Assembly (NCBI GenBank): GCA_947502635.1
Contig: CANNAN010000002.1
Location: forward strand, 574,160 to 638,159
DNA from: an uncultured Flavobacteriaceae bacterium
GTDB lineage: Bacteria > Bacteroidota > Bacteroidia > Flavobacteriales > Flavobacteriaceae
DNA length: 64,000 bases
Direction: 5' to 3'
The notes beneath the pieces are model-generated. The model was not told the DNA's origin. It saw only the letters and a list, made by a program, of their open reading frames with translations, and made no database searches. The first letter of the stretch is position 1; every line of letters begins with the position of its first letter. Positions 1 to 64,000 of this stretch are shown here, piece after piece. Position numbers and translations under genes: made by a program.

Positions 1-215
1 ACCAATTTATACGGATTGGATTCTTTAACCTCGCCACTAATAACTGTGCAACCCTTTTCATTAGGTTCTGAAGTAAATGTGTATTTATACCCTTTTTCAG
101 CTTTAAAATCAGCTTGAATAAACCAAGCAGAAATTTCCTCAGCTTTTGAAATGGCATTCCATACTTTGTCTATAGAATGCTTAAATACCTTTTCTTTCTT
201 AATAACATCATTCAT
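1..215 (-). CDS. SRPBCC (AHSA1/START-like) protein, N-terminal part
   Basis: This reverse-strand gene starts with ATG at 215 and runs off the left edge, leaving 71 codons. The visible protein begins MNDVIKKEKVFKHSIDKVWN and continues with 'ISAWFIQADF' and 'GYKYTFTSEP'. That is the usual opening of activator-of-Hsp90-ATPase-like SRPBCC domains: a first beta strand, a helix carrying 'VWNAIS', then a 'WF' turn. These domains form a small hydrophobic-ligand cavity, and most members have no known substrate. In many bacteria the gene is paired with an ArsR-family repressor, which could lie beyond the edge. Two palindromic sites sit just upstream (243-300). The family call is reasonably safe; the function is unknown. 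Confidence 0.75.
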   Translation of the reverse strand, partial: MNDVIKKEKVFKHSIDKVWNAISKAEEISAWFIQADFKAEKGYKYTFTSEPNEKGCTVISGEVKESNPYKL

Positions 216-242
216 AATAAGTTCGATTTTTTTGATTAATAT

Positions 243-300
243 GCAACTTTTCGGTTGCTAAACTAAAACAAATATTTTTAATACGCAACTTTTTGGTTGC
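243..300. promoter_or_regulatory. Two near-identical palindromic operator-like sites
   Basis: Two copies of a short palindrome, GCAAC-N6-GTTGC, lie at 243-258 and 285-300 and start 42 bp apart, four helical turns. They differ at one base in the spacer, and the context is similar (TATGCAAC and TACGCAAC). They sit 28-85 bp upstream of the ATG of the SRPBCC gene, where its promoter should be. The identical half-sites, regular spacing and position suggest a dimeric repressor that binds twice. An ArsR-type regulator is a natural guess because ArsR and SRPBCC genes are often paired, but no regulator gene is visible here. Confidence 0.5.
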
Positions 301-324
301 TTAATGTGATTTCAATTCAAGTTA

Positions 325-486
325 GCCTTTGCGCAAAGGATAGAAGTGGCATCCTTTTGTGAAGCGTTTAGAATAAGTTATGCTGATTTATTATGGCATA
401 ATTTTGATTGGTAAGACCATGAAACAAGTTCGAAACAGCTTTGCAGAAAGATATAACGGATAGCCTGTTTTATGCGCCCAGAAAGA
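325..486. repeat. Degenerate intergenic repeat, copy A
   Basis: This non-coding stretch contains 'AAAGGATAGAAGTGGCATCC' and, about 95 bases on, 'AACGGATAGCC...GCGCC'. The same ordered blocks recur at about 44322-44405. I see no ORF. It resembles a dispersed intergenic repeat that I associate with Flavobacteriaceae genomes. The rest of 301-530 holds nothing else I can identify. Confidence 0.4.
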
Positions 487-532
487 CATAATAGTACGAA
501 ACAATATCGATATAAATAAAACAAATTGTTAC

Positions 533-567
533 ATTGTAAGCTTTAGGAAATTTTTTGACTAATTTTG
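533..567 (+). promoter_or_regulatory. Candidate trxA promoter
   Basis: TAATTTTG at 560-567 matches the Bacteroidota -7 element TAnnTTTG exactly. A possible -33 element, ATTG at 533-536, is 23 bp upstream, which is slightly wide. The trxA start is 39 bp downstream. Confidence 0.45.
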
Positions 568-606
568 TGTAAATAAAAATAAAATACGAATTAAAACATA
601 AATATT

Positions 607-924
607 ATGGCATTAGAAATAACAGATGCGACGTTTGAGGAAACTGTATTAAAAAGTGATAAACCAGTATTGGTTGACTTTTGGGCTGCCTGGTGTGGGC
701 CATGTAGAATGGTTGGACCTATTATTGAAGAGATTAGTGGAGAGTATGATGGGAAAGCTATTGTTGGTAAGGTTGATGTAGATGCGAATCAAGAGTTTGC
801 TGCAAAATACGGCGTTCGTAACATTCCTACTGTTTTAGTTTTTCAAAACGGAGAAGTTGTTGGAAGACAAGTTGGAGTAGCACCTAAAAATGCATATACA
901 GAAGCTATCGATTCACTTTTATAG
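607..924 (+). CDS. trxA: Thioredoxin
   Basis: This is a complete 105-residue thioredoxin, the normal length for a single-domain member. The redox motif WCGPC lies at 29-33 (Cys30, Cys33), the buried Asp is at 24, and the cis-proline loop is 'IPT' at 73-75 (Pro74). There is no signal peptide, so it acts in the cytosol as a general protein disulfide reductase fed by thioredoxin reductase. It has its own promoter and is followed at once by a strong hairpin terminator (949-978), so it is probably monocistronic, with clpP and the DUF58 gene downstream separately expressed. A thioredoxin-reductase-like flavoprotein lies at 59330-60235, but the distance gives no link between them. Confidence 0.97.
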   Translation: MALEITDATFEETVLKSDKPVLVDFWAAWCGPCRMVGPIIEEISGEYDGKAIVGKVDVDANQEFAAKYGVRNIPTVLVFQNGEVVGRQVGVAPKNAYTEAIDSLL

Positions 925-948
925 TCGATACATTAAAAGAAAATTGAA

Positions 949-978
949 AAGGTTTGTCATTATGGCAAACCTTTTTTT
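949..978 (+). terminator. Rho-independent terminator after trxA
   Basis: Arms GGTTTG (951-956) and CAAACC (966-971) extend through a partly paired TCAT/ATGG segment and are followed by seven T. The arm contains an in-frame ATG at 954, which could mislead gene callers into extending clpP upstream. Confidence 0.85.
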
Positions 979-1004
979 ATTTTAGATGCAAATTAAAAAT
1001 AAAT

Positions 1005-1547
1005 ATGAGTAAACAAATAAAAGTACAGGATGCTATTGATAGCAAATTGATAGAAGAACGCAAAGTGTTTTTGTGGGGACAAGTTGATGATGAGTCTGCT
1101 AAGCATGTCATAGATCGTCTCATGTATTTAGATGCACTAGAGACTAAAGATATTCATCTGTATATAAATAGTCCAGGAGGTTACGTAACGTCTGGTTTTG
1201 CTATTTACGATTGTATAAAATCTTTAAAAAGTGATGTGTCAACAATTTGCACGGGCTTTGCAGCTTCTATGGGGTCTTTAATACTATCTGCTGGTGAAAA
1301 AGGTAAGCGTTTTATACAACCGCATGCACGTGTTATGATCCACCAACCAAGCGGAGGTGCTCGTGGGCAAGCAAGTGATATAGAAATTACAGCAAAAGAA
1401 ATTATAATTACTAAAGAATTAAGTGCACAAATTTTAGCTGATAATTGTGGACAAACTTTTGATAAAATAATGAAGGATTTTAATCGTGACCATTGGATGG
1501 GAGCTGATGAATCTGTTGCTTATGGTATTGTTGATAGTGTTATTTAG
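1005..1547 (+). CDS. clpP: ClpP-family serine protease subunit
   Basis: This is a 180-residue ClpP, the proteolytic chamber subunit that works with a ClpX/ClpA-type unfoldase. The triad is visible: Ser88 in 'GFAASMGS', His113 in 'VMIHQP' and Asp162 in 'FNRDHWM'. The strand/turn 'YINSPGGYVTSGFAIYD' is typical. I chose ATG 1005 because the longer in-frame start at 954 lies inside the trxA terminator stem and would add 17 unrelated residues. The protein stops right after 'GIVDSVI' and lacks the short C-terminal tail of E. coli ClpP. There is no clpX beside it, so this may be the second ClpP that many flavobacteria carry rather than the main clpXP copy. Confidence 0.9.
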   Translation: MSKQIKVQDAIDSKLIEERKVFLWGQVDDESAKHVIDRLMYLDALETKDIHLYINSPGGYVTSGFAIYDCIKSLKSDVSTICTGFAASMGSLILSAGEKGKRFIQPHARVMIHQPSGGARGQASDIEITAKEIIITKELSAQILADNCGQTFDKIMKDFNRDHWMGADESVAYGIVDSVI

Positions 1548-1636
1548 AGCAATCAAAATAGCAATAACATAGCGTACTTGATGTGAATAATGATACAGCT
1601 CATTTTTAGTTGGAATATTGAATTGTAGTATTTTGT

Positions 1637-1675
1637 TATTTCGACAGAGTGAGGAGCGAGTGACGAGAAATCTCA
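1637..1675. repeat. Degenerate repeat with 'TTTCGACAGAGTGAGGAGCG'
   Basis: A short non-coding block between clpP and the DUF58 gene. It has the same flavour as the block at 46413-46520 ('ATTTCGACAAAAGGGGAAATC'), where 'GAGATGTCTC' also appears. It is likely a remnant of a dispersed intergenic repeat and has no ORF of its own. Confidence 0.3.
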
Positions 1676-1715
1676 AACGGGATAAGCTCCTCTTTGTATT
1701 TTAAAAAAAATATTT

Positions 1716-2645
1716 ATGAATTTACAGCATGAACTAAATAAAGCCAGCGGGTTTAAAAACTTAGAGTTACTTGCAAAGCAGGTAGTGGAAGGTTTTATCG
1801 CAGGAATGCATAAAAGTCCATTTCATGGGTTTTCTGCTGAGTTTGCTGAGCATAAAATTTATAATCAAGGAGAGAGCACGCGCCATATAGATTGGAAATT
1901 ATTTGCTAAAACAGATAAACTGTATACCAAGCGTTATGATGATGAAACTAATTTACGTTGCCATATCATTATAGATAATAGTAGTTCGATGCATTACCCA
2001 AAAATAGATGCATTTTCTATTAGTAGTTTGAATAAAATAGGCTTTTCGGCTTTGGCTTCGGCCTCTTTAATGCATATTTTAAAAAAGCAACGTGATGCAG
2101 TTGGCTTAAGTATTTATAGTGATCATTACGATTACTATGCACCAGAAAAAGGTAGTGAGCGCCACCATCAGATGTTGTTAAATCATTTGAGTGATGCTGT
2201 GGTTTCTAAACCTTTAAATAAAGAAACGGAGACCTATAAATATCTACACGAAATAGCAGAAAAAATCCATAGACGTTCTATGATATTTTTGTTTACCGAT
2301 ATGTTTCAAACATCCAAAGATGAGGTAAAACTGTTTGAAGCATTACGTCATTTAAAATACAATAAACATGAAGTGGTTTTGTTCCATGTGTTTGATAAAG
2401 AGAAAGAATTAACTTTTGATTTTGATAATAAGCCCAAACGTTTTATTGATGTTGAAACAGGTGAGTATATTAATTTATATGCAGATACTATAAAAGACAA
2501 TTACAAAAAAGCTGTGAGCGACTATTTTGAGGCCTTACGTTTAAAATGTGCACAATACAAGATTAAATATGTTGAGGCAGATATAAATAAAGATTTTAAT
2601 AACATCCTCACAACGTACATGATAGAGCGTCAAAAATTTATATAA
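1716..2645 (+). CDS. DUF58 domain protein (vWA-like fold)
   Basis: A 309-residue cytosolic protein of the DUF58 family. The family signature spans about residues 52-77 ('GESTRHIDWKLFAKT', then 'LYTKRYDDE'). A vWA-type metal site follows: Asp87, Ser89 and Ser91 in 'IIDNSSSM'. DUF58 proteins usually sit beside MoxR AAA+ ATPases and are thought to help in metal insertion or complex assembly. No MoxR gene is next to this one, so it is an orphan copy or works with a distant partner. It starts with ATG about 170 bp after clpP and ends shortly before the tRNA-Asp promoter. The biochemical role is not known. Confidence 0.88.
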   Translation: MNLQHELNKASGFKNLELLAKQVVEGFIAGMHKSPFHGFSAEFAEHKIYNQGESTRHIDWKLFAKTDKLYTKRYDDETNLRCHIIIDNSSSMHYPKIDAFSISSLNKIGFSALASASLMHILKKQRDAVGLSIYSDHYDYYAPEKGSERHHQMLLNHLSDAVVSKPLNKETETYKYLHEIAEKIHRRSMIFLFTDMFQTSKDEVKLFEALRHLKYNKHEVVLFHVFDKEKELTFDFDNKPKRFIDVETGEYINLYADTIKDNYKKAVSDYFEALRLKCAQYKIKYVEADINKDFNNILTTYMIERQKFI

Positions 2646-2677
2646 TAAAAATATTTTTTAAAAAACTTTAAAAAACA

Positions 2678-2708
2678 TTTGAGATATGGAAAAAGGCGTG
2701 TATATTTG
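2678..2708 (+). promoter_or_regulatory. tRNA-Asp promoter
   Basis: TTTG at 2678-2681, a 19-bp spacer and TATATTTG at 2701-2708 form a full match to the Bacteroidota sigma-A consensus. The mature tRNA begins 19 bp after the -7 box. The tRNA-Tyr promoter has the same boxes and spacing. Confidence 0.8.
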
Positions 2709-2726
2709 CAACCGCAATAAAGCAAC

Positions 2727-2800
2727 GGTCTGGTAGTTCAGTTGGTTAGAATGTCGCCCTGTCACGGCGAAGGTCGCGGGTTCGAGTCCCGTCCAGACCG
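2727..2800 (+). tRNA. tRNA-Asp (GUC)
   Basis: A 74-nt cloverleaf. Acceptor arm GGTCTGG (2727-2733) pairs with CCAGACC (2793-2799), with discriminator G2800. The D arm is 'AGTTCAGTTGGTTAGA', the anticodon stem-loop is 'GCCCTGTCACGGC' with anticodon GTC, and the T arm is 'GCGGGTTCGAGTCCCGT'. The 3' CCA is not encoded. It is a single-gene unit with its own promoter and terminator. Confidence 0.97.
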
Positions 2801-2816
2801 CGAAAATTGCAAAAAG

Positions 2817-2844
2817 AAAGCTCTGAGAAATTAGGGCTTTTTTT
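2817..2844 (+). terminator. Terminator after tRNA-Asp
   Basis: AAAGCTCT (2817-2824) and AGGGCTTT (2833-2840) pair with one G-U wobble, followed by a T run. Confidence 0.75.
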
Positions 2845-3061
2845 GGCAATTAATACGACGTTGTGTTGTTCCTGAATTTAATTCGGGATGTAGTAATACC
2901 AGAGTAAATTTGGTATTCCAATGAGAAGCTTTCCTTTTTTCTGTGAAGAAGATTGGGATGCTTTTTTGCTTTAGGACATATTTATTTCTTCTATATCATG
3001 TGACTTTTTATTATACCGTGTGTCTTAATGTTATACTTATATAATAAAACTCTATTTTAAG

Positions 3062-3391
3062 ATGGCAAAATTTGAAATTTACAAAGACAAAAGAGGAGAA
3101 TTTAGATTTAGATTAAAAGCTGGTAACGGTCAAACAATACTTGCTAGCGAAGGTTATGCTGCAAAATCTGGCTGTACCAATGGTATTGAATCTGTAAAGA
3201 AAAACTCAACAGATGATGCAAGATATGAACGTTTAGAATCTAAAGGAGGGAGTCCTTATTTTAACTTAAAAGCAACAAATGGACAAGTGATAGGAACGAG
3301 TGAAATGTACTCATCTACAAGCGGTATGGAGAATGGGATTGCTTCAGTAAAGAAGAACGCATCTGGAGCTAGTATTGACGATTTATCATAG
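3062..3391 (+). CDS. YegP-like DUF1508 protein, two tandem repeats
   Basis: A 109-residue protein built of two DUF1508 repeats. Repeat 1 (about 1-50) has 'FEIYKDKRGEFRFRLKAGNG', then 'ILASEGYAAKSGCTNGIESVKKN'. Repeat 2 (about 54-103) has 'YFNLKATNGQVIGTSEMYSS', then 'GMENGIASVKKN'. Two such repeats are the common YegP architecture, a small alpha/beta dimer-like fold. There is no signal peptide and no catalytic motif. It is monocistronic with a strong terminator. YegP homologues are widespread and functionally uncharacterised, so no role is assigned. Confidence 0.9.
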   Translation: MAKFEIYKDKRGEFRFRLKAGNGQTILASEGYAAKSGCTNGIESVKKNSTDDARYERLESKGGSPYFNLKATNGQVIGTSEMYSSTSGMENGIASVKKNASGASIDDLS

Positions 3392-3428
3392 ATAATAAAA
3401 TTTTTTATTCATAATTAGATTATTTAGG

Positions 3429-3455
3429 GCTGCAAGAAATTGCAGCTTTTTTTTT
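3429..3455 (+). terminator. Terminator after the YegP-like gene
   Basis: GCTGCAA (3429-3435) and TTGCAGC (3440-3446) form a tight hairpin followed by nine T. A degenerate look-alike ('GGGTTTACAAGAAATTGTGG', then CTC and six T) occurs about 120 bp further on, near 3560-3590. Confidence 0.88.
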
Positions 3456-3698
3456 GCAGTAAAAACTATGTTTTTATCGAAACCCTTTTATAATTAGAAT
3501 AAATAAATGTGACTTCTAAATAATGCTTGTGTCTAAATTATAGCTATTAATCAATAAAAAAGGGTTTACAAGAAATTGTGGCTCTTTTTTGCTTTAAATT
3601 GGAAAATTATATTCTAATAAATGTATTAATTTCTATAGAAGTATAGAATATTGGTATTTAGTCAAAAATCAAGATGAGTATAAAGCTTCAGAGTTTAA

Positions 3699-4313
3699 TT
3701 AAAACAACCCATTTATCTCAGCATCAATAGTATTAATAACATTCCCTAAATCTTCTGGGTTATCCACAAAATTTAAATTATCAACGTCTATAATTAATAG
3801 TTTACCTTTATTATAGCCATGAATCCAGGCTTCATAACGTTCATTCAATCGACTTAAATAATCAATACTGATTGAGTTTTCGTAATCACGGCCGCGCTTG
3901 TGTATTTGAGATACTAAATTAGGAATAGAGCTACGTAAATAAATTAACACATCTGGGCCTTTAACTAAGGATTCCATTAAATCGAAAAGAGATCTGTAAT
4001 TTTCATAATCACGATTTGTCATTAAGCCCATAGCATGCAAGTTTGGTGCGAAAATATGAGCATCTTCATAAATGGTCCTATCCTGAATGATGTCTTTGCC
4101 ACTTTGACGAATCTGTAATACTTGACGAAATCTACTGTTTAAAAAGTACACTTGTAAATTAAAACTCCAACGTTCCATTTGGTTATAAAAATCATCAAGG
4201 TATGGGTTGTCTACAACATCTTCTAGTTGCGCTTCCCATTTATAGTGTTTTGCTAATAGTTTTGTAAGAGTGGTCTTTCCGGCACCAATATTTCCAGCAA
4301 TAGCAATATGCAT
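3699..4313 (-). CDS. Deoxynucleoside kinase (dNK family)
   Basis: A 204-residue cytosolic nucleoside kinase. The P-loop GNIGAGKT is at 7-14. The substrate-side region 'QLEDVVDNPYLDDFY' begins near 29. The DRS-like motif appears as 'QDRTIYED' (Asp78, Arg79, Glu83), and the arginine-rich lid is 'HKRGRDYE' near 139. These features and the length fit the bacterial dAdo/dGuo/dCyd kinase family, which phosphorylates salvaged deoxynucleosides with ATP. Specificity cannot be read from sequence. It lies 5 bp downstream of the secreted-protein gene at 4319-5101 on the same strand, so the two are probably co-transcribed. Confidence 0.9.
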   Translation of the reverse strand: MHIAIAGNIGAGKTTLTKLLAKHYKWEAQLEDVVDNPYLDDFYNQMERWSFNLQVYFLNSRFRQVLQIRQSGKDIIQDRTIYEDAHIFAPNLHAMGLMTNRDYENYRSLFDLMESLVKGPDVLIYLRSSIPNLVSQIHKRGRDYENSISIDYLSRLNERYEAWIHGYNKGKLLIIDVDNLNFVDNPEDLGNVINTIDAEINGLF

Positions 4314-4318
4314 AGTTT

Positions 4319-5101
4319 TTAGTCGATTTTTATTTTGTACTCTTTTAGGGTTTCGTTCGCGTAAATATACAAGGTTTCATTGGTTACAAAAAACGCATTT
4401 ATCAATAAGTTTGGTATTAATATTGGAATGACAGTTTCGCTGTTTTTTTTCAAATAGACCAACGAATTTTTTGTTTTTAAAATGATATCTCCATTACTTT
4501 CAGTTAGTTCTGTACATTCATGGTTTTTTATTTTTTTCACCAAGCTGCCAAAATAATTGTAAATATATAAGTAGTCTTTAGTAAGTAAATAGCAAAAGTT
4601 ATAATTGCTTTTTAGATCTAAAATGACACTTTGAATAGGTACTGTTTGAGCACGCGTGGTTCGGGTTTTATAATCGAAAAGTTCCAATTTTTGATTGTCT
4701 TGGTTAAAAACCCATATAGTATTATCATGCCCAGTAGACACATGTGATATATTTTTATATTCTGGAAGCGCATTAAAATCAATTCTAAATATTTCTGCCA
4801 ATCGGTTGTCAAGAATTATAACACTATTAAAATCTTTGTAAAATAGGTTCGTTTTTAAAGGGTTAAAAGCATTGGCAGTTGTTATATTGCCAAGTTGTAA
4901 ATTATTATACGTAATAACGGTCTGATTAGGATCTTTTTTGTTAAAAACATTATTGTTTATAAAGTATCTGGTGCCAAAATTATCAATAGCAATCAACCGA
5001 TCTGTTTTGAAATCTGTTTTCTTTATAAATGAAGTTTCAATAACCTTTTGAGCAGATATTGAACATGTTAGAAAAAGAAATAAATAAATGGTATATTTCA
5101 T
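4319..5101 (-). CDS. Secreted hypothetical protein, probably beta-rich
   Basis: A 260-residue protein with a Sec signal peptide (MKYTIYLFLFLTCSISAQ, cleavage after Ala-Gln likely). The mature part alternates short beta-like stretches with 'DN' and 'YN' turns ('IDNFGTRYFINNN', 'VSTGHDNTIWVFNQDNQKLE', 'LFDYKTRTT'). That suggests a WD/NHL-like beta-propeller, though no named family is secure. It is the first gene of a two-gene unit with the deoxynucleoside kinase. The function is unknown and the pairing does not explain it. Confidence 0.7.
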   Translation of the reverse strand: MKYTIYLFLFLTCSISAQKVIETSFIKKTDFKTDRLIAIDNFGTRYFINNNVFNKKDPNQTVITYNNLQLGNITTANAFNPLKTNLFYKDFNSVIILDNRLAEIFRIDFNALPEYKNISHVSTGHDNTIWVFNQDNQKLELFDYKTRTTRAQTVPIQSVILDLKSNYNFCYLLTKDYLYIYNYFGSLVKKIKNHECTELTESNGDIILKTKNSLVYLKKNSETVIPILIPNLLINAFFVTNETLYIYANETLKEYKIKID

Positions 5102-5135
5102 ACTGACTTGAAAAATACAAAAACCTTACCACTTT

Positions 5136-5220
5136 TTAGTAAATTAATTTATAACCAAATCCACGGGCATTAATAATTTGTAGTATACCATCTTTAATTT
5201 GATCTGAAAATTCTCTGCCC
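5136..5220 (-). pseudogene. Remnant of a response-regulator winged helix (C-terminus)
   Basis: Read on the reverse strand, the frame ending at the stop codon at 5136-5138 gives 'REFSDQIKDGILQIINARGF' followed by GYKLIY and stop. The pattern 'hxNxRGxGYKL' matches the last beta hairpin of OmpR/PhoB-type DNA-binding domains. Nothing upstream continues the domain in frame, so this looks like a decayed C-terminal scrap. The identification rests on about 25 residues and is tentative. Confidence 0.35.
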
Positions 5221-5448
5221 CTTGGGTGAGGTTTCCAATGGCTCCGTTCCTTCGGAAGAATCCAGAGCTGCCTTTTTTTACAGTTCAGAAGGAGGTGACA
5301 ATACAAAATTTCGATTTCTTTTATTTATAAGTTGAAAAATAATGCCAGTATAAGTAATATATCTGTAAGTATCACAGAATATTACATTCAATCATTATTT
5401 CTATTGTTTGGGTATGTTACGAGTTGTAAAAAAAATATAGCATTTTTA

Positions 5449-5479
5449 TTTGTAGAATTAAAGAACAATAATATATTTG
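5449..5479 (+). promoter_or_regulatory. tRNA-Tyr promoter
   Basis: TTTG (5449-5452), a 19-bp spacer and TATATTTG (5472-5479) are identical in boxes and spacing to the tRNA-Asp promoter. The tRNA starts 12 bp after the -7 box. Confidence 0.8.
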
Positions 5480-5490
5480 CCATCGGTTTT

Positions 5491-5572
<82 letters not shown>

Positions 5573-5581
5573 CTTTAATTC

Positions 5582-5611
5582 GAAAAGTTTGCATGAAAAT
5601 GCAAACTTTTC
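5582..5611 (+). terminator. Terminator after tRNA-Tyr
   Basis: A perfect 13-bp hairpin: GAAAAGTTTGCAT (5582-5594) and ATGCAAACTTTTC (5599-5611) with a 4-nt loop. Its 3' arm is shared with the larger inverted repeat at 5606-5666. Confidence 0.8.
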
Positions 5612-5666
5612 TTGTTTTAAAATATACCAGAAGCTTACTTAATGGTATATTTTAAAACAAGAAAAG
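5606..5666. repeat. Perfect 23-bp inverted repeat with 15-nt loop
   Basis: Positions 5606-5628 are the exact reverse complement of 5644-5666. The left arm overlaps the 3' arm of the tRNA-Tyr terminator by 6 bp, so in RNA the two hairpins would compete. The arms are AT-rich. There is no ORF, and no flanking duplication was noticed. Confidence 0.7.
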
Positions 5667-5855
5667 GATGTTGAGATAGCAACGTAACTTTTCAATTTCA
5701 TGAATGGGGACTAGGATATTTAATCCTGTTAAACCCGTATTATGCATTGAAACTTCGAAATGAAGATAGGAAATACAATAAAGTGATAGATTTTAATGTA
5801 TGAGATGGGGTAAATATGATCTCGGAGGAATGTTTAACGATTCTGTACATAAAAA

Positions 5856-5900
5856 AACAGCAAAAAATGCTTAACAAAAGTTTAAGCATTTTTTGCTGTT
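5856..5900. terminator. Strong bidirectional terminator
   Basis: A perfect 19-bp stem (5856-5874 with 5882-5900) has a 7-nt loop. Seven A on the left give a U run for reverse-strand transcripts, so it ends the gene at 5936-7024. It also carries T-rich sequence on the right. Between the 23-bp inverted repeat and this hairpin (5667-5855) I see nothing identifiable. Confidence 0.85.
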
Positions 5901-5935
5901 CTTATTTTATGTGTTGACAAACGTAGTTTTTAAGC

Positions 5936-7024
5936 TTATTCTTTTATAAACTTTATGGTATGCCTATTTTCAAACTTTAAAAAATAGATCCCATTGGTAA
6001 GGTTTCGAATATCAATTTTTTCATCGTTAGAAATAATTCCTTCGTTTATTTTACTTCCTATAATATTATAAATAGCATAGTTTTCAGTTTTTGAAAGACC
6101 AGAAATTTGAATAAGACCAGTTGAAGGGTTTGGAAAACTTTTAATTGAATTTTTTATAGAGTAGCTGTTTGTGCTAAGAGTAGAAAGATTGAATTTAGCA
6201 ATTTTGCTAGCAATAGGCTGAGAAATATATAAATCATTTCCGTTAAGTAGAATTCCATAAGGTTCATTGCTTCCTAATCCAGTATTTACTACAGTTGTTG
6301 GTGTTATTGGTAGAGTCTCAGTAATGTCTATTTTAGAGACTTTTTTTCCAAAATAATCAGCGATATATAAATCATTTCCATTAAGTACTAGTCCATAAGA
6401 ACTTGTTAGTCCAGACCCATTAGCAGCTACTACAGCTATTGGTATAGCTGGTAAAGCATCCGTAATATCAATTTTGGAAATTTTGTTAGCTGCAGCAGTA
6501 TTTTGGGTAAAATACAAGTCATTTCCATTAATAGCCATTCCAATAGGTAGGAGTAACCTAGTTGCTACTGGTATTGGTGTTATTGGAGGCGCCTCGTTGA
6601 TATCTATTTTAGAAATTCTGTTTGACTCAGTAATATAAAGCTCATTCCCATTGAATATTATTCCAGAAGGATTAGCCAATCCAGTTATTACAGGTGTTGG
6701 CGCTATTGGTAGCGCTTCGGTAATGTCTATTTTATAGATAGCACCGTTAGCTTGAGAAATATATAAATCATTTCCATTAAAGGCCAATCCTGTAGGGGAG
6801 CTTAAGCCAGATGTTACTACGGGTGTTGGTGTTATTGGTAAGGTCTCGATAGTAATGTCTATTTTGTAGATTGTGGCATTACTACGTTGAGCAAAATACA
6901 AGTCGTTCCCATTAAGGGCTATTCCTTGAGGTAAATTCAGTCTAATAGCTAGATCGGTAGTTTGTGCTATAAGTTTAGTACAGCTTAGAAATAGAATTGT
7001 GGTAAATAAATAAATTTGTTTCAT
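5936..7024 (-). CDS. T9SS-secreted six-repeat beta-propeller protein
   Basis: A 362-residue secreted protein. A Sec signal lies at 1-20 (MKQIYLFTTILFLSCTKLIA). Six tandem repeats of about 45 residues follow, each with 'LNGNDLYF/ISQ', a short loop, 'KISKIDI', then a Pro-rich 'TPTPVVTSGL' type linker. This pattern suggests a six-bladed propeller of NHL/SMP-30 style. The last ~75 residues form a type A T9SS sorting domain ('SFPNPSTGLIQISGL', 'YNIIGSKI', 'LTNGIYFLKFE', ending in basic residues). The product is therefore expected on the cell surface or in the medium. The ligand is unknown. The gene is monocistronic and ends at a very strong hairpin. Confidence 0.85.
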   Translation of the reverse strand: MKQIYLFTTILFLSCTKLIAQTTDLAIRLNLPQGIALNGNDLYFAQRSNATIYKIDITIETLPITPTPVVTSGLSSPTGLAFNGNDLYISQANGAIYKIDITEALPIAPTPVITGLANPSGIIFNGNELYITESNRISKIDINEAPPITPIPVATRLLLPIGMAINGNDLYFTQNTAAANKISKIDITDALPAIPIAVVAANGSGLTSSYGLVLNGNDLYIADYFGKKVSKIDITETLPITPTTVVNTGLGSNEPYGILLNGNDLYISQPIASKIAKFNLSTLSTNSYSIKNSIKSFPNPSTGLIQISGLSKTENYAIYNIIGSKINEGIISNDEKIDIRNLTNGIYFLKFENRHTIKFIKE

Positions 7025-7699
7025 GATTTGATTGTTGAAATTTGTTATAATGTTTGCTAACTTTCACAGATACGAAGTAGTTATAATCTGCTTATGTTTA
7101 AATTTTTTAAATGATAAATATGGATGAAGTATTTATGCTTGTAGAACCAGATAATGTTGAGTCAATTCCAGCTATAGCCAAATAATGGATCTTATCAATG
7201 ATGATTAGTACAAAGAATAAAATAGAAGGAATTCTTTTTACATAGTTGAAATTACTATGATCTCTATAAAATAGTTTCATATAAGTAGGTTTAAATCTGT
7301 TTAACACGGGGTGATAAGATTTACTCTACAAAAATAAAAGGTTTTTCTTATAAAGTGAAATCCTAGGCTTACCAGAGGTCTTTAAAAAATAAAATAAACG
7401 AATATTTTTCGTTAAAATGCTTGTTTCTTTTGGTTCTGTATGATTTGACTTACTCCAGGCGAGCCAGTATCTAATCATAGTGGTTTTTCTAAGAAGTTGG
7501 GTTAGTGTTTGTTTAGTAGATGCTGTTAACAACATTGTTTCTTATTAATAATTTTGTCTGTTAACTAGGGGAATTCTATTAATAAGCTGAGAAATTTGTA
7601 TGAGAATACAAGTTTTTTATTTAACAATCTTGGCGATTCAGATAAAACTGTTATTTTCACTTTTCATTTAAACACTTAATATATTAAGATCAAATCATT
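7025..7699. other. 675-bp intergenic region, no convincing gene
   Basis: Two short reverse-strand ORFs (7107-7307 and 7326-7535) have low-complexity, unrecognisable products. A forward 24-codon ORF (starting near 7110) is also unconvincing. TAATTTTG at 7549-7556 matches the -7 consensus and could drive the WGR/LRR gene about 140 bp downstream, but no good -33 element is spaced from it. Confidence 0.4.
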
Positions 7700-10552
7700 A
7701 TGCTTTTTAAAACCTACTTAGAATATACAGATGAAAAATCATCTAAATTTTGGATGATTGAAGTTGATGGGGATAATTACACGGTTACCTATGGAAAACT
7801 AAATACCAAGGGGCAACAAATAACAAAAAGTGCTGATTCAAATGAAAAAGCCTTGAAAGATGCCAAGAAGTTAATCGCTTCAAAAGTGAAAAAAGGCTAT
7901 GTTGTAGTATCTTCAGAAGAACAAGCTGAGGAAGAAAAAGGGTGGTTTGAAAATTTAGAAGATACGGTTTACAACATTTATAAAAATGAGATTTTACGAT
8001 ATAAACAAAAAGACTATCGCTCGATTCGTCTGACCAGAAGAGGCCAATATGATCGATACGCTCTGGGATTGGAAACCAAAGAGAATGGTGATTATTGGGA
8101 AGGTATAGGTGCAGCTTACGATTACGAATATGAGGTCTTTGAATCTTTTTGCTGGGAAGCATTCGGAGAAAAAGGCATAAAAAACAATTGGCCTTCAGAA
8201 GACCATTATTTTGAATTAGATGCTTTTTTAACCTCGATCATACTAGGAAAGGTGTATTTTAAAATTAAACAAACACCCGAATTAGAAGATTATTTAAAAA
8301 ATATCAATACGGTTAATATAGACTTTGATGATATGCATAAACTACCGTTTTCTGAATATTTTCCTGATGAAACTACGCGTGCTGCCTTTGTTAAAAAAAT
8401 TGCTGCACAAGAGTCAAACCAACAATTAATCTCCGATTTATGGGCAGACAAAGTAGATGGTGTTGGAATCGATTTTTTAACGCAATTACAAATTCCGTTG
8501 CCCCAAAAAAAAGCGGACTCAACAATTGAGCAGTTTAAATCTATTTTAGAGACTTCTAATGATTTATGGGAAGAAGACAAAACTAAAAAGGCGATTAAAT
8601 TATTAGAACCTGCCCTACACGATTTTGTTGCAAAGAATAATACCAGTCAAAAAAGCTTAATAGATGATGCTAGTGGTTCCCTAGCGAGTTATTTCAAAGA
8701 ACTTAAACAAATTCCCGAAGCTGTAAAAGCTTATCAAATAGGAATAGCTCACCTTCCTAATGGTTACACAGCTCTGAATTTATTATCGCTTCTTAAAAAA
8801 TCTGCTTTTGATAATGAACTGATGTTTTCTACAGCAGAAACCTTGGTAAAAAAAGGACAATTCAATGATAAAGAATACAGGTTTTATGCCTATTATTATT
8901 TAGGATATGCCTGTGTTGTAACAGAAAGAGAAGAGGAAGCAAAAAAGACTTTTCAAACGATTAAGGCTTCTATTGATTCGTCAAAAGATTTAAATAAGAT
9001 AGAAGAAATTATAAAAGATTTATCCGCACTTATTGAATCGAAAATTCAAGGATTCAAAATAGCAAAGGATATTCTTCCTCTTTTTAAAGGTGAGATACAA
9101 GAAACAGACGAAAAACAGGCAGGTAAACTTATAGAATGGTGGGCTTCTGTGCCTTCTAATGCAAAGCGTACAGCTATGAAATATGCTAAAGTGAAAGGTG
9201 ATACCGACCAATTAGCACCTTCTGCCTTATTACGGGTTTCACGTATGAACTTCCTTCCTTTAATGGAACATGAGCTGGAAGATATCTCTTTTTTGGTAGG
9301 CTTTACTCATTTAGAAACGCTTTATATTAATAGGAATCAGATAGTCGATATAGGTGTCCTCTCCAAATGTTTTTCTCTTAAAGAATTACACCTTTCTAAT
9401 AACCCAATTACTTCAATTGCTTCTTTAAAAAACCTTTATAGGCTTGAAAAATTAGAGGCAGGTAGGTGTGAAATAGACAATATTTCTGTGTTGAGTAATT
9501 TGAAACGACTAGAGGTGTTAGAGTTAAATGATAATAAAATTTCTGATATTGAGTCACTTAATGGCTTACATACACTTAAGGAGTTAAAGCTGTCTGATAA
9601 TACTATTTCAGATGTTTCTGTAATTGGAACATGTGCAGGCCTAAGAGAATTAGACTTGGAAGACAACCCGATTGAAAAAGGTATGGAAGATATTATAAAG
9701 CTACCTGTTTTACAGGAAATTAAACTGGACTACGACCTAAGTGAGGCGTACTTATCGGATTTCCCTTATTTGATGAAGGATTGGGGGCATTGGGATGAAT
9801 ATGCTTCAGATGAAGAAAAGAAGGAACTAAAGACTTGGTTAAAGGATGTTAAAGCACATCCAAAATTCAAGGACATATGGTGGGAAGGAGAAGAACCTGA
9901 TGTTGAAGAATTGGCTGAGTTCGTTTATACTGAAGATCATATTAGTCTTAAAAATAAAAAAATAGACGATTTACCTCTATTACATATCTTTAAAAGGTGT
10001 CATTATTTAAATATTGAAAACACTAAAATTTCAAGTTTAGAAGGCATTGAAAATCTTTCTTTATTGGAGTATCTTATAGTAAGTAATAACGATATTTATA
10101 ATATTTCTATAGTTGAGAATTTCGAGTATCTTAAAACTTTAAGAGCTTCGAATTGTGGATTAAGTAATTTGCGTAAATTAGAAAATTGCCTTAATCTAAA
10201 AAACTTACATATTAGTGATAATAACTTAAAAGATTTATTTCCTTTAGGTAAATTAGAAAACCTTGTTAACTTTTGCGCTTCTAAAAATAAATTAAGAGAT
10301 ATCAAGCCTTTAGCGAATCATAAAAAATTGTCGCAAGTAACTATTGAAAATAATGAAGAGGCATTAGATCTTTCCCCGCTGGCATCATGTAGAGAACTTA
10401 GTATTATTAAATGTTCTAGTCCAAGAGGCGTAACAGGTTTAGCGGCACTTGCTAAGCTTCCTTTGCTTAGAGAAATAGAAACAAAAGGTACGGCTAGTAA
10501 AATTCAAATGGATATGTTAAAAGAAAAGAATCCAAGTTTATTAATTAGTTGA
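7700..10552 (+). CDS. WGR domain, helical-repeat and double leucine-rich-repeat protein
   Basis: A 950-residue cytosolic protein with no signal peptide. Residues 1-75 form a WGR-type domain ('FWMIEVDGDNYTVTYGKLNT', then 'KGQ'). About 85-260 is an acidic aromatic region of no clear family. About 275-450 is TPR-like helices ('KQIPEAVKAYQIGIAHLPNG'). A first block of short SDS22-like LRRs runs from about 527 to 677 ('LETLYINRNQIVDI', 'LKELHLSNNPITSI', 'LEVLELNDNKISDI'). A highly charged insert follows (677-745). A second LRR block runs from about 747 to 946. WGR domains occur in PARP and in bacterial MolR-like proteins and are thought to bind nucleic acid or regulate partners. The whole looks like a large intracellular interaction scaffold. 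It is a stand-alone gene with a terminator, and the partner is unknown. Confidence 0.85.
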   Translation: MLFKTYLEYTDEKSSKFWMIEVDGDNYTVTYGKLNTKGQQITKSADSNEKALKDAKKLIASKVKKGYVVVSSEEQAEEEKGWFENLEDTVYNIYKNEILRYKQKDYRSIRLTRRGQYDRYALGLETKENGDYWEGIGAAYDYEYEVFESFCWEAFGEKGIKNNWPSEDHYFELDAFLTSIILGKVYFKIKQTPELEDYLKNINTVNIDFDDMHKLPFSEYFPDETTRAAFVKKIAAQESNQQLISDLWADKVDGVGIDFLTQLQIPLPQKKADSTIEQFKSILETSNDLWEEDKTKKAIKLLEPALHDFVAKNNTSQKSLIDDASGSLASYFKELKQIPEAVKAYQIGIAHLPNGYTALNLLSLLKKSAFDNELMFSTAETLVKKGQFNDKEYRFYAYYYLGYACVVTEREEEAKKTFQTIKASIDSSKDLNKIEEIIKDLSALIESKIQGFKIAKDILPLFKGEIQETDEKQAGKLIEWWASVPSNAKRTAMKYAKVKGDTDQLAPSALLRVSRMNFLPLMEHELEDISFLVGFTHLETLYINRNQIVDIGVLSKCFSLKELHLSNNPITSIASLKNLYRLEKLEAGRCEIDNISVLSNLKRLEVLELNDNKISDIESLNGLHTLKELKLSDNTISDVSVIGTCAGLRELDLEDNPIEKGMEDIIKLPVLQEIKLDYDLSEAYLSDFPYLMKDWGHWDEYASDEEKKELKTWLKDVKAHPKFKDIWWEGEEPDVEELAEFVYTEDHISLKNKKIDDLPLLHIFKRCHYLNIENTKISSLEGIENLSLLEYLIVSNNDIYNISIVENFEYLKTLRASNCGLSNLRKLENCLNLKNLHISDNNLKDLFPLGKLENLVNFCASKNKLRDIKPLANHKKLSQVTIENNEEALDLSPLASCRELSIIKCSSPRGVTGLAALAKLPLLREIETKGTASKIQMDMLKEKNPSLLIS

Positions 10553-10697
10553 GTCGTTTTTTCTAGTGATTAGCAACTTCTTTTGTTTTACATACTTTTG
10601 AGTAAGAATAAGTCTTGTGATTGTAATGTTTTAGGTTTAGAAATATTTATTATTTTTTATAGAAAAGATACTTCATGAGAAAATTAGGTGTAACAAA

Positions 10698-10728
10698 AAA
10701 GCCCTGTGATTAAAAATCGCAGGGCTTT
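10698..10728. terminator. Bidirectional terminator between the WGR/LRR gene and metK
   Basis: AAGCCCTGTGAT and ATCGCAGGGCTT pair around a short A-rich loop. Six A on the left and T residues on the right make it work for metK on the reverse strand and for the forward gene. Confidence 0.82.
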
Positions 10729-10751
10729 CATTATTATATAAGAATTCAGGA

Positions 10752-12005
10752 CTATAGTCCAAATACTTCTTTTACTTTGTCAACATAATCTAACTTCTCC
10801 CAGGTAAATAATTCTACATCAAGTGTTACAGTTTCTCCATTAGGCTGTTTGAATGTTTTAGTAACAGTTTCGTTGTTCCGTCCCATATGTCCGTAAGCTG
10901 CTGTTTCGCTATACATTGGAGAACGTAATTTTAAGCGTTCTTCAATAGCAAATGGGCGCATATCAAAAATTTTAGAAACTTTTTCAGCAATTTCGCCATC
11001 AGTCATATTAAAAGAACACGTACCATAAGTATCAACAAAAATTCCCATAGGTTCTACAACACCAATAGCATAACTTACTTGTACTAAAACCTCATCGGCA
11101 ACACCTGCAGCAACTAGGTTTTTTGCTATATGACGTGTTGCATAAGCAGCACTTCTATCTACTTTACTAGGGTCTTTTCCAGAAAATGCACCACCACCAT
11201 GAGCACCTTTTCCGCCATAAGTATCAACAATGATTTTTCTTCCAGTTAATCCAGTGTCTCCATGAGGACCTCCAATAACAAATTTTCCTGTTGGGTTTAT
11301 GTGGTATTTAATGTCATCATTAAACAAAACCTGAATTTGCTCAGGTAGTTTGGCAACAACTCGTGGAATTAAAATATCAACAATGTCTTTTCTTATTTTT
11401 GCAAGCATAGTGTCATCATCTCCAAAATCGTCATGCTGTGTAGATACTACAATGGCATCAATGCGTTGCGGGATATTGTCATCACTGTATTCTATAGTCA
11501 CCTGACTTTTAGAATCAGGGCGTAAATAAGTAATGTCTTTAAGCTCTCTTCTTAATTCAGCAAGTTCTATTAGAATTCTATGGGACAGATCTAAAGCTAA
11601 AGGCATAAAGTTTTCAGTTTCATTAGTGGCATAACCAAACATCATCCCTTGGTCGCCTGCACCTTGCTGTTCTTTACTCGCTCTGTCAACACCTCTATTA
11701 ATATCGTCAGATTGTTCATGAATAGCAGAAAGTACGCCACAAGAATTGCCATCAAACATGTATTCTCCTTTGGTATACCCAATCTTATTTATAGTATCTC
11801 TAGCAATTTTTTGTACATCTAAATAGGTGTTAGATTTTACTTCGCCAGCAAGTACCACCTGCCCTGTTGTTACCAAAGTTTCACAGGCCACTTTCGAGTC
11901 TGCATCAAAAGCTAAAAAGTTATCAATGAGAGCATCACTAATTTGGTCTGCTACTTTGTCTGGATGTCCTTCAGAAACACTTTCCGAAGTAAATAAATAA
12001 GCCAT
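10752..12005 (-). CDS. metK: S-adenosylmethionine synthase
   Basis: A 417-residue methionine adenosyltransferase that makes SAM from methionine and ATP in the cytosol. Family motifs are intact: '[17 protein letters not shown]' near the N-terminus (ATP/Mg site), '[12 protein letters not shown]' (family signature), '[20 protein letters not shown]' and '[19 protein letters not shown]' (phosphate and K+ binding). Length is slightly above the E. coli enzyme (384), as is common in Bacteroidota. It is monocistronic. The 5' leader (12006-12139) carries a SAM-II-like aptamer, so the product probably represses its own synthesis. Confidence 0.98.
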
Positions 12006-12049
12006 AAATTGTATTTTATATTTAGGATTTGACGATAGCGTCGAAGGAA

Positions 12050-12134
12050 GTTTACACTGCCTTTAGCATTTTTATTTATATTGAAACAAGTTCAGTATAA
12101 GGAGGTTGCAATCAGTCAAATCTTTCCTCTTGTT
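12050..12134 (-). ncRNA. SAM-II-type riboswitch in the metK leader
   Basis: The reverse strand reads GAGG (12129-12126), 'GATTTGACTGATTGCAACC', CTCC, a variable segment, then 'AAAAATGCTAAAGGCAGTG'. This follows the SAM-II core: stem, 'UGAUUU-A-AC', 'AUUGCA', closing strand, then 'AUAAA-UG-GCUAAA' and a G-rich end. Predicted pairings are P1 GAGG (12126-12129) with CCTC (12102-12105), and a pseudoknot ACTG (12113-12116) with CAGT (12056-12059). The variable segment has a small TGAA/TTCA hairpin. The aptamer begins about 12 nt after a -7 box and ends 45 nt before the metK ATG. Recognition is by eye; no covariance search was run. Confidence 0.7.
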
Positions 12135-12145
12135 ATTTGTGTTGG

Positions 12146-12153
12146 CAAAAGTA
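12146..12153 (-). promoter_or_regulatory. metK promoter -7 box
   Basis: The reverse strand reads TACTTTTG, an exact TAnnTTTG match, placing the transcript start near 12139, just ahead of the aptamer. No clear -33 element is seen. Confidence 0.55.
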
Positions 12154-12201
12154 AAAAAATAAAAGGAAATGAGGATTTGTTTTCCTTTTTTTAAAAAATA
12201 A

Positions 12202-12233
12202 ATTGGTTATTATGTTTTAATTATAAATATTTG
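12202..12233 (+). promoter_or_regulatory. Candidate ilv operon promoter
   Basis: ATTG (12202-12205), a 20-bp spacer and AATATTTG (12226-12233) differ from the Bacteroidota consensus by one base in each box. The transcript would start near 12240, immediately before the leader-peptide ATG, giving a nearly leaderless small ORF. Confidence 0.5.
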
Positions 12234-12243
12234 TGATAGTCAA

Positions 12244-12306
12244 ATGAAAAAACAAATATTAAATATCGTTTCTATCATGGTCATTGTGATTATTTCACAG
12301 GGATAG
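12244..12306 (+). CDS. ilvL: ilv operon leader peptide (attenuation)
   Basis: A 20-codon ORF (ATG 12244, TAG 12304-12306) encoding MKKQILNIVSIMVIVIISQG. Ten of residues 5-17 are Ile (6), Val (3) or Leu (1), the amino acids made by the operon that follows. The stop codon abuts the 5' strand of a predicted antiterminator, and a classical terminator comes next. This is the layout of ribosome-mediated attenuation: stalling at Ile/Val codons when charged tRNA is scarce would leave 12307-12314 free, while a ribosome at the stop codon would cover it. It is too short for most gene callers. The symbol is by analogy with enterobacterial ilvL. Confidence 0.85.
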   Translation: MKKQILNIVSIMVIVIISQG

Positions 12307-12367
12307 GGAGGGTTATATATAAGTATTATAAATTTTGAAAGCCTTCCTTAAATCGGAAGGCTTTTTT
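12307..12367 (+). terminator. ilv attenuator with alternative antiterminator
   Basis: Terminator arms AAGCCTTCC (12339-12347) and GGAAGGCTT (12355-12363) enclose a 7-nt loop and are followed by a T run to 12367. The competing helix pairs GGAGGGTT (12307-12314) with 12340-12347: eight consecutive pairs, six Watson-Crick and two G-U. It sequesters the 5' arm of the terminator, so the two structures exclude each other. Downstream, 12371-12611 is an untranslated spacer before ilvD with nothing else recognised. Confidence 0.85.
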
Positions 12368-12611
12368 ATTGCATATTTTTTCAATTTTGGACATCATAAA
12401 AATAACAGTTTAAATAGTTGTTTTACAGGTGTTTATGTCATTTTAAGTGGTTGTGGATTTAACCAGAAAAACTAAAGAATAATATAAATAAAAACCGAAT
12501 AAATTAATTTCGAACATTATTTAATGCGGTTATAAGATTTTTAAAAGAATTCTTAAATCGTTAAAGTATTAAATTAAAAAAAGATAAAACGTAAAATTAT
12601 CTGTAATAAAG

Positions 12612-14291
12612 ATGAAGGAACTTAACAAATACAGTAAAGCAGTAACTCAAGACTCAACACAACCAGCGGCACAAGCTATGTTATATGCCATTGGTTTCTC
12701 TGATGAAGATTTTTTTAAGCCCTTAGTAGGTATTGCTAGTACAGGTTACGAAGGTAATCCTTGTAATATGCATTTAAATGATTTAGCAAAACTAGCTAAA
12801 GAAGGTACTAAGAATGAAGATCTAATTGGATTGATTTTTAATACAATTGGGGTCAGTGATGGCATTTCTATGGGAACTCCTGGAATGCGTTACTCGTTAC
12901 CTTCAAGAGATATTATTGCAGATTCTATGGAAACTGTGGTACAAGGCATGAGCTATGATGGTTTAATTACTGTGGTAGGGTGTGATAAAAATATGCCGGG
13001 TGCTTTAATGGCGATGATCCGTTTAAATAGACCTTCAATTTTGATTTTTGGAGGAACTACAGATTCTGGTTGCCATAACGGTAAGAAATTAGATATTGTA
13101 TCATCTTTTGAAGCTTGGGGAAGTAAAGTTGCTGGTACCATGGGCGAAGAAGAGTATAGGAATGTGATAAAAAAATCAATTCCAGGTCAAGGTGCATGTG
13201 GCGGTATGTATACAGCTAATACTATGGCTTCTGCAATAGAAACTTTAGGAATGGCATTACCTTATAATTCATCTAATCCTGCCAGCAGTGAGATTAAAAA
13301 ACAGGAGTCTGTTAGAGCGGGTGAAGCGATGCGTTTATTATTAGAAAAAGATATTAAGCCTTCAGATATTATTACAAGAAAATCTTTAGAAAATGCTATT
13401 AGAGTAGTTACTATTTTAGGAGGTTCTACAAATGCGGTATTGCACTTCTTGGCTATAGCCAGAGCTGCTCAAATAGATTTTACACTTAAAGATTTTCAAG
13501 CTATTAGTGATAGCACACCATTTATCGCCGATTTAAAGCCGAGTGGTAAATATTTAATGGAAGATCTTCATGCAGTAGGTGGTGTTCCTGCGGTATTAAA
13601 ATATTTGTTGAAAAAAGGATTATTACATGGTGATTGTTTAACTATAACAGGAAAAACATTAGCCGAAAACTTGTTAGATGTTGAAGATTTGGCAGAAGGA
13701 CAGGATGTTATAAAACCTTTAGAAAAGCCCATTAAAGCGACGGGACATTTACGTATGCTATTTGGAAATTTAGCGCAAGAAGGAAGTGTGGCTAAAATAA
13801 CAGGAAAAGAGGGCTTGAATTTTGTTGGAAAAGCAAAAGTTTTTGACAGTGAATATGATGCTAATGATGGCATTCGTGATGGAAAAGTAGAGAAAGGTGA
13901 TGTGGTCGTCATTCGTTATGAAGGGCCTAAAGGAGGTCCAGGGATGCCAGAAATGTTAAAGCCTACAGCAGCTATTATGGGTGCTGGATTAGGAAAAGAA
14001 GTTGCTTTAATTACAGATGGCCGTTTCTCAGGAGGGACACATGGCTTTGTAGTAGGGCACATTACTCCTGAAGCACAAGAAGGTGGTACTATTGCTTTAG
14101 TGAAAGATGGTGATATGATTACCATTGACGCCGAAACTAATAGTATTTCTTTAGAAGTTTCAGAGGAAGAATTACAACAGAGAAGACAAAATTGGACAGC
14201 TCCAAAATTAAAATTTGATAGAGGTGTTCTTTATAAATATGCAAGATCAGTATCATCTGCATCTAAAGGATGTGTTACTGATGAATTTTAA
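12612..14291 (+). CDS. ilvD: Dihydroxy-acid dehydratase
   Basis: A 559-residue iron-sulfur dehydratase that converts 2,3-dihydroxy-isovalerate and 2,3-dihydroxy-3-methylvalerate to the 2-keto acids. The three cluster cysteines are Cys51 ('GNPCNMH'), Cys124 ('VGCDKNMPG') and Cys196 ('[12 protein letters not shown]'). The C-terminal '[19 protein letters not shown]' signature is present. It is the first gene of ilvDBNCA, behind the attenuator, with 11 bp to ilvB. Length and motifs are normal. Confidence 0.98.
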
Positions 14292-14302
14292 TTTTTTTCG
14301 AT

Positions 14303-16039
14303 ATGAAAGAAACACAAACAATAGAAACAAGTAAAATTCACACTGCGAAAACAGAGCGCATTTGTGGTAGCGAAGCTATTATAAAATGTTTAATAGCTGA
14401 AGGTGTTGACATCCTTTATGGGTATCCTGGAGGGGCTATAATGCCCGTTTATGACGAATTATATAAATACAGAGGTGAGATTCATCATGTATTAACACGT
14501 CATGAGCAAGGTGCAACTCATGCAGCTCAAGGGTTTGCAAGAATTTCAGGAAGAGTTGGTGTTGCTATGGCAACTTCAGGCCCTGGAGCCACTAATCTTA
14601 TTACAGGAATAGCAGATGCTCAGATTGATTCTACACCATTAGTATGTATTACTGGGCAAGTACCATCTCATTTGTTAGGTACCGATGCTTTTCAAGAAAC
14701 AGATATTATTGGTATTTCTACACCCGTTACTAAATGGAATCATCAAGTAACAAAAGCTTCAGAAATTCCAGAAGTTTTAGCAAAAGCGTTTTATATCGCT
14801 AAAAGTGGTCGTCCAGGACCCGTATTAATTGATATTACAAAAGATGCTCAGTTTGGAGAACTTGATTTTAAATATGAAAAATGTACAGGTGTAAGAAGTT
14901 ATATTCCAACGCCAACTACTAATTTAGAATCAGTAAAGGCTGCTGCCGATTTAATTAATGAGGCTAAAAAACCAATGATCGTTTGGGGGCAAGGTGTTAT
15001 TTTAGGGAAAGCAGAAGAAGAACTAAAAACAGTTATTGAAAAAGCAGGTATTCCTGCAGCTTGGACTATCATGGGGGCTTCGGCCATACCCACATCACAC
15101 CCTCTTAATATAGGTATGGTTGGGATGCATGGAAACTATGCACCAAATAGATTAACAAACGAATGTGATGTGCTTATCGCAATCGGAATGCGTTTTGATG
15201 ACCGTGTTACAGGTAGTTTAGATACGTATGCTAAACAAGCCAAGGTAATTCATTTTGAGATCGACCCATCTGAGGTTAATAAAAATGTACATGCAGATGT
15301 CGCGGTATTGGGTAACTCTAAAGATAGTTTAGCAGAGCTGTTACCATTATTGAAAGAAAATTCTCATAAAGTATGGCTTCAGGAATTTAAAGACCTGTAT
15401 GCTATCGAATTTGAAAAAGTGATTAAAGATGACCTTCATCCAACCAAAGAAGGGTTAACCATGGGTGAAGTTTTAAAAGAAATAAATATACAAAGTGAAG
15501 GTAACGCTGCAATAGTATCAGATGTTGGTCAACACCAAATGATTGCTTGTCGTTATTCAGAATTTAATAAAACAAAAAGTAATATCACTTCGGGTGGTTT
15601 AGGAACTATGGGATTTGCATTGCCTGCTGCTATTGGTGCTAAAATGGCAGAGCCAGGACGTGAAGTCGTAGCCATAATTGGTGATGGAGGTTTCCAAATG
15701 AATATTCAGGAATTAGGAACTATATTTCAACAAAAAGTACCTGTAAAAATTGTGGTACTTAATAATGAGTTTTTAGGAATGGTTCGACAGTGGCAACAAT
15801 TGTTTTTCGATAAGCGTTATGCATCTACAGAAATGACAAATCCTGATTTTGTGACCATTGCTAAAGGGTATCATATAGAAGCAAAACGTGTTACAAAAAG
15901 AGAAGAATTGGCAGATGCCATTAAAGAGATGATAGCGTCTAAAGAGTCTTATTTCTTAGAGGTTTGTGTAGAAAAAGAAGGTAATGTTTTTCCAATGATA
16001 CCTTCTGGAGCATCCGTTTCAGATATTAGATTAAGTTAG
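14303..16039 (+). CDS. ilvB: Acetolactate synthase, large subunit
   Basis: A 578-residue thiamine-diphosphate enzyme that condenses pyruvate with pyruvate or 2-ketobutyrate. The N-terminal domain has the catalytic glutamate region 'RHEQGATHAAQGFAR'. The ThDP/Mg motif is 'GDGGFQMNIQELGT', ending at 'NNEFLGMVRQWQQLFFDKRY'. FAD-binding middle-domain motifs are also seen ('GMRFDDRVTG'). It forms the catalytic part of a holoenzyme with the ACT-domain protein encoded 129 bp downstream. The spacer 16040-16168 holds no further gene. Confidence 0.98.
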   Translation: MKETQTIETSKIHTAKTERICGSEAIIKCLIAEGVDILYGYPGGAIMPVYDELYKYRGEIHHVLTRHEQGATHAAQGFARISGRVGVAMATSGPGATNLITGIADAQIDSTPLVCITGQVPSHLLGTDAFQETDIIGISTPVTKWNHQVTKASEIPEVLAKAFYIAKSGRPGPVLIDITKDAQFGELDFKYEKCTGVRSYIPTPTTNLESVKAAADLINEAKKPMIVWGQGVILGKAEEELKTVIEKAGIPAAWTIMGASAIPTSHPLNIGMVGMHGNYAPNRLTNECDVLIAIGMRFDDRVTGSLDTYAKQAKVIHFEIDPSEVNKNVHADVAVLGNSKDSLAELLPLLKENSHKVWLQEFKDLYAIEFEKVIKDDLHPTKEGLTMGEVLKEINIQSEGNAAIVSDVGQHQMIACRYSEFNKTKSNITSGGLGTMGFALPAAIGAKMAEPGREVVAIIGDGGFQMNIQELGTIFQQKVPVKIVVLNNEFLGMVRQWQQLFFDKRYASTEMTNPDFVTIAKGYHIEAKRVTKREELADAIKEMIASKESYFLEVCVEKEGNVFPMIPSGASVSDIRLS

Positions 16040-16168
16040 TTGATTAAATAAGAACAAAGAATTATAGAACAAAGAATGAAGATGGATCTGAAGAGATCTG
16101 GTTATATTTTAACAGAAGCAGTTTAGCTATCTTTTCTCTTGCATCTTTTTTCTATTATCTTTTATAAA

Positions 16169-16702
16169 ATGAACGAAGAAATAAAAACATTAACGATCTC
16201 AATTTATACCGAGAATAATATCGGTTTGCTGAATCGTATCTCAGCAATTTTTCAGAGAAGACATATCAATATTGAAAGTTTAACAACCTCTCAATCGGAA
16301 ATTGAAGGCGTAAATAGATTTGTGGTCGTTGTAAATATCACAGAAACTCAAGCTAAAAAGATTGTAGGACAATTTCAAAAACAAATTGAGGTGATTCGTG
16401 TCTATTATCATACCGATGAAGAAACTATTTATCAAGAATCTGGTATGTTTAAAATAAAATCTGATCTATTATTTAATGAGCCTCAAATTCAGAATATAAT
16501 TAAAGAAAGCAATGCTAGAATAGTCACAGTAAATAAAGAATTCTTTGTTTTAGAAAAATCTGGTAGAAGAAATGAAATAGAATCACTTCGCAGAGATTTA
16601 AACACTTACGGGATCATGCAATTTGTGAGATCTGGTCGTATTGCAGTCACTAAAGAAGAAATGAAAATAACAGAAATGCTTTTAGCATTCAATAATCAAT
16701 AA
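16169..16702 (+). CDS. ilvN: Acetolactate synthase, small (regulatory) subunit
   Basis: A 177-residue protein with an N-terminal ACT domain (about 5-78: '[20 protein letters not shown]', then '[14 protein letters not shown]') and the C-terminal small-subunit domain. It binds valine and gives feedback control of IlvB. I prefer ATG 16169 to the in-frame ATG at 16139 because the family begins a few residues before the ACT strand and the ten extra residues look like untranslated leader. It lies between ilvB and ilvC in the operon. Confidence 0.95.
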
Positions 16703-16718
16703 CAACAATAAAATTAAA

Positions 16719-18194
16719 ATGGGAAATTATTTTAACACACTTTCATTAAGAGATAAATTAGATCAATTGTCAAAGTGTAGATTTATGGATGCTTCAGAGT
16801 TTTCAGATGGAGTAAACGCTTTAAAAGGTAAAAAAATAGTCATTGTAGGATGTGGGGCTCAAGGTCTTAATCAAGGTTTGAATATGAGAGATTCTGGATT
16901 GGATATTTCTTATACTTTACGTGATGCTGCTATCTCTGAAAAACGTGCCTCTTTTGTTAATGCAACAGACAATGGATTTACAGTTGGTACTTATCAGGAA
17001 TTAATTCCAACAGCAGATTTAGTGTTAAACTTAACTCCAGATAAACAACACACAAGTGTTGTAAAAGCAGTAATGCCTTTAATGAAACAAGGAGCTACAT
17101 TATCTTATTCTCACGGTTTTAATATTGTTGAAGAAGGGATGCAAATCCGTAAAGACCTTACAGTTATTATGGTTGCTCCAAAATGTCCTGGATCTGAAGT
17201 AAGAGAGGAGTATAAACGTGGTTTTGGTGTGCCAACACTTATTGCTGTGCATCCAGAAAATGATCCAGAAGGAAAAGGTTGGGCACAAGCAAAAGCATAT
17301 GCAGCAGGAACCGGAGGAGATAGAGCAGGTGTTTTAGCTTCATCTTTTGTTGCTGAAGTAAAAAGTGATTTAATGGGAGAGCAAACCATTCTTTGTGGAT
17401 TGTTACAAACTGGTTCTATCCTTTGTTTTGATAAAATGATTGAAAAAGGTATCGATGCAGGTTATGCTTCTAAACTTATTCAATACGGTTGGGAAACTAT
17501 TACAGAAGGGCTTAAATATGGTGGTATCACCAATATGATGGATCGTTTGTCAAACCCAGCAAAAATTAAAGCTTTTGAATTATCAGAAGAATTAAAAGAT
17601 ATCATGCGTCCATTATTTCAAAAACATATGGATGATATTATGCTTGGAAACTTTTCTAAAGGTATGATGGAAGATTGGGCTAATGATGATAAAAATTTAT
17701 TAGGTTGGAGAGCTGCTACTGGAGAAACAGCTTTTGAAAAAACACCAGCAGGTGATGTTGAAATTTCTGAACAGGAATTTTATGATAATGGTGTATTAAT
17801 GGTTGCTATGGTAAGAGCTGGCGTAGAATTAGCATTTGAAGCTATGACAGATTCAGGAATTATAGATGCTTCTGCTTATTATGAGTCTTTACACGAGACA
17901 CCGCTAATTGCAAACACGATTGCAAGAAGAAAATTATATGAAATGAATAGCGTGATATCTGATACTGCTGAGTACGGATGTTATTTATTCGATCATGCTT
18001 GTAAACCTTTATTAGCAGATTTCATGAAAACTATCGATACTGATGTTATAGGAAAAGCTTATGCTAAAGATAATGGAGCAGGAGTTGATAACGCTAAGTT
18101 AATTGAAGTAAATAAAGCTTTAAGGGCGCATCCGGTTGAAAAAGTTGGTGAGTTTTTAAGAGCATCTATGACGGCTATGAAGCCTATAGTTTAA
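16719..18194 (+). CDS. ilvC: Ketol-acid reductoisomerase (class II, long form)
   Basis: A 491-residue NADPH-dependent enzyme that isomerises and reduces acetolactate or acetohydroxybutyrate. The length and the opening '[20 protein letters not shown]' follow the E. coli-type class II enzyme, with its duplicated C-terminal domain. Many other bacteria carry the ~330-residue class I enzyme. The Rossmann motif '[20 protein letters not shown]' is near 47. Acidic metal-ligand segments ('[13 protein letters not shown]') are present. It is the fourth gene of the operon, with 12 bp to ilvA. Confidence 0.98.
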
Positions 18195-18206
18195 AACAAG
18201 ATTAAT

Positions 18207-19472
18207 ATGAATCAGGAAAACGTCACATATTTTCCTAGTATTAATAATATTAAAGTAGCTGCCGATACTATTAAAAAAGTATCGGCAGTTACGCCTTTAG
18301 GCCCTAACTTAAGGTACTCAAAGCAATTTGATGCTAATATTTTATTTAAACGTGAAGACTTACAGCAAGTGCGTTCATATAAAATTAGAGGCGCCTATAA
18401 TAAAATAAGTTCATTAACTTCTAAGGAGTCTAAAAAAGGCGTGGTTTGTGCCAGTGCAGGAAACCATGCGCAAGGTGTCGCTTTATCTTGTAAATTATTA
18501 GAAATTGAGGGTGTTATCTATATGCCAGCCCCAACACCAAACCAAAAGATAGAACAGGTTAAAATGTTTGGTGGTGATTTTATAGATATTAAACTTATTG
18601 GTGATACGTTTGATGATGCTTACCATGCAGCCACATTAGAATGTGAGCAGTTACATAAAACATTTATTCATCCTTTTAATGATAAAAAAGTTATTGAAGG
18701 ACAGGCTACTGTTGGCTTAGAAATTCTGGAACAATCTACAGAGCCCATCGATTATGTTTTTATTCCCGTAGGAGGAGGAGGATTGGCAGCAGGTTTGTCT
18801 ACTGTTTTTAAACAATTATCACCTCATACAAAGATTATTGGGGTAGAGCCAGAAGGAGCGCCTTCTATGTCTGTTTCTATCAAAAATAATAGAAATACAA
18901 CCTTAGATCAAATTGAAAAGTTTATTGATGGAGCTGCAGTGAAACGCGTGGGAGATTTTACATTTTCTATTTGTAAGGAGAACTTGCATGATATGATAAC
19001 GGTACCAGAAGGGAAGGTATGCGAGACTATTTTAGAACTTTATAATAGGGATGCTATAGTTGTAGAACCAGCTGGAGCTCTGAGTATTTCTGCTTTAGAT
19101 TTTTATGCAGAAGAGGTAAAAGGAAAAAATGTAGTATGTGTTGTTAGCGGGAGCAACAATGATATTACCAGAACGTCTGAAATTAAAGAACGTGCCTTGT
19201 TATTTGCTCAATTAAAACATTATTTTATTGTGAAATTTCCACAACGTGCAGGGGCTTTAAAAGAGTTTGTGGTAGATATTTTAGGAGAGAATGATGATAT
19301 CACCTATTTTCAATATGCGAAAAAAACAAATCGCGAAAATGGGTCTGCTGTGGTTGGTATTCAATTAAAATCTGTTAACGATTTAGAACCTCTTATAACT
19401 AAAATGAAGCTTCGTAATTTTTATGGTGATTATCTAAATGATAAACCCGATTTGTTTCAGTTTTTGGTGTAA
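18207..19472 (+). CDS. ilvA: Threonine ammonia-lyase (threonine dehydratase)
   Basis: A 421-residue PLP enzyme that makes 2-ketobutyrate from threonine, the first step to isoleucine. The PLP lysine is in 'VRSYKIRGAYN', the phosphate loop is 'PVGGGGLAAGL', and substrate motif 'SAGNHAQGVA' is present. A single ACT-like regulatory domain follows from about 330 ('YFIVKFPQRAGALKEFVVDI'), as in the shorter allosteric class. It is the last gene of the ilv operon. Its 3' flank carries an inverted-repeat element. Confidence 0.95.
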   Translation: MNQENVTYFPSINNIKVAADTIKKVSAVTPLGPNLRYSKQFDANILFKREDLQQVRSYKIRGAYNKISSLTSKESKKGVVCASAGNHAQGVALSCKLLEIEGVIYMPAPTPNQKIEQVKMFGGDFIDIKLIGDTFDDAYHAATLECEQLHKTFIHPFNDKKVIEGQATVGLEILEQSTEPIDYVFIPVGGGGLAAGLSTVFKQLSPHTKIIGVEPEGAPSMSVSIKNNRNTTLDQIEKFIDGAAVKRVGDFTFSICKENLHDMITVPEGKVCETILELYNRDAIVVEPAGALSISALDFYAEEVKGKNVVCVVSGSNNDITRTSEIKERALLFAQLKHYFIVKFPQRAGALKEFVVDILGENDDITYFQYAKKTNRENGSAVVGIQLKSVNDLEPLITKMKLRNFYGDYLNDKPDLFQFLV

Positions 19473-19480
19473 TTCATCTT

Positions 19481-19683
19481 GTCATTTCTGCGAAGGCAGG
19501 AATCCATTTGAATGTTAGAAGTATTAAATTTACTCTTATTTTTTCTATACGTAATTCAAAATCGGTTACTACTTTAATGTAGAATATTCCACAGGTTTTA
19601 TTGGTTAAAATGTTACGGAAACGGTAATTTCAATGAATTGTTTATATTATAAATTAGTAGATTCCTGCCTTTGTAGAAATGGC
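19481..19683. repeat. MITE-like element with 24-bp imperfect terminal inverted repeats
   Basis: 19481-19504 (GTCATTTCTGCGAAGGCAGG and four more bases) is nearly the reverse complement of 19660-19683, with 20 of 24 positions matching by eye. The 155 bp between the arms is AT-rich and has no ORF. A single arm of the same type recurs at 44218-44241. The arm sequence resembles a dispersed flavobacterial intergenic repeat. Confidence 0.6.
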
Positions 19684-19726
19684 AAAAGTTAATAGTTGAA
19701 AATTTAGGTTAATTAGTATAAACAAT

Positions 19727-20908
19727 TTATCCTTTCCAGTATTGAATATCTTCATTATACATAGCATCTAACGATAGTTGAACAGCTCTGGCAGTATCGG
19801 CACCAGTAAAAACATTTGAAATAGGTTGTTTGTTTTCTAAAATAGAATCTCTAAAGTCTATCAAAGCTTGTTTGCTAGGGTCTATATGAGATACTTTAAT
19901 AGGATACCCTTTGCCTTGCAAGTGACTATTTATAGTAGCCCCCGAAACACCATCAACATCTGCTATTTCTTTTTTGAATCCTTTTTCATAATATATCCAA
20001 GCCTTGGTATAATCTAATAAAATGGTGCCTTTACTTCCATGTATTTTTATTTGATAATTGCCTAAGGCATTACTGGTTAAACAGGTGAATTTTGCTTTTA
20101 CACCACTAGGGTATTCGTATAATAAATGAATATTATCAAAGGTTTCCCTGCCGTCTTTCCAGTAATCAACACCACCAGTTCCCATTATTTTTTTAGGGTT
20201 CTCACCTAAAACCCAGTGTACAAAATCAATTTGATGCGAGCAAAGTTCTGCAACCAGTCCCCCAGAATATTCTCTATACATACGCCAGTTTATGGCCCGT
20301 TCCAAAGAGATATCAGGAACAGGTCTTCTCCAGTTTCCATTTCTGTTCCATTGACATTCAAAAGAAGTAATTTGTCCAATCTCGCCATTTTTCAACATAT
20401 CTACTACATGTTTGTAAAGCCTGGAACTATGATATTGATGACCCGTTTGAAAAATTGTTTTCGAGTTTGAAACTTTTTCGACAAGATTGTTAATACTAGT
20501 AAGTCCTTTAGCCATCGTTTTTTCGCAATAGATATGCTTGCCAGCATCTAAAGCATCAAGGGCTATAGCTGAATGCGTACTAAACGGTGTCGCTATTAAT
20601 ACAGCATCAATATCTTTATTGTCTAATAGCTTTTTATAATTTTTATAAGCTTCAACTTTATTTGAAACTTTAGAAATCCCTTGTTCTAATCGAAAGGGCA
20701 AAATATCACAGGCAGCAGACACATGTATCCCTTCAATTTTGTTTAGTACAGGAATGAGTCCCCTGCCTCTATCTCCAGTGCCTATAACTCCAATATTAAT
20801 AGTATTATTATAATTGATTTTGTTTGTAATAGCTCCCAAAGTAGCAGTACCTGCAATAATTCCCGCAGATGCCATGCTGCTTTTTGTAATAAATTCTCTT
20901 CTTTTCAT
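19727..20908 (-). CDS. Gfo/Idh/MocA family oxidoreductase, Tat-exported
   Basis: A 393-residue NAD(P)-dependent sugar dehydrogenase-type protein. It opens with a twin-arginine signal (MKRREFITKSSMASAGIIAG). The Rossmann segment is 'NIGVIGTGDRGRGLIPVLNK', and the usual EKP motif reads 'YCEKTMAKG', with Thr in place of Pro. The C-terminal alpha/beta domain has 'GGLVAELCSHQIDFVHWVLG', the typical catalytic His/Asp helix. It is the last gene of a three-gene reverse operon (DUF1080 double-domain, Gfo, Gfo). Periplasmic members with Tat signals are thought to use tightly bound NAD. In a 3-keto-glycoside scheme it could oxidise or reduce the sugar C3. Substrate unknown. Confidence 0.88.
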   Translation of the reverse strand: MKRREFITKSSMASAGIIAGTATLGAITNKINYNNTINIGVIGTGDRGRGLIPVLNKIEGIHVSAACDILPFRLEQGISKVSNKVEAYKNYKKLLDNKDIDAVLIATPFSTHSAIALDALDAGKHIYCEKTMAKGLTSINNLVEKVSNSKTIFQTGHQYHSSRLYKHVVDMLKNGEIGQITSFECQWNRNGNWRRPVPDISLERAINWRMYREYSGGLVAELCSHQIDFVHWVLGENPKKIMGTGGVDYWKDGRETFDNIHLLYEYPSGVKAKFTCLTSNALGNYQIKIHGSKGTILLDYTKAWIYYEKGFKKEIADVDGVSGATINSHLQGKGYPIKVSHIDPSKQALIDFRDSILENKQPISNVFTGADTARAVQLSLDAMYNEDIQYWKG

Positions 20909-20947
20909 TGGTTGTAATTTCGAATAACTACTATTTTTTGAGTTATT

Positions 20948-22294
20948 TTATACGGGTTTTATTTCCCAACCTGGCTCATATTCTCTAGACCATAACTTCA
21001 TGGCATCACGATCATAAATTCTTCCAGTTATTTCATCTACTTCAAAAGATTTATTAATTCTTGAACTAATATTGGCATAATGTGTTAGCATTTGACTAAC
21101 AACTCCTTGCTCTATTGGCGAAGTTAACGATTCTTTTTCCCTTATAGCTTGGAAAAAGTTTACAGCGTGTCTTGTAGAAAGACTTCCACCACCGCCAAGT
21201 GCTAAGCCATCTTCCTTTCCTTTCAAGGTACTGTTTCTAATAACTTTACCTTTCAGGTCATATAATTTATAACCTGTTCGATTTATAAATACCATACCTT
21301 TAGAACCATAGATTAAGGTGCCTCTTCCAGCACCATATTTATTATAGCCATTTCTACTTTGTCCATCCCATTGAATGGTTGTGTTATTGGAAAACCTGAA
21401 CGTAGCTAGCATAGTATCATACATCTCCCATCCATCATTTTTATGTTGAAATTTTCCTGAATATACATCGACATGTTCAGGATATTCAACGTCTAAAGCC
21501 CAACGGGCAATATCTAATTCGTGTGTGGCATTATTACCCATTTCTGCTGTTCCATAATCCCATCCGTACCAATGCCAGTTATAATTCCAGGTATCATGCA
21601 TATAGGCTTTTCTTGGAGCTGGTCCCTGAAAAAGTTCCCAATCTAATCCTTCTGGAGGGGCGGCTTTTACAGGAACAGGAACTTTGCCTCTGGAATTAGT
21701 ATAAAATGCAATGGCTTTATAAGCATCTCCAATAATACCGTTATGGATGTCTTTAATAATTTCGGTAGATTCTAATGAGGATCGTTGTTGGTTCCCCATT
21801 TGTATTAATTTATTATATTTTTTTTGATATGCAACAAGTAATTCGCCTTCTCTAGGGTTATGACTACATGGCTTTTCTAGATATACATGTTTGTTAGCTT
21901 GTACGGCCATACAAGCACCTGGCGCATGCCAGTGGTCTGGTGTTGCCATAAAAACAGCATCTACTTTTTTATCATCTAAAATAACTCTAATGTCATTTTC
22001 TAACTTTGGAGTATGGTCAATCAATTTTGAAAAAGAGTTGGCTGCTTTTTCGCGCTGACTTTTCATCACATCACATAAGTACATGAGTTCAATATTATTT
22101 GCTTTATCAGAAATGGCTTCTTTAAACCCTCCCAAGCGTCTTCCTAGTCCTTGAACGGCAACATGAATTCTATCATTAGATCCTATGATTCGTGAATAAC
22201 TTTTTGCTGAAACACTTGTAATATTCCCTGTGAGTGTAACTCCAAGAGCTCCTGCTGATGCTTTTTTTATAAAATCTCTTCTATTCGAACCCAT
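20948..22294 (-). CDS. Gfo/Idh/MocA family oxidoreductase, Tat-exported
   Basis: A 448-residue member with a strong twin-arginine signal (MGSNRRDFIKKASAGALGVT). It has the nucleotide fold 'HVAVQGLGRRLGGFKEAI', the EKP motif intact as 'YLEKPCSHNPREGE', and the family's long insert 'GPAPRKAYMHDTWNYNWHW' followed by 'DYGTAEMGNNATHELDIARW'. It resembles GH109-like and dehydrogenase members of the family, so a hydrolytic NAD-dependent mechanism is possible. It sits 39 bp upstream of the Gfo gene at 19727-20908 and 12 bp downstream of the DUF1080 gene. Confidence 0.88.
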   Translation of the reverse strand: MGSNRRDFIKKASAGALGVTLTGNITSVSAKSYSRIIGSNDRIHVAVQGLGRRLGGFKEAISDKANNIELMYLCDVMKSQREKAANSFSKLIDHTPKLENDIRVILDDKKVDAVFMATPDHWHAPGACMAVQANKHVYLEKPCSHNPREGELLVAYQKKYNKLIQMGNQQRSSLESTEIIKDIHNGIIGDAYKAIAFYTNSRGKVPVPVKAAPPEGLDWELFQGPAPRKAYMHDTWNYNWHWYGWDYGTAEMGNNATHELDIARWALDVEYPEHVDVYSGKFQHKNDGWEMYDTMLATFRFSNNTTIQWDGQSRNGYNKYGAGRGTLIYGSKGMVFINRTGYKLYDLKGKVIRNSTLKGKEDGLALGGGGSLSTRHAVNFFQAIREKESLTSPIEQGVVSQMLTHYANISSRINKSFEVDEITGRIYDRDAMKLWSREYEPGWEIKPV

Positions 22295-22306
22295 TATTTT
22301 ATTTTT

Positions 22307-23710
22307 TTAATTAAACTCTCTAACTTTTATGCTTCTGTAATGTACGGTGTCTCCATGATCTTGAAGTAAGATGTGCCCACTAGGCCACTGTCCAAATTTT
22401 GGCCATTTTTTATATTTGCTGTATGCTACAAGTGCTCTAAACATTTGAGAAGACCTATCATATTCTATTACTTTTTCATTGTTTAACCAGTGCTCAACAT
22501 GTGCTCCTCTAACAACAATTCTTGCTTTGTTCCAAGCTCCTATACCTTTAAATTGTTTACTTCTTCCTTTTATAGAAAGGTTTTCGGCTGTAATTAAATC
22601 ATAAAGAGAACCTACTGTTCTATTACCATTAACACCAGCTTTTGCATCAGGGTGATTTTTATCATCTAAAATTTGAAATTCGCATCCTATGGCAGATCCA
22701 GACCCTTTATTAAGTTCGGCATCTACAAAATATTTAATACCACTATTGGCTCCTTTTGTAATTTTGAAATCTAGTTCTAATTCGAAACTACTAAAAACTT
22801 TTTCTGTAACAATGTCTCCAGGGCCAGTTGATTCGGCACCATCAGTGGCTAAAATAGTTAATTCACCATTTTCAATGTCCCAACCAGATTGTGGGAAATG
22901 ATCCAGTTTGACACCTCGCCATCCTTTAGATGTTTTGCCATCCCAAAGCAAACGCCATCCATTATTTACTTCATTTTCTGTAAGCGTATTAATTAAATAA
23001 CTCATTTCTTTTGCATCAGGGTCTGAAACCCAACGTTCTTTTTCTAAGTTATTTGTTTTGATTCTAATATTTTTCCATTTAATATGTTTCCCAGCGTCTT
23101 TGTCTTTATAAATACTGTGGACTTGTAATGCTATGAAACCTGATGATGTTAAATCATCAACTAAATTTGAGCATTGTATGCCATTTATCCATGTTCGAAT
23201 GGTAGAACCAATAGCTTCGACCCTGCACGTATTCCATACACCATTTTTAAAAGCTTTACTACCTTTTGGATTTAAAGATAAAGGGTATATCCAGCCTCTT
23301 CTCCCTTCATCGTATATGCCACCACTAAAAGCGCGAGCTGATGGATCTAGTTCAAATTGATAACCATGAACCTTGCCTTTTTTATGTGACTTAAAACTAT
23401 TAGATCTAAATTGAACACCCGAATTAGTTGTGGGATCTAAAAGAACCTCAAATTCTAGAATAAAATCACTATATTTCTTTTCAGTACACAGAAAACTATT
23501 TGGTGTTTTAGATTTTGTAGTGCCAATAATTTCATTATTAACTACTTTATAGGAAGCAGTTCCATTTAATTGTTTCCAACCAGTTAAGTCCTTTCCGTTA
23601 AAAAGAGATATCCATCCGTCTTGAGATGTTTGAGAATTGGCACTAATGCCTACAAGACTCATTAAAAGAAAACTAGAAAAAAAAAGTAGTTTCGATTGTA
23701 TTGGTTTCAT
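22307..23710 (-). CDS. Secreted protein with two DUF1080 (3-keto-disaccharide hydrolase) domains
   Basis: A 467-residue protein counted from ATG 23710. A longer in-frame start at 23800 would put 30 charged residues before the signal peptide and run through the palindrome at 23728, so I reject it. A Sec signal lies at about 1-28 (MKPIQSKLLFFSSFLLMSLV). Domain 1 starts 'GWISLFNGKDLTGWKQLNGT' and domain 2 'GWRLLWDGKTSKGWRGVKL'. Both have the jelly-roll pattern of the family ('SGVQFRS', 'EFQILDD', 'ILLQDHGDTVHYRSIKVREF'). Characterised members cleave 3-keto-glycosides. It is the first gene of the reverse operon that continues with two Gfo/Idh genes. Confidence 0.88.
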   Translation of the reverse strand: MKPIQSKLLFFSSFLLMSLVGISANSQTSQDGWISLFNGKDLTGWKQLNGTASYKVVNNEIIGTTKSKTPNSFLCTEKKYSDFILEFEVLLDPTTNSGVQFRSNSFKSHKKGKVHGYQFELDPSARAFSGGIYDEGRRGWIYPLSLNPKGSKAFKNGVWNTCRVEAIGSTIRTWINGIQCSNLVDDLTSSGFIALQVHSIYKDKDAGKHIKWKNIRIKTNNLEKERWVSDPDAKEMSYLINTLTENEVNNGWRLLWDGKTSKGWRGVKLDHFPQSGWDIENGELTILATDGAESTGPGDIVTEKVFSSFELELDFKITKGANSGIKYFVDAELNKGSGSAIGCEFQILDDKNHPDAKAGVNGNRTVGSLYDLITAENLSIKGRSKQFKGIGAWNKARIVVRGAHVEHWLNNEKVIEYDRSSQMFRALVAYSKYKKWPKFGQWPSGHILLQDHGDTVHYRSIKVREFN

Positions 23711-23727
23711 GTTTTTTTTATTTTTTC

Positions 23728-23739
23728 GTGTACGTACAC
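23728..23739. promoter_or_regulatory. 12-bp perfect palindrome GTGTACGTACAC
   Basis: It lies 18 bp upstream of the DUF1080 ATG. The reverse-strand -7 match TATTTTTG directly precedes it (overlapping its first bases), so the palindrome would cover the transcript start. The central CG and symmetric TGTACGTACA core are typical of LacI/GalR-type operators. No LacI-family gene is in the window. Confidence 0.5.
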
Positions 23740-23968
23740 AAAAATACAAATATTTATAACGAAAATCCAAATATTGAACTATTTTAGAGTTGTTAATCAA
23801 TAATTAAAATAATTACTAGCCGAAAACGATTTCTCCATAGTTATTTTTTTCTCATGTTATTATTTTGCTAAGAATATCATATTTATTCTAATAAACCTCT
23901 TTGGTTTAAAAGTTTTTATTGATATTAAGAATATATTAGCTATAGTCATAATTAATAAATCCAAGCAA

Positions 23969-25561
23969 ATGAGTACTACTTTTTTAGAAATTCCAGAGGC
24001 TTACAAAATACAATCGTTATTACATCAAAAAACCTATTTAGTTTCAGGAGAACTAAAACAATGGGAAGGTGATATAGCAGAAGTATATTCAACTATTTCT
24101 TCAACCGAAGATTATAAACCGACTTTATTAGGAACCATTCCTCAACTTACAGAAAAGGAAGCTTTAGAGGCGTTAAATTCAGCATCAGCGGCTTATGATA
24201 AAGGGCAGGGTTTGTGGCCAACCATGAAGGTTGTAGATAGGATTGCTTGCATGGAAAAGTTTGTAGAACAAATGAAAACCAAGCGAGAAGTCATTGTAAA
24301 ACTTTTAATGTGGGAAATAGGCAAAAACCTTCCAGATTCAGAAAAAGAATTCGATAGAACCATCGATTATATATATGATACTATTGAAGCTTATAAACAA
24401 ATAGATAGAGACTCTGCTAAATTTGAAAAAAATGAAGGAGTGTATGCGCACATACGTAGAGGACCACTAGGTGTTGTTTTGTGTTTAGGCCCATATAATT
24501 ATCCGTTAAATGAAACATTTACATTACTTATTCCTGCGTTAATTATGGGTAACCCTGTAATTTTTAAACCAGCTAAACTAGGGGTATTATTAATTTCACC
24601 ATTATTAGAGGCCTTTCAAAATAGTTTTCCAAAAGGTGTCGTAAATGTTATTTATGGTCGTGGTCGGGTATTAGCAACACCTATTATGCAATCGGGTAAA
24701 ATTGATGTATTAGCATTAATTGGTAATAGTAAATCTGCAAACGCTATTCAAAATAATCATCCAAAAAAGAATAGATTACGTTTGGTACTAGGCTTAGAGG
24801 CTAAAAACCCCGCAATTGTTTTGCCAGATGCGGACTTAGATTTAGCAGTGAATGAATGTATTGCAGGCACATTGTCTTTTAATGGGCAACGTTGTACAGC
24901 TTTAAAAGTATTATATGTACATGAATCTGTTGTAGAGGATTTTAATAAGCGATATGCGGCTAAAGTAGACGCTCTTAAGTTTGGGAATCCATGGGATTCT
25001 GGTACTAAGTTAACACCGCTTCCCGAAGTGAATAAACCCCCATATATTAAAGAGTTAATAGATGATGCTCTTGAAAAAGGAGCAAAAATACTAAATGATA
25101 AAGGAGGGGAAATTAGTGAGAATTTTATATTTCCAGCAGTTTTATATCCTGTAGATAAAAGTATGCGAATATTTAACGAGGAGCAGTTTGGACCATTAGT
25201 ACCTATTGTTCCATTTGCAGATATTGAAGAACCATTAGATGATATGGCGGCCTCTAATTATGGGCAACAGGTAAGTTTGTTTGGTAAAGATATCAATACA
25301 TTATCACCATTAATTGATACTTTAGTAAATTTAGTGTGTCGGGTAAATTTAAATAGCTCTTGTCAAAGAGGACCAGATGTTTATCCTTTTACAGGAAGAA
25401 AAGATTCTGCATTTAGTACTTTAAGTGTGCATGACGCATTACGCTCTTTCTCTATAAGAACTTTTGTAGCATCGAAGGATAACGATTATAATAATGCTAT
25501 TTTAAAAGAGTTATTAGAGAAAAAAACATCTAACTTTATAAGTACAGATTATATTTTATAA
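23969..25561 (+). CDS. gapN: NADP-dependent glyceraldehyde-3-phosphate dehydrogenase (ALDH family)
   Basis: A 530-residue aldehyde dehydrogenase. The catalytic Cys309 is in '[10 protein letters not shown]', the general-base Glu277 in '[11 protein letters not shown]', and the cofactor segment is '[20 protein letters not shown]'. The 'GLEAKNPA' and 'GQRCTALK' wording fits the non-phosphorylating GAPDH (GapN/ALDH11) branch, which oxidises glyceraldehyde-3-phosphate straight to 3-phosphoglycerate and yields NADPH. Cytosolic. It stands between two sugar operons, with the azurin gene 50 bp downstream. Whether it belongs to the sugar locus is unclear. Confidence 0.8.
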
Positions 25562-25611
25562 GCTGCTTTTTTATTATTTTTATAGCTAATAAAACAACAT
25601 TTTTTTTATAT

Positions 25612-26124
25612 ATGAAGACATTTAAGTATTTGGTATTATCTTTTTTTTCAGTTTTAGTTATGGTTGCCTGTGGAGGTAAGGAGGAAAAAAAGAAGGAAGG
25701 TTTTAGTTACGAAAATAAGAAAGAGACTTCTAAAAGCACAGAAACAAAAAACTCTAATGATATTGTTATTTCTGGTGATGACTTAATGAAGTTTGATAAG
25801 ACTGAAATTAAAGTAAAAGCAGGACAAAAAGTAAAAGTTACTTTAAGGCATAAAGGGAAATTGGATATTAATGTGATGGGACATAATTTTGTGCTTCTTA
25901 AACAAGGAGTGGATTTAGCTGGGTTTGCTGCTAAAGCAGCTGTAGCTAAAGATAACGAATACATACCAAAAGGAACAGAAGATGTTATAGCCTATACCTC
26001 TTTAATTGGAGGAGGACAGACGACTTCTGTAGAGTTTGTAGCACCAGAAGTTGGAACGTATGATTTTTTATGTAGTTTTCCTGGGCATTATGGTATGATG
26101 AAAGGTAAAGTTATTGTAGAATAG
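25612..26124 (+). CDS. Azurin-like cupredoxin lipoprotein
   Basis: A 170-residue type 1 copper protein. The lipoprotein signal ends at Cys20 ('VMVACGGKE'). A charged Lys/Glu/Ser linker (21-50) tethers the cupredoxin domain. Copper ligands are all present: His91 ('MGHNFVL'), Cys154, His159 and Met163 in 'LCSFPGHYGMMKG', with the classic C+5/C+9 spacing. Azurins carry electrons between membrane complexes and periplasmic enzymes. Its place between operons coding for periplasmic flavoprotein dehydrogenases that lack a cytochrome subunit makes it a candidate electron acceptor, which is inference only. Confidence 0.93.
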   Translation: MKTFKYLVLSFFSVLVMVACGGKEEKKKEGFSYENKKETSKSTETKNSNDIVISGDDLMKFDKTEIKVKAGQKVKVTLRHKGKLDINVMGHNFVLLKQGVDLAGFAAKAAVAKDNEYIPKGTEDVIAYTSLIGGGQTTSVEFVAPEVGTYDFLCSFPGHYGMMKGKVIVE

Positions 26125-26138
26125 ATATTTTACAATAT

Positions 26139-26183
26139 AAAAACAAAAAGCGATGCTGTTTTCTAGTGTCGCTTTTTGTTTTT
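26139..26183. terminator. Bidirectional terminator
   Basis: AAAACAAAAAGCGA (26140-26153) pairs with TCGCTTTTTGTTTT (26169-26182) around a 15-nt loop. Poly-A on the left and poly-T on the right allow use from both sides: azurin on the forward strand and the six-gene reverse operon ending at 26253. Confidence 0.85.
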
Positions 26184-26252
26184 ATGTTTTTTTCATAAAT
26201 TAATTAGCTTCTTTTAATGCAATCTTGATATGTATGCTAAAAATATCTTTAA

Positions 26253-27173
26253 TTAGAAATTAGAGCTTTCTAAATAAGCATTTATAACCTTTTTTTCACC
26301 TTCTTTTCCATCTACAGAGTTTCCGTGCTCCATACCTAAAATACCATTAAATCCTTTGGAGTGAATATGCTTGAATATGTTTTTATAATTTATTTCTCCT
26401 GTTGTTGGTTCTTTACGTCCTGGATTATCACCAATTTGGAAATAAGCAATTTCATCCCAACAAGTATCAATATTGGGGATTAAGTTTCCCTCTTGTATCT
26501 GCTGATGATAAATGTCGAATAATATTTTACAGGATGGCGAGTTTACCGCTTTACAAATTTTAAAAGCCTGAGGTGATTCTGTTAAAAACAACCCTGGGTG
26601 GTCTCGAAAGTTTAAAGGCTCTAATACCATGGTTATTTGATGAGGTTCTAAAATAGCCGATGCTTGTTTTAGAGTTTCAATAACATGCTCCGTTTGGTAA
26701 TCCATATGTTGCTTTAAGTCTAGATAACCAGGTACCACAGTTATCCATTTGGCATTCACACGTTTTGCAACTTCAACAGATTGTTTTATATCATTTAAGA
26801 ATTCATGTCGTTTGTCAATATTTCCACTAGCTAAATTAGGTGCTTTCCAATAAATTTTATGAGCAACAAATACCCCCATGGTTATATTTCTATCAACCAT
26901 GGTTTTAGCCATTTTTTTTTGAATTTCAACAGGACGACTTTTCATGTTGTTGTCCTCAAAAGCAGTAAAACCTTGATCTGCTATAAAGTTTAATTGATCA
27001 ATAGGGCTATTGCCTGCATGATGTTTAAACATGCCTATATGTGGTGCAAAATTTAATTTAAAAGTATTATTTATATTCGAATGTGTTCTATTTAAGGCAG
27101 ACACACCTGAAAGTCCCATACCTATTAAAGAAGCAGTAGCCGCACTTTTTTTTATAAATAATCTTCTTTTCAT
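26253..27173 (-). CDS. Hydroxypyruvate-isomerase-like TIM barrel, Tat-exported
   Basis: A 306-residue xylose-isomerase-like (AP endonuclease 2 fold) protein counted from ATG 27173, which starts a twin-arginine signal (MKRRLFIKKSAATASLIGMG). The start at 27194 would add seven residues before it. Barrel metal/acid positions look intact: 'MVLEPLNFRDHPG', 'CKILFDIYHQQIQEG', 'AYFQIGDNPGRKEP' and 'GILGMEHGNSVDG'. This set resembles hydroxypyruvate isomerase. In 3-keto-glycoside clusters such barrels act on or epimerise keto sugars. It is the last gene of the reverse operon that starts with the GMC gene at 32690. Confidence 0.85.
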   Translation of the reverse strand: MKRRLFIKKSAATASLIGMGLSGVSALNRTHSNINNTFKLNFAPHIGMFKHHAGNSPIDQLNFIADQGFTAFEDNNMKSRPVEIQKKMAKTMVDRNITMGVFVAHKIYWKAPNLASGNIDKRHEFLNDIKQSVEVAKRVNAKWITVVPGYLDLKQHMDYQTEHVIETLKQASAILEPHQITMVLEPLNFRDHPGLFLTESPQAFKICKAVNSPSCKILFDIYHQQIQEGNLIPNIDTCWDEIAYFQIGDNPGRKEPTTGEINYKNIFKHIHSKGFNGILGMEHGNSVDGKEGEKKVINAYLESSNF

Positions 27174-27210
27174 TTTAGTAGACTGCTCAAGCATTGAGTT
27201 AACATAATTG

Positions 27211-28017
27211 TTATAACTCTAATATTTCAATATTTTTAAATTCTACAGGATGACTTTCACTTTGTAAAGAAATATATCCTTTTTTTAAAGGTGTCCCTTC
27301 TTTACTTTTCCATAATTCTTCATTAAAATCAACCGTTCCACCTATCTGCGGTTTTGTACAAGTGAATACAATGTTGTCATTGATTATATGTTTAATAATG
27401 GAGTCGTTTCTAACTTCAATTTCAAGTTTAACCCATTGATCACCATGATAGGTTTTGGAAGATGATTTAAAACAATGTTCTGTTGCAATTTGATTATCTA
27501 TAACGACGTGCGTACCTGGAGTACATAAATTACCAGTAGACCGTTCTTCAGTACCTAAGCCTCCTAAAAGTTGTACTTCAATAGATACAGGGAAATTTTG
27601 GTCTAACCCTATGTTTTTAGGATCTTCGCAATGTATCATGACACCACTGTTTGCGGCTGCCCACGATTCACCATCACTTAATTGTTTCCCTGTAAAACGA
27701 TATTGCAATCGTAATTTATAATTAGAAAATACTTTGTTATAATAAATATGACCAAATTTAGAATTAAATGTATCGTCATACGCATCATAATTAACTTTAA
27801 GACAGCCATCCTTAGCAATAAAGGTGTTTTTGTAATTGTCGCCAACAGGATGTCCTTTAATTTTAACAGTCCAATCATTTAAATCTTTACCATTAAATAA
27901 AGAAACCCATTTTTCTATTACTTCGGGAGTTTCAATCTTTTTTTGATTCGGTTTTTCTTTGCAGCTCATTATAAGTATAACAAGCATACTAAAAAGTATG
28001 TGCGAATAATTCTTCAT
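27211..28017 (-). CDS. DUF1080 lipoprotein (3-keto-disaccharide hydrolase family)
   Basis: A 268-residue lipoprotein from ATG 28017. The signal has the lipobox 'LIMSC' at about 15-19. A single DUF1080 domain starts 'WVSLFNGKDLNDWTVKIKGH' and includes 'NSGVMIHCEDP', 'PVSIEVQLLGGLGTEERSTG' and 'YISLQSESHPVEFKNIEIL'. The alternative start at 28065 overlaps the upstream gene and precedes the signal, so I reject it. Genes on both sides are Tat-exported, so the product likely acts on the outer face of a membrane near the oxidoreductases. Confidence 0.88.
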   Translation of the reverse strand: MKNYSHILFSMLVILIMSCKEKPNQKKIETPEVIEKWVSLFNGKDLNDWTVKIKGHPVGDNYKNTFIAKDGCLKVNYDAYDDTFNSKFGHIYYNKVFSNYKLRLQYRFTGKQLSDGESWAAANSGVMIHCEDPKNIGLDQNFPVSIEVQLLGGLGTEERSTGNLCTPGTHVVIDNQIATEHCFKSSSKTYHGDQWVKLEIEVRNDSIIKHIINDNIVFTCTKPQIGGTVDFNEELWKSKEGTPLKKGYISLQSESHPVEFKNIEILEL

Positions 28018-28030
28018 ATTTTTATAAGTT

Positions 28031-28636
28031 TTATAAAGACCATGCTTTACCTTTAGTTGAGTCATTAATTGGAATACACCCTATTTGAGCTCCTGGAATG
28101 GGATCGTATGCTAAAACATTTTCTCCAATTTGTTCACTGGTTTTATATGTCCAAACAGCGGTGTTTCTTAAGCCAGAAAGAGCATTGAAAATAATAGCAT
28201 CTTGATTATTTTTGTCGGTTTCGTTTTTATAAATAATTCTTTGTTCTTTCGGAGCTTTTAAATATTTGGCTAACAAAGCATCATAATCTTTATGTTCTAA
28301 TTTGGAAACTCCTTCTTCAGGAACATTGAGGGCTTCTATAATAGCGCCAATCCCTTTTTTGAATTTATGTTGTTGCTTTTCTTTGTAAACTTTATAAACA
28401 TATAGGTCTATAAATTCAGGAACGTTGACGTCTAAGGCTCCAGGGGTTGCTTTTGTTTTAGGGAGTATAATATCTATTAAGTTTTTTACAATAATACCTT
28501 CATCTATGGATAAGAATTTAGGGGTCCATAATTTTACTTCTGTCTTGCAACTTTGAAGCAAACTCATAATACCTGGAGTAGCCATAGTGTAACCTATAGT
28601 AAGTCCTAGCCCCTTTAATACATCTCTTCTGTTCAT
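28031..28636 (-). CDS. Gluconate-2-dehydrogenase subunit 3 family protein, Tat signal
   Basis: A 201-residue small subunit. The N-terminus is a twin-arginine signal with a Cys at its end (MNRRDVLKGLGLTIGYTM, then 'LLQSCKTE'). The body has the family pattern 'ILPKTKATPGALDVNVPEFI' and the C-terminal 'NVLAYDPIPGAQIGCIP'. Such subunits accompany GMC flavoproteins that have no signal peptide of their own and carry them through the Tat pore as a complex. Its partner starts 3 bp upstream (28640-30325). The paralogue at 30344-30961 has the same opening and the same C-terminal motif. Confidence 0.9.
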   Translation of the reverse strand: MNRRDVLKGLGLTIGYTMATPGIMSLLQSCKTEVKLWTPKFLSIDEGIIVKNLIDIILPKTKATPGALDVNVPEFIDLYVYKVYKEKQQHKFKKGIGAIIEALNVPEEGVSKLEHKDYDALLAKYLKAPKEQRIIYKNETDKNNQDAIIFNALSGLRNTAVWTYKTSEQIGENVLAYDPIPGAQIGCIPINDSTKGKAWSL

Positions 28637-28639
28637 CTC

Positions 28640-30325
28640 TTACAAGTTTTTAAATTGTTTGGCTGCATAATTGGCTGCTCTGGCTGTTAAGGCCATGTAG
28701 GTAAGTGATGGGTTTTGACATCCAGAAGAGGTCATACATGCTCCATCTGTTACATACACATTAGGTACAGTGTGTATTTGATTATGCTTATTTAAGATAG
28801 ACGTTTTTGGATCTCTACCCATTCGAGCGGTTCCCATTTCATGAATTCCAATACCAGGTGCATGCACTTCGTCACGAGTTTTGATATCTGTAAATCCTGC
28901 TTTTTCTAGCATGACTGCAGCTTGAAGAATCATGTCTTCCCGCATTTTAAATTCGTTTTCTTTCCATTCAGCATCAAAAGTAATAGTAGGTAATCCCCAC
29001 TCGTCTAGTTTTTCATAATCAAGTGTCATTTTATTATCATGATATGGCAAGCACTCACCAAAACCACCTAGTCTCATACGCCATTCGCCAGGCTCAAGAA
29101 TTTTTTCTTTAAATTCTGCGCCATATGCTAATTCAGCAATATGCTCAGAAAAACCATTTCTACCGCCGCCCCCTTGATAACCATAACCTCTTAAGAATTC
29201 TTTTTTATGAGTTTTAGTATCACCTAAATTCCTAAATCTTGGAACATAAATGCCATTAGGACGTCTCCCTTTATAATATTTGTCGTGAAACCCATCAAAT
29301 TTTCCTGAAGCACCTGCTCCTAAATGATGGTCCATAATATTATGACCTAATTCTCCTGAATCATTCCCTAATCCGTTTGGAAATCTATCAGATTTAGATT
29401 GTAGTAATATCGATGTTGATGCCATAGAGGATGCACAACAAAAAATAATACTAGCATTAAAAACAAGGGTTTCTTTGGTTTCGGTATCAATAACTTTGAC
29501 ACCAGTAGCTTTTTTTAATGAATCGTCATATATAATTTCATGTGCAATAGAGTTGGGTCTAAGCGTCATGTTTCCAGTAAGTTCCGCTGCTGGTAATGTG
29601 GAGGAGTTACTACTGAAATAAGCACCAAAAGGACAGCCCCTCATGCATCTGCTTCTAAATTGACACTTGCTTCTGCCATCATAATTTTTAGTCCCAGTAA
29701 TATTCGCAGATCTTCCAATGGTAAGTAGCCGATCATCAAAATTTTCCGAAAGGCTGTTTTTTAAATGTTCTTCGATACAATTAAGTTCCATTGGAGGTGT
29801 GAAAATACCATCTGGTAATTGTGGAAGTCCTAATTTTTCTCCACTTACACCAATATAAGATTCCACATAATCATACCAAGGCGAAATATCTTTATAACGA
29901 ATAGGCCAATCGACACCGTGCCCATCTTTTTTATTAGCTTCAAAATCTAAATCGCTTAACCTGTAGCTCTGTCTGCCCCAAGTAATAGAGCGACCTCCTA
30001 CATGGTAGCCACGCATCCAATCGAAGCGTTTTGTTTCATTATAAGGATGTTTTAAGTCGTTAACAAACCAATGTTTGGTTACTGCTTTTGTTGTATAGCC
30101 TGTTCTGCTTTGTTTTAGTTGTTGGGCTTTGTCTTTAATAGATGTACTGCCTCTTAATTCCAAATCCCATGGATCCATATGCATGGTAGGGTAGTCTTCA
30201 ATATGCTTAACCATAGGACCTCGTTCTAAAACCAATGTTTTTAACCCGTTTTCGCAAAGTTCTTTGGCAGCCCATCCACCCGAAATGCCAGTGCCTATTA
30301 CTATGGCATCATATGAATCTGTCAT
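28640..30325 (-). CDS. GMC oxidoreductase with predicted [3Fe-4S] site
   Basis: A 561-residue FAD enzyme. The ADP-binding motif is 'AIVIGTGISGGWAAKELCEN' near the N-terminus. The middle carries Cys-x5-Cys-x3-Cys ('CQFRSRCMRGCPFG'), the same spacing as the [3Fe-4S] ligands I recall for bacterial FAD-glucose dehydrogenase. The GMC active-site His is in 'GIHEMGTARMG', and the C-terminal FAD motif is 'DGACMTSSGCQNPSLTYMAL'. There is no signal peptide, so export with the Tat-signal small subunit (28031-28636) is likely. Related enzymes oxidise pyranose C3, C2 or C1. It is a clear paralogue of 30966-32690. Confidence 0.9.
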   Translation of the reverse strand: MTDSYDAIVIGTGISGGWAAKELCENGLKTLVLERGPMVKHIEDYPTMHMDPWDLELRGSTSIKDKAQQLKQSRTGYTTKAVTKHWFVNDLKHPYNETKRFDWMRGYHVGGRSITWGRQSYRLSDLDFEANKKDGHGVDWPIRYKDISPWYDYVESYIGVSGEKLGLPQLPDGIFTPPMELNCIEEHLKNSLSENFDDRLLTIGRSANITGTKNYDGRSKCQFRSRCMRGCPFGAYFSSNSSTLPAAELTGNMTLRPNSIAHEIIYDDSLKKATGVKVIDTETKETLVFNASIIFCCASSMASTSILLQSKSDRFPNGLGNDSGELGHNIMDHHLGAGASGKFDGFHDKYYKGRRPNGIYVPRFRNLGDTKTHKKEFLRGYGYQGGGGRNGFSEHIAELAYGAEFKEKILEPGEWRMRLGGFGECLPYHDNKMTLDYEKLDEWGLPTITFDAEWKENEFKMREDMILQAAVMLEKAGFTDIKTRDEVHAPGIGIHEMGTARMGRDPKTSILNKHNQIHTVPNVYVTDGACMTSSGCQNPSLTYMALTARAANYAAKQFKNL

Positions 30326-30343
30326 TATATTATATTTTTAAAT

Positions 30344-30961
30344 TTATAAAGACCAAGCACGACCTCCTGTTGCTTCATTAACCGATATGCATGCCTGATA
30401 ATTACCAGGAATAGGGTCGTAAGCTAAAACATTTTCACCTACTTCTTCAGAAGTGAAATAACCAAATAGTGTATAGTATTTTACGGATAACAAGAACTTA
30501 TATAAAGTGTAGTTTTCTATTTTATTGTCGTTAACTTTTTCTAAAGACAGCTTCTGGTCTTTCAATATGCTTTTAGAATCTTCTTCTGAGATATTAAAAT
30601 AAGACGATAACGATTTTTCAAAATCTTCTTTTTTACCTTCTAAAATAGGCATGTTAAATTTTTTAGCAAAAATAGCGGCACCCTTTCTAAAGAGTTCCTG
30701 TTTTTCTTTTTTCTCTATATCGTAATACATCAAATCCAAAAACTGAGGAATATTAACATCCAATGCTCCAGGAGTGTCTGAGGTTGGTAAAATAATATCC
30801 ATTAAATGTGTAACCATGTGTTTTTCCTCAGGAGATAAAAATAAAGGCTTCCAGGTTTCTGCTTCAGCAGTACAGGAAGCAAACATATTAAATATCGTTG
30901 GAGCAGCTACTGTGTAGCCTAAACTCATGGTTAAGTTTTTTAAAGCGGATCTTCTATTCAT
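30344..30961 (-). CDS. Gluconate-2-dehydrogenase subunit 3 family protein, Tat signal
   Basis: A 205-residue subunit from ATG 30961. The twin-arginine signal (MNRRSALKNLTMSLGYTVAA) supports this start. The in-frame ATG at 31003 would overlap the preceding GMC gene and add 14 basic residues. Family motifs 'IILPTSDTPGALDVNIPQFL' and 'NVLAYDPIPGNYQACI' match the paralogue. It is paired with the GMC enzyme whose stop lies 4 bp upstream. The two GMC/small-subunit pairs look like an old tandem duplication. Confidence 0.9.
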   Translation of the reverse strand: MNRRSALKNLTMSLGYTVAAPTIFNMFASCTAEAETWKPLFLSPEEKHMVTHLMDIILPTSDTPGALDVNIPQFLDLMYYDIEKKEKQELFRKGAAIFAKKFNMPILEGKKEDFEKSLSSYFNISEEDSKSILKDQKLSLEKVNDNKIENYTLYKFLLSVKYYTLFGYFTSEEVGENVLAYDPIPGNYQACISVNEATGGRAWSL

Positions 30962-30965
30962 AACC

Positions 30966-32690
30966 TTAGCTTGTTTTATTTTTTTTGAATTCGGCTGCTG
31001 CATGGTTGGCTGCTCTAGCCGTTAATGCCATATAGGTTAACGATGGGTTTTGGCAAGCAGAAGATGTCATACAAGCCCCATCTGTAACATAAACATTTGG
31101 TACAGAGTGAATTTGATTGTGCTTGTTTAAAACGGATGTTTTAGGATCGTGGCCCATCCTTGCTGTACCCATTTCGTGGATACAGGCTCCTGGAATGGCT
31201 TTTCCTAAGTATCCTCGTACGTTTTTATAACCAGCCGCTTTTAGCATAGCTACAGCTTGGTCTCTCATATCTTCTCGCATTTTGATTTCATTTTCTTTAA
31301 TTTCGGCATCCATGTCTAAGGTTGGTAACCCCCATTCATCTAAGATATCATAATTTAAAGATACTTTATTTTCATGATAAGGCAAGCATTCACCAAAACC
31401 AGACATTCCAATGCGCCACGGACCTGGTTTTAAAAGTTCGTCTTTTAGTTCTTTTCCGAAGCTTAACTCTGAGACTGCACGTTGCCAACCTGTTCTGCTA
31501 GCTCCACCTTGATAACCATAACCTCGAATAAATTCTTTTTGTGTGGTTTTGTCATCAATATTCCTAAACCTTGGAATGTAAAAGCCATTAGGTTTTCTGC
31601 CTTTGTAGTACTGGTCATCAAATCCTTCAATTTCAGCTGATGCTCCTACCGCATAATGATGATCCATGAGGTTGTGTCCAAGTTCTCCACTATCATTACC
31701 CAATCCGTTAGGAAATCTTTTAGATTTTGACTGTAATAAAATAGATGTGGATCCTAAGGCTGATGCACAATTAAATATAATAGATGCTCTAAAAAATAGT
31801 TTTTCTTTAGTTTCAGCATCAATAACTTTTACTCCAGAGGCTAAGCCAGAAGCTTCATCATAAACAATTTCATAAGCAATAGAGTTGGGACGTAAATGCA
31901 TGTTCCCAGTTCGTTCTGCAGCTGGTAAGGTTGACGAATTACTACTAAAGTAACCACCAAAAGGACAGCCTCGAATGCATCTATTTCTATATTGACAATT
32001 AGATCTGCCTTCATGGGTTGCATTTCCTGTTAAATGTGCTACTCTGCCAGGCGTTAATACGCGACCATCATCAAATTTGTTGTCTATAGTTTTTTGCAAA
32101 TCTTTTTCGGCACAATTTAATTCCATAGGGTCGGAAAGTTTCCCGTCTGGTAACTGAGGGAGTCCTAGATTTTGACCAGAAACTCCAATGAACTTTTCTA
32201 CTTTATCGTACCAGGGTGCTATGTCTTTATAGCGAATAGGCCAATCGACACCATGACCATCTTTTTTATTGGCTTCAAAATCCATGTTACTCCATCTGTA
32301 ACTATGTTTTCCCCACATAATAGAACGACCTCCAACATGATAACCACGTATCCATAGGTATTCTTTTACTTCGTTATATGGATGTTTTGTGTCGTCTACA
32401 AACCAATGCTTAGTTGATGGTCTTGTAAGCGAACCTCCCCATAGTCTACTTTGGACTTTTTGATTTTCTCGTTCTTTTTCGGCTTCTTTACCCCGATGTT
32501 TAAAATCCCAAGGATCCTTATGCATTGTAGGATAATCTTCAATATGTTTTACCAAACGACCTCTGTCAAGAACCAATGTTTTTAGTCCATTTTCACAAAG
32601 TTCTTTAGTTGCCCAGCCTCCACTGATTCCTGTACCTATAACTATAGCATCATAGGTAGTAGGGTGTTCTTTTATGGTGTCTTCAATCAT
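30966..32690 (-). CDS. GMC oxidoreductase with predicted [3Fe-4S] site
   Basis: A 574-residue FAD enzyme, the first gene of the six-gene reverse operon (GMC, small subunit, GMC, small subunit, DUF1080, TIM barrel). It has 'AIVIGTGISGGWATKELCEN', the cysteine motif 'CQYRNRCIRGCPFG', 'CIHEMGTARMG' and 'DGACMTSSACQNPSLTYMAL'. There is no signal peptide. Compared with its paralogue it has a longer N-terminus and a few differences in the substrate region ('VRGYLGKAIPGACIHEM' against 'VHAPGIGIHEM'), so the two may differ in glycoside range. The promoter lies in 32691-32834, shared with the divergent AraC gene. Confidence 0.9.
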   Translation of the reverse strand: MIEDTIKEHPTTYDAIVIGTGISGGWATKELCENGLKTLVLDRGRLVKHIEDYPTMHKDPWDFKHRGKEAEKERENQKVQSRLWGGSLTRPSTKHWFVDDTKHPYNEVKEYLWIRGYHVGGRSIMWGKHSYRWSNMDFEANKKDGHGVDWPIRYKDIAPWYDKVEKFIGVSGQNLGLPQLPDGKLSDPMELNCAEKDLQKTIDNKFDDGRVLTPGRVAHLTGNATHEGRSNCQYRNRCIRGCPFGGYFSSNSSTLPAAERTGNMHLRPNSIAYEIVYDEASGLASGVKVIDAETKEKLFFRASIIFNCASALGSTSILLQSKSKRFPNGLGNDSGELGHNLMDHHYAVGASAEIEGFDDQYYKGRKPNGFYIPRFRNIDDKTTQKEFIRGYGYQGGASRTGWQRAVSELSFGKELKDELLKPGPWRIGMSGFGECLPYHENKVSLNYDILDEWGLPTLDMDAEIKENEIKMREDMRDQAVAMLKAAGYKNVRGYLGKAIPGACIHEMGTARMGHDPKTSVLNKHNQIHSVPNVYVTDGACMTSSACQNPSLTYMALTARAANHAAAEFKKNKTS

Positions 32691-32834
32691 TATTATATGT
32701 GAATGTTTTTTGCTGAATCATTATAATTCATAATCTGATAATTTTTCCTGTTAAAAACAGAGAAAAACGCTATTAAATTTCAAATAATTGGAAAATTAGT
32801 TAATTTGCACGATAATAGTGTTTAAATTATTTCA

Positions 32835-33872
32835 ATGAAAGCAAACATACAAGAAATCGAACCTTATGAATATGAAGCAGATGGTGTTGTTTATCATGCG
32901 GACACTTGTTTGCCATTAATTGATGCTTATAAGCGTAATAAATTAAAATTTAAAGCGCTTGCAAGGCATACTTATCCAGGAGATAGGTTGGATGATAATA
33001 CACTTGGACTTAATAGTATAGGGTATTGGGATGCTAACGAGCCACAAGATTGGGGTTTGGATTGGCACCGAAACGAGGGGATAGAGTTTCATTTTTTAGA
33101 ATCTGGATCTATGCCTTATGCTCAAGAAGATAAAGAGGTTTTATTAACTCCAAATCATTTGACAATTACGCGTCCTTGGGAAGCTCATAAAGTAGGGAAC
33201 CCGTACATTGGTATGGGGAAATTTTATTGGGTGATTATAGATTTAGGTGTTCGTAGGCCGCATCAAGATTGGGTTTGGCCAGATTGGATTACTTTAACGC
33301 CTACAGATTTAGCAAGGCTTACTACTATTTTAAGGCAAAATGAAAAGTCTATTTGGAAAACAGATCAGCGTATTCGAGATTGTTTTATGCGAATCAATAA
33401 AGCAATAAATACGGATGTAAAAGGGAATAATGCTTCTAGGATAAGATTACTTGTAAACTATTTATTGATTTTATTGCTGGATTTATTAAATACAGATGAT
33501 ATTATTTTAAATGAGTCACTTACAGATAGTTCCAGGAGTGTGAAATTCTTTTTAAAAGAACTTGAAAAGAACCTTTCAGAGAATTGGACTATCGAGTTAA
33601 TGGCGCAGTCTGCTGGAGTAGGATTAACACGATTTACGCATCACTGCAAGCGATTAACAAATTTGACTCCTATGCGTTATTTGACTATGAAGCGTTTGGA
33701 AATGTCTAAAGAAATACTTCAAAAAGATCAGAGTTTAACAATTGCAGAAGTTGCTTATATGTGTGGGTTTACTACAGGGCAATATTTTGCTACTGTTTTT
33801 AAAAAACATGAAAAATGTTCACCTAATGAATATCGGTTAAAATGGTTGGATAGAGGTTTGCAATTGGCTTAA
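32835..33872 (+). CDS. AraC-family transcriptional regulator
   Basis: A 345-residue regulator with an N-terminal cupin-like sensing domain (about 60-150: 'WHRNEGIEFHFLESGSMPYA', then 'TPNHLTITRPWEAHKVG') and a C-terminal double HTH domain (about 240-340: 'IELMAQSAGVGLTRFTHHCK', 'MRYLTMKRLEMSKEIL', 'IAEVAYMCGFTTGQYFATVF'). It is transcribed divergently from the GMC operon and lies just before the forward TIM/MFS/Gfo operon, so it probably controls one or both in response to a sugar. The 290-bp gap after it (33873-34162) holds only the promoter region of the next operon. Confidence 0.93.
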   Translation: MKANIQEIEPYEYEADGVVYHADTCLPLIDAYKRNKLKFKALARHTYPGDRLDDNTLGLNSIGYWDANEPQDWGLDWHRNEGIEFHFLESGSMPYAQEDKEVLLTPNHLTITRPWEAHKVGNPYIGMGKFYWVIIDLGVRRPHQDWVWPDWITLTPTDLARLTTILRQNEKSIWKTDQRIRDCFMRINKAINTDVKGNNASRIRLLVNYLLILLLDLLNTDDIILNESLTDSSRSVKFFLKELEKNLSENWTIELMAQSAGVGLTRFTHHCKRLTNLTPMRYLTMKRLEMSKEILQKDQSLTIAEVAYMCGFTTGQYFATVFKKHEKCSPNEYRLKWLDRGLQLA

Positions 33873-34162
33873 TTTTGAGTGATTGAAAAGATGAAGTCTT
33901 CTTTAAAGACTGGTAGTGGGTGTTTTGCTTTTGAGAGCGATTGAGTTTGTTTGAATGGCTCCCATTTGTAGGGTTTAATATTTGTTAAATCTTCGGTCTT
34001 AGTTTTAGTAATAGGTGAGGATTTGTCTTTGGTATGAGTCAGAAAATATTCAAGAGTGTTTGAATTCTTTCACTGAATAAAAATACACAGTATTTTAAAT
34101 ACAAATATTTATTTTCACGTATTCATCTTATTGGTAAGGTGTGTTAATTAAAAAACGTTTTT

Positions 34163-35116
34163 ATGAAACGAAGAGATTTTGTTGCAAAAACAGCCTCTGC
34201 TGGTGTTGCGTTGTCGTTATTAGGTTTGTATGGATGTAAAGATTCCGAAAAAAAAGCAAAACAGGCTAATCAAGTTGAAAATGAAGATGCCTTGTTTTTT
34301 AAAATGTCTTTAGCACAGTGGTCATTGCATCGCACTTTGTTTGGAAATAAAATGGATAATTTGGATTTTGCTGCAAAATCCAGAAGCTTTGGTTTGGAAG
34401 GTTTAGAATATGTGAATGGATTTTTTAAAGATAAAGCTAAAGAGGTGTCTTATTTGAAAGAGATGAATCTACGAGCCAATTCTGAAGGGCAGGAAAATGT
34501 ATTAATTATGATTGATGGTGAAGGGATGCTTGCCAATGCTGATGATAAAGAAAGATTTAAGGCTATTGAAAATCATTACAAATGGATTGAAGCAGCTAAT
34601 TTTTTAGGTTGCCATGCCATTCGGGTTAATTTAGCAGGAGGTGTCGATAAAAGTGAAGCGGTAAAAGCTAGTATTGATTCTTTAAATAAACTTTCTGAAT
34701 TTGCAAAAGGATCTAATGTTAATGTGTTAGTTGAGAATCATGGTGGTTTTTCATCAAATGGAAAGTGGATGACGGATGTGTTTTCTCAAATAGAAAATAA
34801 AAATTGTGGAACTTTACCAGATTTTGGGAATTTCTGCATAGAAAAAAACAAGGAAGGTCTGTGTATTGAAGCATATGACAAATACCAAGGGGTGAAAGAA
34901 TTATTGCCTTATGCTAAGGCGGTAAGTGCAAAATCTTATAATTTTAATGAAAAGGGAGATACTACTATAGATTATCTTAAAATGATGGGAATGGTTAAAG
35001 AATCAGGTTACACTGGATTTGTTGGTATTGAATATGAAGGCGAGATGCAACCTGAAGAAAAAGGTATTGAATTAACCAGAGATTTATTGGTACGTGTTGG
35101 TAAACAACTAGTCTAA
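34163..35116 (+). CDS. Sugar phosphate isomerase/epimerase-like TIM barrel, Tat lipoprotein
   Basis: A 317-residue xylose-isomerase-like protein. The signal combines a twin-arginine motif with a lipobox (MKRRDFVAKTASAGVALSLL, then 'GLYGCKDSEKK'), so it is probably a Tat-exported lipoprotein. Barrel residues include 'NVLVENHGGFSSN', 'CGTLPDFGNFCIEKN', 'AVSAKSYNFNEKGD' and 'FVGIEYEGEMQP', which place the metal-binding Glu/Asp/His/Glu set. It is the first gene of a six-gene forward operon. A role on keto-sugar intermediates fits the context. Confidence 0.86.
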   Translation: MKRRDFVAKTASAGVALSLLGLYGCKDSEKKAKQANQVENEDALFFKMSLAQWSLHRTLFGNKMDNLDFAAKSRSFGLEGLEYVNGFFKDKAKEVSYLKEMNLRANSEGQENVLIMIDGEGMLANADDKERFKAIENHYKWIEAANFLGCHAIRVNLAGGVDKSEAVKASIDSLNKLSEFAKGSNVNVLVENHGGFSSNGKWMTDVFSQIENKNCGTLPDFGNFCIEKNKEGLCIEAYDKYQGVKELLPYAKAVSAKSYNFNEKGDTTIDYLKMMGMVKESGYTGFVGIEYEGEMQPEEKGIELTRDLLVRVGKQLV

Positions 35117-35142
35117 AAAAAACTAACTAAACTAAATATATA

Positions 35143-36321
35143 ATGGAGAATATTGTTAATAAAAACAGACTGTTTCTGGCAAGTTGCCTTGCTTTAATTA
35201 CCACAGCAATGACTTTTGCTATTCGTGCAAAATTAGAAACGGTTTTTGGACCAGAAGGTGTTGGTTTAACTTTAGAGCAATTAGGTTATGCATTTGCTCC
35301 AGCCTTTTTCGGATTTACTATTGCTATGATTGTTGGTGGACCTTTGGTGGATTTACTCGGTATTAAAAAGATTGTATGGATTGCCTTTATTACTCATGCA
35401 ATAGGAATTGTATTGACACTTACGGCAGATTCTATGACGTCTTTGTTTATAGCCACCTTGTTCGTTGGAATTGGTAATGGTATGGTTGAGGCGGCATTAA
35501 ATCCTTTAGTTGCTTCTATGTTTCCCGATAGTAAAACCAAAATGCTTAATAGGTTCCATGTGTGGTTTCCTGGAGGTATAGTAATTGGATCGCTTTTAGG
35601 GTGGTTAATTATGGATGTTCTCGGATTGCCTTGGCATTATATGGTGGGAACTTTATTTATTCCGTTAATTATCTATGGTTTACTATTTATAGGTCAAAAA
35701 ATTCCTGTTACAGAGCGTGTTCAATTGGGGGTTAGTAATAAAAAAATGTTTGCCAGTGTCTTAAATCCTTTGTTTCTTTTTATGGTAGCTTGTATGTTTC
35801 TTACAGCAGCTTCAGAGTTAGGAACTACGCAGCGTATTGAATCATTATTAAAAGAATCAGTAGCACAGCCATTGTTAGTATTAGCTTTTATAAATGGTAT
35901 TATGGCTTTAGGGCGATTATTTGCTGGTAAGGTAGTTCATAAATTAAAACCTTCTGGAATGCTGTTGTACTCTGCGATATTTACCTTTATAGGTTTATGG
36001 CTGCTTACAATAACAAGTGGTGGGATGATTTTTGTAGCAGCTGCTATTTTTGCTATAGGAGTTACTTTTTTCTGGCCTACCATGCTTGGTTTTGTAGCAG
36101 AATATTTACCACAAACAGGTGCTTTAGGGCTTTCTATTATGGGAGGAGCTGGGATGTTCTCTGTATCAATAGTATTACCAATTATGGGAAGGCTTATGGA
36201 TGGTGAAGGTGGTATTAATGAGGCTTTAAGAACAATGTCTATTCTGCCTGCAATTCTAATAGTGGCATTTTTAGGCTTAAGTATTTATATGAAAAAAAGA
36301 AATCAAACTGCAGAAGTATAA
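35143..36321 (+). CDS. MFS transporter, sugar-permease type
   Basis: A 392-residue membrane protein with about 12 hydrophobic helices. The 2-3 loop motif is 'GGPLVDLLGIKKIVWI' (MFS motif A-like), and 'GIGNGMVEAALNPLVASMFP' is like FucP/FHS-type permeases. It is the only transporter of the locus. Since the catalytic set is exported, it likely imports the freed mono- or keto-sugar across the inner membrane. It lies 26 bp after the TIM-barrel gene and 7 bp before the Gfo/Idh gene. Confidence 0.88.
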   Translation: MENIVNKNRLFLASCLALITTAMTFAIRAKLETVFGPEGVGLTLEQLGYAFAPAFFGFTIAMIVGGPLVDLLGIKKIVWIAFITHAIGIVLTLTADSMTSLFIATLFVGIGNGMVEAALNPLVASMFPDSKTKMLNRFHVWFPGGIVIGSLLGWLIMDVLGLPWHYMVGTLFIPLIIYGLLFIGQKIPVTERVQLGVSNKKMFASVLNPLFLFMVACMFLTAASELGTTQRIESLLKESVAQPLLVLAFINGIMALGRLFAGKVVHKLKPSGMLLYSAIFTFIGLWLLTITSGGMIFVAAAIFAIGVTFFWPTMLGFVAEYLPQTGALGLSIMGGAGMFSVSIVLPIMGRLMDGEGGINEALRTMSILPAILIVAFLGLSIYMKKRNQTAEV

Positions 36322-36328
36322 TTAAAAT

Positions 36329-37477
36329 ATGGCAAGAAAATTAAGAATGGGAATGATCGGTGGAGGTACTGGATCATTCATTGGAGATGTGCATAGAAGA
36401 GCAGCCTCAATTGATGGGATGATAGATTTAGTATGTGGTGCTTTTAGTAGTAGTGCAGAAAAATCGATAGCATCAGGGAAAGCTTTGTTTCTATCTGAAG
36501 ATAGGTGTTATGGAAGTTATGAAGAAATGATCATAAAAGAAAAAGAACTTCCTGAAGATGTACGAATGGATTTTGTAGCCATTGTAACGCCAAACTATAT
36601 GCATTTTCCACCAGCAAAACTAGCTTTAGAAAATGGGTTTCATGTGGTTTGCGATAAGCCAATGACTCTGACGTTAGAAGAGGCTGTTGCCTTAGAAAAA
36701 ATAGTTAACGAAAGCGGAAAATTATTTGCGCTTACACATAATTATACTGGACACCCATTAGTAAAGCAAGCCAGAGCGATGGTTGCTCATGGTGATTTAG
36801 GAAATATTAGAAAAATACAAGTCCAATACCTACAAGGTTGGTTGTCTACAGCAGTTGAAAAAACAGGACAAAAACAAGCCTCCTGGCGCGTAGATCCAAA
36901 ACGTTCTGGAATTGGAGGAGCTTTAGGTGATATTGGTACCCATGCTGAAAATCTGGTAGAATATATTACAGGCTTAAAAATTGATGAATTAGCTGCAGAT
37001 TTAGGCAGATTTGGAGAAGGTAGAATTTTAGATGATGATGGTAATTTATTACTTCGTATGGAAAATGGTGCTAAAGGAACCATGTCTATTTCTCAAATTG
37101 CTTTAGGAGAAGAAAATAATTTAGCAATTAAAGTATATGGTGAAAAAGGGAGTTTAGAATGGCATCAGGAAAACCCAAATCAATTAATGACACGTTGGCT
37201 TGAAGATCCTGTTACGGTTTTTACGCCAAACGGAAACAATTTATATCCAGAAGCCTTAAATGTATCCAGAATTCCTGCAGGTCACCCAGAAGGTTATTTG
37301 GAAGCTTTTGCTACGATATATAAAAATTTTGCAACTCATTTAATGGCAGTTTTAAATGGAGAAACTATTGAAAATCCAGATTATCCAACGGCTAAAGATG
37401 GTATTCGAGGCATGAAATTTATTTATACCGCAGTAGAAAGTGATGCTAACAATGCGGCGTGGACAAAATTAAAATAG
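36329..37477 (+). CDS. Gfo/Idh/MocA family oxidoreductase, cytosolic
   Basis: A 382-residue member without any signal peptide (MARKLRMGMIGGGTGSFIGD). It has the Rossmann 'GMIGGGTGSFIGDVHRR', the DKP variant of the EKP motif in 'VVCDKPMTLTLEEAV' and the catalytic helix 'GGALGDIGTHAENLVEYITG'. Its cytosolic site separates it from the three Tat-exported paralogues in this window. It is thus the best candidate to reduce an imported 3-keto sugar back to an aldose with NAD(P)H. It directly follows the transporter. Confidence 0.9.
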   Translation: MARKLRMGMIGGGTGSFIGDVHRRAASIDGMIDLVCGAFSSSAEKSIASGKALFLSEDRCYGSYEEMIIKEKELPEDVRMDFVAIVTPNYMHFPPAKLALENGFHVVCDKPMTLTLEEAVALEKIVNESGKLFALTHNYTGHPLVKQARAMVAHGDLGNIRKIQVQYLQGWLSTAVEKTGQKQASWRVDPKRSGIGGALGDIGTHAENLVEYITGLKIDELAADLGRFGEGRILDDDGNLLLRMENGAKGTMSISQIALGEENNLAIKVYGEKGSLEWHQENPNQLMTRWLEDPVTVFTPNGNNLYPEALNVSRIPAGHPEGYLEAFATIYKNFATHLMAVLNGETIENPDYPTAKDGIRGMKFIYTAVESDANNAAWTKLK

Positions 37478-37567
37478 ATTAAAACAATCTTAATGAAGCT
37501 TTTTTGAGAGCTAATAGAAAAAATATAACAAATAAAACCCGCCCTTTTGGGAGGGTAGAGTGAGAAT

Positions 37568-38620
37568 ATGAAAACAATAAAAGGACCTGCTGTTTTTTTG
37601 GCACAATTTGCAGGAGATAATGCGCCATTCAATAGTTTAGATGGAATGTGTAAATGGGCGGCAGATTTAGGATATAAAGGCATTCAAATTCCAACATGGG
37701 AATCTAGTTTAATAGATGTGGAAAAAGCAGCTGAAAGTCAAACCTATTGCGATGAATTGAAAGGAAAAGTGGCATCATATGGGTTGGAAATTACAGAACT
37801 GTCTACACACTTACAAGGTCAATTGGTAGCAGTAAATCCCGCTTATGATACAATGTTTGATGGCTTTGCTCCAGAACAGGTTAGAAATAATCCAAAAGCG
37901 AGAACAGAATGGGCGATAGATTTTGTGAAAAAATCTGGAACTGCCAGTGGAAGGTTAGGTTTAAAGGCTCACGCTACTTTTTCTGGAGCTTTAATGTGGC
38001 ATACGATGTATCCATGGCCGCAACGACCTAAAGGATTAGTAGAAATGGGTTTTAAAGAATTAGCAAACCGTTGGGTGCCTATATTGAATCATTTTGACGA
38101 ACATGGTGTCGATGTATGTTATGAAATTCATCCAGGAGAAGATCTTCATGACGGAATTACATTTGAACGTTTTTTGGAAGCAACAAATAATCACAAGCGA
38201 GTTAATATACTTTATGACCCGAGCCATTATGTGCTTCAGCAGTTAGATTATTTAACTTTTATAGATCATTATCATGAGCGTATTAAAGCTTTTCATGTTA
38301 AAGATGCAGAATTTAATCCAACAGGAAAACAAGGTGTTTATGGTGGATATGCGGATTGGAAAGATAGGGCTGGGCGTTTTAGATCATTAGGGGATGGTCA
38401 GGTAGATTTTAAAGCGATTTTTTCAAAATTAACGAAGTATGAATGCGATTTTTGGGCTGTTATGGAATGGGAATGTTGTATAAAATCTTCTGAACAAGGA
38501 GCGAGAGAAGGCGCGCCTTTTATTCAAAAACATATTATTGAAGCTGCTGAAAAAGGATTTGATGATTTTGCAGGCGGAGATACAGATGAAGTACAATTAA
38601 AGAAAATACTTGGCTTGTAA
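37568..38620 (+). CDS. Sugar phosphate isomerase/epimerase-like TIM barrel, cytosolic
   Basis: A 350-residue xylose-isomerase-like barrel with no signal peptide. Probable metal/acid segments are 'VCYEIHPGEDLHDGITFERF', 'ILYDPSHYVLQQLDYLTF', 'IKAFHVKDAEF' and 'WAVMEWECCIKSSEQGAREG'. The longer C-terminal tail ends 'DFAGGDTDEVQLKKILGL'. It probably isomerises or epimerises the imported sugar together with the Gfo/Idh enzyme encoded 90 bp upstream. It is not an exact match to a named enzyme. Confidence 0.87.
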   Translation: MKTIKGPAVFLAQFAGDNAPFNSLDGMCKWAADLGYKGIQIPTWESSLIDVEKAAESQTYCDELKGKVASYGLEITELSTHLQGQLVAVNPAYDTMFDGFAPEQVRNNPKARTEWAIDFVKKSGTASGRLGLKAHATFSGALMWHTMYPWPQRPKGLVEMGFKELANRWVPILNHFDEHGVDVCYEIHPGEDLHDGITFERFLEATNNHKRVNILYDPSHYVLQQLDYLTFIDHYHERIKAFHVKDAEFNPTGKQGVYGGYADWKDRAGRFRSLGDGQVDFKAIFSKLTKYECDFWAVMEWECCIKSSEQGAREGAPFIQKHIIEAAEKGFDDFAGGDTDEVQLKKILGL

Positions 38621-38630
38621 TTAAATAATT

Positions 38631-39440
38631 ATGAATAGAATCATCTTTTTATTAATTGGCTTGTTGTTTTTTTCTTCCTGTAATTTTCTGCTAGAAGATA
38701 GGAGTCAGAAAATGGCAAAAGAGCAGGTTCTTAATGAAGCAAAAGAAGAAAAAGAGCCTACTAAGCCAGAAGAAACCGAATTTTATGAACCTGTGCCACC
38801 TACGGTTAATCCAACTGGACAAAACGGGGTACCAAGTGACGCTATTGTTTTATTTGATGGTAGTAATTTAGACAGTTGGGTGCATGCAAAAGATAGTAGC
38901 CCAGTACAATGGGTTTTAAATGATGATGGATCTATGACGGTCAAAGATAAATCTGGAGATATTCAAACAAAGCAAGAATTTGGTTGTATACAGTTACATA
39001 TAGAATGGCAATCTTCACCAGAAAAAAGAGCAAGTGGTCAGAATAGAAGTAATAGCGGTGTTTTTCTTCAAGAGCGCTATGAAGTGCAAGTTTTAGATAA
39101 TAATGATAATGACACTTATGTTAACGGTCAGGTAGGGTCTATTTATAAACAGTCAATTCCTTTAGCAAAAGCATCGGTGCCGACTGGAGAATGGAATACC
39201 TATGATATTATTTATCATGCTCCAGAATTCAATTCTAAAGGAGATAAAACAAAATCAGCAACTATTACAGTACTACATAATGGCATTTTAATTCAAGACC
39301 ATTATGAAATAAAAGGGACCACTCCATATATTGGCTGGCCTAAAAACAATCCACATGGAAAAGGTGCATTAAGACTTCAAGATCATGGTGATAACAGTGG
39401 TGTGAGTTACAGGAATATTTGGGTAAGAACATTGGATTAA
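38631..39440 (+). CDS. DUF1080 lipoprotein (3-keto-disaccharide hydrolase family)
   Basis: A 269-residue lipoprotein (MNRIIFLLIGLLFFSSCNFL, lipobox 'FFSSC'). A charged linker rich in Glu/Lys/Pro (about 24-60) precedes a single DUF1080 domain ('AIVLFDGSNLDSWVHAKDSS', 'NSGVFLQERYEVQVLDNNDN', 'GALRLQDHGDNSGVSYRNIW'). It is the third DUF1080 gene of the locus and, unlike the two in the reverse operons, lies with the MFS transporter. It ends 38 bp before the next start. Confidence 0.88.
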   Translation: MNRIIFLLIGLLFFSSCNFLLEDRSQKMAKEQVLNEAKEEKEPTKPEETEFYEPVPPTVNPTGQNGVPSDAIVLFDGSNLDSWVHAKDSSPVQWVLNDDGSMTVKDKSGDIQTKQEFGCIQLHIEWQSSPEKRASGQNRSNSGVFLQERYEVQVLDNNDNDTYVNGQVGSIYKQSIPLAKASVPTGEWNTYDIIYHAPEFNSKGDKTKSATITVLHNGILIQDHYEIKGTTPYIGWPKNNPHGKGALRLQDHGDNSGVSYRNIWVRTLD

Positions 39441-39478
39441 TAAGTGGACAAATTACTTATAATTTAAATAGCAATATC

Positions 39479-40846
39479 ATGAAAAACACAATTTCAAGAA
39501 GATCATTTATTACAGTAACAGCTTCAGCTACAGCTGGGATACTGGTGATACCAAGTTTAATGAGTTTTTCACCAAATAATAAAATAAATATAGCTGTTAT
39601 AGGGGTTGGTCATAGAGCGGGTACAAATATGAGAATTGCAGCAAAGGGAAATAATATTGTTGCTATATGTGATGTTGATGACTGGTTTATGCAAAAAGCT
39701 GGAGAAGCATTTCCTAAAGCCAAAAAATTTAAAGATTTCAGAGTCATGTTTGATAAAATGGCCAATGAAATAGATGCGGTAGTTATTTCAACTCCAGATC
39801 ACACGCATTTTCCTGCTACAATGGCTGCAATGGAATTGGGAAAGCATGTATTTGTAGAAAAACCATTAGCGCATAATGTTTGGCAAGTAAGAACCATGAA
39901 AAAAGCAGCTAAGTATTATAAGGTTATTTCTCAAATGGGTAACCAAGGGCATACTACTCATGGAATAAGATTAGTAAAAGAATGGTATGAAGCAGGCGTT
40001 TTAGGAGATGTTAAAGAAGTACATGCTTGGCGTGGTGTAAATAAATTTGCACCAGGATATTACTTTACAAAACCTGAGAGTTTTCCGCCACCAAAGCATG
40101 AAGTTCCTGCTAATTTTGATTGGGACTTATGGTTGGGGCCTGCAGCTGAAAGACCTTTTAATAATACGTATGCACCAAAATCATGGCGAGGTCATTATGA
40201 TTTCGGAAATGGACAATTAGGCGATTGGGCTTGTCATACTTTAGATGCTCCTTTTTGGGCTTTAGATCTTGGGGCGCCAAAAAAAGTAATTGGAGAAACT
40301 CCTTTGGGAAGTTTTAATGATAGCAGTTTTATGCCAAATAGCTCTGTGGTTACTTTTGAATTTCCAAAACGTGGAAATAAAAAACCAGTCACCTTAAAAT
40401 GGCACGAGGGATTTGCAACTCCGAATATTGATATTAATCCAGAATGGGGAATTGACAAGTTGCCTAGTAATGGAGGAATGCTTATGGTTGGTAGTAAAAA
40501 TACGCTAATGACGGGTGCAAGACCAGAGAAACCAAAAATTCTTTTACCGCAAGCACAACAAGAAGAATTCTTAAAAAATCTGCCAGCTCAAACCATTCCT
40601 AGAATTCAAGAAAATGCACCTCATAAAGAATGGATAGACGCTATTAGAAATAATACACTTCCAGGTTCTAACTTTGATTATGCATCAGATTTAACCGAAA
40701 TGGCCTTAATAGGAGTCATGGCACAAAGGTTTGGGGGTAAAATTAAATACGATGCAAAGAAAATGAAGATTACTAATCGCAAAGAATTAAATACTTACAT
40801 AAAAGAGCCTGTGCGACAAGGATGGTCTTACGGCGAAAATCTTTAA
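39479..40846 (+). CDS. Gfo/Idh/MocA family oxidoreductase, Tat-exported
   Basis: A 455-residue member from ATG 39479, where a twin-arginine signal starts (MKNTISRRSFITVTASATAG). The alternative start at 39419 overlaps the DUF1080 gene. It has the Rossmann 'IAVIGVGHRAGTNMRIAAKG', the EKP motif 'VFVEKPLAHNVWQVR', and the insert 'GPAAERPFNNTYAPKSWRGH' then 'DFGNGQLGDWACHTLDAPFW'. These are shared in kind with the 448-residue paralogue at 20948-22294. It is the last gene of the forward operon. Confidence 0.88.
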   Translation: MKNTISRRSFITVTASATAGILVIPSLMSFSPNNKINIAVIGVGHRAGTNMRIAAKGNNIVAICDVDDWFMQKAGEAFPKAKKFKDFRVMFDKMANEIDAVVISTPDHTHFPATMAAMELGKHVFVEKPLAHNVWQVRTMKKAAKYYKVISQMGNQGHTTHGIRLVKEWYEAGVLGDVKEVHAWRGVNKFAPGYYFTKPESFPPPKHEVPANFDWDLWLGPAAERPFNNTYAPKSWRGHYDFGNGQLGDWACHTLDAPFWALDLGAPKKVIGETPLGSFNDSSFMPNSSVVTFEFPKRGNKKPVTLKWHEGFATPNIDINPEWGIDKLPSNGGMLMVGSKNTLMTGARPEKPKILLPQAQQEEFLKNLPAQTIPRIQENAPHKEWIDAIRNNTLPGSNFDYASDLTEMALIGVMAQRFGGKIKYDAKKMKITNRKELNTYIKEPVRQGWSYGENL

Positions 40847-41133
40847 AAATAAAAACCAATACTTTAAAATAATTCGCCAAGAAATTAAGGTCGTTAGCGA
40901 ATGATTATTTAAATGACTTGCTATATAGCTGAATAGGTTTCAAATAGAAAATAATCAATAAGAATATTTTTCCTATTTGAGTTTCAGTATTCAAGGGATG
41001 ATAAAGGTGGAAATAATTCTAAATTCTTTGAATTATTTAAAATAAAAGTATCAAATAAAAGAGATATTAATAATTTTTATAAAAAAGTGAATTGTTTTTC
41101 TAGGTAGTATTAAATAAAATTATAGTTTTACCG
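40847..41133. other. Intergenic region with imperfect 3'-end hairpin
   Basis: A long imperfect inverted repeat at 40931-40992 ('GAATAGGTTTCAAATAG' against 'CTATTTGAGTTTCAGTATTC') may mark the end of the sugar operon. It has no clear T run. The rest is AT-rich with no gene recognised. Confidence 0.35.
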
Positions 41134-41253
41134 TATGAAAAATTTAAAAAATAAAATACGTTGCTCTGTTCCCGGTTTGCCCGCGCGCAATTATCGCCGC
41201 TGCTTCTAGTCTTTCTTGATAGCAAAACCAAAACGTAATTTTAATTTTTTTCA
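41134..41253. repeat. GC-rich hairpin element with small ORFs on both strands
   Basis: AT-rich outer arms (about 41134-41165 and 41230-41253, both starting ATGAAAAA when read inwards) pair imperfectly and enclose a GC-rich core that is unlike the genome. Forward, a 24-codon ORF (41135-41209) begins MKNLKNKIRC and ends 'PARNYRRCF', with four Arg codons, all CGT/CGC. Reverse, a 36-codon ORF starting at 41253 begins MKKIKITFWFCYQERLEAAA and continues 'IIARGQTGNRATYFIF'; it looks protein-like. It could be a second Arg leader ORF, a small gene, or a mobile hairpin element. I cannot choose between these. Confidence 0.45.
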
Positions 41254-41318
41254 TAGTGTCCAAAATATATTTCATAGCATTTAAAAATTCAGTTAATTTC
41301 TTAGTTAACAAAGGTCAT

Positions 41319-41348
41319 ATGCGTCGTATTTTTCCACGTCGCCCGTAA
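41319..41348 (+). CDS. Arginine operon leader peptide MRRIFPRRP
   Basis: A nine-codon ORF 84 bp upstream of the first gene of the arginine operon. Four of nine codons are Arg (CGT CGT, CGT CGC), in an AT-rich genome. A small hairpin, CGCCC (41340-41344) with GGGTG (41349-41353), overlaps its last codons and its TAA. Ribosome stalling at the Arg codons could thus change folding downstream. Unlike the ilv leader, I see no clean terminator after it, so control could be at translation of the next gene. The content and position make chance unlikely, but the mechanism is inferred. Confidence 0.65.
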   Translation: MRRIFPRRP

Positions 41349-41432
41349 GGGTGTGCTTCTATTTTTGAGCTAGGTGAGTCCAGTTCAGTAATCAAAAAAG
41401 GTTAAAATTCAAATTCAAATAGATCCAAATAA

Positions 41433-42050
41433 ATGGAGATTGTAATCGCTAATAAATCACATACTAAATACGCAGAAATTATTTGCCAAACTATTGCAGA
41501 ATCAGCAAAAGTTAGAGGTACAGGTATTGCCAAACGTACGCCTGAATATATTTCGACAAAAATGGAAAATGGTAATGCCGTTATTGCTATAGATGGGGAC
41601 GTATTTGCTGGGTTTTGTTACATAGAACTTTGGGGGCATGGAAAGTTTGTAGCTAATTCGGGTTTAATTGTACATCCTAATTATAGAGGCAAAGGACTTG
41701 CAAAAAAAATAAAGCATAAAGTTTTTGAACATTCAAGAACAAAATTCCCAAATGCTAAAGTGTTTAGTATTACAACTGGTTTAGCTGTTATGAAGTTGAA
41801 CAGCGATTTAGGATATAAGCCAGTTACATTTTCTGAGTTAACAGACGATCAAACATTTTGGGACGGTTGTCAAACCTGTCAGAATTATGATGTTTTAACA
41901 CGCACTAACCGTAAAATGTGTTTGTGTACAGGGATGTTATACGATGGAAAAACAAAAGAAAAAAAGGAATCAAAAAAAATAAAAGAAAAGGTTTTTAAAA
42001 GATTAAAACATATTAAAGAAACCATGTTTTTAAAAAAAGATAAAAGATGA
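41433..42050 (+). CDS. GNAT N-acetyltransferase of the arginine operon, Cys-rich tail
   Basis: A 205-residue acyltransferase. The GNAT core has the acyl-CoA loop 'VHPNYRGKGLAKKI' (about 80-93). The C-terminal part carries Cys146/Cys149 ('GCQTCQN') and Cys163/Cys165 ('KMCLCTG'), followed by a Lys-rich tail. As first gene of the arginine operon, with no argA or argJ beside it, it is the likely N-acylglutamate synthase that opens the pathway. The four cysteines could bind zinc, a feature I do not know from other such enzymes. It overlaps argG by 4 bp (ATGA). Confidence 0.8.
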   Translation: MEIVIANKSHTKYAEIICQTIAESAKVRGTGIAKRTPEYISTKMENGNAVIAIDGDVFAGFCYIELWGHGKFVANSGLIVHPNYRGKGLAKKIKHKVFEHSRTKFPNAKVFSITTGLAVMKLNSDLGYKPVTFSELTDDQTFWDGCQTCQNYDVLTRTNRKMCLCTGMLYDGKTKEKKESKKIKEKVFKRLKHIKETMFLKKDKR

Positions 42051-43222
42051 AAAAATTAGTAATAGCGTATAGTGGCGGATTAGATACATCGTATTGTGCG
42101 GTTAGTTTATCTAAAGAATATGATGTTCATGCTGTAAGCGTAAACACAGGTGGGTTTACAGAAGAGGAAATAGGATATATTGAAAGCAATGCTTATAAAA
42201 TGGGCGTTTCTACTTATAAAAATATTGATGCCGTTGCTACATTTTATCAGAAAGTAGTAAAGTATTTAATTTTTGGTAATGTTTTAAAAAATAATTCCTA
42301 TCCACTATCTGTAAGTGCAGAACGAATTATTCAGGCTATCGAGATTGTAGAATACGCAAAGAGTATAGGTGCAGGATATATTGCGCATGGTAGTACAGGA
42401 GCAGGAAATGATCAGGTGAGATTCGATATGATTTTTCAAACTCTAGCTCCGGAAATTGAAATTATTACCCCTATTAGAGATGAAAAATTAACGAGACAAG
42501 AAGAAATAGATTATTTAAAATCTAATGGCATTGATATGTCTTGGGAAAAAGCGCAATATTCAATAAACAAAGGACTTTGGGGAACAAGTGTTGGAGGTTC
42601 TGAAACCTTAACATCTGAAAAACCGTTGCCAAGTGAAGCTTATCCGTCACAATTAGAAAAAGAAGGCGAAGAAAAAGTGACCCTTACATTTAAAAATGGT
42701 GAATTTGTAGCTTTTAATGGCAAAGAAAATGCACCAGAAGTTAATATTGAATTACTAAATAATATCGCTTCGGAGTATGCTATTGGTAGAGATATTCATG
42801 TTGGAGATACTATTGTTGGTATAAAAGGACGTGTAGGTTTTGAAGCAGCAGCAGCTTTAATTACTGTAAAGGCGCATCACTTGTTAGAAAAGCATACCCT
42901 TACCAAATGGCAATTGCAACATAAAGAATACTTATCAAGTTTTTATGGCATGCATTTGCACGAAGGCCAGTATTTAGATCCAGTAATGAGAAATATCGAA
43001 GCCTTTTTACAAAGTAGCCAAGAGCAAGTAAGCGGTGATGTCACTGTTACATTAAAACCATATCATTTTTCATTAGATGGTATTGTGTCTGAACATGATT
43101 TAATGAATGCCAAATTTGGAAGCTACGGTGAAATTAATAAAGGGTGGACAGCAGATGAAGCCAAAGGATTTATTAAAATTATAGGAAATCAAAATAAAAT
43201 ATATCAACAAGTAAACTCTTAG
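42047..43222 (+). CDS. argG: Argininosuccinate synthase
   Basis: A 391-residue ATP-dependent ligase joining citrulline and aspartate. The PP-loop 'AYSGGLDTSYCAVSLSKEY' is at the N-terminus. 'GSTGAGNDQVRFDMIFQTLA' and 'WGTSVGGSETLTSE' mark the substrate sites. Although it acts next to last in the pathway, it is the second gene of the operon, translationally coupled to the GNAT gene by a 4-bp overlap. Confidence 0.97.
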   Translation: MKKLVIAYSGGLDTSYCAVSLSKEYDVHAVSVNTGGFTEEEIGYIESNAYKMGVSTYKNIDAVATFYQKVVKYLIFGNVLKNNSYPLSVSAERIIQAIEIVEYAKSIGAGYIAHGSTGAGNDQVRFDMIFQTLAPEIEIITPIRDEKLTRQEEIDYLKSNGIDMSWEKAQYSINKGLWGTSVGGSETLTSEKPLPSEAYPSQLEKEGEEKVTLTFKNGEFVAFNGKENAPEVNIELLNNIASEYAIGRDIHVGDTIVGIKGRVGFEAAAALITVKAHHLLEKHTLTKWQLQHKEYLSSFYGMHLHEGQYLDPVMRNIEAFLQSSQEQVSGDVTVTLKPYHFSLDGIVSEHDLMNAKFGSYGEINKGWTADEAKGFIKIIGNQNKIYQQVNS

Positions 43223-43225
43223 GTT

Positions 43226-44203
43226 ATGATTGAAGTTGGCATTATAGGAGGCGCTGGTTATACAGCAGGTGAGTTAGTGAGGTTATTAATATCGCATCCA
43301 GAAACAAATATTAATTTTGTTTTCAGTACCTCTAACGCGGGTAATAAAATTAGTCATATTCATCAAGATTTAGTAGGGTCTTTAGATTTAAAATTTACAG
43401 ATACTATTAATCCAGATGTAGATGTGTTGTTTCTGTGTTTAGGTCATGGTAATTCGGTAAAGTTTTTAGAGAATAATACATTTTCAGATAAAACTAAAAT
43501 TATCGATTTAGGAAATGATTTCAGATTGGAAAACGATAAGATTTTTGATGGCAAAAACTTTGTGTATGGCTTACCAGAATTACAAAGAGAAGCTGTGAAA
43601 TCGGCTGATTATATTGCCAACCCAGGCTGTTTTGCAACAGCCATTCAATTAGCATTATTGCCATTAGCCGAAAAGAATTTAATAAATAATGATGTGCATA
43701 TTAATGCCGTTACAGGCGCTACAGGTGCTGGAACATCGTTATCAGCAACGACACATTATACATGGAGAGATAATAACTTTTCGTATTACAAGCCATTTAC
43801 GCATCAACATTTAGGAGAAATTAATCAGTCTGTAAAGCAATTACAAAATGATTTTTCTTCAGAGATTTTGTTTATGCCGAATAGGGGTAATTTTTCAAGA
43901 GGAATTTTTGCAACTCTTTATACAGATTTTGAAGGTACGGTTGAAGAAGCGATCACTATGTATAAAGATTTTTATAAAGCGGCTAAGTTTACTTTTGTTT
44001 CAGATGCCCCAATACATTTAAAGCAAGTAGTAAATACTAATAAATGTATCATACATTTGCATAAACATAATAATAAATTATTAGTTACGAGTGTGATTGA
44101 TAATTTGTTAAAAGGGGCTTCGGGTCAAGCCATTCAAAACATGAATTTAATGTTTGGATTGGAAGAAACAACAGGGTTACAATTAAAAGCTACCTACTTT
44201 TAA
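43226..44203 (+). CDS. argC: N-acyl-gamma-glutamyl-phosphate reductase
   Basis: A 325-residue NADPH enzyme. The Rossmann start is 'IIGGAGYTAGELVRLLISHP', the catalytic Cys is in 'YIANPGCFATAIQLALLPL', and the His region is 'KPFTHQHLGEINQ'. It reduces N-acylglutamyl phosphate to the semialdehyde. It lies 3 bp after argG. The 249-bp gap after it contains dispersed repeats. Confidence 0.97.
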   Translation: MIEVGIIGGAGYTAGELVRLLISHPETNINFVFSTSNAGNKISHIHQDLVGSLDLKFTDTINPDVDVLFLCLGHGNSVKFLENNTFSDKTKIIDLGNDFRLENDKIFDGKNFVYGLPELQREAVKSADYIANPGCFATAIQLALLPLAEKNLINNDVHINAVTGATGAGTSLSATTHYTWRDNNFSYYKPFTHQHLGEINQSVKQLQNDFSSEILFMPNRGNFSRGIFATLYTDFEGTVEEAITMYKDFYKAAKFTFVSDAPIHLKQVVNTNKCIIHLHKHNNKLLVTSVIDNLLKGASGQAIQNMNLMFGLEETTGLQLKATYF

Positions 44204-44217
44204 AAAGTATTTTAATT

Positions 44218-44452
44218 GTCATTCCTGCGCAGGCAGGAATCCACTTGAAGGCGACGTATTTTTAATCCCCACCTAAGCTCCCCAAATAAAGGAGGGTTAG
44301 GGGAAGATATAGAGCAAGAGTGGTGCGTTAGGGATAGTAGTGGAAAGCCCACAGCGATAGCGAGGACTTGCAACGGATAGCCCGACCCTTGTGGTAACGC
44401 CAAGAAAATAATAACCCCTCCCAGGAGGGAATGATGAAAAAAAGTATAAATT
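44218..44452. repeat. Intra-operon cluster of dispersed repeats
   Basis: 44218-44241 ('TGTCATTCCTGCGCAGGCAG') matches the arms of the 19481-19683 element. About 44322-44405 ('AGGGATAGTAGTGGAAAGCC', then 'CAACGGATAGCCCGACCC') matches copy A near the start of the window. 'CCTCCCAGGAGG' follows. The insertions sit between argC and proC without breaking either gene, and could weaken co-transcription of the downstream genes. Confidence 0.55.
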
Positions 44453-45247
44453 ATGAAAATAGCTATCATAGGAACAGGGAATTTAGGAAGTTCAATCGCT
44501 AAAGGGCTTATAAAAAATAAGTCATTTACCTCGTTGTATCTAAGCGATAAAAACACATCGGCTGTAGAATCTTTTGAAGACGAAGCTTATGTTACCATTA
44601 CAAGTAACAATGCGCAAGCAGTTGAAGCATCAGATATTATCCTTTTTGCATTGCAACCCAGACACATTGAAAAAGTATTGGAAGATGTCTCCCCATTTAT
44701 AAAAGCTGATCATGTTGTACTTTCGGTAGCAGCTGGTTTTGAGATTTCCAGAATAGAAAGTATTATAGGGAGTGATAAAAATATTATTCGCGTGATGCCG
44801 AATACAGCTATATCTATAGGGAAATCTATGACATGTCTTTCAGGGAATGATAAAGGTCAGAGGAAAATTGAATTGGCAAAAGAGATATTTAATCAGTTAG
44901 GGACTACCATGGTCATTCCAGAAGAACAATTACAAGCAGCAACAGTTATTTGTGCTAGTGGTATAGCATTTTGGATGCGTTTGGTACGTGCGACCACTCA
45001 AGGTGCCATTCAATTAGGTTTTGAAGCGCATGAAGCACACGATTTGGCAGTTCAAACTTGTTTTGGTTCTGCTAGTTTGTTAATTGAATCGGGGAGACAT
45101 CCAGAGCAGGAAATTGATCGCGTAACAACGCCTAGCGGATGTACTATTGAAGGATTGAATGCTATGGAACACCAAGGTTTAAGCTCTGCCTTAATACAGG
45201 GTATTGTATCATCATTTGAAAAAATTAACCAAATTAAAAAGAATTAA
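44453..45247 (+). CDS. proC: Pyrroline-5-carboxylate reductase
   Basis: A 264-residue NADPH enzyme for the last step of proline synthesis. The nucleotide motif 'IAIIGTGNLGSSIAKGL' opens the protein. The C-terminal dimer domain has 'VTTPSGCTIEGLNAMEHQGL', the family signature. Its place within the arginine operon, followed by argD, proA and proB, mixes the proline and arginine branches from glutamate. Confidence 0.96.
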   Translation: MKIAIIGTGNLGSSIAKGLIKNKSFTSLYLSDKNTSAVESFEDEAYVTITSNNAQAVEASDIILFALQPRHIEKVLEDVSPFIKADHVVLSVAAGFEISRIESIIGSDKNIIRVMPNTAISIGKSMTCLSGNDKGQRKIELAKEIFNQLGTTMVIPEEQLQAATVICASGIAFWMRLVRATTQGAIQLGFEAHEAHDLAVQTCFGSASLLIESGRHPEQEIDRVTTPSGCTIEGLNAMEHQGLSSALIQGIVSSFEKINQIKKN

Positions 45248-45248
45248 A

Positions 45249-46394
45249 ATGCCATTATTTGACGTTTACCCATTATATAATGTGACTCCAGTTTCAGGGA
45301 AAGACATCCTTGTTTACGATAACGAAGGAACCGAATATTTAGATCTTTACGGAGGTCATGCTGTGATTTCTATAGGGCATGCGCATCCAAATTATGTTCA
45401 GGCAATTACCAATCAAGTTAATGCATTAGGGTTTTATTCTAATGCGATTCAAAACCCATTGCAAAAACAACTGGCAGATAAAATTGAAGCACTATCTGGA
45501 TGTAAAGATTATGAGTTATTTTTATGTAACTCGGGGGCAGAAGCGAACGAAAATGCTTTAAAACTAGCTTCTTTTAAAACAGGAAAAAAACGTGTTGTTG
45601 CCTTTAGTAATGGATTTCATGGAAGAACATCTGCAGCTGTAGCGGCAACCGATAACCCAAATATTATCGCACCAATAAATGCTCAGCAAGCTGTAACAAT
45701 TTTATCTTTAAATGATGTTGAAGGGGTTAAAAGAGAATTAGAAAAAGGGGATGTTTGTGCTGTTATTGTAGAATTTATTCAAGGTGTTGGTGGTTTAGAT
45801 CAAGGAACTACAGCGTTTTTCGAACAAGTAGATGCCCTTTGTAAAGCTAATAACACGATGTTTATAGCTGATGAAATTCAATGTGGCTATGGTCGATCGG
45901 GTAAGTTCTTTGCTTTTCAACATTATAAAGTGACCCCAGATATTATATCTCTAGCAAAAGGTATGGGAAATGGTTTCCCAATAGGCGGGATATTAATTCA
46001 TCCAGATATAGAATCTAAATATGGGATGTTAGGAACAACCTTTGGAGGTAATCATTTAGCATGTGTAGCAGGTTTAGCCGTTTTAAATACGATTGAAGAA
46101 GAAAAGCTCATTGAAAATACAAATGATATTTCGGAGTATTTTATTGGAATAGCGAAAACAATTCCGCAAATAAAGAATATAAAAGGAAGAGGATTGATGT
46201 TAGGTTTAGAATTCGATTTTGAAGTTGGAGACTTACGCAAAGAATTAATTTATAACTATAAAATATTTACGGGTGGCGCATCCAACAAGAAATTGTTAAG
46301 AATATTACCGCCATTAACCATAAAGAAAGAACACGTAGATCAATTTTTTGAAGCGCTTAAAAAGGTTTTAACAGAAATACAAGAAACAGTTTAA
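45249..46394 (+). CDS. argD: N-acylornithine aminotransferase
   Basis: A 381-residue class III aminotransferase from ATG 45249. The alternative at 45204 overlaps proC by 44 bp and adds an unrelated Lys-rich stretch. It has 'FLCNSGAEANENALKLA', 'FIADEIQCGYGRSGKFFAF' and the PLP lysine in 'ISLAKGMGNGFPIGG'. It converts the N-acyl semialdehyde to N-acylornithine. An ornithine-aminotransferase role is possible given the neighbouring proC. Confidence 0.94.
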   Translation: MPLFDVYPLYNVTPVSGKDILVYDNEGTEYLDLYGGHAVISIGHAHPNYVQAITNQVNALGFYSNAIQNPLQKQLADKIEALSGCKDYELFLCNSGAEANENALKLASFKTGKKRVVAFSNGFHGRTSAAVAATDNPNIIAPINAQQAVTILSLNDVEGVKRELEKGDVCAVIVEFIQGVGGLDQGTTAFFEQVDALCKANNTMFIADEIQCGYGRSGKFFAFQHYKVTPDIISLAKGMGNGFPIGGILIHPDIESKYGMLGTTFGGNHLACVAGLAVLNTIEEEKLIENTNDISEYFIGIAKTIPQIKNIKGRGLMLGLEFDFEVGDLRKELIYNYKIFTGGASNKKLLRILPPLTIKKEHVDQFFEALKKVLTEIQETV

Positions 46395-46561
46395 AAGACT
46401 ATGTATTATGAGATGTCTCAATCGTGCCACATATCGACATGACAAGGCAATATTAATTGTAGTATATCATTTCGACAAAAGGGGAAATCACAGAAGAAGC
46501 TAACGGATATAGCGAGACTAATCACTGAAACTGAATACTGGAACAACTGAACACTAAAAAA
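46395..46561. repeat. Degenerate repeat remnant between argD and proA
   Basis: It contains 'GAGATGTCTC', 'ATTTCGACAAAAGGGGAAATC' and 'TAACGGATATAGCGAGAC', blocks like those at 1637-1675, 325-486 and 44322-44405. No gene is seen. Confidence 0.4.
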
Positions 46562-47755
46562 ATGAACACATTATTATCTATAGAAAAAAGAAATGCCGTA
46601 TTGCTTAAAATGGCGGTGCTTCTGGAACAAGAAAGAAATGCCATTATTGCTATTAATAAAACCGATTTAGAAGCATATAATGGGGATGATATTTCTATGT
46701 ACGACAGACTAAAAGTGGATGATGCTAAGGTAGATGAAATGATTACATCGGTTACACATTTAGCATCTCAAGAAGATCCTGTTGGTGTAGAACGTTTTAG
46801 TTTTAAGCATGATAATGGGATGCAAGTTTATAATAAAACAGCATCATTTGGAACGGTATTAATTATTTACGAATCTAGACCAGATGTCACGGTAGAGGCA
46901 GCAGGCATCGCTTTTAAATCTGGGAATAAAATATTACTAAAAGGTGGTAAAGAGTCACTAAAATCAAATTTAAAAATTGTTGAGTTGTGGCACCAAGCTT
47001 TAAAAGAAAATGAAGCTTCGATAGATTGGGTGGAATATTTACAATTTAACAGAGCAGAAACACAAGCTTTTTTAGAAAAACCAACACAGAAAGTCGATTT
47101 AATTGTGCCACGTGGTGGTGAACGTTTAATAGCGTTTGTAAAACAACATGCTACTTGCCCGGTAATTATTAGTGGTCGTGGTAATAACTTTGTATATGTG
47201 CACAAAGAAGCCAATTTAGATATAGCCATGGATGTGATTCTCAATGGTAAATCAAAAATATCGGCCTGTAATGCGATTGATAAAGTTTTAATTGATAAAG
47301 ATCTTCCTAATAAAGAAGCATTCATTAAAAACTTAATTTCTAAATTAAAAGCGTCTAATATCCAAATATTAGGAGATGAGGCAACATGTCAATTTGATGA
47401 AATTGAAGCGTTTGAATCTGATGATATTTGGTATGAAGAATTTTTAGACTATAAGATTGTTGTTGGAGAAATAACATCGAATGCCGACACTATTGCCAAA
47501 ATAAATAAATATTCAGGAGGACATTCATCAGTTATTGTCACAACTAATGAAGCAGAAGCGAAGTTGTTTATGGAGAATGTAGATACTGCAGCTGTATATC
47601 ATAATGCATCTTCACGTTTCACAGATGGCGGACAACTAGGTTTAGGTGGTGAATTAGCCATTAGTACAGATAAATTACACCAAAGAGGACCGATAGGCTT
47701 ACAGCATTTGGTGACTAATAAATGGTACGTTCATGGAAATGGGCAAATAAGATAA
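46562..47755 (+). CDS. proA: Glutamate-5-semialdehyde dehydrogenase (gamma-glutamyl phosphate reductase)
   Basis: A 397-residue ALDH-fold enzyme. 'DVTVEAAGIAFKSGNKILLKG' and the catalytic cysteine region 'SACNAIDKVLID' are typical, as is the C-terminal 'RFTDGGQLGLGGELAIST'. It reduces gamma-glutamyl phosphate on the way to proline and is coupled with proB, which starts 2 bp after its stop codon. Confidence 0.95.
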   Translation: MNTLLSIEKRNAVLLKMAVLLEQERNAIIAINKTDLEAYNGDDISMYDRLKVDDAKVDEMITSVTHLASQEDPVGVERFSFKHDNGMQVYNKTASFGTVLIIYESRPDVTVEAAGIAFKSGNKILLKGGKESLKSNLKIVELWHQALKENEASIDWVEYLQFNRAETQAFLEKPTQKVDLIVPRGGERLIAFVKQHATCPVIISGRGNNFVYVHKEANLDIAMDVILNGKSKISACNAIDKVLIDKDLPNKEAFIKNLISKLKASNIQILGDEATCQFDEIEAFESDDIWYEEFLDYKIVVGEITSNADTIAKINKYSGGHSSVIVTTNEAEAKLFMENVDTAAVYHNASSRFTDGGQLGLGGELAISTDKLHQRGPIGLQHLVTNKWYVHGNGQIR

Positions 47756-47757
47756 CC

Positions 47758-48519
47758 ATGAAAAAGAAAAGAATATTACTTAAAGTAGGTTCTAATACAC
47801 TTACTAAGGAAACTAATAATATTTCCAGAGGTAAGATCGAAGATATCGCAAATCAAATCGCGCAATTACAAGATACTTGTGAATTTGTTATTGTGAGTTC
47901 TGGAGCTATTGCTGTAGCAAAACAGTTTGTGAAGTTAGAAAGTAAGCAAAAAGAAGTTTTTGTAAAGCAAGCTTTAGCATCTATAGGTCAGCCACACCTT
48001 ATAAGGATTTATCAAGAGATTTTTAGAGAATATGGACTACTAACATCACAATGTTTATTATCCTATTCAGATTTTGAAAAGCAGGAAAGTAAGACCAATA
48101 TTGTGAATACCATTAATGTACTCGTTAACAATAATTATATACCGATTATTAATGAAAACGATACGGTTGCTACCGATGAAATTAAATTTGGAGATAACGA
48201 TAAATTAGGAGCGCTTACCGCATCGCTTTTAAATGCCGATCTGTTTATAATAGCAACCAACACAAACGGTATTTATACCAAAGAATCCATAGAAAATGGA
48301 ACCCCAAAAACCATAGAACTCGTTGAAGACTTTGATCAATTAAAGAATCAAGTAGTAAACTCTAAATCTACTCATGGTACTGGAGGCATGCAATCTAAAA
48401 TAGATGCCATTTCAGTAGCAAAACAAGCAAACGTAGAAACATGGATAGTAAACGGATTAGAAGATAACTTTATAGTCAATGCTTTTGATAATAAGGTGCC
48501 GTTTACCAAAATAAAATAA
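47758..48519 (+). CDS. proB: Glutamate 5-kinase (short form, no PUA domain)
   Basis: A 253-residue amino-acid kinase from ATG 47758 ('KRILLKVGSNTLTKE'). The in-frame ATG at 47722 lies inside proA. It has 'INENDTVATDEIKFGDNDKL', then 'HGTGGMQSKIDAI' for ATP and phosphate binding. The C-terminal PUA domain found in E. coli ProB (367 residues) is absent. PUA-less forms are known and can differ in proline feedback. Confidence 0.94.
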   Translation: MKKKRILLKVGSNTLTKETNNISRGKIEDIANQIAQLQDTCEFVIVSSGAIAVAKQFVKLESKQKEVFVKQALASIGQPHLIRIYQEIFREYGLLTSQCLLSYSDFEKQESKTNIVNTINVLVNNNYIPIINENDTVATDEIKFGDNDKLGALTASLLNADLFIIATNTNGIYTKESIENGTPKTIELVEDFDQLKNQVVNSKSTHGTGGMQSKIDAISVAKQANVETWIVNGLEDNFIVNAFDNKVPFTKIK

Positions 48520-48573
48520 TATGTTCTTACAAGGTTTTAAGCACTTTGTAGGTATGGAATAAAAAAGAGACAC

Positions 48574-49512
48574 ATGAAACATTACACCTCCATAAACGAT
48601 ATAGACAACATCAATTCTTGGATTGAAGAAGCTAAAGTATTAAAACAAGATCCTTTAAAACATAAGGAATTAGGAAAAAATAAAACCATTGGTTTGTTAT
48701 TCTTTAATTCTAGTTTGCGTACCCGTTTAAGTACACAAAAAGCGGCATTAAATTTAGGAATGGATCCTATTGTTATGAATGTGTCTGGTGATGCTTGGGG
48801 AATCGAATTTGGAGACGGTACAGTTATGAATGGTAATACTGCAGAACATATAAAAGAAGCAGCTGCAGTGGTGTCTCAATATTGTAATATTATTGCAGTA
48901 AGAGCGTTTCCATCATTAACAGATAAGGCAAAAGATGAAAGTGAGCAGGTTTTAAAATCGTTTGTTAAATATGCGTCCGTTCCTATTGTGAACATGGAGA
49001 GTGCTACAGGACATCCATTACAAGGATTAACAGATGCGCTAACCATTTCAGAACACGCTAAAGTTGCAAAACCAAAAGTCGTGTTAAGTTGGGCACCACA
49101 TGTAAGAACCTTACCCCATGCGGTAGCAAATAGTTTTACCCAAGCCATGCAAAAAATGGATGTGGAGTTTGTAATTACGCATCCTGAAGGTTACGATTTA
49201 AATCCAGAAATTACGGGAGACACACCAATAATTTACAATCAGGAAGAAGCCTTTGCTAATGCTGATTTTGTGTATACAAAAAACTGGAGTTCGTATACAG
49301 ATTATGGAAAGATTTTAAGTGAAGATCCTAATTGGATGATTACCAAAGAAAAACTAGGTGATGCTAAATTTATGCACTGCTTACCAGTAAGACGAAATGT
49401 AGTCGTAGAAGATGCCGTTTTAGATAGTGACAACTCATTAGTGATTCAACAAGCTAATAACAGAACCTATGCAGCACAACTGGTACTCAAAAAAATATTA
49501 GAAAATGCCTAA
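48574..49512 (+). CDS. argF': N-acylornithine carbamoyltransferase
   Basis: A 312-residue transcarbamylase. Instead of the STRT carbamoyl-phosphate loop of ordinary OTCase it has 'NSSLRTRLSTQKAALNLGMD'. It also has 'SATGHPLQGLTDALTI' and the 'FMHCLPVRRNV' motif. This wording belongs to the AOTCase/SOTCase branch, which acts on N-acetyl- or N-succinyl-ornithine. The pathway here should therefore run through N-acyl-citrulline, with ArgE removing the acyl group afterwards, as reported for Xanthomonas (acetyl) and Bacteroides (succinyl). The acyl group cannot be fixed from sequence by eye. It overlaps argB by 8 bp. Confidence 0.9.
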   Translation: MKHYTSINDIDNINSWIEEAKVLKQDPLKHKELGKNKTIGLLFFNSSLRTRLSTQKAALNLGMDPIVMNVSGDAWGIEFGDGTVMNGNTAEHIKEAAAVVSQYCNIIAVRAFPSLTDKAKDESEQVLKSFVKYASVPIVNMESATGHPLQGLTDALTISEHAKVAKPKVVLSWAPHVRTLPHAVANSFTQAMQKMDVEFVITHPEGYDLNPEITGDTPIIYNQEEAFANADFVYTKNWSSYTDYGKILSEDPNWMITKEKLGDAKFMHCLPVRRNVVVEDAVLDSDNSLVIQQANNRTYAAQLVLKKILENA

Positions 49513-50287
49513 AGAAAAACTATCCATAGTAAAAATAGGAGGAAATATTATTGAAGATGAAACATCTTTAATAGCCTTTTTAAAGCTGTTTTCTAATTTA
49601 GAAGGAAAGAAAATATTGGTGCATGGTGGCGGTAAACGAGCGACATCAATGGCATCAAAATTAGGAATAGCATCCAACATGATAAACGGCAGGCGTATTA
49701 CTGATGCCGAAACATTAGAAGTAATCACCATGGTTTATGGCGGTCTGGTTAACAAAAATGTTGTTGCCAAACTCCAAGCTTTAAATACCAATGCCATTGG
49801 GTTAACAGGTGCCGATATTAATAGTATTACATCAGATAAAAGACCTGTAAAGGATATCGATTTTGGGTTTGTTGGTGACGTTAAACAAGTGGCTCACGAA
49901 TCTATAGATAAACTAATTCAGGCGAATTTCACACCTGTTTTTTGTGCCATTACGCACGATGGTAACGGGCAATTATTAAATACCAATGCAGATACCATTA
50001 CCTCTCAAGTAGCAGTAGGTATGAGTCATTTATACGAAACATCTATTTATTATTGTTTTGAATTGAATGGTGTTCTAGAAGATATTAATGATAAGAACTC
50101 GGTAGTAAAACATATCGATTCAAAGACTTATAAAAAGTTGTTAGAAAAAGGAATCATTGCAGATGGTATGTTACCAAAATTAGAAAACTGTTTTGATGCA
50201 TTAAATAATGGGGTAAATACAATTAATATGGGAAATACATCTATGTTAACCCAAGAAAATGATAATTTTACAACCATAACTTTATAA
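49505..50287 (+). CDS. argB: N-acylglutamate kinase
   Basis: A 260-residue amino-acid kinase: 'IVKIGGNIIEDE' for the ATP site, 'ILVHGGGKRATSMASKLGI', and 'GRRITDAETLEVITMVYGG' for the acylglutamate site. Its start lies inside the end of argF' (8-bp overlap), which implies translational coupling. It is followed by argE after 1 bp. Confidence 0.95.
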   Translation: MPKEKLSIVKIGGNIIEDETSLIAFLKLFSNLEGKKILVHGGGKRATSMASKLGIASNMINGRRITDAETLEVITMVYGGLVNKNVVAKLQALNTNAIGLTGADINSITSDKRPVKDIDFGFVGDVKQVAHESIDKLIQANFTPVFCAITHDGNGQLLNTNADTITSQVAVGMSHLYETSIYYCFELNGVLEDINDKNSVVKHIDSKTYKKLLEKGIIADGMLPKLENCFDALNNGVNTINMGNTSMLTQENDNFTTITL

Positions 50288-50288
50288 T

Positions 50289-51353
50289 ATGACGCAGCAG
50301 GAATTAACAAATGATGCCATATCACTTTTAAAAAGGTTGATAGAAACACAGTCATTTTCTTCAGAAGAAGATCAAACGGCATTACATATAGAAGATTGGT
50401 TTAAGCGTTATGAGATCGATTATAAAAGAACGCAAAATAATGTTTGGGCTATTAATAAGTATTTTGACGAAAGTAAACCTACGTTATTATTAAACTCACA
50501 TCATGATACCGTAAAGCCAAATAGCGCATATACCAAAGATCCGCTTAAAGCTATTGTAGAAGATGGTAAATTATATGGTTTAGGAAGTAATGATGCGGGT
50601 GGCTGTTTAGTATCTTTAATTGCCACATTTACGCATTTCTATAATCAAAAGAATTTAAAATATAACCTAGTAATAGTCGCTTCCGCGGAAGAGGAAAGCA
50701 GTGGACCAAACGGATTAAATAGTATGTTGGCTGTTATCCCAAACGTAGATGTGGCGATTGTAGGAGAACCAACATTAATGAATTTAGCAGTTGCGGAAAA
50801 AGGTTTAGTTGTTTTTGACGCTGTCGTTAAAGGAACGCCAAGTCATGCTGCACATCCTAACGATAACAATGCCATTTACAATACGATTGAAGTGCTACAA
50901 TGGTTTAAAGATTTTAAGTTTGAAAAAGGATCAGAAGCTTTAGGTGATGTAAAATTAACTGTGACACAAATTAATGCAGGAAAGCAACACAATGTTGTTC
51001 CAGCAGACGTACAATTGGTCATAGATGTTCGTGTAAATGATGCCTATAGTAATTCTGAAATTGCAGAAATTTTACAGGAGAAATCACCTTGTACAAGTAT
51101 TACGCCCCGTAGTTTACGTTTAAATTCGTCATGCATTCCTGTAGATCACGATTTGGTTAAAGCAGGTATAGCTATTGGTAGAACAACTTATGGCTCACCA
51201 ACCCTATCAGATCAAGCGGTGTTATCATGCCCGTCTTTAAAATTAGGACCAGGAGATAGTACACGTTCACATTCGGCAGATGAGTTTATTTATCTGAATG
51301 AAATAGAAGAAGGAGTGCGGATTTATATTGAATTATTAGAGAAAGTGCTTTAA
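50289..51353 (+). CDS. argE: N-acyl-citrulline/ornithine deacetylase (M20 peptidase family)
   Basis: A 354-residue zinc-dependent M20 enzyme. Metal and catalytic segments are 'LLLNSHHDTVKPN', 'LYGLGSNDAGGCLVSL', 'ASAEEESSGPNG', 'AIVGEPTLMNLAV' and 'LGPGDSTRSHSADEFI'. Placed after argF' and before argH, it most likely hydrolyses N-acyl-citrulline rather than N-acyl-ornithine. Confidence 0.92.
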   Translation: MTQQELTNDAISLLKRLIETQSFSSEEDQTALHIEDWFKRYEIDYKRTQNNVWAINKYFDESKPTLLLNSHHDTVKPNSAYTKDPLKAIVEDGKLYGLGSNDAGGCLVSLIATFTHFYNQKNLKYNLVIVASAEEESSGPNGLNSMLAVIPNVDVAIVGEPTLMNLAVAEKGLVVFDAVVKGTPSHAAHPNDNNAIYNTIEVLQWFKDFKFEKGSEALGDVKLTVTQINAGKQHNVVPADVQLVIDVRVNDAYSNSEIAEILQEKSPCTSITPRSLRLNSSCIPVDHDLVKAGIAIGRTTYGSPTLSDQAVLSCPSLKLGPGDSTRSHSADEFIYLNEIEEGVRIYIELLEKVL

Positions 51354-51473
51354 AGTATTAAGATAAAAGAATCAAGGATTAAGACAAGATATTAATTCAA
51401 TTTAAGTTTTTGCTCTAATAGAGAGTAGGTCTTTTATTAAGGTTCAAAATATTAAGAATTAAAATTTATTAAA

Positions 51474-52748
51474 ATGAAACTCTGGGATAAAGGAATATCA
51501 ATCGATAAAAAAATAGAGCAATTCACTGTTGGAAACGATAGAGAAATTGATATTCATATTGCAAAGTATGATGTCATAGCATCTAAAGCGCATGCTAAAA
51601 TGCTTCAGAAAATTGGTATTATCACTGTTGAAGAACTGGTTGAATTACTAGGAGGATTAAAAGTTTTAGAAACTCAGATTGAAAATGGAACGTTTGTTAT
51701 AGAGCCTCAGTTTGAAGATGTACATTCCAAAATAGAATTCGAATTGACTAAATCTTTGGGTGAGGTAGGTAAAAAGATCCATACAGCACGCTCCAGAAAC
51801 GATCAGGTTTTAGTGGCTTTGCATTTGTATTATAAAGAGAATTTGGGTATTGTAAAAGAAAAAACAAAAACTTTTTTTACATCACTTCTTGAATTAGCTG
51901 AAACTCATAAAGATAAAGTATTACCTGGTTATACTCATTTACAAGTGGCTATGCCATCATCTTTTGGATTATGGTTCTCTGCCTATGCAGAGTTAATAAT
52001 AGACGATGTATATTTATTAGATGCAGCCATTAAAACAGTAGATCAAAATCCATTGGGTTCAGCCGCAGGTTATGGAAGCTCATTTCCTATCGATAGAGAA
52101 TTAACCACCAAAGAAATGCAGTTTTCTACTCTAAAATATAATGTAGTAGCTGCACAAATGAGTCGTGGGAAAAGTGAACGAACCATAGCGTCGAGCCTAG
52201 GAAGCCTTTGTAATACCATGTCTCGTTTTGCAATGGATATCTGTTTGTATATGAGTCAGAATTTTGGATTCATTACATTTCCAGACGAATTAACTACAGG
52301 TAGTAGTATCATGCCTCATAAGAAGAATCCCGATGTATTTGAATTGATTCGAGGTAAGTGTAATAAAATACAAGCATTACAAAGCGAAATGATTTTAATA
52401 ACTAATAATTTGCCAAGTGGTTACCACAGAGATTTTCAGTTATTAAAAGAGAATATTATTGCAGCTTTTGAAGAAGTAAAAGATATTCTGGATATTTTTA
52501 ATTATTCCATTCAACAAATCATTGTAAAAGATGTAGATATTAATAGTGATTTGTATAAATACTTATTTACAGTAGATAATATAAACACACTGGTTGTTGA
52601 AGGACAAAGTTTTAGAGAGGCTTACCAGAAAATTGGCGGACAAGTACAGGATGGCACTTATGTTCCAGATACGTCAAAACACCATACACACGTTGGAAGC
52701 ATTCATAATTTAAGTTTAGATAAGATTCGTGATAAGTTTCCTGAATAA
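51474..52748 (+). CDS. argH: Argininosuccinate lyase
   Basis: A 424-residue fumarase/aspartase-family enzyme. The signature 'TGSSIMPHKKNPDVFELIRG' is intact, and 'HTARSRNDQVLVALHLYYKE' and 'GYTHLQVAMPSSFGLW' are present. It makes arginine and fumarate and is the last gene of the operon. The 120-bp gap after argE holds no clear signal. Confidence 0.97.
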   Translation: MKLWDKGISIDKKIEQFTVGNDREIDIHIAKYDVIASKAHAKMLQKIGIITVEELVELLGGLKVLETQIENGTFVIEPQFEDVHSKIEFELTKSLGEVGKKIHTARSRNDQVLVALHLYYKENLGIVKEKTKTFFTSLLELAETHKDKVLPGYTHLQVAMPSSFGLWFSAYAELIIDDVYLLDAAIKTVDQNPLGSAAGYGSSFPIDRELTTKEMQFSTLKYNVVAAQMSRGKSERTIASSLGSLCNTMSRFAMDICLYMSQNFGFITFPDELTTGSSIMPHKKNPDVFELIRGKCNKIQALQSEMILITNNLPSGYHRDFQLLKENIIAAFEEVKDILDIFNYSIQQIIVKDVDINSDLYKYLFTVDNINTLVVEGQSFREAYQKIGGQVQDGTYVPDTSKHHTHVGSIHNLSLDKIRDKFPE

Positions 52749-52781
52749 ATTAAAGATTAACTAGGCTTAATTTTTAAAGCA

Positions 52782-53714
52782 ATGTCTGTAAACCCTACCC
52801 TTAAAATACACGTAGTAACTTTTTGTTTATCTTTTATGATGTATCATGGTTTTGCTCAAAATGAGATCGTTAATTTATGGGATGGTGAGATACCAAATAG
52901 CCAAGAAACAACTGAACAGGAAACCGTTGAAAAAGGTGATATTACAAAAGTATTTCAAGTAAAAAAACCGACTTTAGAAATTTTTTTACCTACAAAAAGG
53001 AATGTCATTGATAAAGCAGTGGTTATATGTCCAGGTGGCGGTTATCACTTATTAGCTTACGATTGGGAAGGTACAGATATAGCAAGATGGCTTAATTCCA
53101 AGGGAGTAGCTGCATTTGTTTTAAAATATAGATTACCAGAATCGAAGTCGCTAATCGTACCACACGAAGCACCTTTACAAGATGTACAAAGAGCGATGCG
53201 GTGGGTACGGTTTCATGCAAAAGATTACAATATTAACCCCCAAAATATTGGTATCATTGGTTTTTCTGCGGGTGGACATTTAGCATCCACTCTAGGAACA
53301 CATTACGATGCAACAAATAAATTTAAAGAGCAATCTATCGATACTGTTTCTGCACGGCCAGATTTTATGGCTTTAGTATATCCTGTAATTACCATGAAAG
53401 ATGATTACACTCATGAAGGATCTCGCAACGCTTTGTTAGGTAAAATCCCAAATGAGATTTTAATAAAACAATATTCTAACGAATTACAAGTCACAGAAAA
53501 TACGCCACCAACATTTTTGGTGCATTCTACAGACGATAGTGCTGTACCAGTTGAAAACAGCTTGAATTTTTACAAAGCGCTTAAAGATAAAGGAGTGAAA
53601 GTCGAAATGCACATCTATCCGCATGGAGGTCATGGCTATTCTCTAGCTATTAATAAGGGGTATTTGCAAACATGGACCGATAGATTATATGAATGGTTAT
53701 TAGGTTTGGAATAA
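52782..53714 (+). CDS. Secreted alpha/beta hydrolase (BD-FAE/esterase type)
   Basis: A 310-residue protein with a Sec signal (about 8-26, ending 'MYHGFAQN'). The oxyanion region is 'VVICPGGGYHLLAYDWEG', the nucleophile is Ser162 in 'GFSAGGHLAS', the acid is in 'HSTDDSAVPVENS', and the His is in 'HPHGGHGYS'. The family includes acetyl-xylan and other carbohydrate esterases. It follows argH by 33 bp but has an unrelated role, so read-through expression is possible. Substrate unknown. Confidence 0.87.
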   Translation: MSVNPTLKIHVVTFCLSFMMYHGFAQNEIVNLWDGEIPNSQETTEQETVEKGDITKVFQVKKPTLEIFLPTKRNVIDKAVVICPGGGYHLLAYDWEGTDIARWLNSKGVAAFVLKYRLPESKSLIVPHEAPLQDVQRAMRWVRFHAKDYNINPQNIGIIGFSAGGHLASTLGTHYDATNKFKEQSIDTVSARPDFMALVYPVITMKDDYTHEGSRNALLGKIPNEILIKQYSNELQVTENTPPTFLVHSTDDSAVPVENSLNFYKALKDKGVKVEMHIYPHGGHGYSLAINKGYLQTWTDRLYEWLLGLE

Positions 53715-53785
53715 AGCTATATAGATACTTTTCAATTAATTTTAACCCATTTAAGTAAAGTTTATAATTGATATTATATATCATA

Positions 53786-53817
53786 TTTGTTTATTTCTAA
53801 GCAATTGATTAGTTTTG
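53786..53817 (+). promoter_or_regulatory. Promoter of the TetR gene
   Basis: TTTG (53786-53789), a 20-bp spacer and TAGTTTTG (53810-53817) match the consensus. Transcription would start near 53824, which excludes the in-frame ATG at 53819 and supports ATG 53834. Confidence 0.75.
53797..53812. promoter_or_regulatory. Operator O1, CTAAGCAATTGATTAG
   Basis: An imperfect palindrome between the -33 and -7 boxes of the TetR promoter. It matches O2 at 54420-54435 at 14 of 16 positions. The position would block RNA polymerase, so it fits autorepression. Confidence 0.65.
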
Positions 53818-53833
53818 TATGCAATTAGTAATC

Positions 53834-54400
53834 ATGGCAAGAAAAAAGGAATATATTGAAGAAGAAGTTATAGAAAAGGCCATGAATTTGTTTTGGCGAA
53901 ATGGGTATGAAACCACTTCCGTTCGTATGCTAGAAAAAGAAATGGGCATAAACCAATTTTCTATGTATTCCAGCTTTGGGAATAAGCATGGTGTTTTTTT
54001 AGAAAGTATAAAATGTTATAAGAAAAAGGCAAAACAAGAACTAATTGACAAACTCAAAGAATCTACTAACGGTATAGAAGGCATCAAAGAGTACTTCTAC
54101 AACTTCATAGAATTTTCTAAAGACACGAAGCTTAATAAAGGCTGTTTATTAACCAATACAGTAAATGAGTTAGGAGAACATGCCGATACTATAATCATGT
54201 CTGAAATAATAAAATTTGCCACAGATATTAAATCACATATCATAAAGAAATTAGAAACTGATAAACAAAAGGATTCAGTAACAATAGCAAAACAAGCCAA
54301 TTATTTAATGGTCTCTTTACAAGGACTGTCTGTTGCTTCTAAAATGTTTGAAAGACAACAATTAGAAGACTTTATTGAAAGTGCTTTCAAAAGCCTTTAA
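53834..54400 (+). CDS. TetR/AcrR-family repressor
   Basis: A 188-residue regulator. The N-terminal HTH is typical ('VIEKAMNLFWRNGYETTSVR', 'GINQFSMYSSFGNKHGVFL'), resembling the NemR-like branch ('LFWRNGYEATSV'). The C-terminal helices include 'GCLLTNTVNELGEHADTI', like TetR_C_16-type domains. The start is set by the promoter ending at 53817. Its neighbour downstream is a carboxymuconolactone-decarboxylase-family gene with a matching operator, which suggests control of a redox or electrophile response. Confidence 0.92.
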   Translation: MARKKEYIEEEVIEKAMNLFWRNGYETTSVRMLEKEMGINQFSMYSSFGNKHGVFLESIKCYKKKAKQELIDKLKESTNGIEGIKEYFYNFIEFSKDTKLNKGCLLTNTVNELGEHADTIIMSEIIKFATDIKSHIIKKLETDKQKDSVTIAKQANYLMVSLQGLSVASKMFERQQLEDFIESAFKSL

Positions 54401-54419
54401 ACTTTTTTTTAATTCAAAA

Positions 54420-54435
54420 CTAAGCATTTGCTTAG
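54420..54435. promoter_or_regulatory. Operator O2, CTAAGCATTTGCTTAG
   Basis: A perfect palindrome when extended to ACTAAGC-ATTT-GCTTAGT (54419-54436), 27 bp upstream of the carboxymuconolactone-decarboxylase-family start. It is nearly identical to O1 in the TetR promoter, so both genes probably share the repressor. Confidence 0.7.
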
Positions 54436-54462
54436 TAATAATAATTTAAATAAATAATAATT

Positions 54463-55035
54463 ATGAGTACAATTAAAATGACAAATTTAGAGCTAAAAAC
54501 CATTGAAACAGCGAATACTATTTCAAGTGAAATTTTAGAAACTACCCAAAAAAAATTAGGATTTATTCCTAATATGTATGCAGGTATGGCTAATAATACA
54601 GCGTTGTTAGATGGCTATGTGGCAGCCTATAATTCATTTAGAGCCCATTCTGGTTTTACACCTCAGGAACAAGAAGTTGTGTTTTTATCGGTTGCTTACG
54701 TAAATGATTGTGACTATTGTATGGCAGCACATAGTTTTGTAGGAGATAATATGACACAAGTACCAGTTGAAGTTACCGACGCCATTAGAAACAATTCTGA
54801 AATACCAGATGCTAAACTTAAAGCGTTAAGCTTGTTTGCAAAAAAAATGACTACGAATCGTGGACTACCTTCGGAAGCAGATATTGAGAACTTTTTAAAC
54901 GCAGGATATACCGAAAATCATATTTTAGGCGTTATTGCTGGTGTTGGAGTTAAAACAATGAGTAATTATTTTAATCATGTATTTAATACGCCAGTTGACA
55001 CGATGTTTAAAGATAGAATTTGGAAAAAAAACTAG
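54463..55035 (+). CDS. Carboxymuconolactone decarboxylase / AhpD-like protein
   Basis: A 190-residue all-helical protein with the AhpD-type redox motif 'NDCDYCMAAHSF' (Cys-x2-Cys, then His three residues later), and 'EQEVVFLSVAYVN' before it. Peroxidase-related members reduce peroxides or serve a thiol relay. It lies directly after the TetR gene with operator O2 in its 5' region, and ends at a strong terminator. Likely a stress-induced peroxidase-like protein. Confidence 0.88.
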   Translation: MSTIKMTNLELKTIETANTISSEILETTQKKLGFIPNMYAGMANNTALLDGYVAAYNSFRAHSGFTPQEQEVVFLSVAYVNDCDYCMAAHSFVGDNMTQVPVEVTDAIRNNSEIPDAKLKALSLFAKKMTTNRGLPSEADIENFLNAGYTENHILGVIAGVGVKTMSNYFNHVFNTPVDTMFKDRIWKKN

Positions 55036-55063
55036 TTAAATAACCCCTGAACGATAATTTAAG

Positions 55064-55127
55064 AAGCTGTCTAAAAAAAAATCAATATCAACCTGAGAAA
55101 TCGATAGTGAATTTTTTTAGACAGCTT
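55064..55127 (+). terminator. Long terminator hairpin
   Basis: AAGCTGTCTAAAAAAA (55064-55079) pairs with TTTTTTTAGACAGCTT, followed by more T. The 32-nt loop includes 'ATCGATAG'. Confidence 0.82.
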
Positions 55128-55281
55128 TTTTTGACACATATCAAATAGTATTAAAAGTATGTGGGTTGGATTCATAATTTGTATTTAGATCTACAACAAA
55201 TTTCCTGAGTAACTTATAATTGCAATAAATATTAAGTAAATTAGAACCTATATTTAAATAAACAAATAAATTAGGTTTAAA

Positions 55282-56148
55282 ATGAAAAAACGGCTGTTAC
55301 TTATTAGTCTTTGTGTAATGTTTTCTTTCATGAATTTTGCTCAAACAGGAAAGGTATTTGATAACTTATCACATCCAAGTAAAATTTTAAAAGGTGACAG
55401 AAATTTTGCCATTTATTTACCACCAGACTATGAAACATCTCAAAGAAGTTATCCCGTTTTATATTTATTACATGGAGCGACAGATAATCATACAGGTTGG
55501 ATACAGTTTGGAGAGGTATTAAGGATAGCCGATAACGCTATAAGAGAAGGTAAAGCAACGCCTATGATAATAGTTATGCCTGATGCAGATACCAAAAGAA
55601 TGGGATATTTTAATGACATACGAGGTGATTGGAATTATGAAGACTATTTTTTTGAAGAGTTTATACCTTATGTAGAAAAGACCTATCGTATAAAAAGCGA
55701 AAAACGCTATAGAGCTGTCGCAGGATTATCTATGGGAGGAGGCGGTTCTTTTATGTATGCGCTACATCATCCTGAATTATTTTCATCTGCTTGCCCGTTG
55801 AGTGCTTATGCAGGGCCGAAATCTGTTGAAGAGGTAAAAAATAGAGCAAAACGGTATTATAACGTTGAGGTTACAGATGCAGATGCTAAAAAATATTTAT
55901 CAAAACACAGTGCATTACCACTTATAGAATCGATGACCAAAAAACAAATTGAATCTGTAAAATGGTATATTGATTGTGGTGATGATGATTTTCTGTATGA
56001 AGGGAATAGCCTCGTACATATTGCTCTTCGTAAAAAGGAAGTGCCTCATGAATTTAGAATTAGAGATGGAGGACATTCATGGACCTATTGGAGAGAATCA
56101 CTCCCTGAGGTTTTAGAATTTGTATCGAATACATTTCATCAGAAATAA
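55282..56148 (+). CDS. Secreted esterase (esterase D / feruloyl-esterase-like)
   Basis: A 288-residue alpha/beta hydrolase with a Sec signal (MKKRLLLISLCVMFSFMNFA). It has 'YPVLYLLHGATDNHTGW', the nucleophile Ser150 in 'AGLSMGGGGS', the Asp in 'YIDCGDDDFLYEGN' and the His in 'RDGGHSWTYW'. This is the pattern of XynZ-like feruloyl and acetyl esterases that act on plant or algal polysaccharide esters. It stands alone with its own promoter region (55140-55281). Confidence 0.88.
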   Translation: MKKRLLLISLCVMFSFMNFAQTGKVFDNLSHPSKILKGDRNFAIYLPPDYETSQRSYPVLYLLHGATDNHTGWIQFGEVLRIADNAIREGKATPMIIVMPDADTKRMGYFNDIRGDWNYEDYFFEEFIPYVEKTYRIKSEKRYRAVAGLSMGGGGSFMYALHHPELFSSACPLSAYAGPKSVEEVKNRAKRYYNVEVTDADAKKYLSKHSALPLIESMTKKQIESVKWYIDCGDDDFLYEGNSLVHIALRKKEVPHEFRIRDGGHSWTYWRESLPEVLEFVSNTFHQK

Positions 56149-56265
56149 TATATAAACAACGTGTCGTTTAACATCTAATAAAGAAATACCTTGTACATAA
56201 ATTGTATCTGTATTGAAACGTTAAATACAATGTTATTAGTGCAAACTTAATAACGATTTCACTAA

Positions 56266-57429
56266 TTGGGCAAAGAAGAAATATATTTCAATTTAAATTT
56301 GATAAACTTTTTTATCATTTCTGGATTGATTCAGAATTTCATACTAGCAGGAATTCTGTTTTTTAGGAAAAGGGATAAGCTTTTAGCCAATAGGTTTTTA
56401 GCGATAACAGTATTTATTGTCAATTTACATCTAACCTATTTAATGGTTCTGGATACGAACCTGGACAATTTTTCATCTTTTTTACTTTGGATACCATATT
56501 CGTATTTAACGGCTGTTGGCCCACTAATCTTTTTTTATACACGGGCCTATACAGATACAGGATTCAATATTTCAAGCATACACATTAAACACTTTTTTCC
56601 ATTGATTGCTGAAGTCGGTGTACAAATAATCATGATAACTTATGGCATTTGGGATAACCAACTCTTTTATAACACGCCTCTATATTTTTATTTAACACCA
56701 TTATTTTATATATGGACTGCTGGTTCTATTTTTTACTATTTGCGACTTTCCCTTAAGATTATCAATAATCACGAAATTTGGGTATTAAAAAACTTCTCTA
56801 ATCTTAAAGAGATAACGCTTAAATGGTTAAGAAAATTAATTGTTTATTATCGTTTATTATGGATTGTTTGGGTGCCTTTTGTCATTGTATTTTTATTGTT
56901 TTTTAGATTTCAGCTACTACATTTTATTATTGTTCTGATACTTTATTTTTTAATGCTTGTTTTAACATATCTTACCTTTTGGATAGGATTAGAAGCTTTG
57001 GGGCGTGGTAATTTTATCTTTATAAATGAAAATAGAGGAAAATCAAAGAACAAGAATTTCACTAATCTCACAGAAAAAAATATACAGGATTATGTTGAAA
57101 AAATAATGCAACTTATGATTGTAGAAAAAATATACTTGAATGAAAATTTAAATCTTACTGAATTTGCATGGTATCTTAAAGCCGATCCCAATTTAATTTC
57201 ATTTATTTTAAACAACCACCTGAATAATAACTTTTATGATTTTGTGAATCGTTACAGAATTGAAGAGGTAAAAAATAAATTGAACGACCCCGCTTGTCAA
57301 CATCTTACCTTATTAGGGATTGCACTTGATTCTGGCTTCAACTCAAAGACTACGTTTAATAGGGTATTTAAACAGGTTACTGGAATTACACCTAGAGAAT
57401 TTCAGAAAATGACCCCAAATAATAATTAA
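56266..57429 (+). CDS. Membrane-bound AraC-family regulator
   Basis: A 387-residue protein whose N-terminal ~240 residues form about seven hydrophobic helices ('NFFIISGLIQNFILAGILFF', 'FLAITVFIVNLHLTYLMVL'). A linker and a C-terminal AraC HTH domain follow (about 285-385: 'LTEFAWYLKADPNLISFILN', 'LLGIALDSGFNSKTTFNRVF'). The start appears to be TTG at 56266: an in-frame TAA lies directly before it, and no ATG exists before the first helix. The class is common in Bacteroidota and probably senses a membrane or outside signal. The neighbours are secreted hydrolases. Confidence 0.85.
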   Translation: MGKEEIYFNLNLINFFIISGLIQNFILAGILFFRKRDKLLANRFLAITVFIVNLHLTYLMVLDTNLDNFSSFLLWIPYSYLTAVGPLIFFYTRAYTDTGFNISSIHIKHFFPLIAEVGVQIIMITYGIWDNQLFYNTPLYFYLTPLFYIWTAGSIFYYLRLSLKIINNHEIWVLKNFSNLKEITLKWLRKLIVYYRLLWIVWVPFVIVFLLFFRFQLLHFIIVLILYFLMLVLTYLTFWIGLEALGRGNFIFINENRGKSKNKNFTNLTEKNIQDYVEKIMQLMIVEKIYLNENLNLTEFAWYLKADPNLISFILNNHLNNNFYDFVNRYRIEEVKNKLNDPACQHLTLLGIALDSGFNSKTTFNRVFKQVTGITPREFQKMTPNNN

Positions 57430-57517
57430 AAATAAGTTCCATCCCTCATATTGGGACGCTTTCAAATGAAACATTTTGTTGTTTTGAGCTATATATTTAA
57501 ATCGAAACAATAAATTT

Positions 57518-58537
57518 ATGAACAAACTAATATTAATCCTGTTTACTCTTTCAACTTTTCTTAGCAATGGACAAATAGAAAAAAGCAAAAGAGAAGAAAA
57601 CCTGATAAGAAAAATTTTAGCAGAGCCTTCTTCCGAAGAAATAAAAGAAGTTCTTTTTGATCTCAGAAAGCAAGACTTATCTCCTAAAAATGTCGTTATT
57701 CAAGATTCTGTACTACTTTCTAATACAAATGTATTATACATAATTTCTCATAAAATAGATGGTAAGAAACATTATGGAGCAGTGATTGTTCCTAACCAGG
57801 ATGATATCAAAAAATTACCAGTAATTGTCTTTGCAACTGGTGGCGATGGCATGCATAATCAATTTAATGTCACTCAAGATTTTAATCATAATGCTGCCCA
57901 GTTTCCTAGTTTTTTAGGAGACGGTTTAGATAAAAAATTCATTGTTGTCATACCATCATTTAGAGGGCAGCAGATGATAATTGGTGATAAGAAATATCAA
58001 TCTGAAGGAAACATTGGAGACGCATTCGATGGGGCGACAACCGATGCGCTATCATTTTTAAATGTAAGTATAAAAATGTTTAGTCAGATAGATGCAAACC
58101 GTATAGCAATTTATGGAGGAAGCCGAGGAGGAACAGTTGCATTATTAGCATCTTCACGAGATAAAAGAATAAAAAGAGCTATTGTAGTTGCTACGCCTAC
58201 AAATATGAAAGAGTTATATTTATTATATCCAGAGCAATTTAAATTGTTGTTTTTTAATCATTTATTAATGGGGGAAATAACAGAAAAAGAGGCTAGAAGG
58301 AAGTTTATATCCATGTCTCCAATCCACTTCATTAAGCAGTTACCAATGGTACAATTGCATCATGATAAAAAGGATCCATTTGTACCTGTAGAATTTGCAA
58401 GCATACTTATACAAGCGATGAAAACAGATAAAAAAACTATTGATTCTTATTTTTATGAAGAAGGAATTCATGGATTTTGGAATGACAAAAATTATTGGAA
58501 ACGAGTACAAAATTTTATTCGACAATTGTCTGATTAG
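57518..58537 (+). CDS. Secreted alpha/beta hydrolase (prolyl-oligopeptidase-like)
   Basis: A 339-residue protein with a Sec signal (MNKLILILFTLSTFLSNGQ). The nucleophile elbow is Ser202 in 'IYGGSRGGTVAL', the Asp region 'LHHDKKDPFVPVEFA' and the His in 'EEGIHGFWNDK'. The fold core resembles the S9-peptidase catalytic domain, without the propeller. The substrate may be a peptide or an ester. It follows the AraC gene by 88 bp and may be its target. Confidence 0.82.
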   Translation: MNKLILILFTLSTFLSNGQIEKSKREENLIRKILAEPSSEEIKEVLFDLRKQDLSPKNVVIQDSVLLSNTNVLYIISHKIDGKKHYGAVIVPNQDDIKKLPVIVFATGGDGMHNQFNVTQDFNHNAAQFPSFLGDGLDKKFIVVIPSFRGQQMIIGDKKYQSEGNIGDAFDGATTDALSFLNVSIKMFSQIDANRIAIYGGSRGGTVALLASSRDKRIKRAIVVATPTNMKELYLLYPEQFKLLFFNHLLMGEITEKEARRKFISMSPIHFIKQLPMVQLHHDKKDPFVPVEFASILIQAMKTDKKTIDSYFYEEGIHGFWNDKNYWKRVQNFIRQLSD

Positions 58538-58629
58538 CAAAAATTATGTGCTATCATTATAAAAGTAGATATTTTCGAAGTGTTGGTAAATTTATATTAA
58601 ATAGATTTCACAAACGATAAGAGTAAAAA

Positions 58630-59010
58630 CTAAGAACAGTTACTACAATATCCAGATATCAACCCGTTAAAAGTTTCTGAAGTATAACCTTTGGGCAACG
58701 ACACATTAATTTCACTTTTAAGACATTCTACTTTTCCACATGTAACACACCTGAAATGAAAATGATTATGTGTATGCGCCTCTTTTGGCTTCTCACAATT
58801 TAAACAAAAAGCAAAATACTGCTTACCATCATCGCCAATAATTTTGTGAACCAAACCGTCATCACTAAACCTGTTCAAAACACGATAAATTGTTGCTCGG
58901 TCAATCTTTGAACTCAATTTAGATTGTAACATTTCATGATTTAATGCTGAATCTGAGCCCTTTAAAATGGTTAAAATCTCTTGTTGTGACTGTGTTTTTC
59001 TTCTTTTCAT
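58630..59010 (-). CDS. Fur-family metalloregulator
   Basis: A 126-residue regulator. The N-terminal winged helix has 'KSKIDRATIYRVLNRF'-type recognition (here 'SSKIDRATIYRVLNRFSDDG'). The C-terminal dimer domain has 'HTHNHFHFRCVTCGKVECL' and a second pair 'GYCSNCS', so two structural Cys-x2-Cys zinc sites are visible. Fur, Zur and PerR cannot be told apart by eye; the His-rich segment suits Zur or Fur. A palindrome just upstream (59015-59041) suggests autoregulation. Confidence 0.9.
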   Translation of the reverse strand: MKRRKTQSQQEILTILKGSDSALNHEMLQSKLSSKIDRATIYRVLNRFSDDGLVHKIIGDDGKQYFAFCLNCEKPKEAHTHNHFHFRCVTCGKVECLKSEINVSLPKGYTSETFNGLISGYCSNCS

Positions 59011-59014
59011 AACT

Positions 59015-59041
59015 TATTAATGCGACTTTATCGCAATAATA
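59015..59041. promoter_or_regulatory. Fur-family-type palindrome, TATTAATGCGA-N5-TCGCAATAATA
   Basis: 11-bp half-sites with one mismatch lie 5 bp upstream of the Fur-family start. A forward-strand -7 match, TACTTTTG (59053-59060), lies nearby. The site is placed to control the reverse gene, and possibly the forward flavoprotein gene 290 bp away. Confidence 0.55.
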
Positions 59042-59065
59042 TGAATTTTTATTACTTTTGTCTAA

Positions 59066-59242
59066 AATATTTATATAATAAATTCTTTAATAGACCCCAA
59101 CGAATTTAAAAACTTAAAGATAGAATTTTTGAACCAAAAATATGTAGTAACCCTGATAGATGATTTTGATCATGAAATATTAAAAGAATATGGTAATACA
59201 ATGACAAAAGCAATAAATAATTTGTTTCGTAATTTAATTTAA
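59066..59242 (+). pseudogene. Open fragment without a start codon, C-terminal remnant
   Basis: A 58-codon open frame, not preceded by ATG, ending in TAA at 59240-59242. It reads 'DPNEFKNLKIEFLNQKYVVT', then 'LIDDFDHEILKEYGNTMTKA' and 'INNLFRNLI'. The composition is protein-like, so it could be the tail of a decayed gene or a small protein using a rare start. I do not recognise the family. The rest of 59243-59329 is the leader of the next gene. Confidence 0.35.
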
Positions 59243-59329
59243 GAAAATTTCAAAAGAAAAATAACCCAACGAGTTATTGTCAATTTTTAGTTCAACTGTA
59301 ATCATTAATAGTATATAAAAATAAGAAAA

Positions 59330-60235
59330 ATGACAAATAATAATTTTGAAGTAATTATCATTGGAGGTAGTTATTCTGGTCTATCAGCAGCAATGGCATT
59401 AGGTAGATCCTTGAGAGATATTTTAGTTATCGATAATGGGAAACCTTGTAACAAGCAAACACCGCATTCGCATAATTTCCTAACTCAAGACGGACACACA
59501 CCAAAAGAGATTTCAATGAAGGCTAAAAAACAAGTTGAAAAATATGATTCTGTAAAGTTTTATGATGGGCTAGCTACAGGTGGTGTGAAAACTCAAAAAG
59601 GCTTTGAGATTACAACGCAATCAGGTGACACATTCACATCAAAGAAATTAATTTTGGCGACAGGAGTAAAAGATATCATGCCCGATATAAAAGGCTTTTC
59701 AGAAAGTTGGGGCATTTCTGTAATTCATTGTCCTTATTGTCATGGATACGAGGTGAAACATGAAAAAACTGGCATATTGGGAAATGGCGAGTATGGTTAT
59801 GAGTTTTCTAAAATGATTAACAATTTAACTAAGGATTTGACGCTTTTTACTAACGGAAAATCAACTTTAACAGAAGAGCAAACTTTAAAATTGGAAAGAC
59901 ATAATATAAAAATTATAGAATCTGAAATCGATAGTTTTGAACAGACTAAAGGGCGCATTAAAAATGTGGTTTTTAAAAATGGTTCTAAAAGTTCTGTAAA
60001 AGCGATTTATGCAAAAGTACCTTTTGTTTTGCATACAGATATTTCAACAAAGTTAGGTTGCGAATTAACAGAACAAGGCTATATTTTAGTAGATGATTTT
60101 CAAAGAACAAGCATTCATGGCGTATATGCCTGTGGCGATAACACCACATTTATGCGTTCGGTATCTAATGCAATTGCTAAGGGAAACATAGTTGGTGCTA
60201 TGGTTAATAAGGAAATTATAGAAGAAGAATTTTGA
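59330..60235 (+). CDS. NAD(P)/FAD-dependent oxidoreductase, thioredoxin-reductase-like
   Basis: A 301-residue flavoprotein. The FAD motif is 'IIGGSYSGLSAAMALGRS', the redox-type motif 'HCPYCHGYEV' lies where TrxR has CxxC, the second nucleotide fold is 'GILGNGEYGYEFSKMI', and the FAD-closing motif is 'GVYACGDNTTFMRSVSNAIA'. It is shorter than true TrxB and belongs to the 'CPYCHG' branch often found near stress regulators. A reductase for a small thiol or metal substrate is plausible. It lies near the Fur-family gene, divergently transcribed. Confidence 0.87.
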   Translation: MTNNNFEVIIIGGSYSGLSAAMALGRSLRDILVIDNGKPCNKQTPHSHNFLTQDGHTPKEISMKAKKQVEKYDSVKFYDGLATGGVKTQKGFEITTQSGDTFTSKKLILATGVKDIMPDIKGFSESWGISVIHCPYCHGYEVKHEKTGILGNGEYGYEFSKMINNLTKDLTLFTNGKSTLTEEQTLKLERHNIKIIESEIDSFEQTKGRIKNVVFKNGSKSSVKAIYAKVPFVLHTDISTKLGCELTEQGYILVDDFQRTSIHGVYACGDNTTFMRSVSNAIAKGNIVGAMVNKEIIEEEF

Positions 60236-60521
60236 AAACAAATTCTTTTTTTAATAATACGAAACTTATAAAGCCTTTGAATAGATATACTATAATCAGT
60301 GAAGTTAATCTTGATTGATAATTTCTGCCAATTATTTATCATTCGTGTTTATTAAAATATTACGATTCGCTATAAAATTTTACTCCTTTTATTAAGATTT
60401 TATCTTAAGACAATAAACTCTTGATATGAAAACGAATAAAATTAAATCGTATTGATAATCAGGTGTTTATGCAGGTTGTTTAATGTGTTTTTAGACTAAG
60501 TTACTTGAAAACTAAGAGAAA

Positions 60522-60610
60522 ACCTTGCTGTTAAGTAAGGCAAGTAAATAAATAACTACGGAAAATTTAACATTTAACCTTACTAAAAGTAAGGTAAAAC
60601 CTTACTTTTG
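60522..60610 (+). promoter_or_regulatory. Cluster of AGTAAGGT half-sites overlapping a promoter box
   Basis: Half-sites ACCTTGCT (60522-60529), AAGTAAGG (60533-60540), ACCTTACT (60577-60584), AGTAAGGT (60588-60595) and ACCTTACT (60599-60606) surround the start region of the RHS gene. The middle pair is a perfect 8-bp palindrome with a 3-bp spacer. The last copy overlaps TACTTTTG (60603-60610), a TAnnTTTG match. A cooperative regulator is likely. The rest of 60236-60677 is AT-rich and holds no gene. Confidence 0.5.
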
Positions 60611-60677
60611 TTTCATACTACATTACTAACTTTACAACATCTCATTTAACACTAGATTTCAATTAATCAATAATCAG

Positions 60678-63600
60678 ATGAAAATATTATTATCCTTATT
60701 AGTATTTGCCTTACTTTCTTTTAACATTGTTTTTGGACAAGAACTACCCAAAATAATTCCACCATCTCCTAATGCTGCTTCTTTAGGTGTTTATGGAGAT
60801 ATTCCTGTAAGTTATTATACAGGAGTACCCAATATTTCAATACCCTTGTACACAGCGAAATCGGGAAAAATACAAATGCCTATATCATTGAGTTACCATG
60901 CTTCAGGTATAAAAGTGGCACAGGAAGCTAGTTGGGTAGGATTGGGGTGGTCTCTTAATGCTGGGGGTATAATTACCAGGCAAGTAAGAGACGGTGATGA
61001 TTTTGGTAATAGTAGTGAAGGAGAAGGTTATTTAACAGTACCAGATATTCCAGTCCCTTCTAATACAGAAGATTGGGATAACCTTTCATATTATAGAGAG
61101 GCTAAAGCCTTGTCTAAGGATAAAGAACCAGATGTTTTTAATTATAATTTTATGGGGTTTTCAGGAAAATTGTTTTTTAATAAACAATCTGGAAATCTAG
61201 TAAAAGCAACTTCAATAGATGATAATAATCTTGACTTTTCATACCATAAAAGTTTTGTAGATCAGTATTGGGAAGTTAAAGATGGTAATGGTTGGGTTTA
61301 TGAATTTAGATCTAAAGAAATTACAAAAAACTACTATAAAGAAAGAGGGATGCTAGTATTTCCTGAATATGCCTATGGAGCTACAGATACTTCTTCAAAT
61401 GGTGTTATTACTTCCTGGTATCTTACAAAAGTAATAAACCCTGAAGGTGATGAAATGAACTTTTTTTATACCATTAATACAGTTGGATCGGTAACACAAG
61501 TATCATATAATGAATCTTTTTATAAAAAAAACAGTAACAGACCAAGTTTTTGTCCTGGACCTGGATTTGCGCCTTCTAGAGTTGAAAATTTTGGTGCCAG
61601 TATGCAATCGGTTAATGATGTGTATTTATCCCGTATCGAATTTGATAATGGTGTTATCGATTTTGGTTTAGAAAGTAGAGAAGATATCAGACCAAATCGG
61701 TATCAAACCCAAAAGCCTAAACGTCTTAAAGAAATTGTTATCCATAATATTAATGGTAAAGAAATTAAGAAAGTTGTATTAAGCTACGGTTATTACAATG
61801 ATAATTATTTAACATCCAGCGTATCAAACCCTGAAGACTTTTTAAGATTACGATTAGATCGTGTACAGGAATGGTATTTAGACGATGTTGCTAATACTTA
61901 CAAAACGACTCCAGCCTATCAATTTACATACGATTTAGGCATCTTCCCAAAAAAAACATCCTTTTCTGTAGATCATTGGGGGTTTTATAATGGTAGAGAT
62001 AATACTCATGTTACGGATCCTAGTGTTACGGGAGCTTTCAGAAGACTGACACCTAAAGTGATAGGTAGCGATGGGCAGGTGATTTTTGATGGTGCCAATA
62101 GAAATGCTAAACGATCAGATGTAGGTGTTGGGCTAATTAATAGTATAAAATATCCCACTGGTGGCGAAACTCATTTTACATTTGAGCCCAATGCTAATGA
62201 AGATGCTGTTGTTGTTAATGGTCTTAATATTGATGTTGAAGATTACCCTGGAGGCGCCGCCCCATTGAACACTAAAGAAAAAACATTTACGATAACGCAA
62301 ACTACTTACTTTGATGTTAATTTTAATTTTTACAATGTTGCGTACGGACAGAATGGGACAGAAAACCCTTTAGATATCAGTGTTTTTGACGATATGGTTG
62401 CTGTTTTGGAAAATAATAGTGGTACAACCCTTTTGGATTTTGAACCCGATCAAAATATTGAGACCTATGACGAATATAAAAGAATACAGTTAAGTGCAGG
62501 AACTTATAAACTAAAAGTGAGCAGTCCGTCTAATAGGACTTTTCATATTCAATTAAATGCTTCTGAAACAACAACTACCGCAGTAATACCAGGAACAGGT
62601 AATCTTCCTGGACTTCGAATTTCTAGTATAGAAAATAAAAGTGCTTCAGGTGATTTGTTAAGCAAAAAAGTATATGACTATGAAGGTACTAATTTACTTA
62701 GTACACCTTATTATTTATCGTATGATTATTTTAGATCAGAAGGAGGGCAAGAGTATCTCTGTTTTGCTACTGGTGATCCAGAGAGTTGGGTTGAAGAGGC
62801 AACTTATAAAGTAAGAAGTTCCAATTCTGTTATTCCTATGGCTACTAGTGGCGGAGGTGCAAGTGTTGCTCATACTAAAGTAAAAGTAAGCTCTCAAAAT
62901 GGAATTGGGCAAAAATTGGGAGAAACTGTTTATCATTACAAAAACATGGAAGAGTTCTCGCCTTTAGGCTATGCCAATATTCCAAACAAAGTTCAGCTTG
63001 ATAATGGTCAATTAATTAAAGAAGAACATTTTAATGCCAGTGGTATAAGAGTAAAATCAAAAGATATCCATTATACTCAGGGAGATAATTTAACGGTTAC
63101 TGGATTTAAAATATATGGATTTATGGTAGAACAACTAGAAACCAGAGATATTGTTACCTATGAACTTGATTCTGAGTGGTGGTATAAAGACAGTGAAACG
63201 GAGGTTATTTATGATCTTTCGGGTAATAACCCTGTAATCACTACTACTGCTTATAAATACGATAATATAGATCATAAGCGAGTTACAAAAACCACAACAA
63301 TAAACAGTAAAGGGGAAACTATAGTTTCGAATATAGAATACCCATTAGATTATCCAACAGGCACAGGGATGTCTACTACAACATTTGATGCTTTGGTTGC
63401 AGATAATATAATCAATCCTATTATAAAACAAACCTCCTTTTTAAATGGCGCTTTGTTATCCACACAAATTAATACTTATAAAAATTGGGATGTTGATGAC
63501 GATAGTGTAACTAACGATCCTGACGATATTCTCCTTCCAGAATTAATAAAATCTGTAAAAGGAACAATTACAGCTTCTAATCCCTTACAAGATAAAATAG

Positions 63601-64000
63601 AGTTTATAAAATATGATGAAAAAGGGCGAGTTTTAGAAGTAAAACAATCGAATGGCACACCAATAACTTATGTTTGGGGTTATAACGATGCGCACCCTAT
63701 AGCCAAGATTGAAAATGCAACCTATCCACAGGTATCTAGTCAGGTATCCAATTTACAATCAAAATCAAATTTAGATAATGATAGAACAATAGATATTATT
63801 AATTCAGATGGGTCTATAACTAAAGTTGGCAAAGAAGGTGATTTAAGAGAAGCATTACGGAATTTAAGAACTTCATTACCCGACGCTATGGTCTCCACTT
63901 ACACCTACGATCCGCTTATAGGGGTCACCAGTATGACGGACCCCAAAGGTTATACCATATACTATGAATACGATGACCTTAACCGTCTCGAGTTCGTAAA
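60678..64000 (+). CDS. RHS/YD-repeat protein, N-terminal part
   Basis: This gene opens with a Sec signal (MKILLSLLVFALLSFNIVFG) at ATG 60678 and is still open, in the same frame, at the window edge (1107 codons and 2 bases). The N-terminal region has the Bacteroidota RHS-type start ('SLGVYGDIPVSYYTGVPNIS' and 'ISLSYHASGIKVAQEASWVG', then 'LGWSLNAGG'). A long beta-rich middle follows, and near the end YD repeats begin ('YDEKGRVLEVKQSNG', 'YVWGYNDAHPIAKIENATY', 'TYDPLIGVTSMTDPKGYT', 'YEYDDLNRL'). Such proteins make a large shell and often end in a variable, sometimes toxic, C-terminal domain, which lies outside this window. Secreted or surface-located. Confidence 0.9.
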   Translation, partial: MKILLSLLVFALLSFNIVFGQELPKIIPPSPNAASLGVYGDIPVSYYTGVPNISIPLYTAKSGKIQMPISLSYHASGIKVAQEASWVGLGWSLNAGGIITRQVRDGDDFGNSSEGEGYLTVPDIPVPSNTEDWDNLSYYREAKALSKDKEPDVFNYNFMGFSGKLFFNKQSGNLVKATSIDDNNLDFSYHKSFVDQYWEVKDGNGWVYEFRSKEITKNYYKERGMLVFPEYAYGATDTSSNGVITSWYLTKVINPEGDEMNFFYTINTVGSVTQVSYNESFYKKNSNRPSFCPGPGFAPSRVENFGASMQSVNDVYLSRIEFDNGVIDFGLESREDIRPNRYQTQKPKRLKEIVIHNINGKEIKKVVLSYGYYNDNYLTSSVSNPEDFLRLRLDRVQEWYLDDVANTYKTTPAYQFTYDLGIFPKKTSFSVDHWGFYNGRDNTHVTDPSVTGAFRRLTPKVIGSDGQVIFDGANRNAKRSDVGVGLINSIKYPTGGETHFTFEPNANEDAVVVNGLNIDVEDYPGGAAPLNTKEKTFTITQTTYFDVNFNFYNVAYGQNGTENPLDISVFDDMVAVLENNSGTTLLDFEPDQNIETYDEYKRIQLSAGTYKLKVSSPSNRTFHIQLNASETTTTAVIPGTGNLPGLRISSIENKSASGDLLSKKVYDYEGTNLLSTPYYLSYDYFRSEGGQEYLCFATGDPESWVEEATYKVRSSNSVIPMATSGGGASVAHTKVKVSSQNGIGQKLGETVYHYKNMEEFSPLGYANIPNKVQLDNGQLIKEEHFNASGIRVKSKDIHYTQGDNLTVTGFKIYGFMVEQLETRDIVTYELDSEWWYKDSETEVIYDLSGNNPVITTTAYKYDNIDHKRVTKTTTINSKGETIVSNIEYPLDYPTGTGMSTTTFDALVADNIINPIIKQTSFLNGALLSTQINTYKNWDVDDDSVTNDPDDILLPELIKSVKGTITASNPLQDKIEFIKYDEKGRVLEVKQSNGTPITYVWGYNDAHPIAKIENATYPQVSSQVSNLQSKSNLDNDRTIDIINSDGSITKVGKEGDLREALRNLRTSLPDAMVSTYTYDPLIGVTSMTDPKGYTIYYEYDDLNRLEFV

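Follow-up and report, generated by a model that had tools for sequence, protein, structure and literature searches.

A predicted ribosome-mediated transcription attenuator upstream of ilvDBNCA in an uncultured member of the Flavobacteriaceae, and its conservation in relatives

The window, by which we mean the whole stretch of 64,000 nucleotides analysed, contains the genes ilvD, ilvB, ilvN, ilvC and ilvA in this order, all named by NCBIfam models, with metK placed divergently upstream of the ilv leader (Table 1). A SAM-II riboswitch (12053-12135 on the reverse strand, 52.1 bits against a gathering threshold of 44) lies between metK and the divergent ilv leader, which would place two RNA switches of different kinds back to back. 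The leader itself consists of a 20-codon ORF followed by an intrinsic terminator, and direct reading of residues 5-17 of this ORF gives ten Ile/Val/Leu, made up of nine Ile/Val and one Leu, in agreement with the sequence-only reading from which this analysis started, which had also placed its TAG at 12304-12306. The terminator (AAAGCCTTCC-TTAAATC-GGAAGGCTTT, 12338-12364) folds with -14.2 to -16.0 kcal/mol, and was detected by our own finder and by the folding tool, while a generic terminator scan gave no match between 12000 and 12700. Directly after the stop codon, GGAGGGTT (12307-12314) pairs without a gap, and with two G-U pairs included, with AGCCTTCC (12340-12347) in the 5' arm of the terminator, from which hairpin it is separated by an AT-rich stretch of 23 bases. 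Both this pairing and the terminator arm had been pointed out before and were found again here, with the helix even longer than described, since it extends to ten pairs (12305-12314 with 12340-12349, -13.6 kcal/mol). The earlier description of a system compressed to two competing helices is incomplete, as a third, protector helix is present and covaries in relatives; segment 2 also pairs with the Ile/Val codons of the ORF, which gives the ordinary set of 1:2, 2:3 and 3:4 helices. When the full-length leader is folded at equilibrium the terminator is favoured over the antiterminator, and therefore relief of termination must be kinetic.

Table 1. Positions of the genes and predicted leader elements in the window, and of further leaders found elsewhere in the same genome.
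Feature	Position	Strand	Description
-33-like TTG of the predicted leader promoter	12203..12205	+	20 nt ahead of the -7-like box; from sequence only
-7-like box AATATTTG	12226..12233	+	one mismatch to TAnnTTTG; predicted
Leader ORF MKKQILNIVSIMVIVIISQG (then stop)	12244..12306	+	ATG 12244, 20 codons, TAG 12304-12306; control codons Ile/Val, codons 5-17
Segment 1, 5' side of protector	12265..12276	+	inside the Ile/Val codons; pairs with 12302-12313, -11.8 kcal/mol
Segment 2	12302..12314	+	last codon, stop and next 8 bases; partner of segment 1 or segment 3
Segment 3, 5' arm of terminator	12338..12347	+	antiterminator target
Intrinsic terminator	12338..12367	+	stem 12338-12347/12355-12364, loop 12348-12354, Ts to 12367
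Conserved, almost gap-free block	12388..12512	+	TGGACATCAT 12388-12397 to TTAATTTCG 12504-12512, between terminator and ilvD
ilvD, dihydroxy-acid dehydratase	12612..14291	+	TIGR00110, 731.9 bits
ilvB, acetolactate synthase large subunit	14303..16039	+	TIGR00118
ilvN, acetolactate synthase small subunit	16172..16702	+	TIGR00119, above cut-off; start codon chosen by hand, ORF listed from 16139
ilvC, ketol-acid reductoisomerase	16719..18194	+	NF003557, TIGR00465
ilvA, threonine ammonia-lyase	18207..19472	+	NF006390, TIGR02079
His leader ORF and terminator	L200 ~2993-3110	+	
Trp leader ORF and terminator	L201 ~785-664	-	
Phe/Tyr leader ORF and terminator	L205 ~890-757	-	

None of the Rfam amino acid leader families (Leu, Thr, His, Trp, Phe) reached its gathering threshold in the window, the lone leader match at E-values up to 5 being Phe_leader with 24.9 bits against a threshold of 55, and the T-box model was absent from the Rfam hits of the window. 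A match to BTnc231, a Bacteroides sRNA family, scored 16 bits where 80.4 are needed and was taken as chance.

We then searched the sequences upstream of ilvD in 190 regions, not all of them independent, which came from 80 public contigs, 30 family loci and 80 more family genomes. The public contigs were the best 80 of 595 confirmed stretches from one IlvD scan, while the family search covered 299 genomes, 235 with IlvD, of which 30 loci were taken, the window itself among them (as L082); the 80 further genomes were taken by coordinate in listing order down to G294, with lower-ranked genomes left out. Passed over in this sampling were G008 (partial gene), G215 and G057 (near contig ends) and the second match in G272. 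Regions were scored for a unit of an ATG-started ORF of 10-40 codons, with at least 30% and at least five I/L/V residues, and a stop codon 10-50 nt before a terminator. Such units were found upstream of ilvD in 86 of the 190 regions (100 units, the public part being the best 80 of 595), compared with 3/190 on the reverse strand, while five dinucleotide shuffles gave 1, 0, 0, 0 and 1 of 190. With a stricter rule and up to 2 kb of sequence, 43 of these best 80 of 595 public contigs contained a unit, versus 0/80 on the reverse strand. In 16 of those 43 the unit is located 949-1429 bases upstream of ilvD, and in all 16 of these, again from the best 80 of 595 stretches, the intervening gene encodes a class IV aminotransferase of the ilvE type, therefore the unit stays at the front of the gene group; this arrangement is seen in Tenacibaculum, Myroides, Chryseobacterium, Fulvivirga, Chitinophaga and others. 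Both same-genus genomes sampled (L083, L084) have the unit. No unit was found within ~800 bases of ilvD in 104 of the 190 regions, some of which have another gene directly before ilvD and others not (e.g. L090, L091, L093).

The 100 units comprise 97 distinct ones, from which L024 and L066 (Leu-rich) and L077 (not leader-like) were dropped by eye to leave 94, although these doubtful three are still counted within the 86/190. Over the 94 units, the combined share of Ile and Val is 51-76% at every position between -13 and -4 relative to the stop codon and at most 22% at positions -1 to -3, with Leu accounting for at most 9% from -4 to -13. The search rule took account of I/L/V content, but neither of the bias for Ile/Val over Leu nor of the position of these codons, and the control codons are placed where the switch needs them. 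Among the Val codons of the 94 leaders GTC is used in 115 of 244, versus 3 of 34 in the ilvD gene of the window, an excess which may be caused by RNA pairing or by codon rarity.

The terminators of the 94 units fall into class A (43 units, GCCTTCC...GGAAGGC, with a segment 2 like GGAATGGTAT), class B (31 units, CCTGTATC...GATACAGG, with a segment 2 like GATACAG that overlaps the stop codon or directly follows it) and a remainder with other arms (20 units). The window contains one gate of class A, and a second ORF and terminator, as expected for tandem gates resembling those of mgtCBR, is absent from its leader. Two units in series were found in 14 of the 86 positive regions (L006, L014, L027, L029, L095, L110, L114, L115, L125, L141, L166, L167, L170 and L182), with class A preceding class B in 11 of them, and further tandem pairs precede the ilvE-type gene in L007, L036 and L049 (stricter scan) and in L017, L045 and L048 (looser scan). 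The contig with two units at L029 is labelled as an Ignavibacteriae MAG, and this MAG is possibly misbinned. In the close relative L086, with an IlvD 91% identical, the class A terminator is kept with just a short GTG-started Ile/Val ORF, possibly representing decay of the attenuator.

Covariation was assessed by asking how well the segments of a unit pair with each other as compared to partners exchanged among the 94 distinct units in 5000 re-dealt sets, a procedure which leaves kinship in. For the 2:3 duplex the units' own partners gave -9.61 versus -6.84 +/- 0.23 when re-dealt, and for the 1:2 helix, in which segment 2 pairs with the body of the ORF, the values were -10.44 versus -8.30 +/- 0.23; neither was reached in any of the 5000 sets. 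Within class A, class B and the other arms, five of the six tests again gave 0/5000 and the 1:2 helix in class B gave 20/5000, and here the related partners inside a class should make the test harder. Controls taken from four other places, namely ahead of the ORF, its initial 26 nt, its later part and beyond the terminator, showed no excess (z -1.3 to +2.9), while the reversed post-stop piece gave a small excess (-6.71 versus -6.03, 0/5000) with z -3.9 as compared to -11.8 for the real piece. A MAFFT alignment was given 27 class A units, out of 34 references, and pairs were counted on per-unit segments because this alignment misplaced segment 2 in some rows. For these column counts, segment 2 was placed by its likeness to a consensus with its partner ignored, a rule which included 41 of the 43 class A units and visibly misplaced a few of them. 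In the 1:2 helix of these 41 units, 24 cells were changed on both sides versus 6.9 +/- 2.5 when swapped (0/5000), 80% of cells paired versus 76% (0/5000), and there were 21 further pair types versus 15.7 (55/5000). Where the arm departs from class A, as in L014, L029 (first unit), L034, L040 and L131, the post-stop segment differs to match. Among the 20 units whose arms are unusual, seven (L029 second unit, L057, L064, L068, L069, L079 and L160), several of these from Flavobacterium, pair poorly with their own arm, each being beaten by at least 45 of the 94 arms.

Sequestration of the 5' arm of the terminator by upstream RNA was calculated for the moment before the 3' arm is made, with the ribosome assumed to cover 12 nt past the first base of the A-site codon. 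For the window this predicts sequestration of the arm with P 0.97 as long as the ribosome has not passed codon 17, which is the last Ile, falling to 0.84 at codon 18, 0.38 at codon 19, 0.09 at codon 20 and 0.09 at the stop codon. Across the 94 units the calculated P is 0.81 with the ribosome at an I/L/V codon, counted from codon 5 onwards, and 0.17 at the stop codon, and sequestration by the stalled configuration exceeds that at the stop in 94/94. Shuffling of the linker lowers the stalled value from 0.81 to 0.53, with 54 of the 94 units beating 29 or all 30 of the shuffles made from them, while the 2:3 sequestration in the window is matched by 29 of 1000 shuffles of the linker between ribosome and hairpin; the window is thus suggestive on its own and convincing together with its relatives. 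Without a ribosome, P is 0.97 in the window and 0.51 on average over the 94 units, therefore part of the family is predicted to terminate in the absence of translation, which is not clear for the window.

With regard to the promoter of the leader, the TTG and TAnnTTTG pair and its spacing are what we take to be the flavobacterial arrangement. The transcription start site would be at ~12238, ~6 nt ahead of the leader ATG, as predicted from the two boxes, and many of the 27 aligned class A relatives show, by eye, a TATTTG-like word ~7-11 nt ahead of their leader ATG. The exact TAnnTTTG, given as the flavobacterial -7 box in passages of PMC9723704, is present in 19 of the 94 units within the 45 nt ahead of the ATG (not in the window itself) versus 3.5% of 1448 control stretches, and because only these 19 have the exact box the leader promoter stays a prediction. 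A scan with the sigma-70 consensus gave five promoter matches versus 4.5 in shuffles, hence no excess. The sequence-only reading had the leader ORF starting almost at the transcript end, which agrees with the predicted promoter (TTG-N20-AATATTTG), although the start site is itself predicted only. Its proposed logic, with a ribosome at the stop codon masking the segment and permitting termination and one stalled upstream freeing it, is backed by the conservation, the covariation of the 2:3 helix and the masking calculation, and the comparison of regions upstream of ilvD in relatives, which it had suggested, shows conserved Ile/Val codons and covariation of the 2:3 and 1:2 helices.

The same finder was used for other amino acid biosynthetic genes in the same genome, named by Pfam hits, and this gave leaders with terminators before hisG (MNFIQLHHHFHICSQAN), a trpE-type gene (MNTILNNTWWWSFRNLHS) and a prephenate dehydratase gene (MTTTVYYTYFNNWFYFFFSKRNETLYV). 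The distance to the terminator is 31 nt for His, 35 nt for Trp and 22 nt for Phe, and the best antiterminator partners have -10.5, -6.1 and -9.9 kcal/mol, respectively. Going from the control codons to the stop, the calculated sequestration changes from 0.87 to 0.45 for His, from 0.58 to 0.04 for Trp and from ~0.76 to 0.19 for Phe, the His leader being less clear-cut as its arm is half sequestered at the stop. No fitting leader with terminator was found in this genome at the two homoserine dehydrogenase genes and a leuC-like gene (L204:4351, named by eye beside an Aconitase_C hit).

Together, the conservation in relatives, the covariation of the 2:3 and 1:2 helices and the predicted masking switch just after the last Ile codon make it very probable that 12238-12367 constitutes a classical ribosome-mediated transcription attenuator of the trp/ilv type controlling ilvD-B-N-C-A. 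Three other explanations were weighed against this. AT-rich DNA easily provides ORFs rich in ATT and GTT, and the 64-kb window contains one other ILV-rich ORF with a terminator on the forward strand (26060, MIFYVVFLGIMV) and none on the reverse strand, hence a plain terminator could have come to lie behind an Ile/Val-rich ORF by chance; this has next to no probability and is already refuted by the relatives, with 86/190 regions versus 0-1/190 when shuffled and 3/190 on the reverse strand, and with covarying helices. Like type I toxin-like membrane peptides, the leader peptide is short, hydrophobic and lysine-rich at its start, and the ORF could thus encode a peptide acting itself, with the terminator merely ending the transcript. 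We consider this very improbable, since the peptide drifts in sequence, yet its Ile/Val content, the position of these codons relative to the stop and the pairing to the terminator arm are kept, and the His, Trp and Phe/Tyr leaders at matching genes in the same genome also argue against a self-acting peptide.

A more serious contender, although still an unlikely one, is that the attenuator is real but that ilvD is mainly expressed from a second promoter in 12388-12512, with the attenuator setting only part of the expression. This block follows the pattern TG(A/G)ACATCAT, ~114 nt and TTAATTT(C/A/T)G (the last box in most rows) with near-fixed spacing over ~125 nt, and it aligns in 30 distinct loci out of 31 picked by a motif word, 12 of which are without a strict attenuator unit (L004, L010, L042, L091, L100, L105, L113, L123, L128, L129, L137 and L143). 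The genome has a single match to the pattern of its first part, and its last box resembles the TAnnTTTG described in passages of PMC9723704, but by eye there is no -33-like TTG at the proper distance in the window, and loci with class B only are absent from the 30. A regulator site for another step is as good a reading of the block as a second promoter, and terminator arms covarying with the leader would be pointless if every transcript began downstream.

In the attenuator as we propose it, transcription would start just before the ATG and the leader would be translated, and slowing of the ribosome at the Ile/Val codons would keep segment 2 accessible for pairing with the terminator's 5' arm, and with the antiterminator formed RNA polymerase is predicted to read on into ilvD and the downstream genes, which are presumably co-transcribed. 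With charged Ile-tRNA and Val-tRNA available, translation would proceed to the stop codon and the ribosome would cover segment 2, allowing the terminator to form, while in an untranslated leader segment 2 could pair with segment 1 and leave the terminator free, something which is only weakly predicted in the window. Such an attenuator is probably widespread in the Bacteroidota, where it would explain the sensing of Ile and Val in a large group of environmental bacteria and would provide ready reporters. More tentatively, and with somewhat less than an even chance, it belongs to an old, phylum-wide set of leader attenuators for branched-chain genes, originally with two Ile/Val gates in series behind one near-leaderless promoter, of which the window has kept one. 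Ribosome-mediated attenuation requires a ribosome close behind RNA polymerase, and if this phylum-wide set is real, tight coupling of transcription and translation would be required despite the non-reliance on Shine-Dalgarno sites; translation start in these bacteria is said in passages of PMC9723704 to depend on other signals. With the covariation at ilv and the His, Trp and Phe leaders in one genome, coupling in the Bacteroidota would become directly testable.

Leader-peptide attenuators are known from the enterobacterial ilvGMEDA, ilvBN, leu, trp, his and phe operons, and the leader described here is like these in having a short ORF with codons for the products of the pathway, predicted protector, antiterminator and terminator helices, and a stop codon just before segment 2. 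It differs from them in sequence and phylum, in having segment 1 within the run of control codons in the window, in being dominated by Ile and Val with Leu scarce, and in its predicted start only ~6 nt before the ATG. Our literature search found no description of an ilv attenuator in the Bacteroidota by title, start of abstract or retrieved passages, while two comparative studies (Vitreschak 2004 and Lopatovskaya 2010) are reported to have covered the Bacteroidetes/Chlorobi. The Flavobacterium psychrophilum transcriptome, from the same family, provides strong clues for leader-peptide attenuation before amino acid biosynthesis operons, proposed there from transcript maps (passages of PMC9723704), although the passage concerned names no operon and gives no alternative structures, and words beginning with 'ilv' are absent from the main text. 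The statement in the sequence-only reading that no characterised case was known in this family thus has to be qualified, as leader-peptide attenuation had already been proposed there. Short ORFs reminiscent of leader peptides are also mentioned for Bacteroides in a passage of PMC7366714. The ilvBNC attenuator of Corynebacterium glutamicum (PMC11857589) likewise has branched-chain genes under a leader attenuator, in a model with three hairpins, in another phylum and with another gene order, the likeness being one of description. The Salmonella mgtCBR leader (PMC3641672) combines two attenuators and their short ORFs, like relatives of the window, but its gates sense different signals (ATP and proline), whereas in the relatives both leaders are Ile/Val-rich, and the window has a single gate. 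The type of attenuator is thus a known one, and the more unusual part is the serial gates of the relatives, a design in which a single leader would read the same signal twice.
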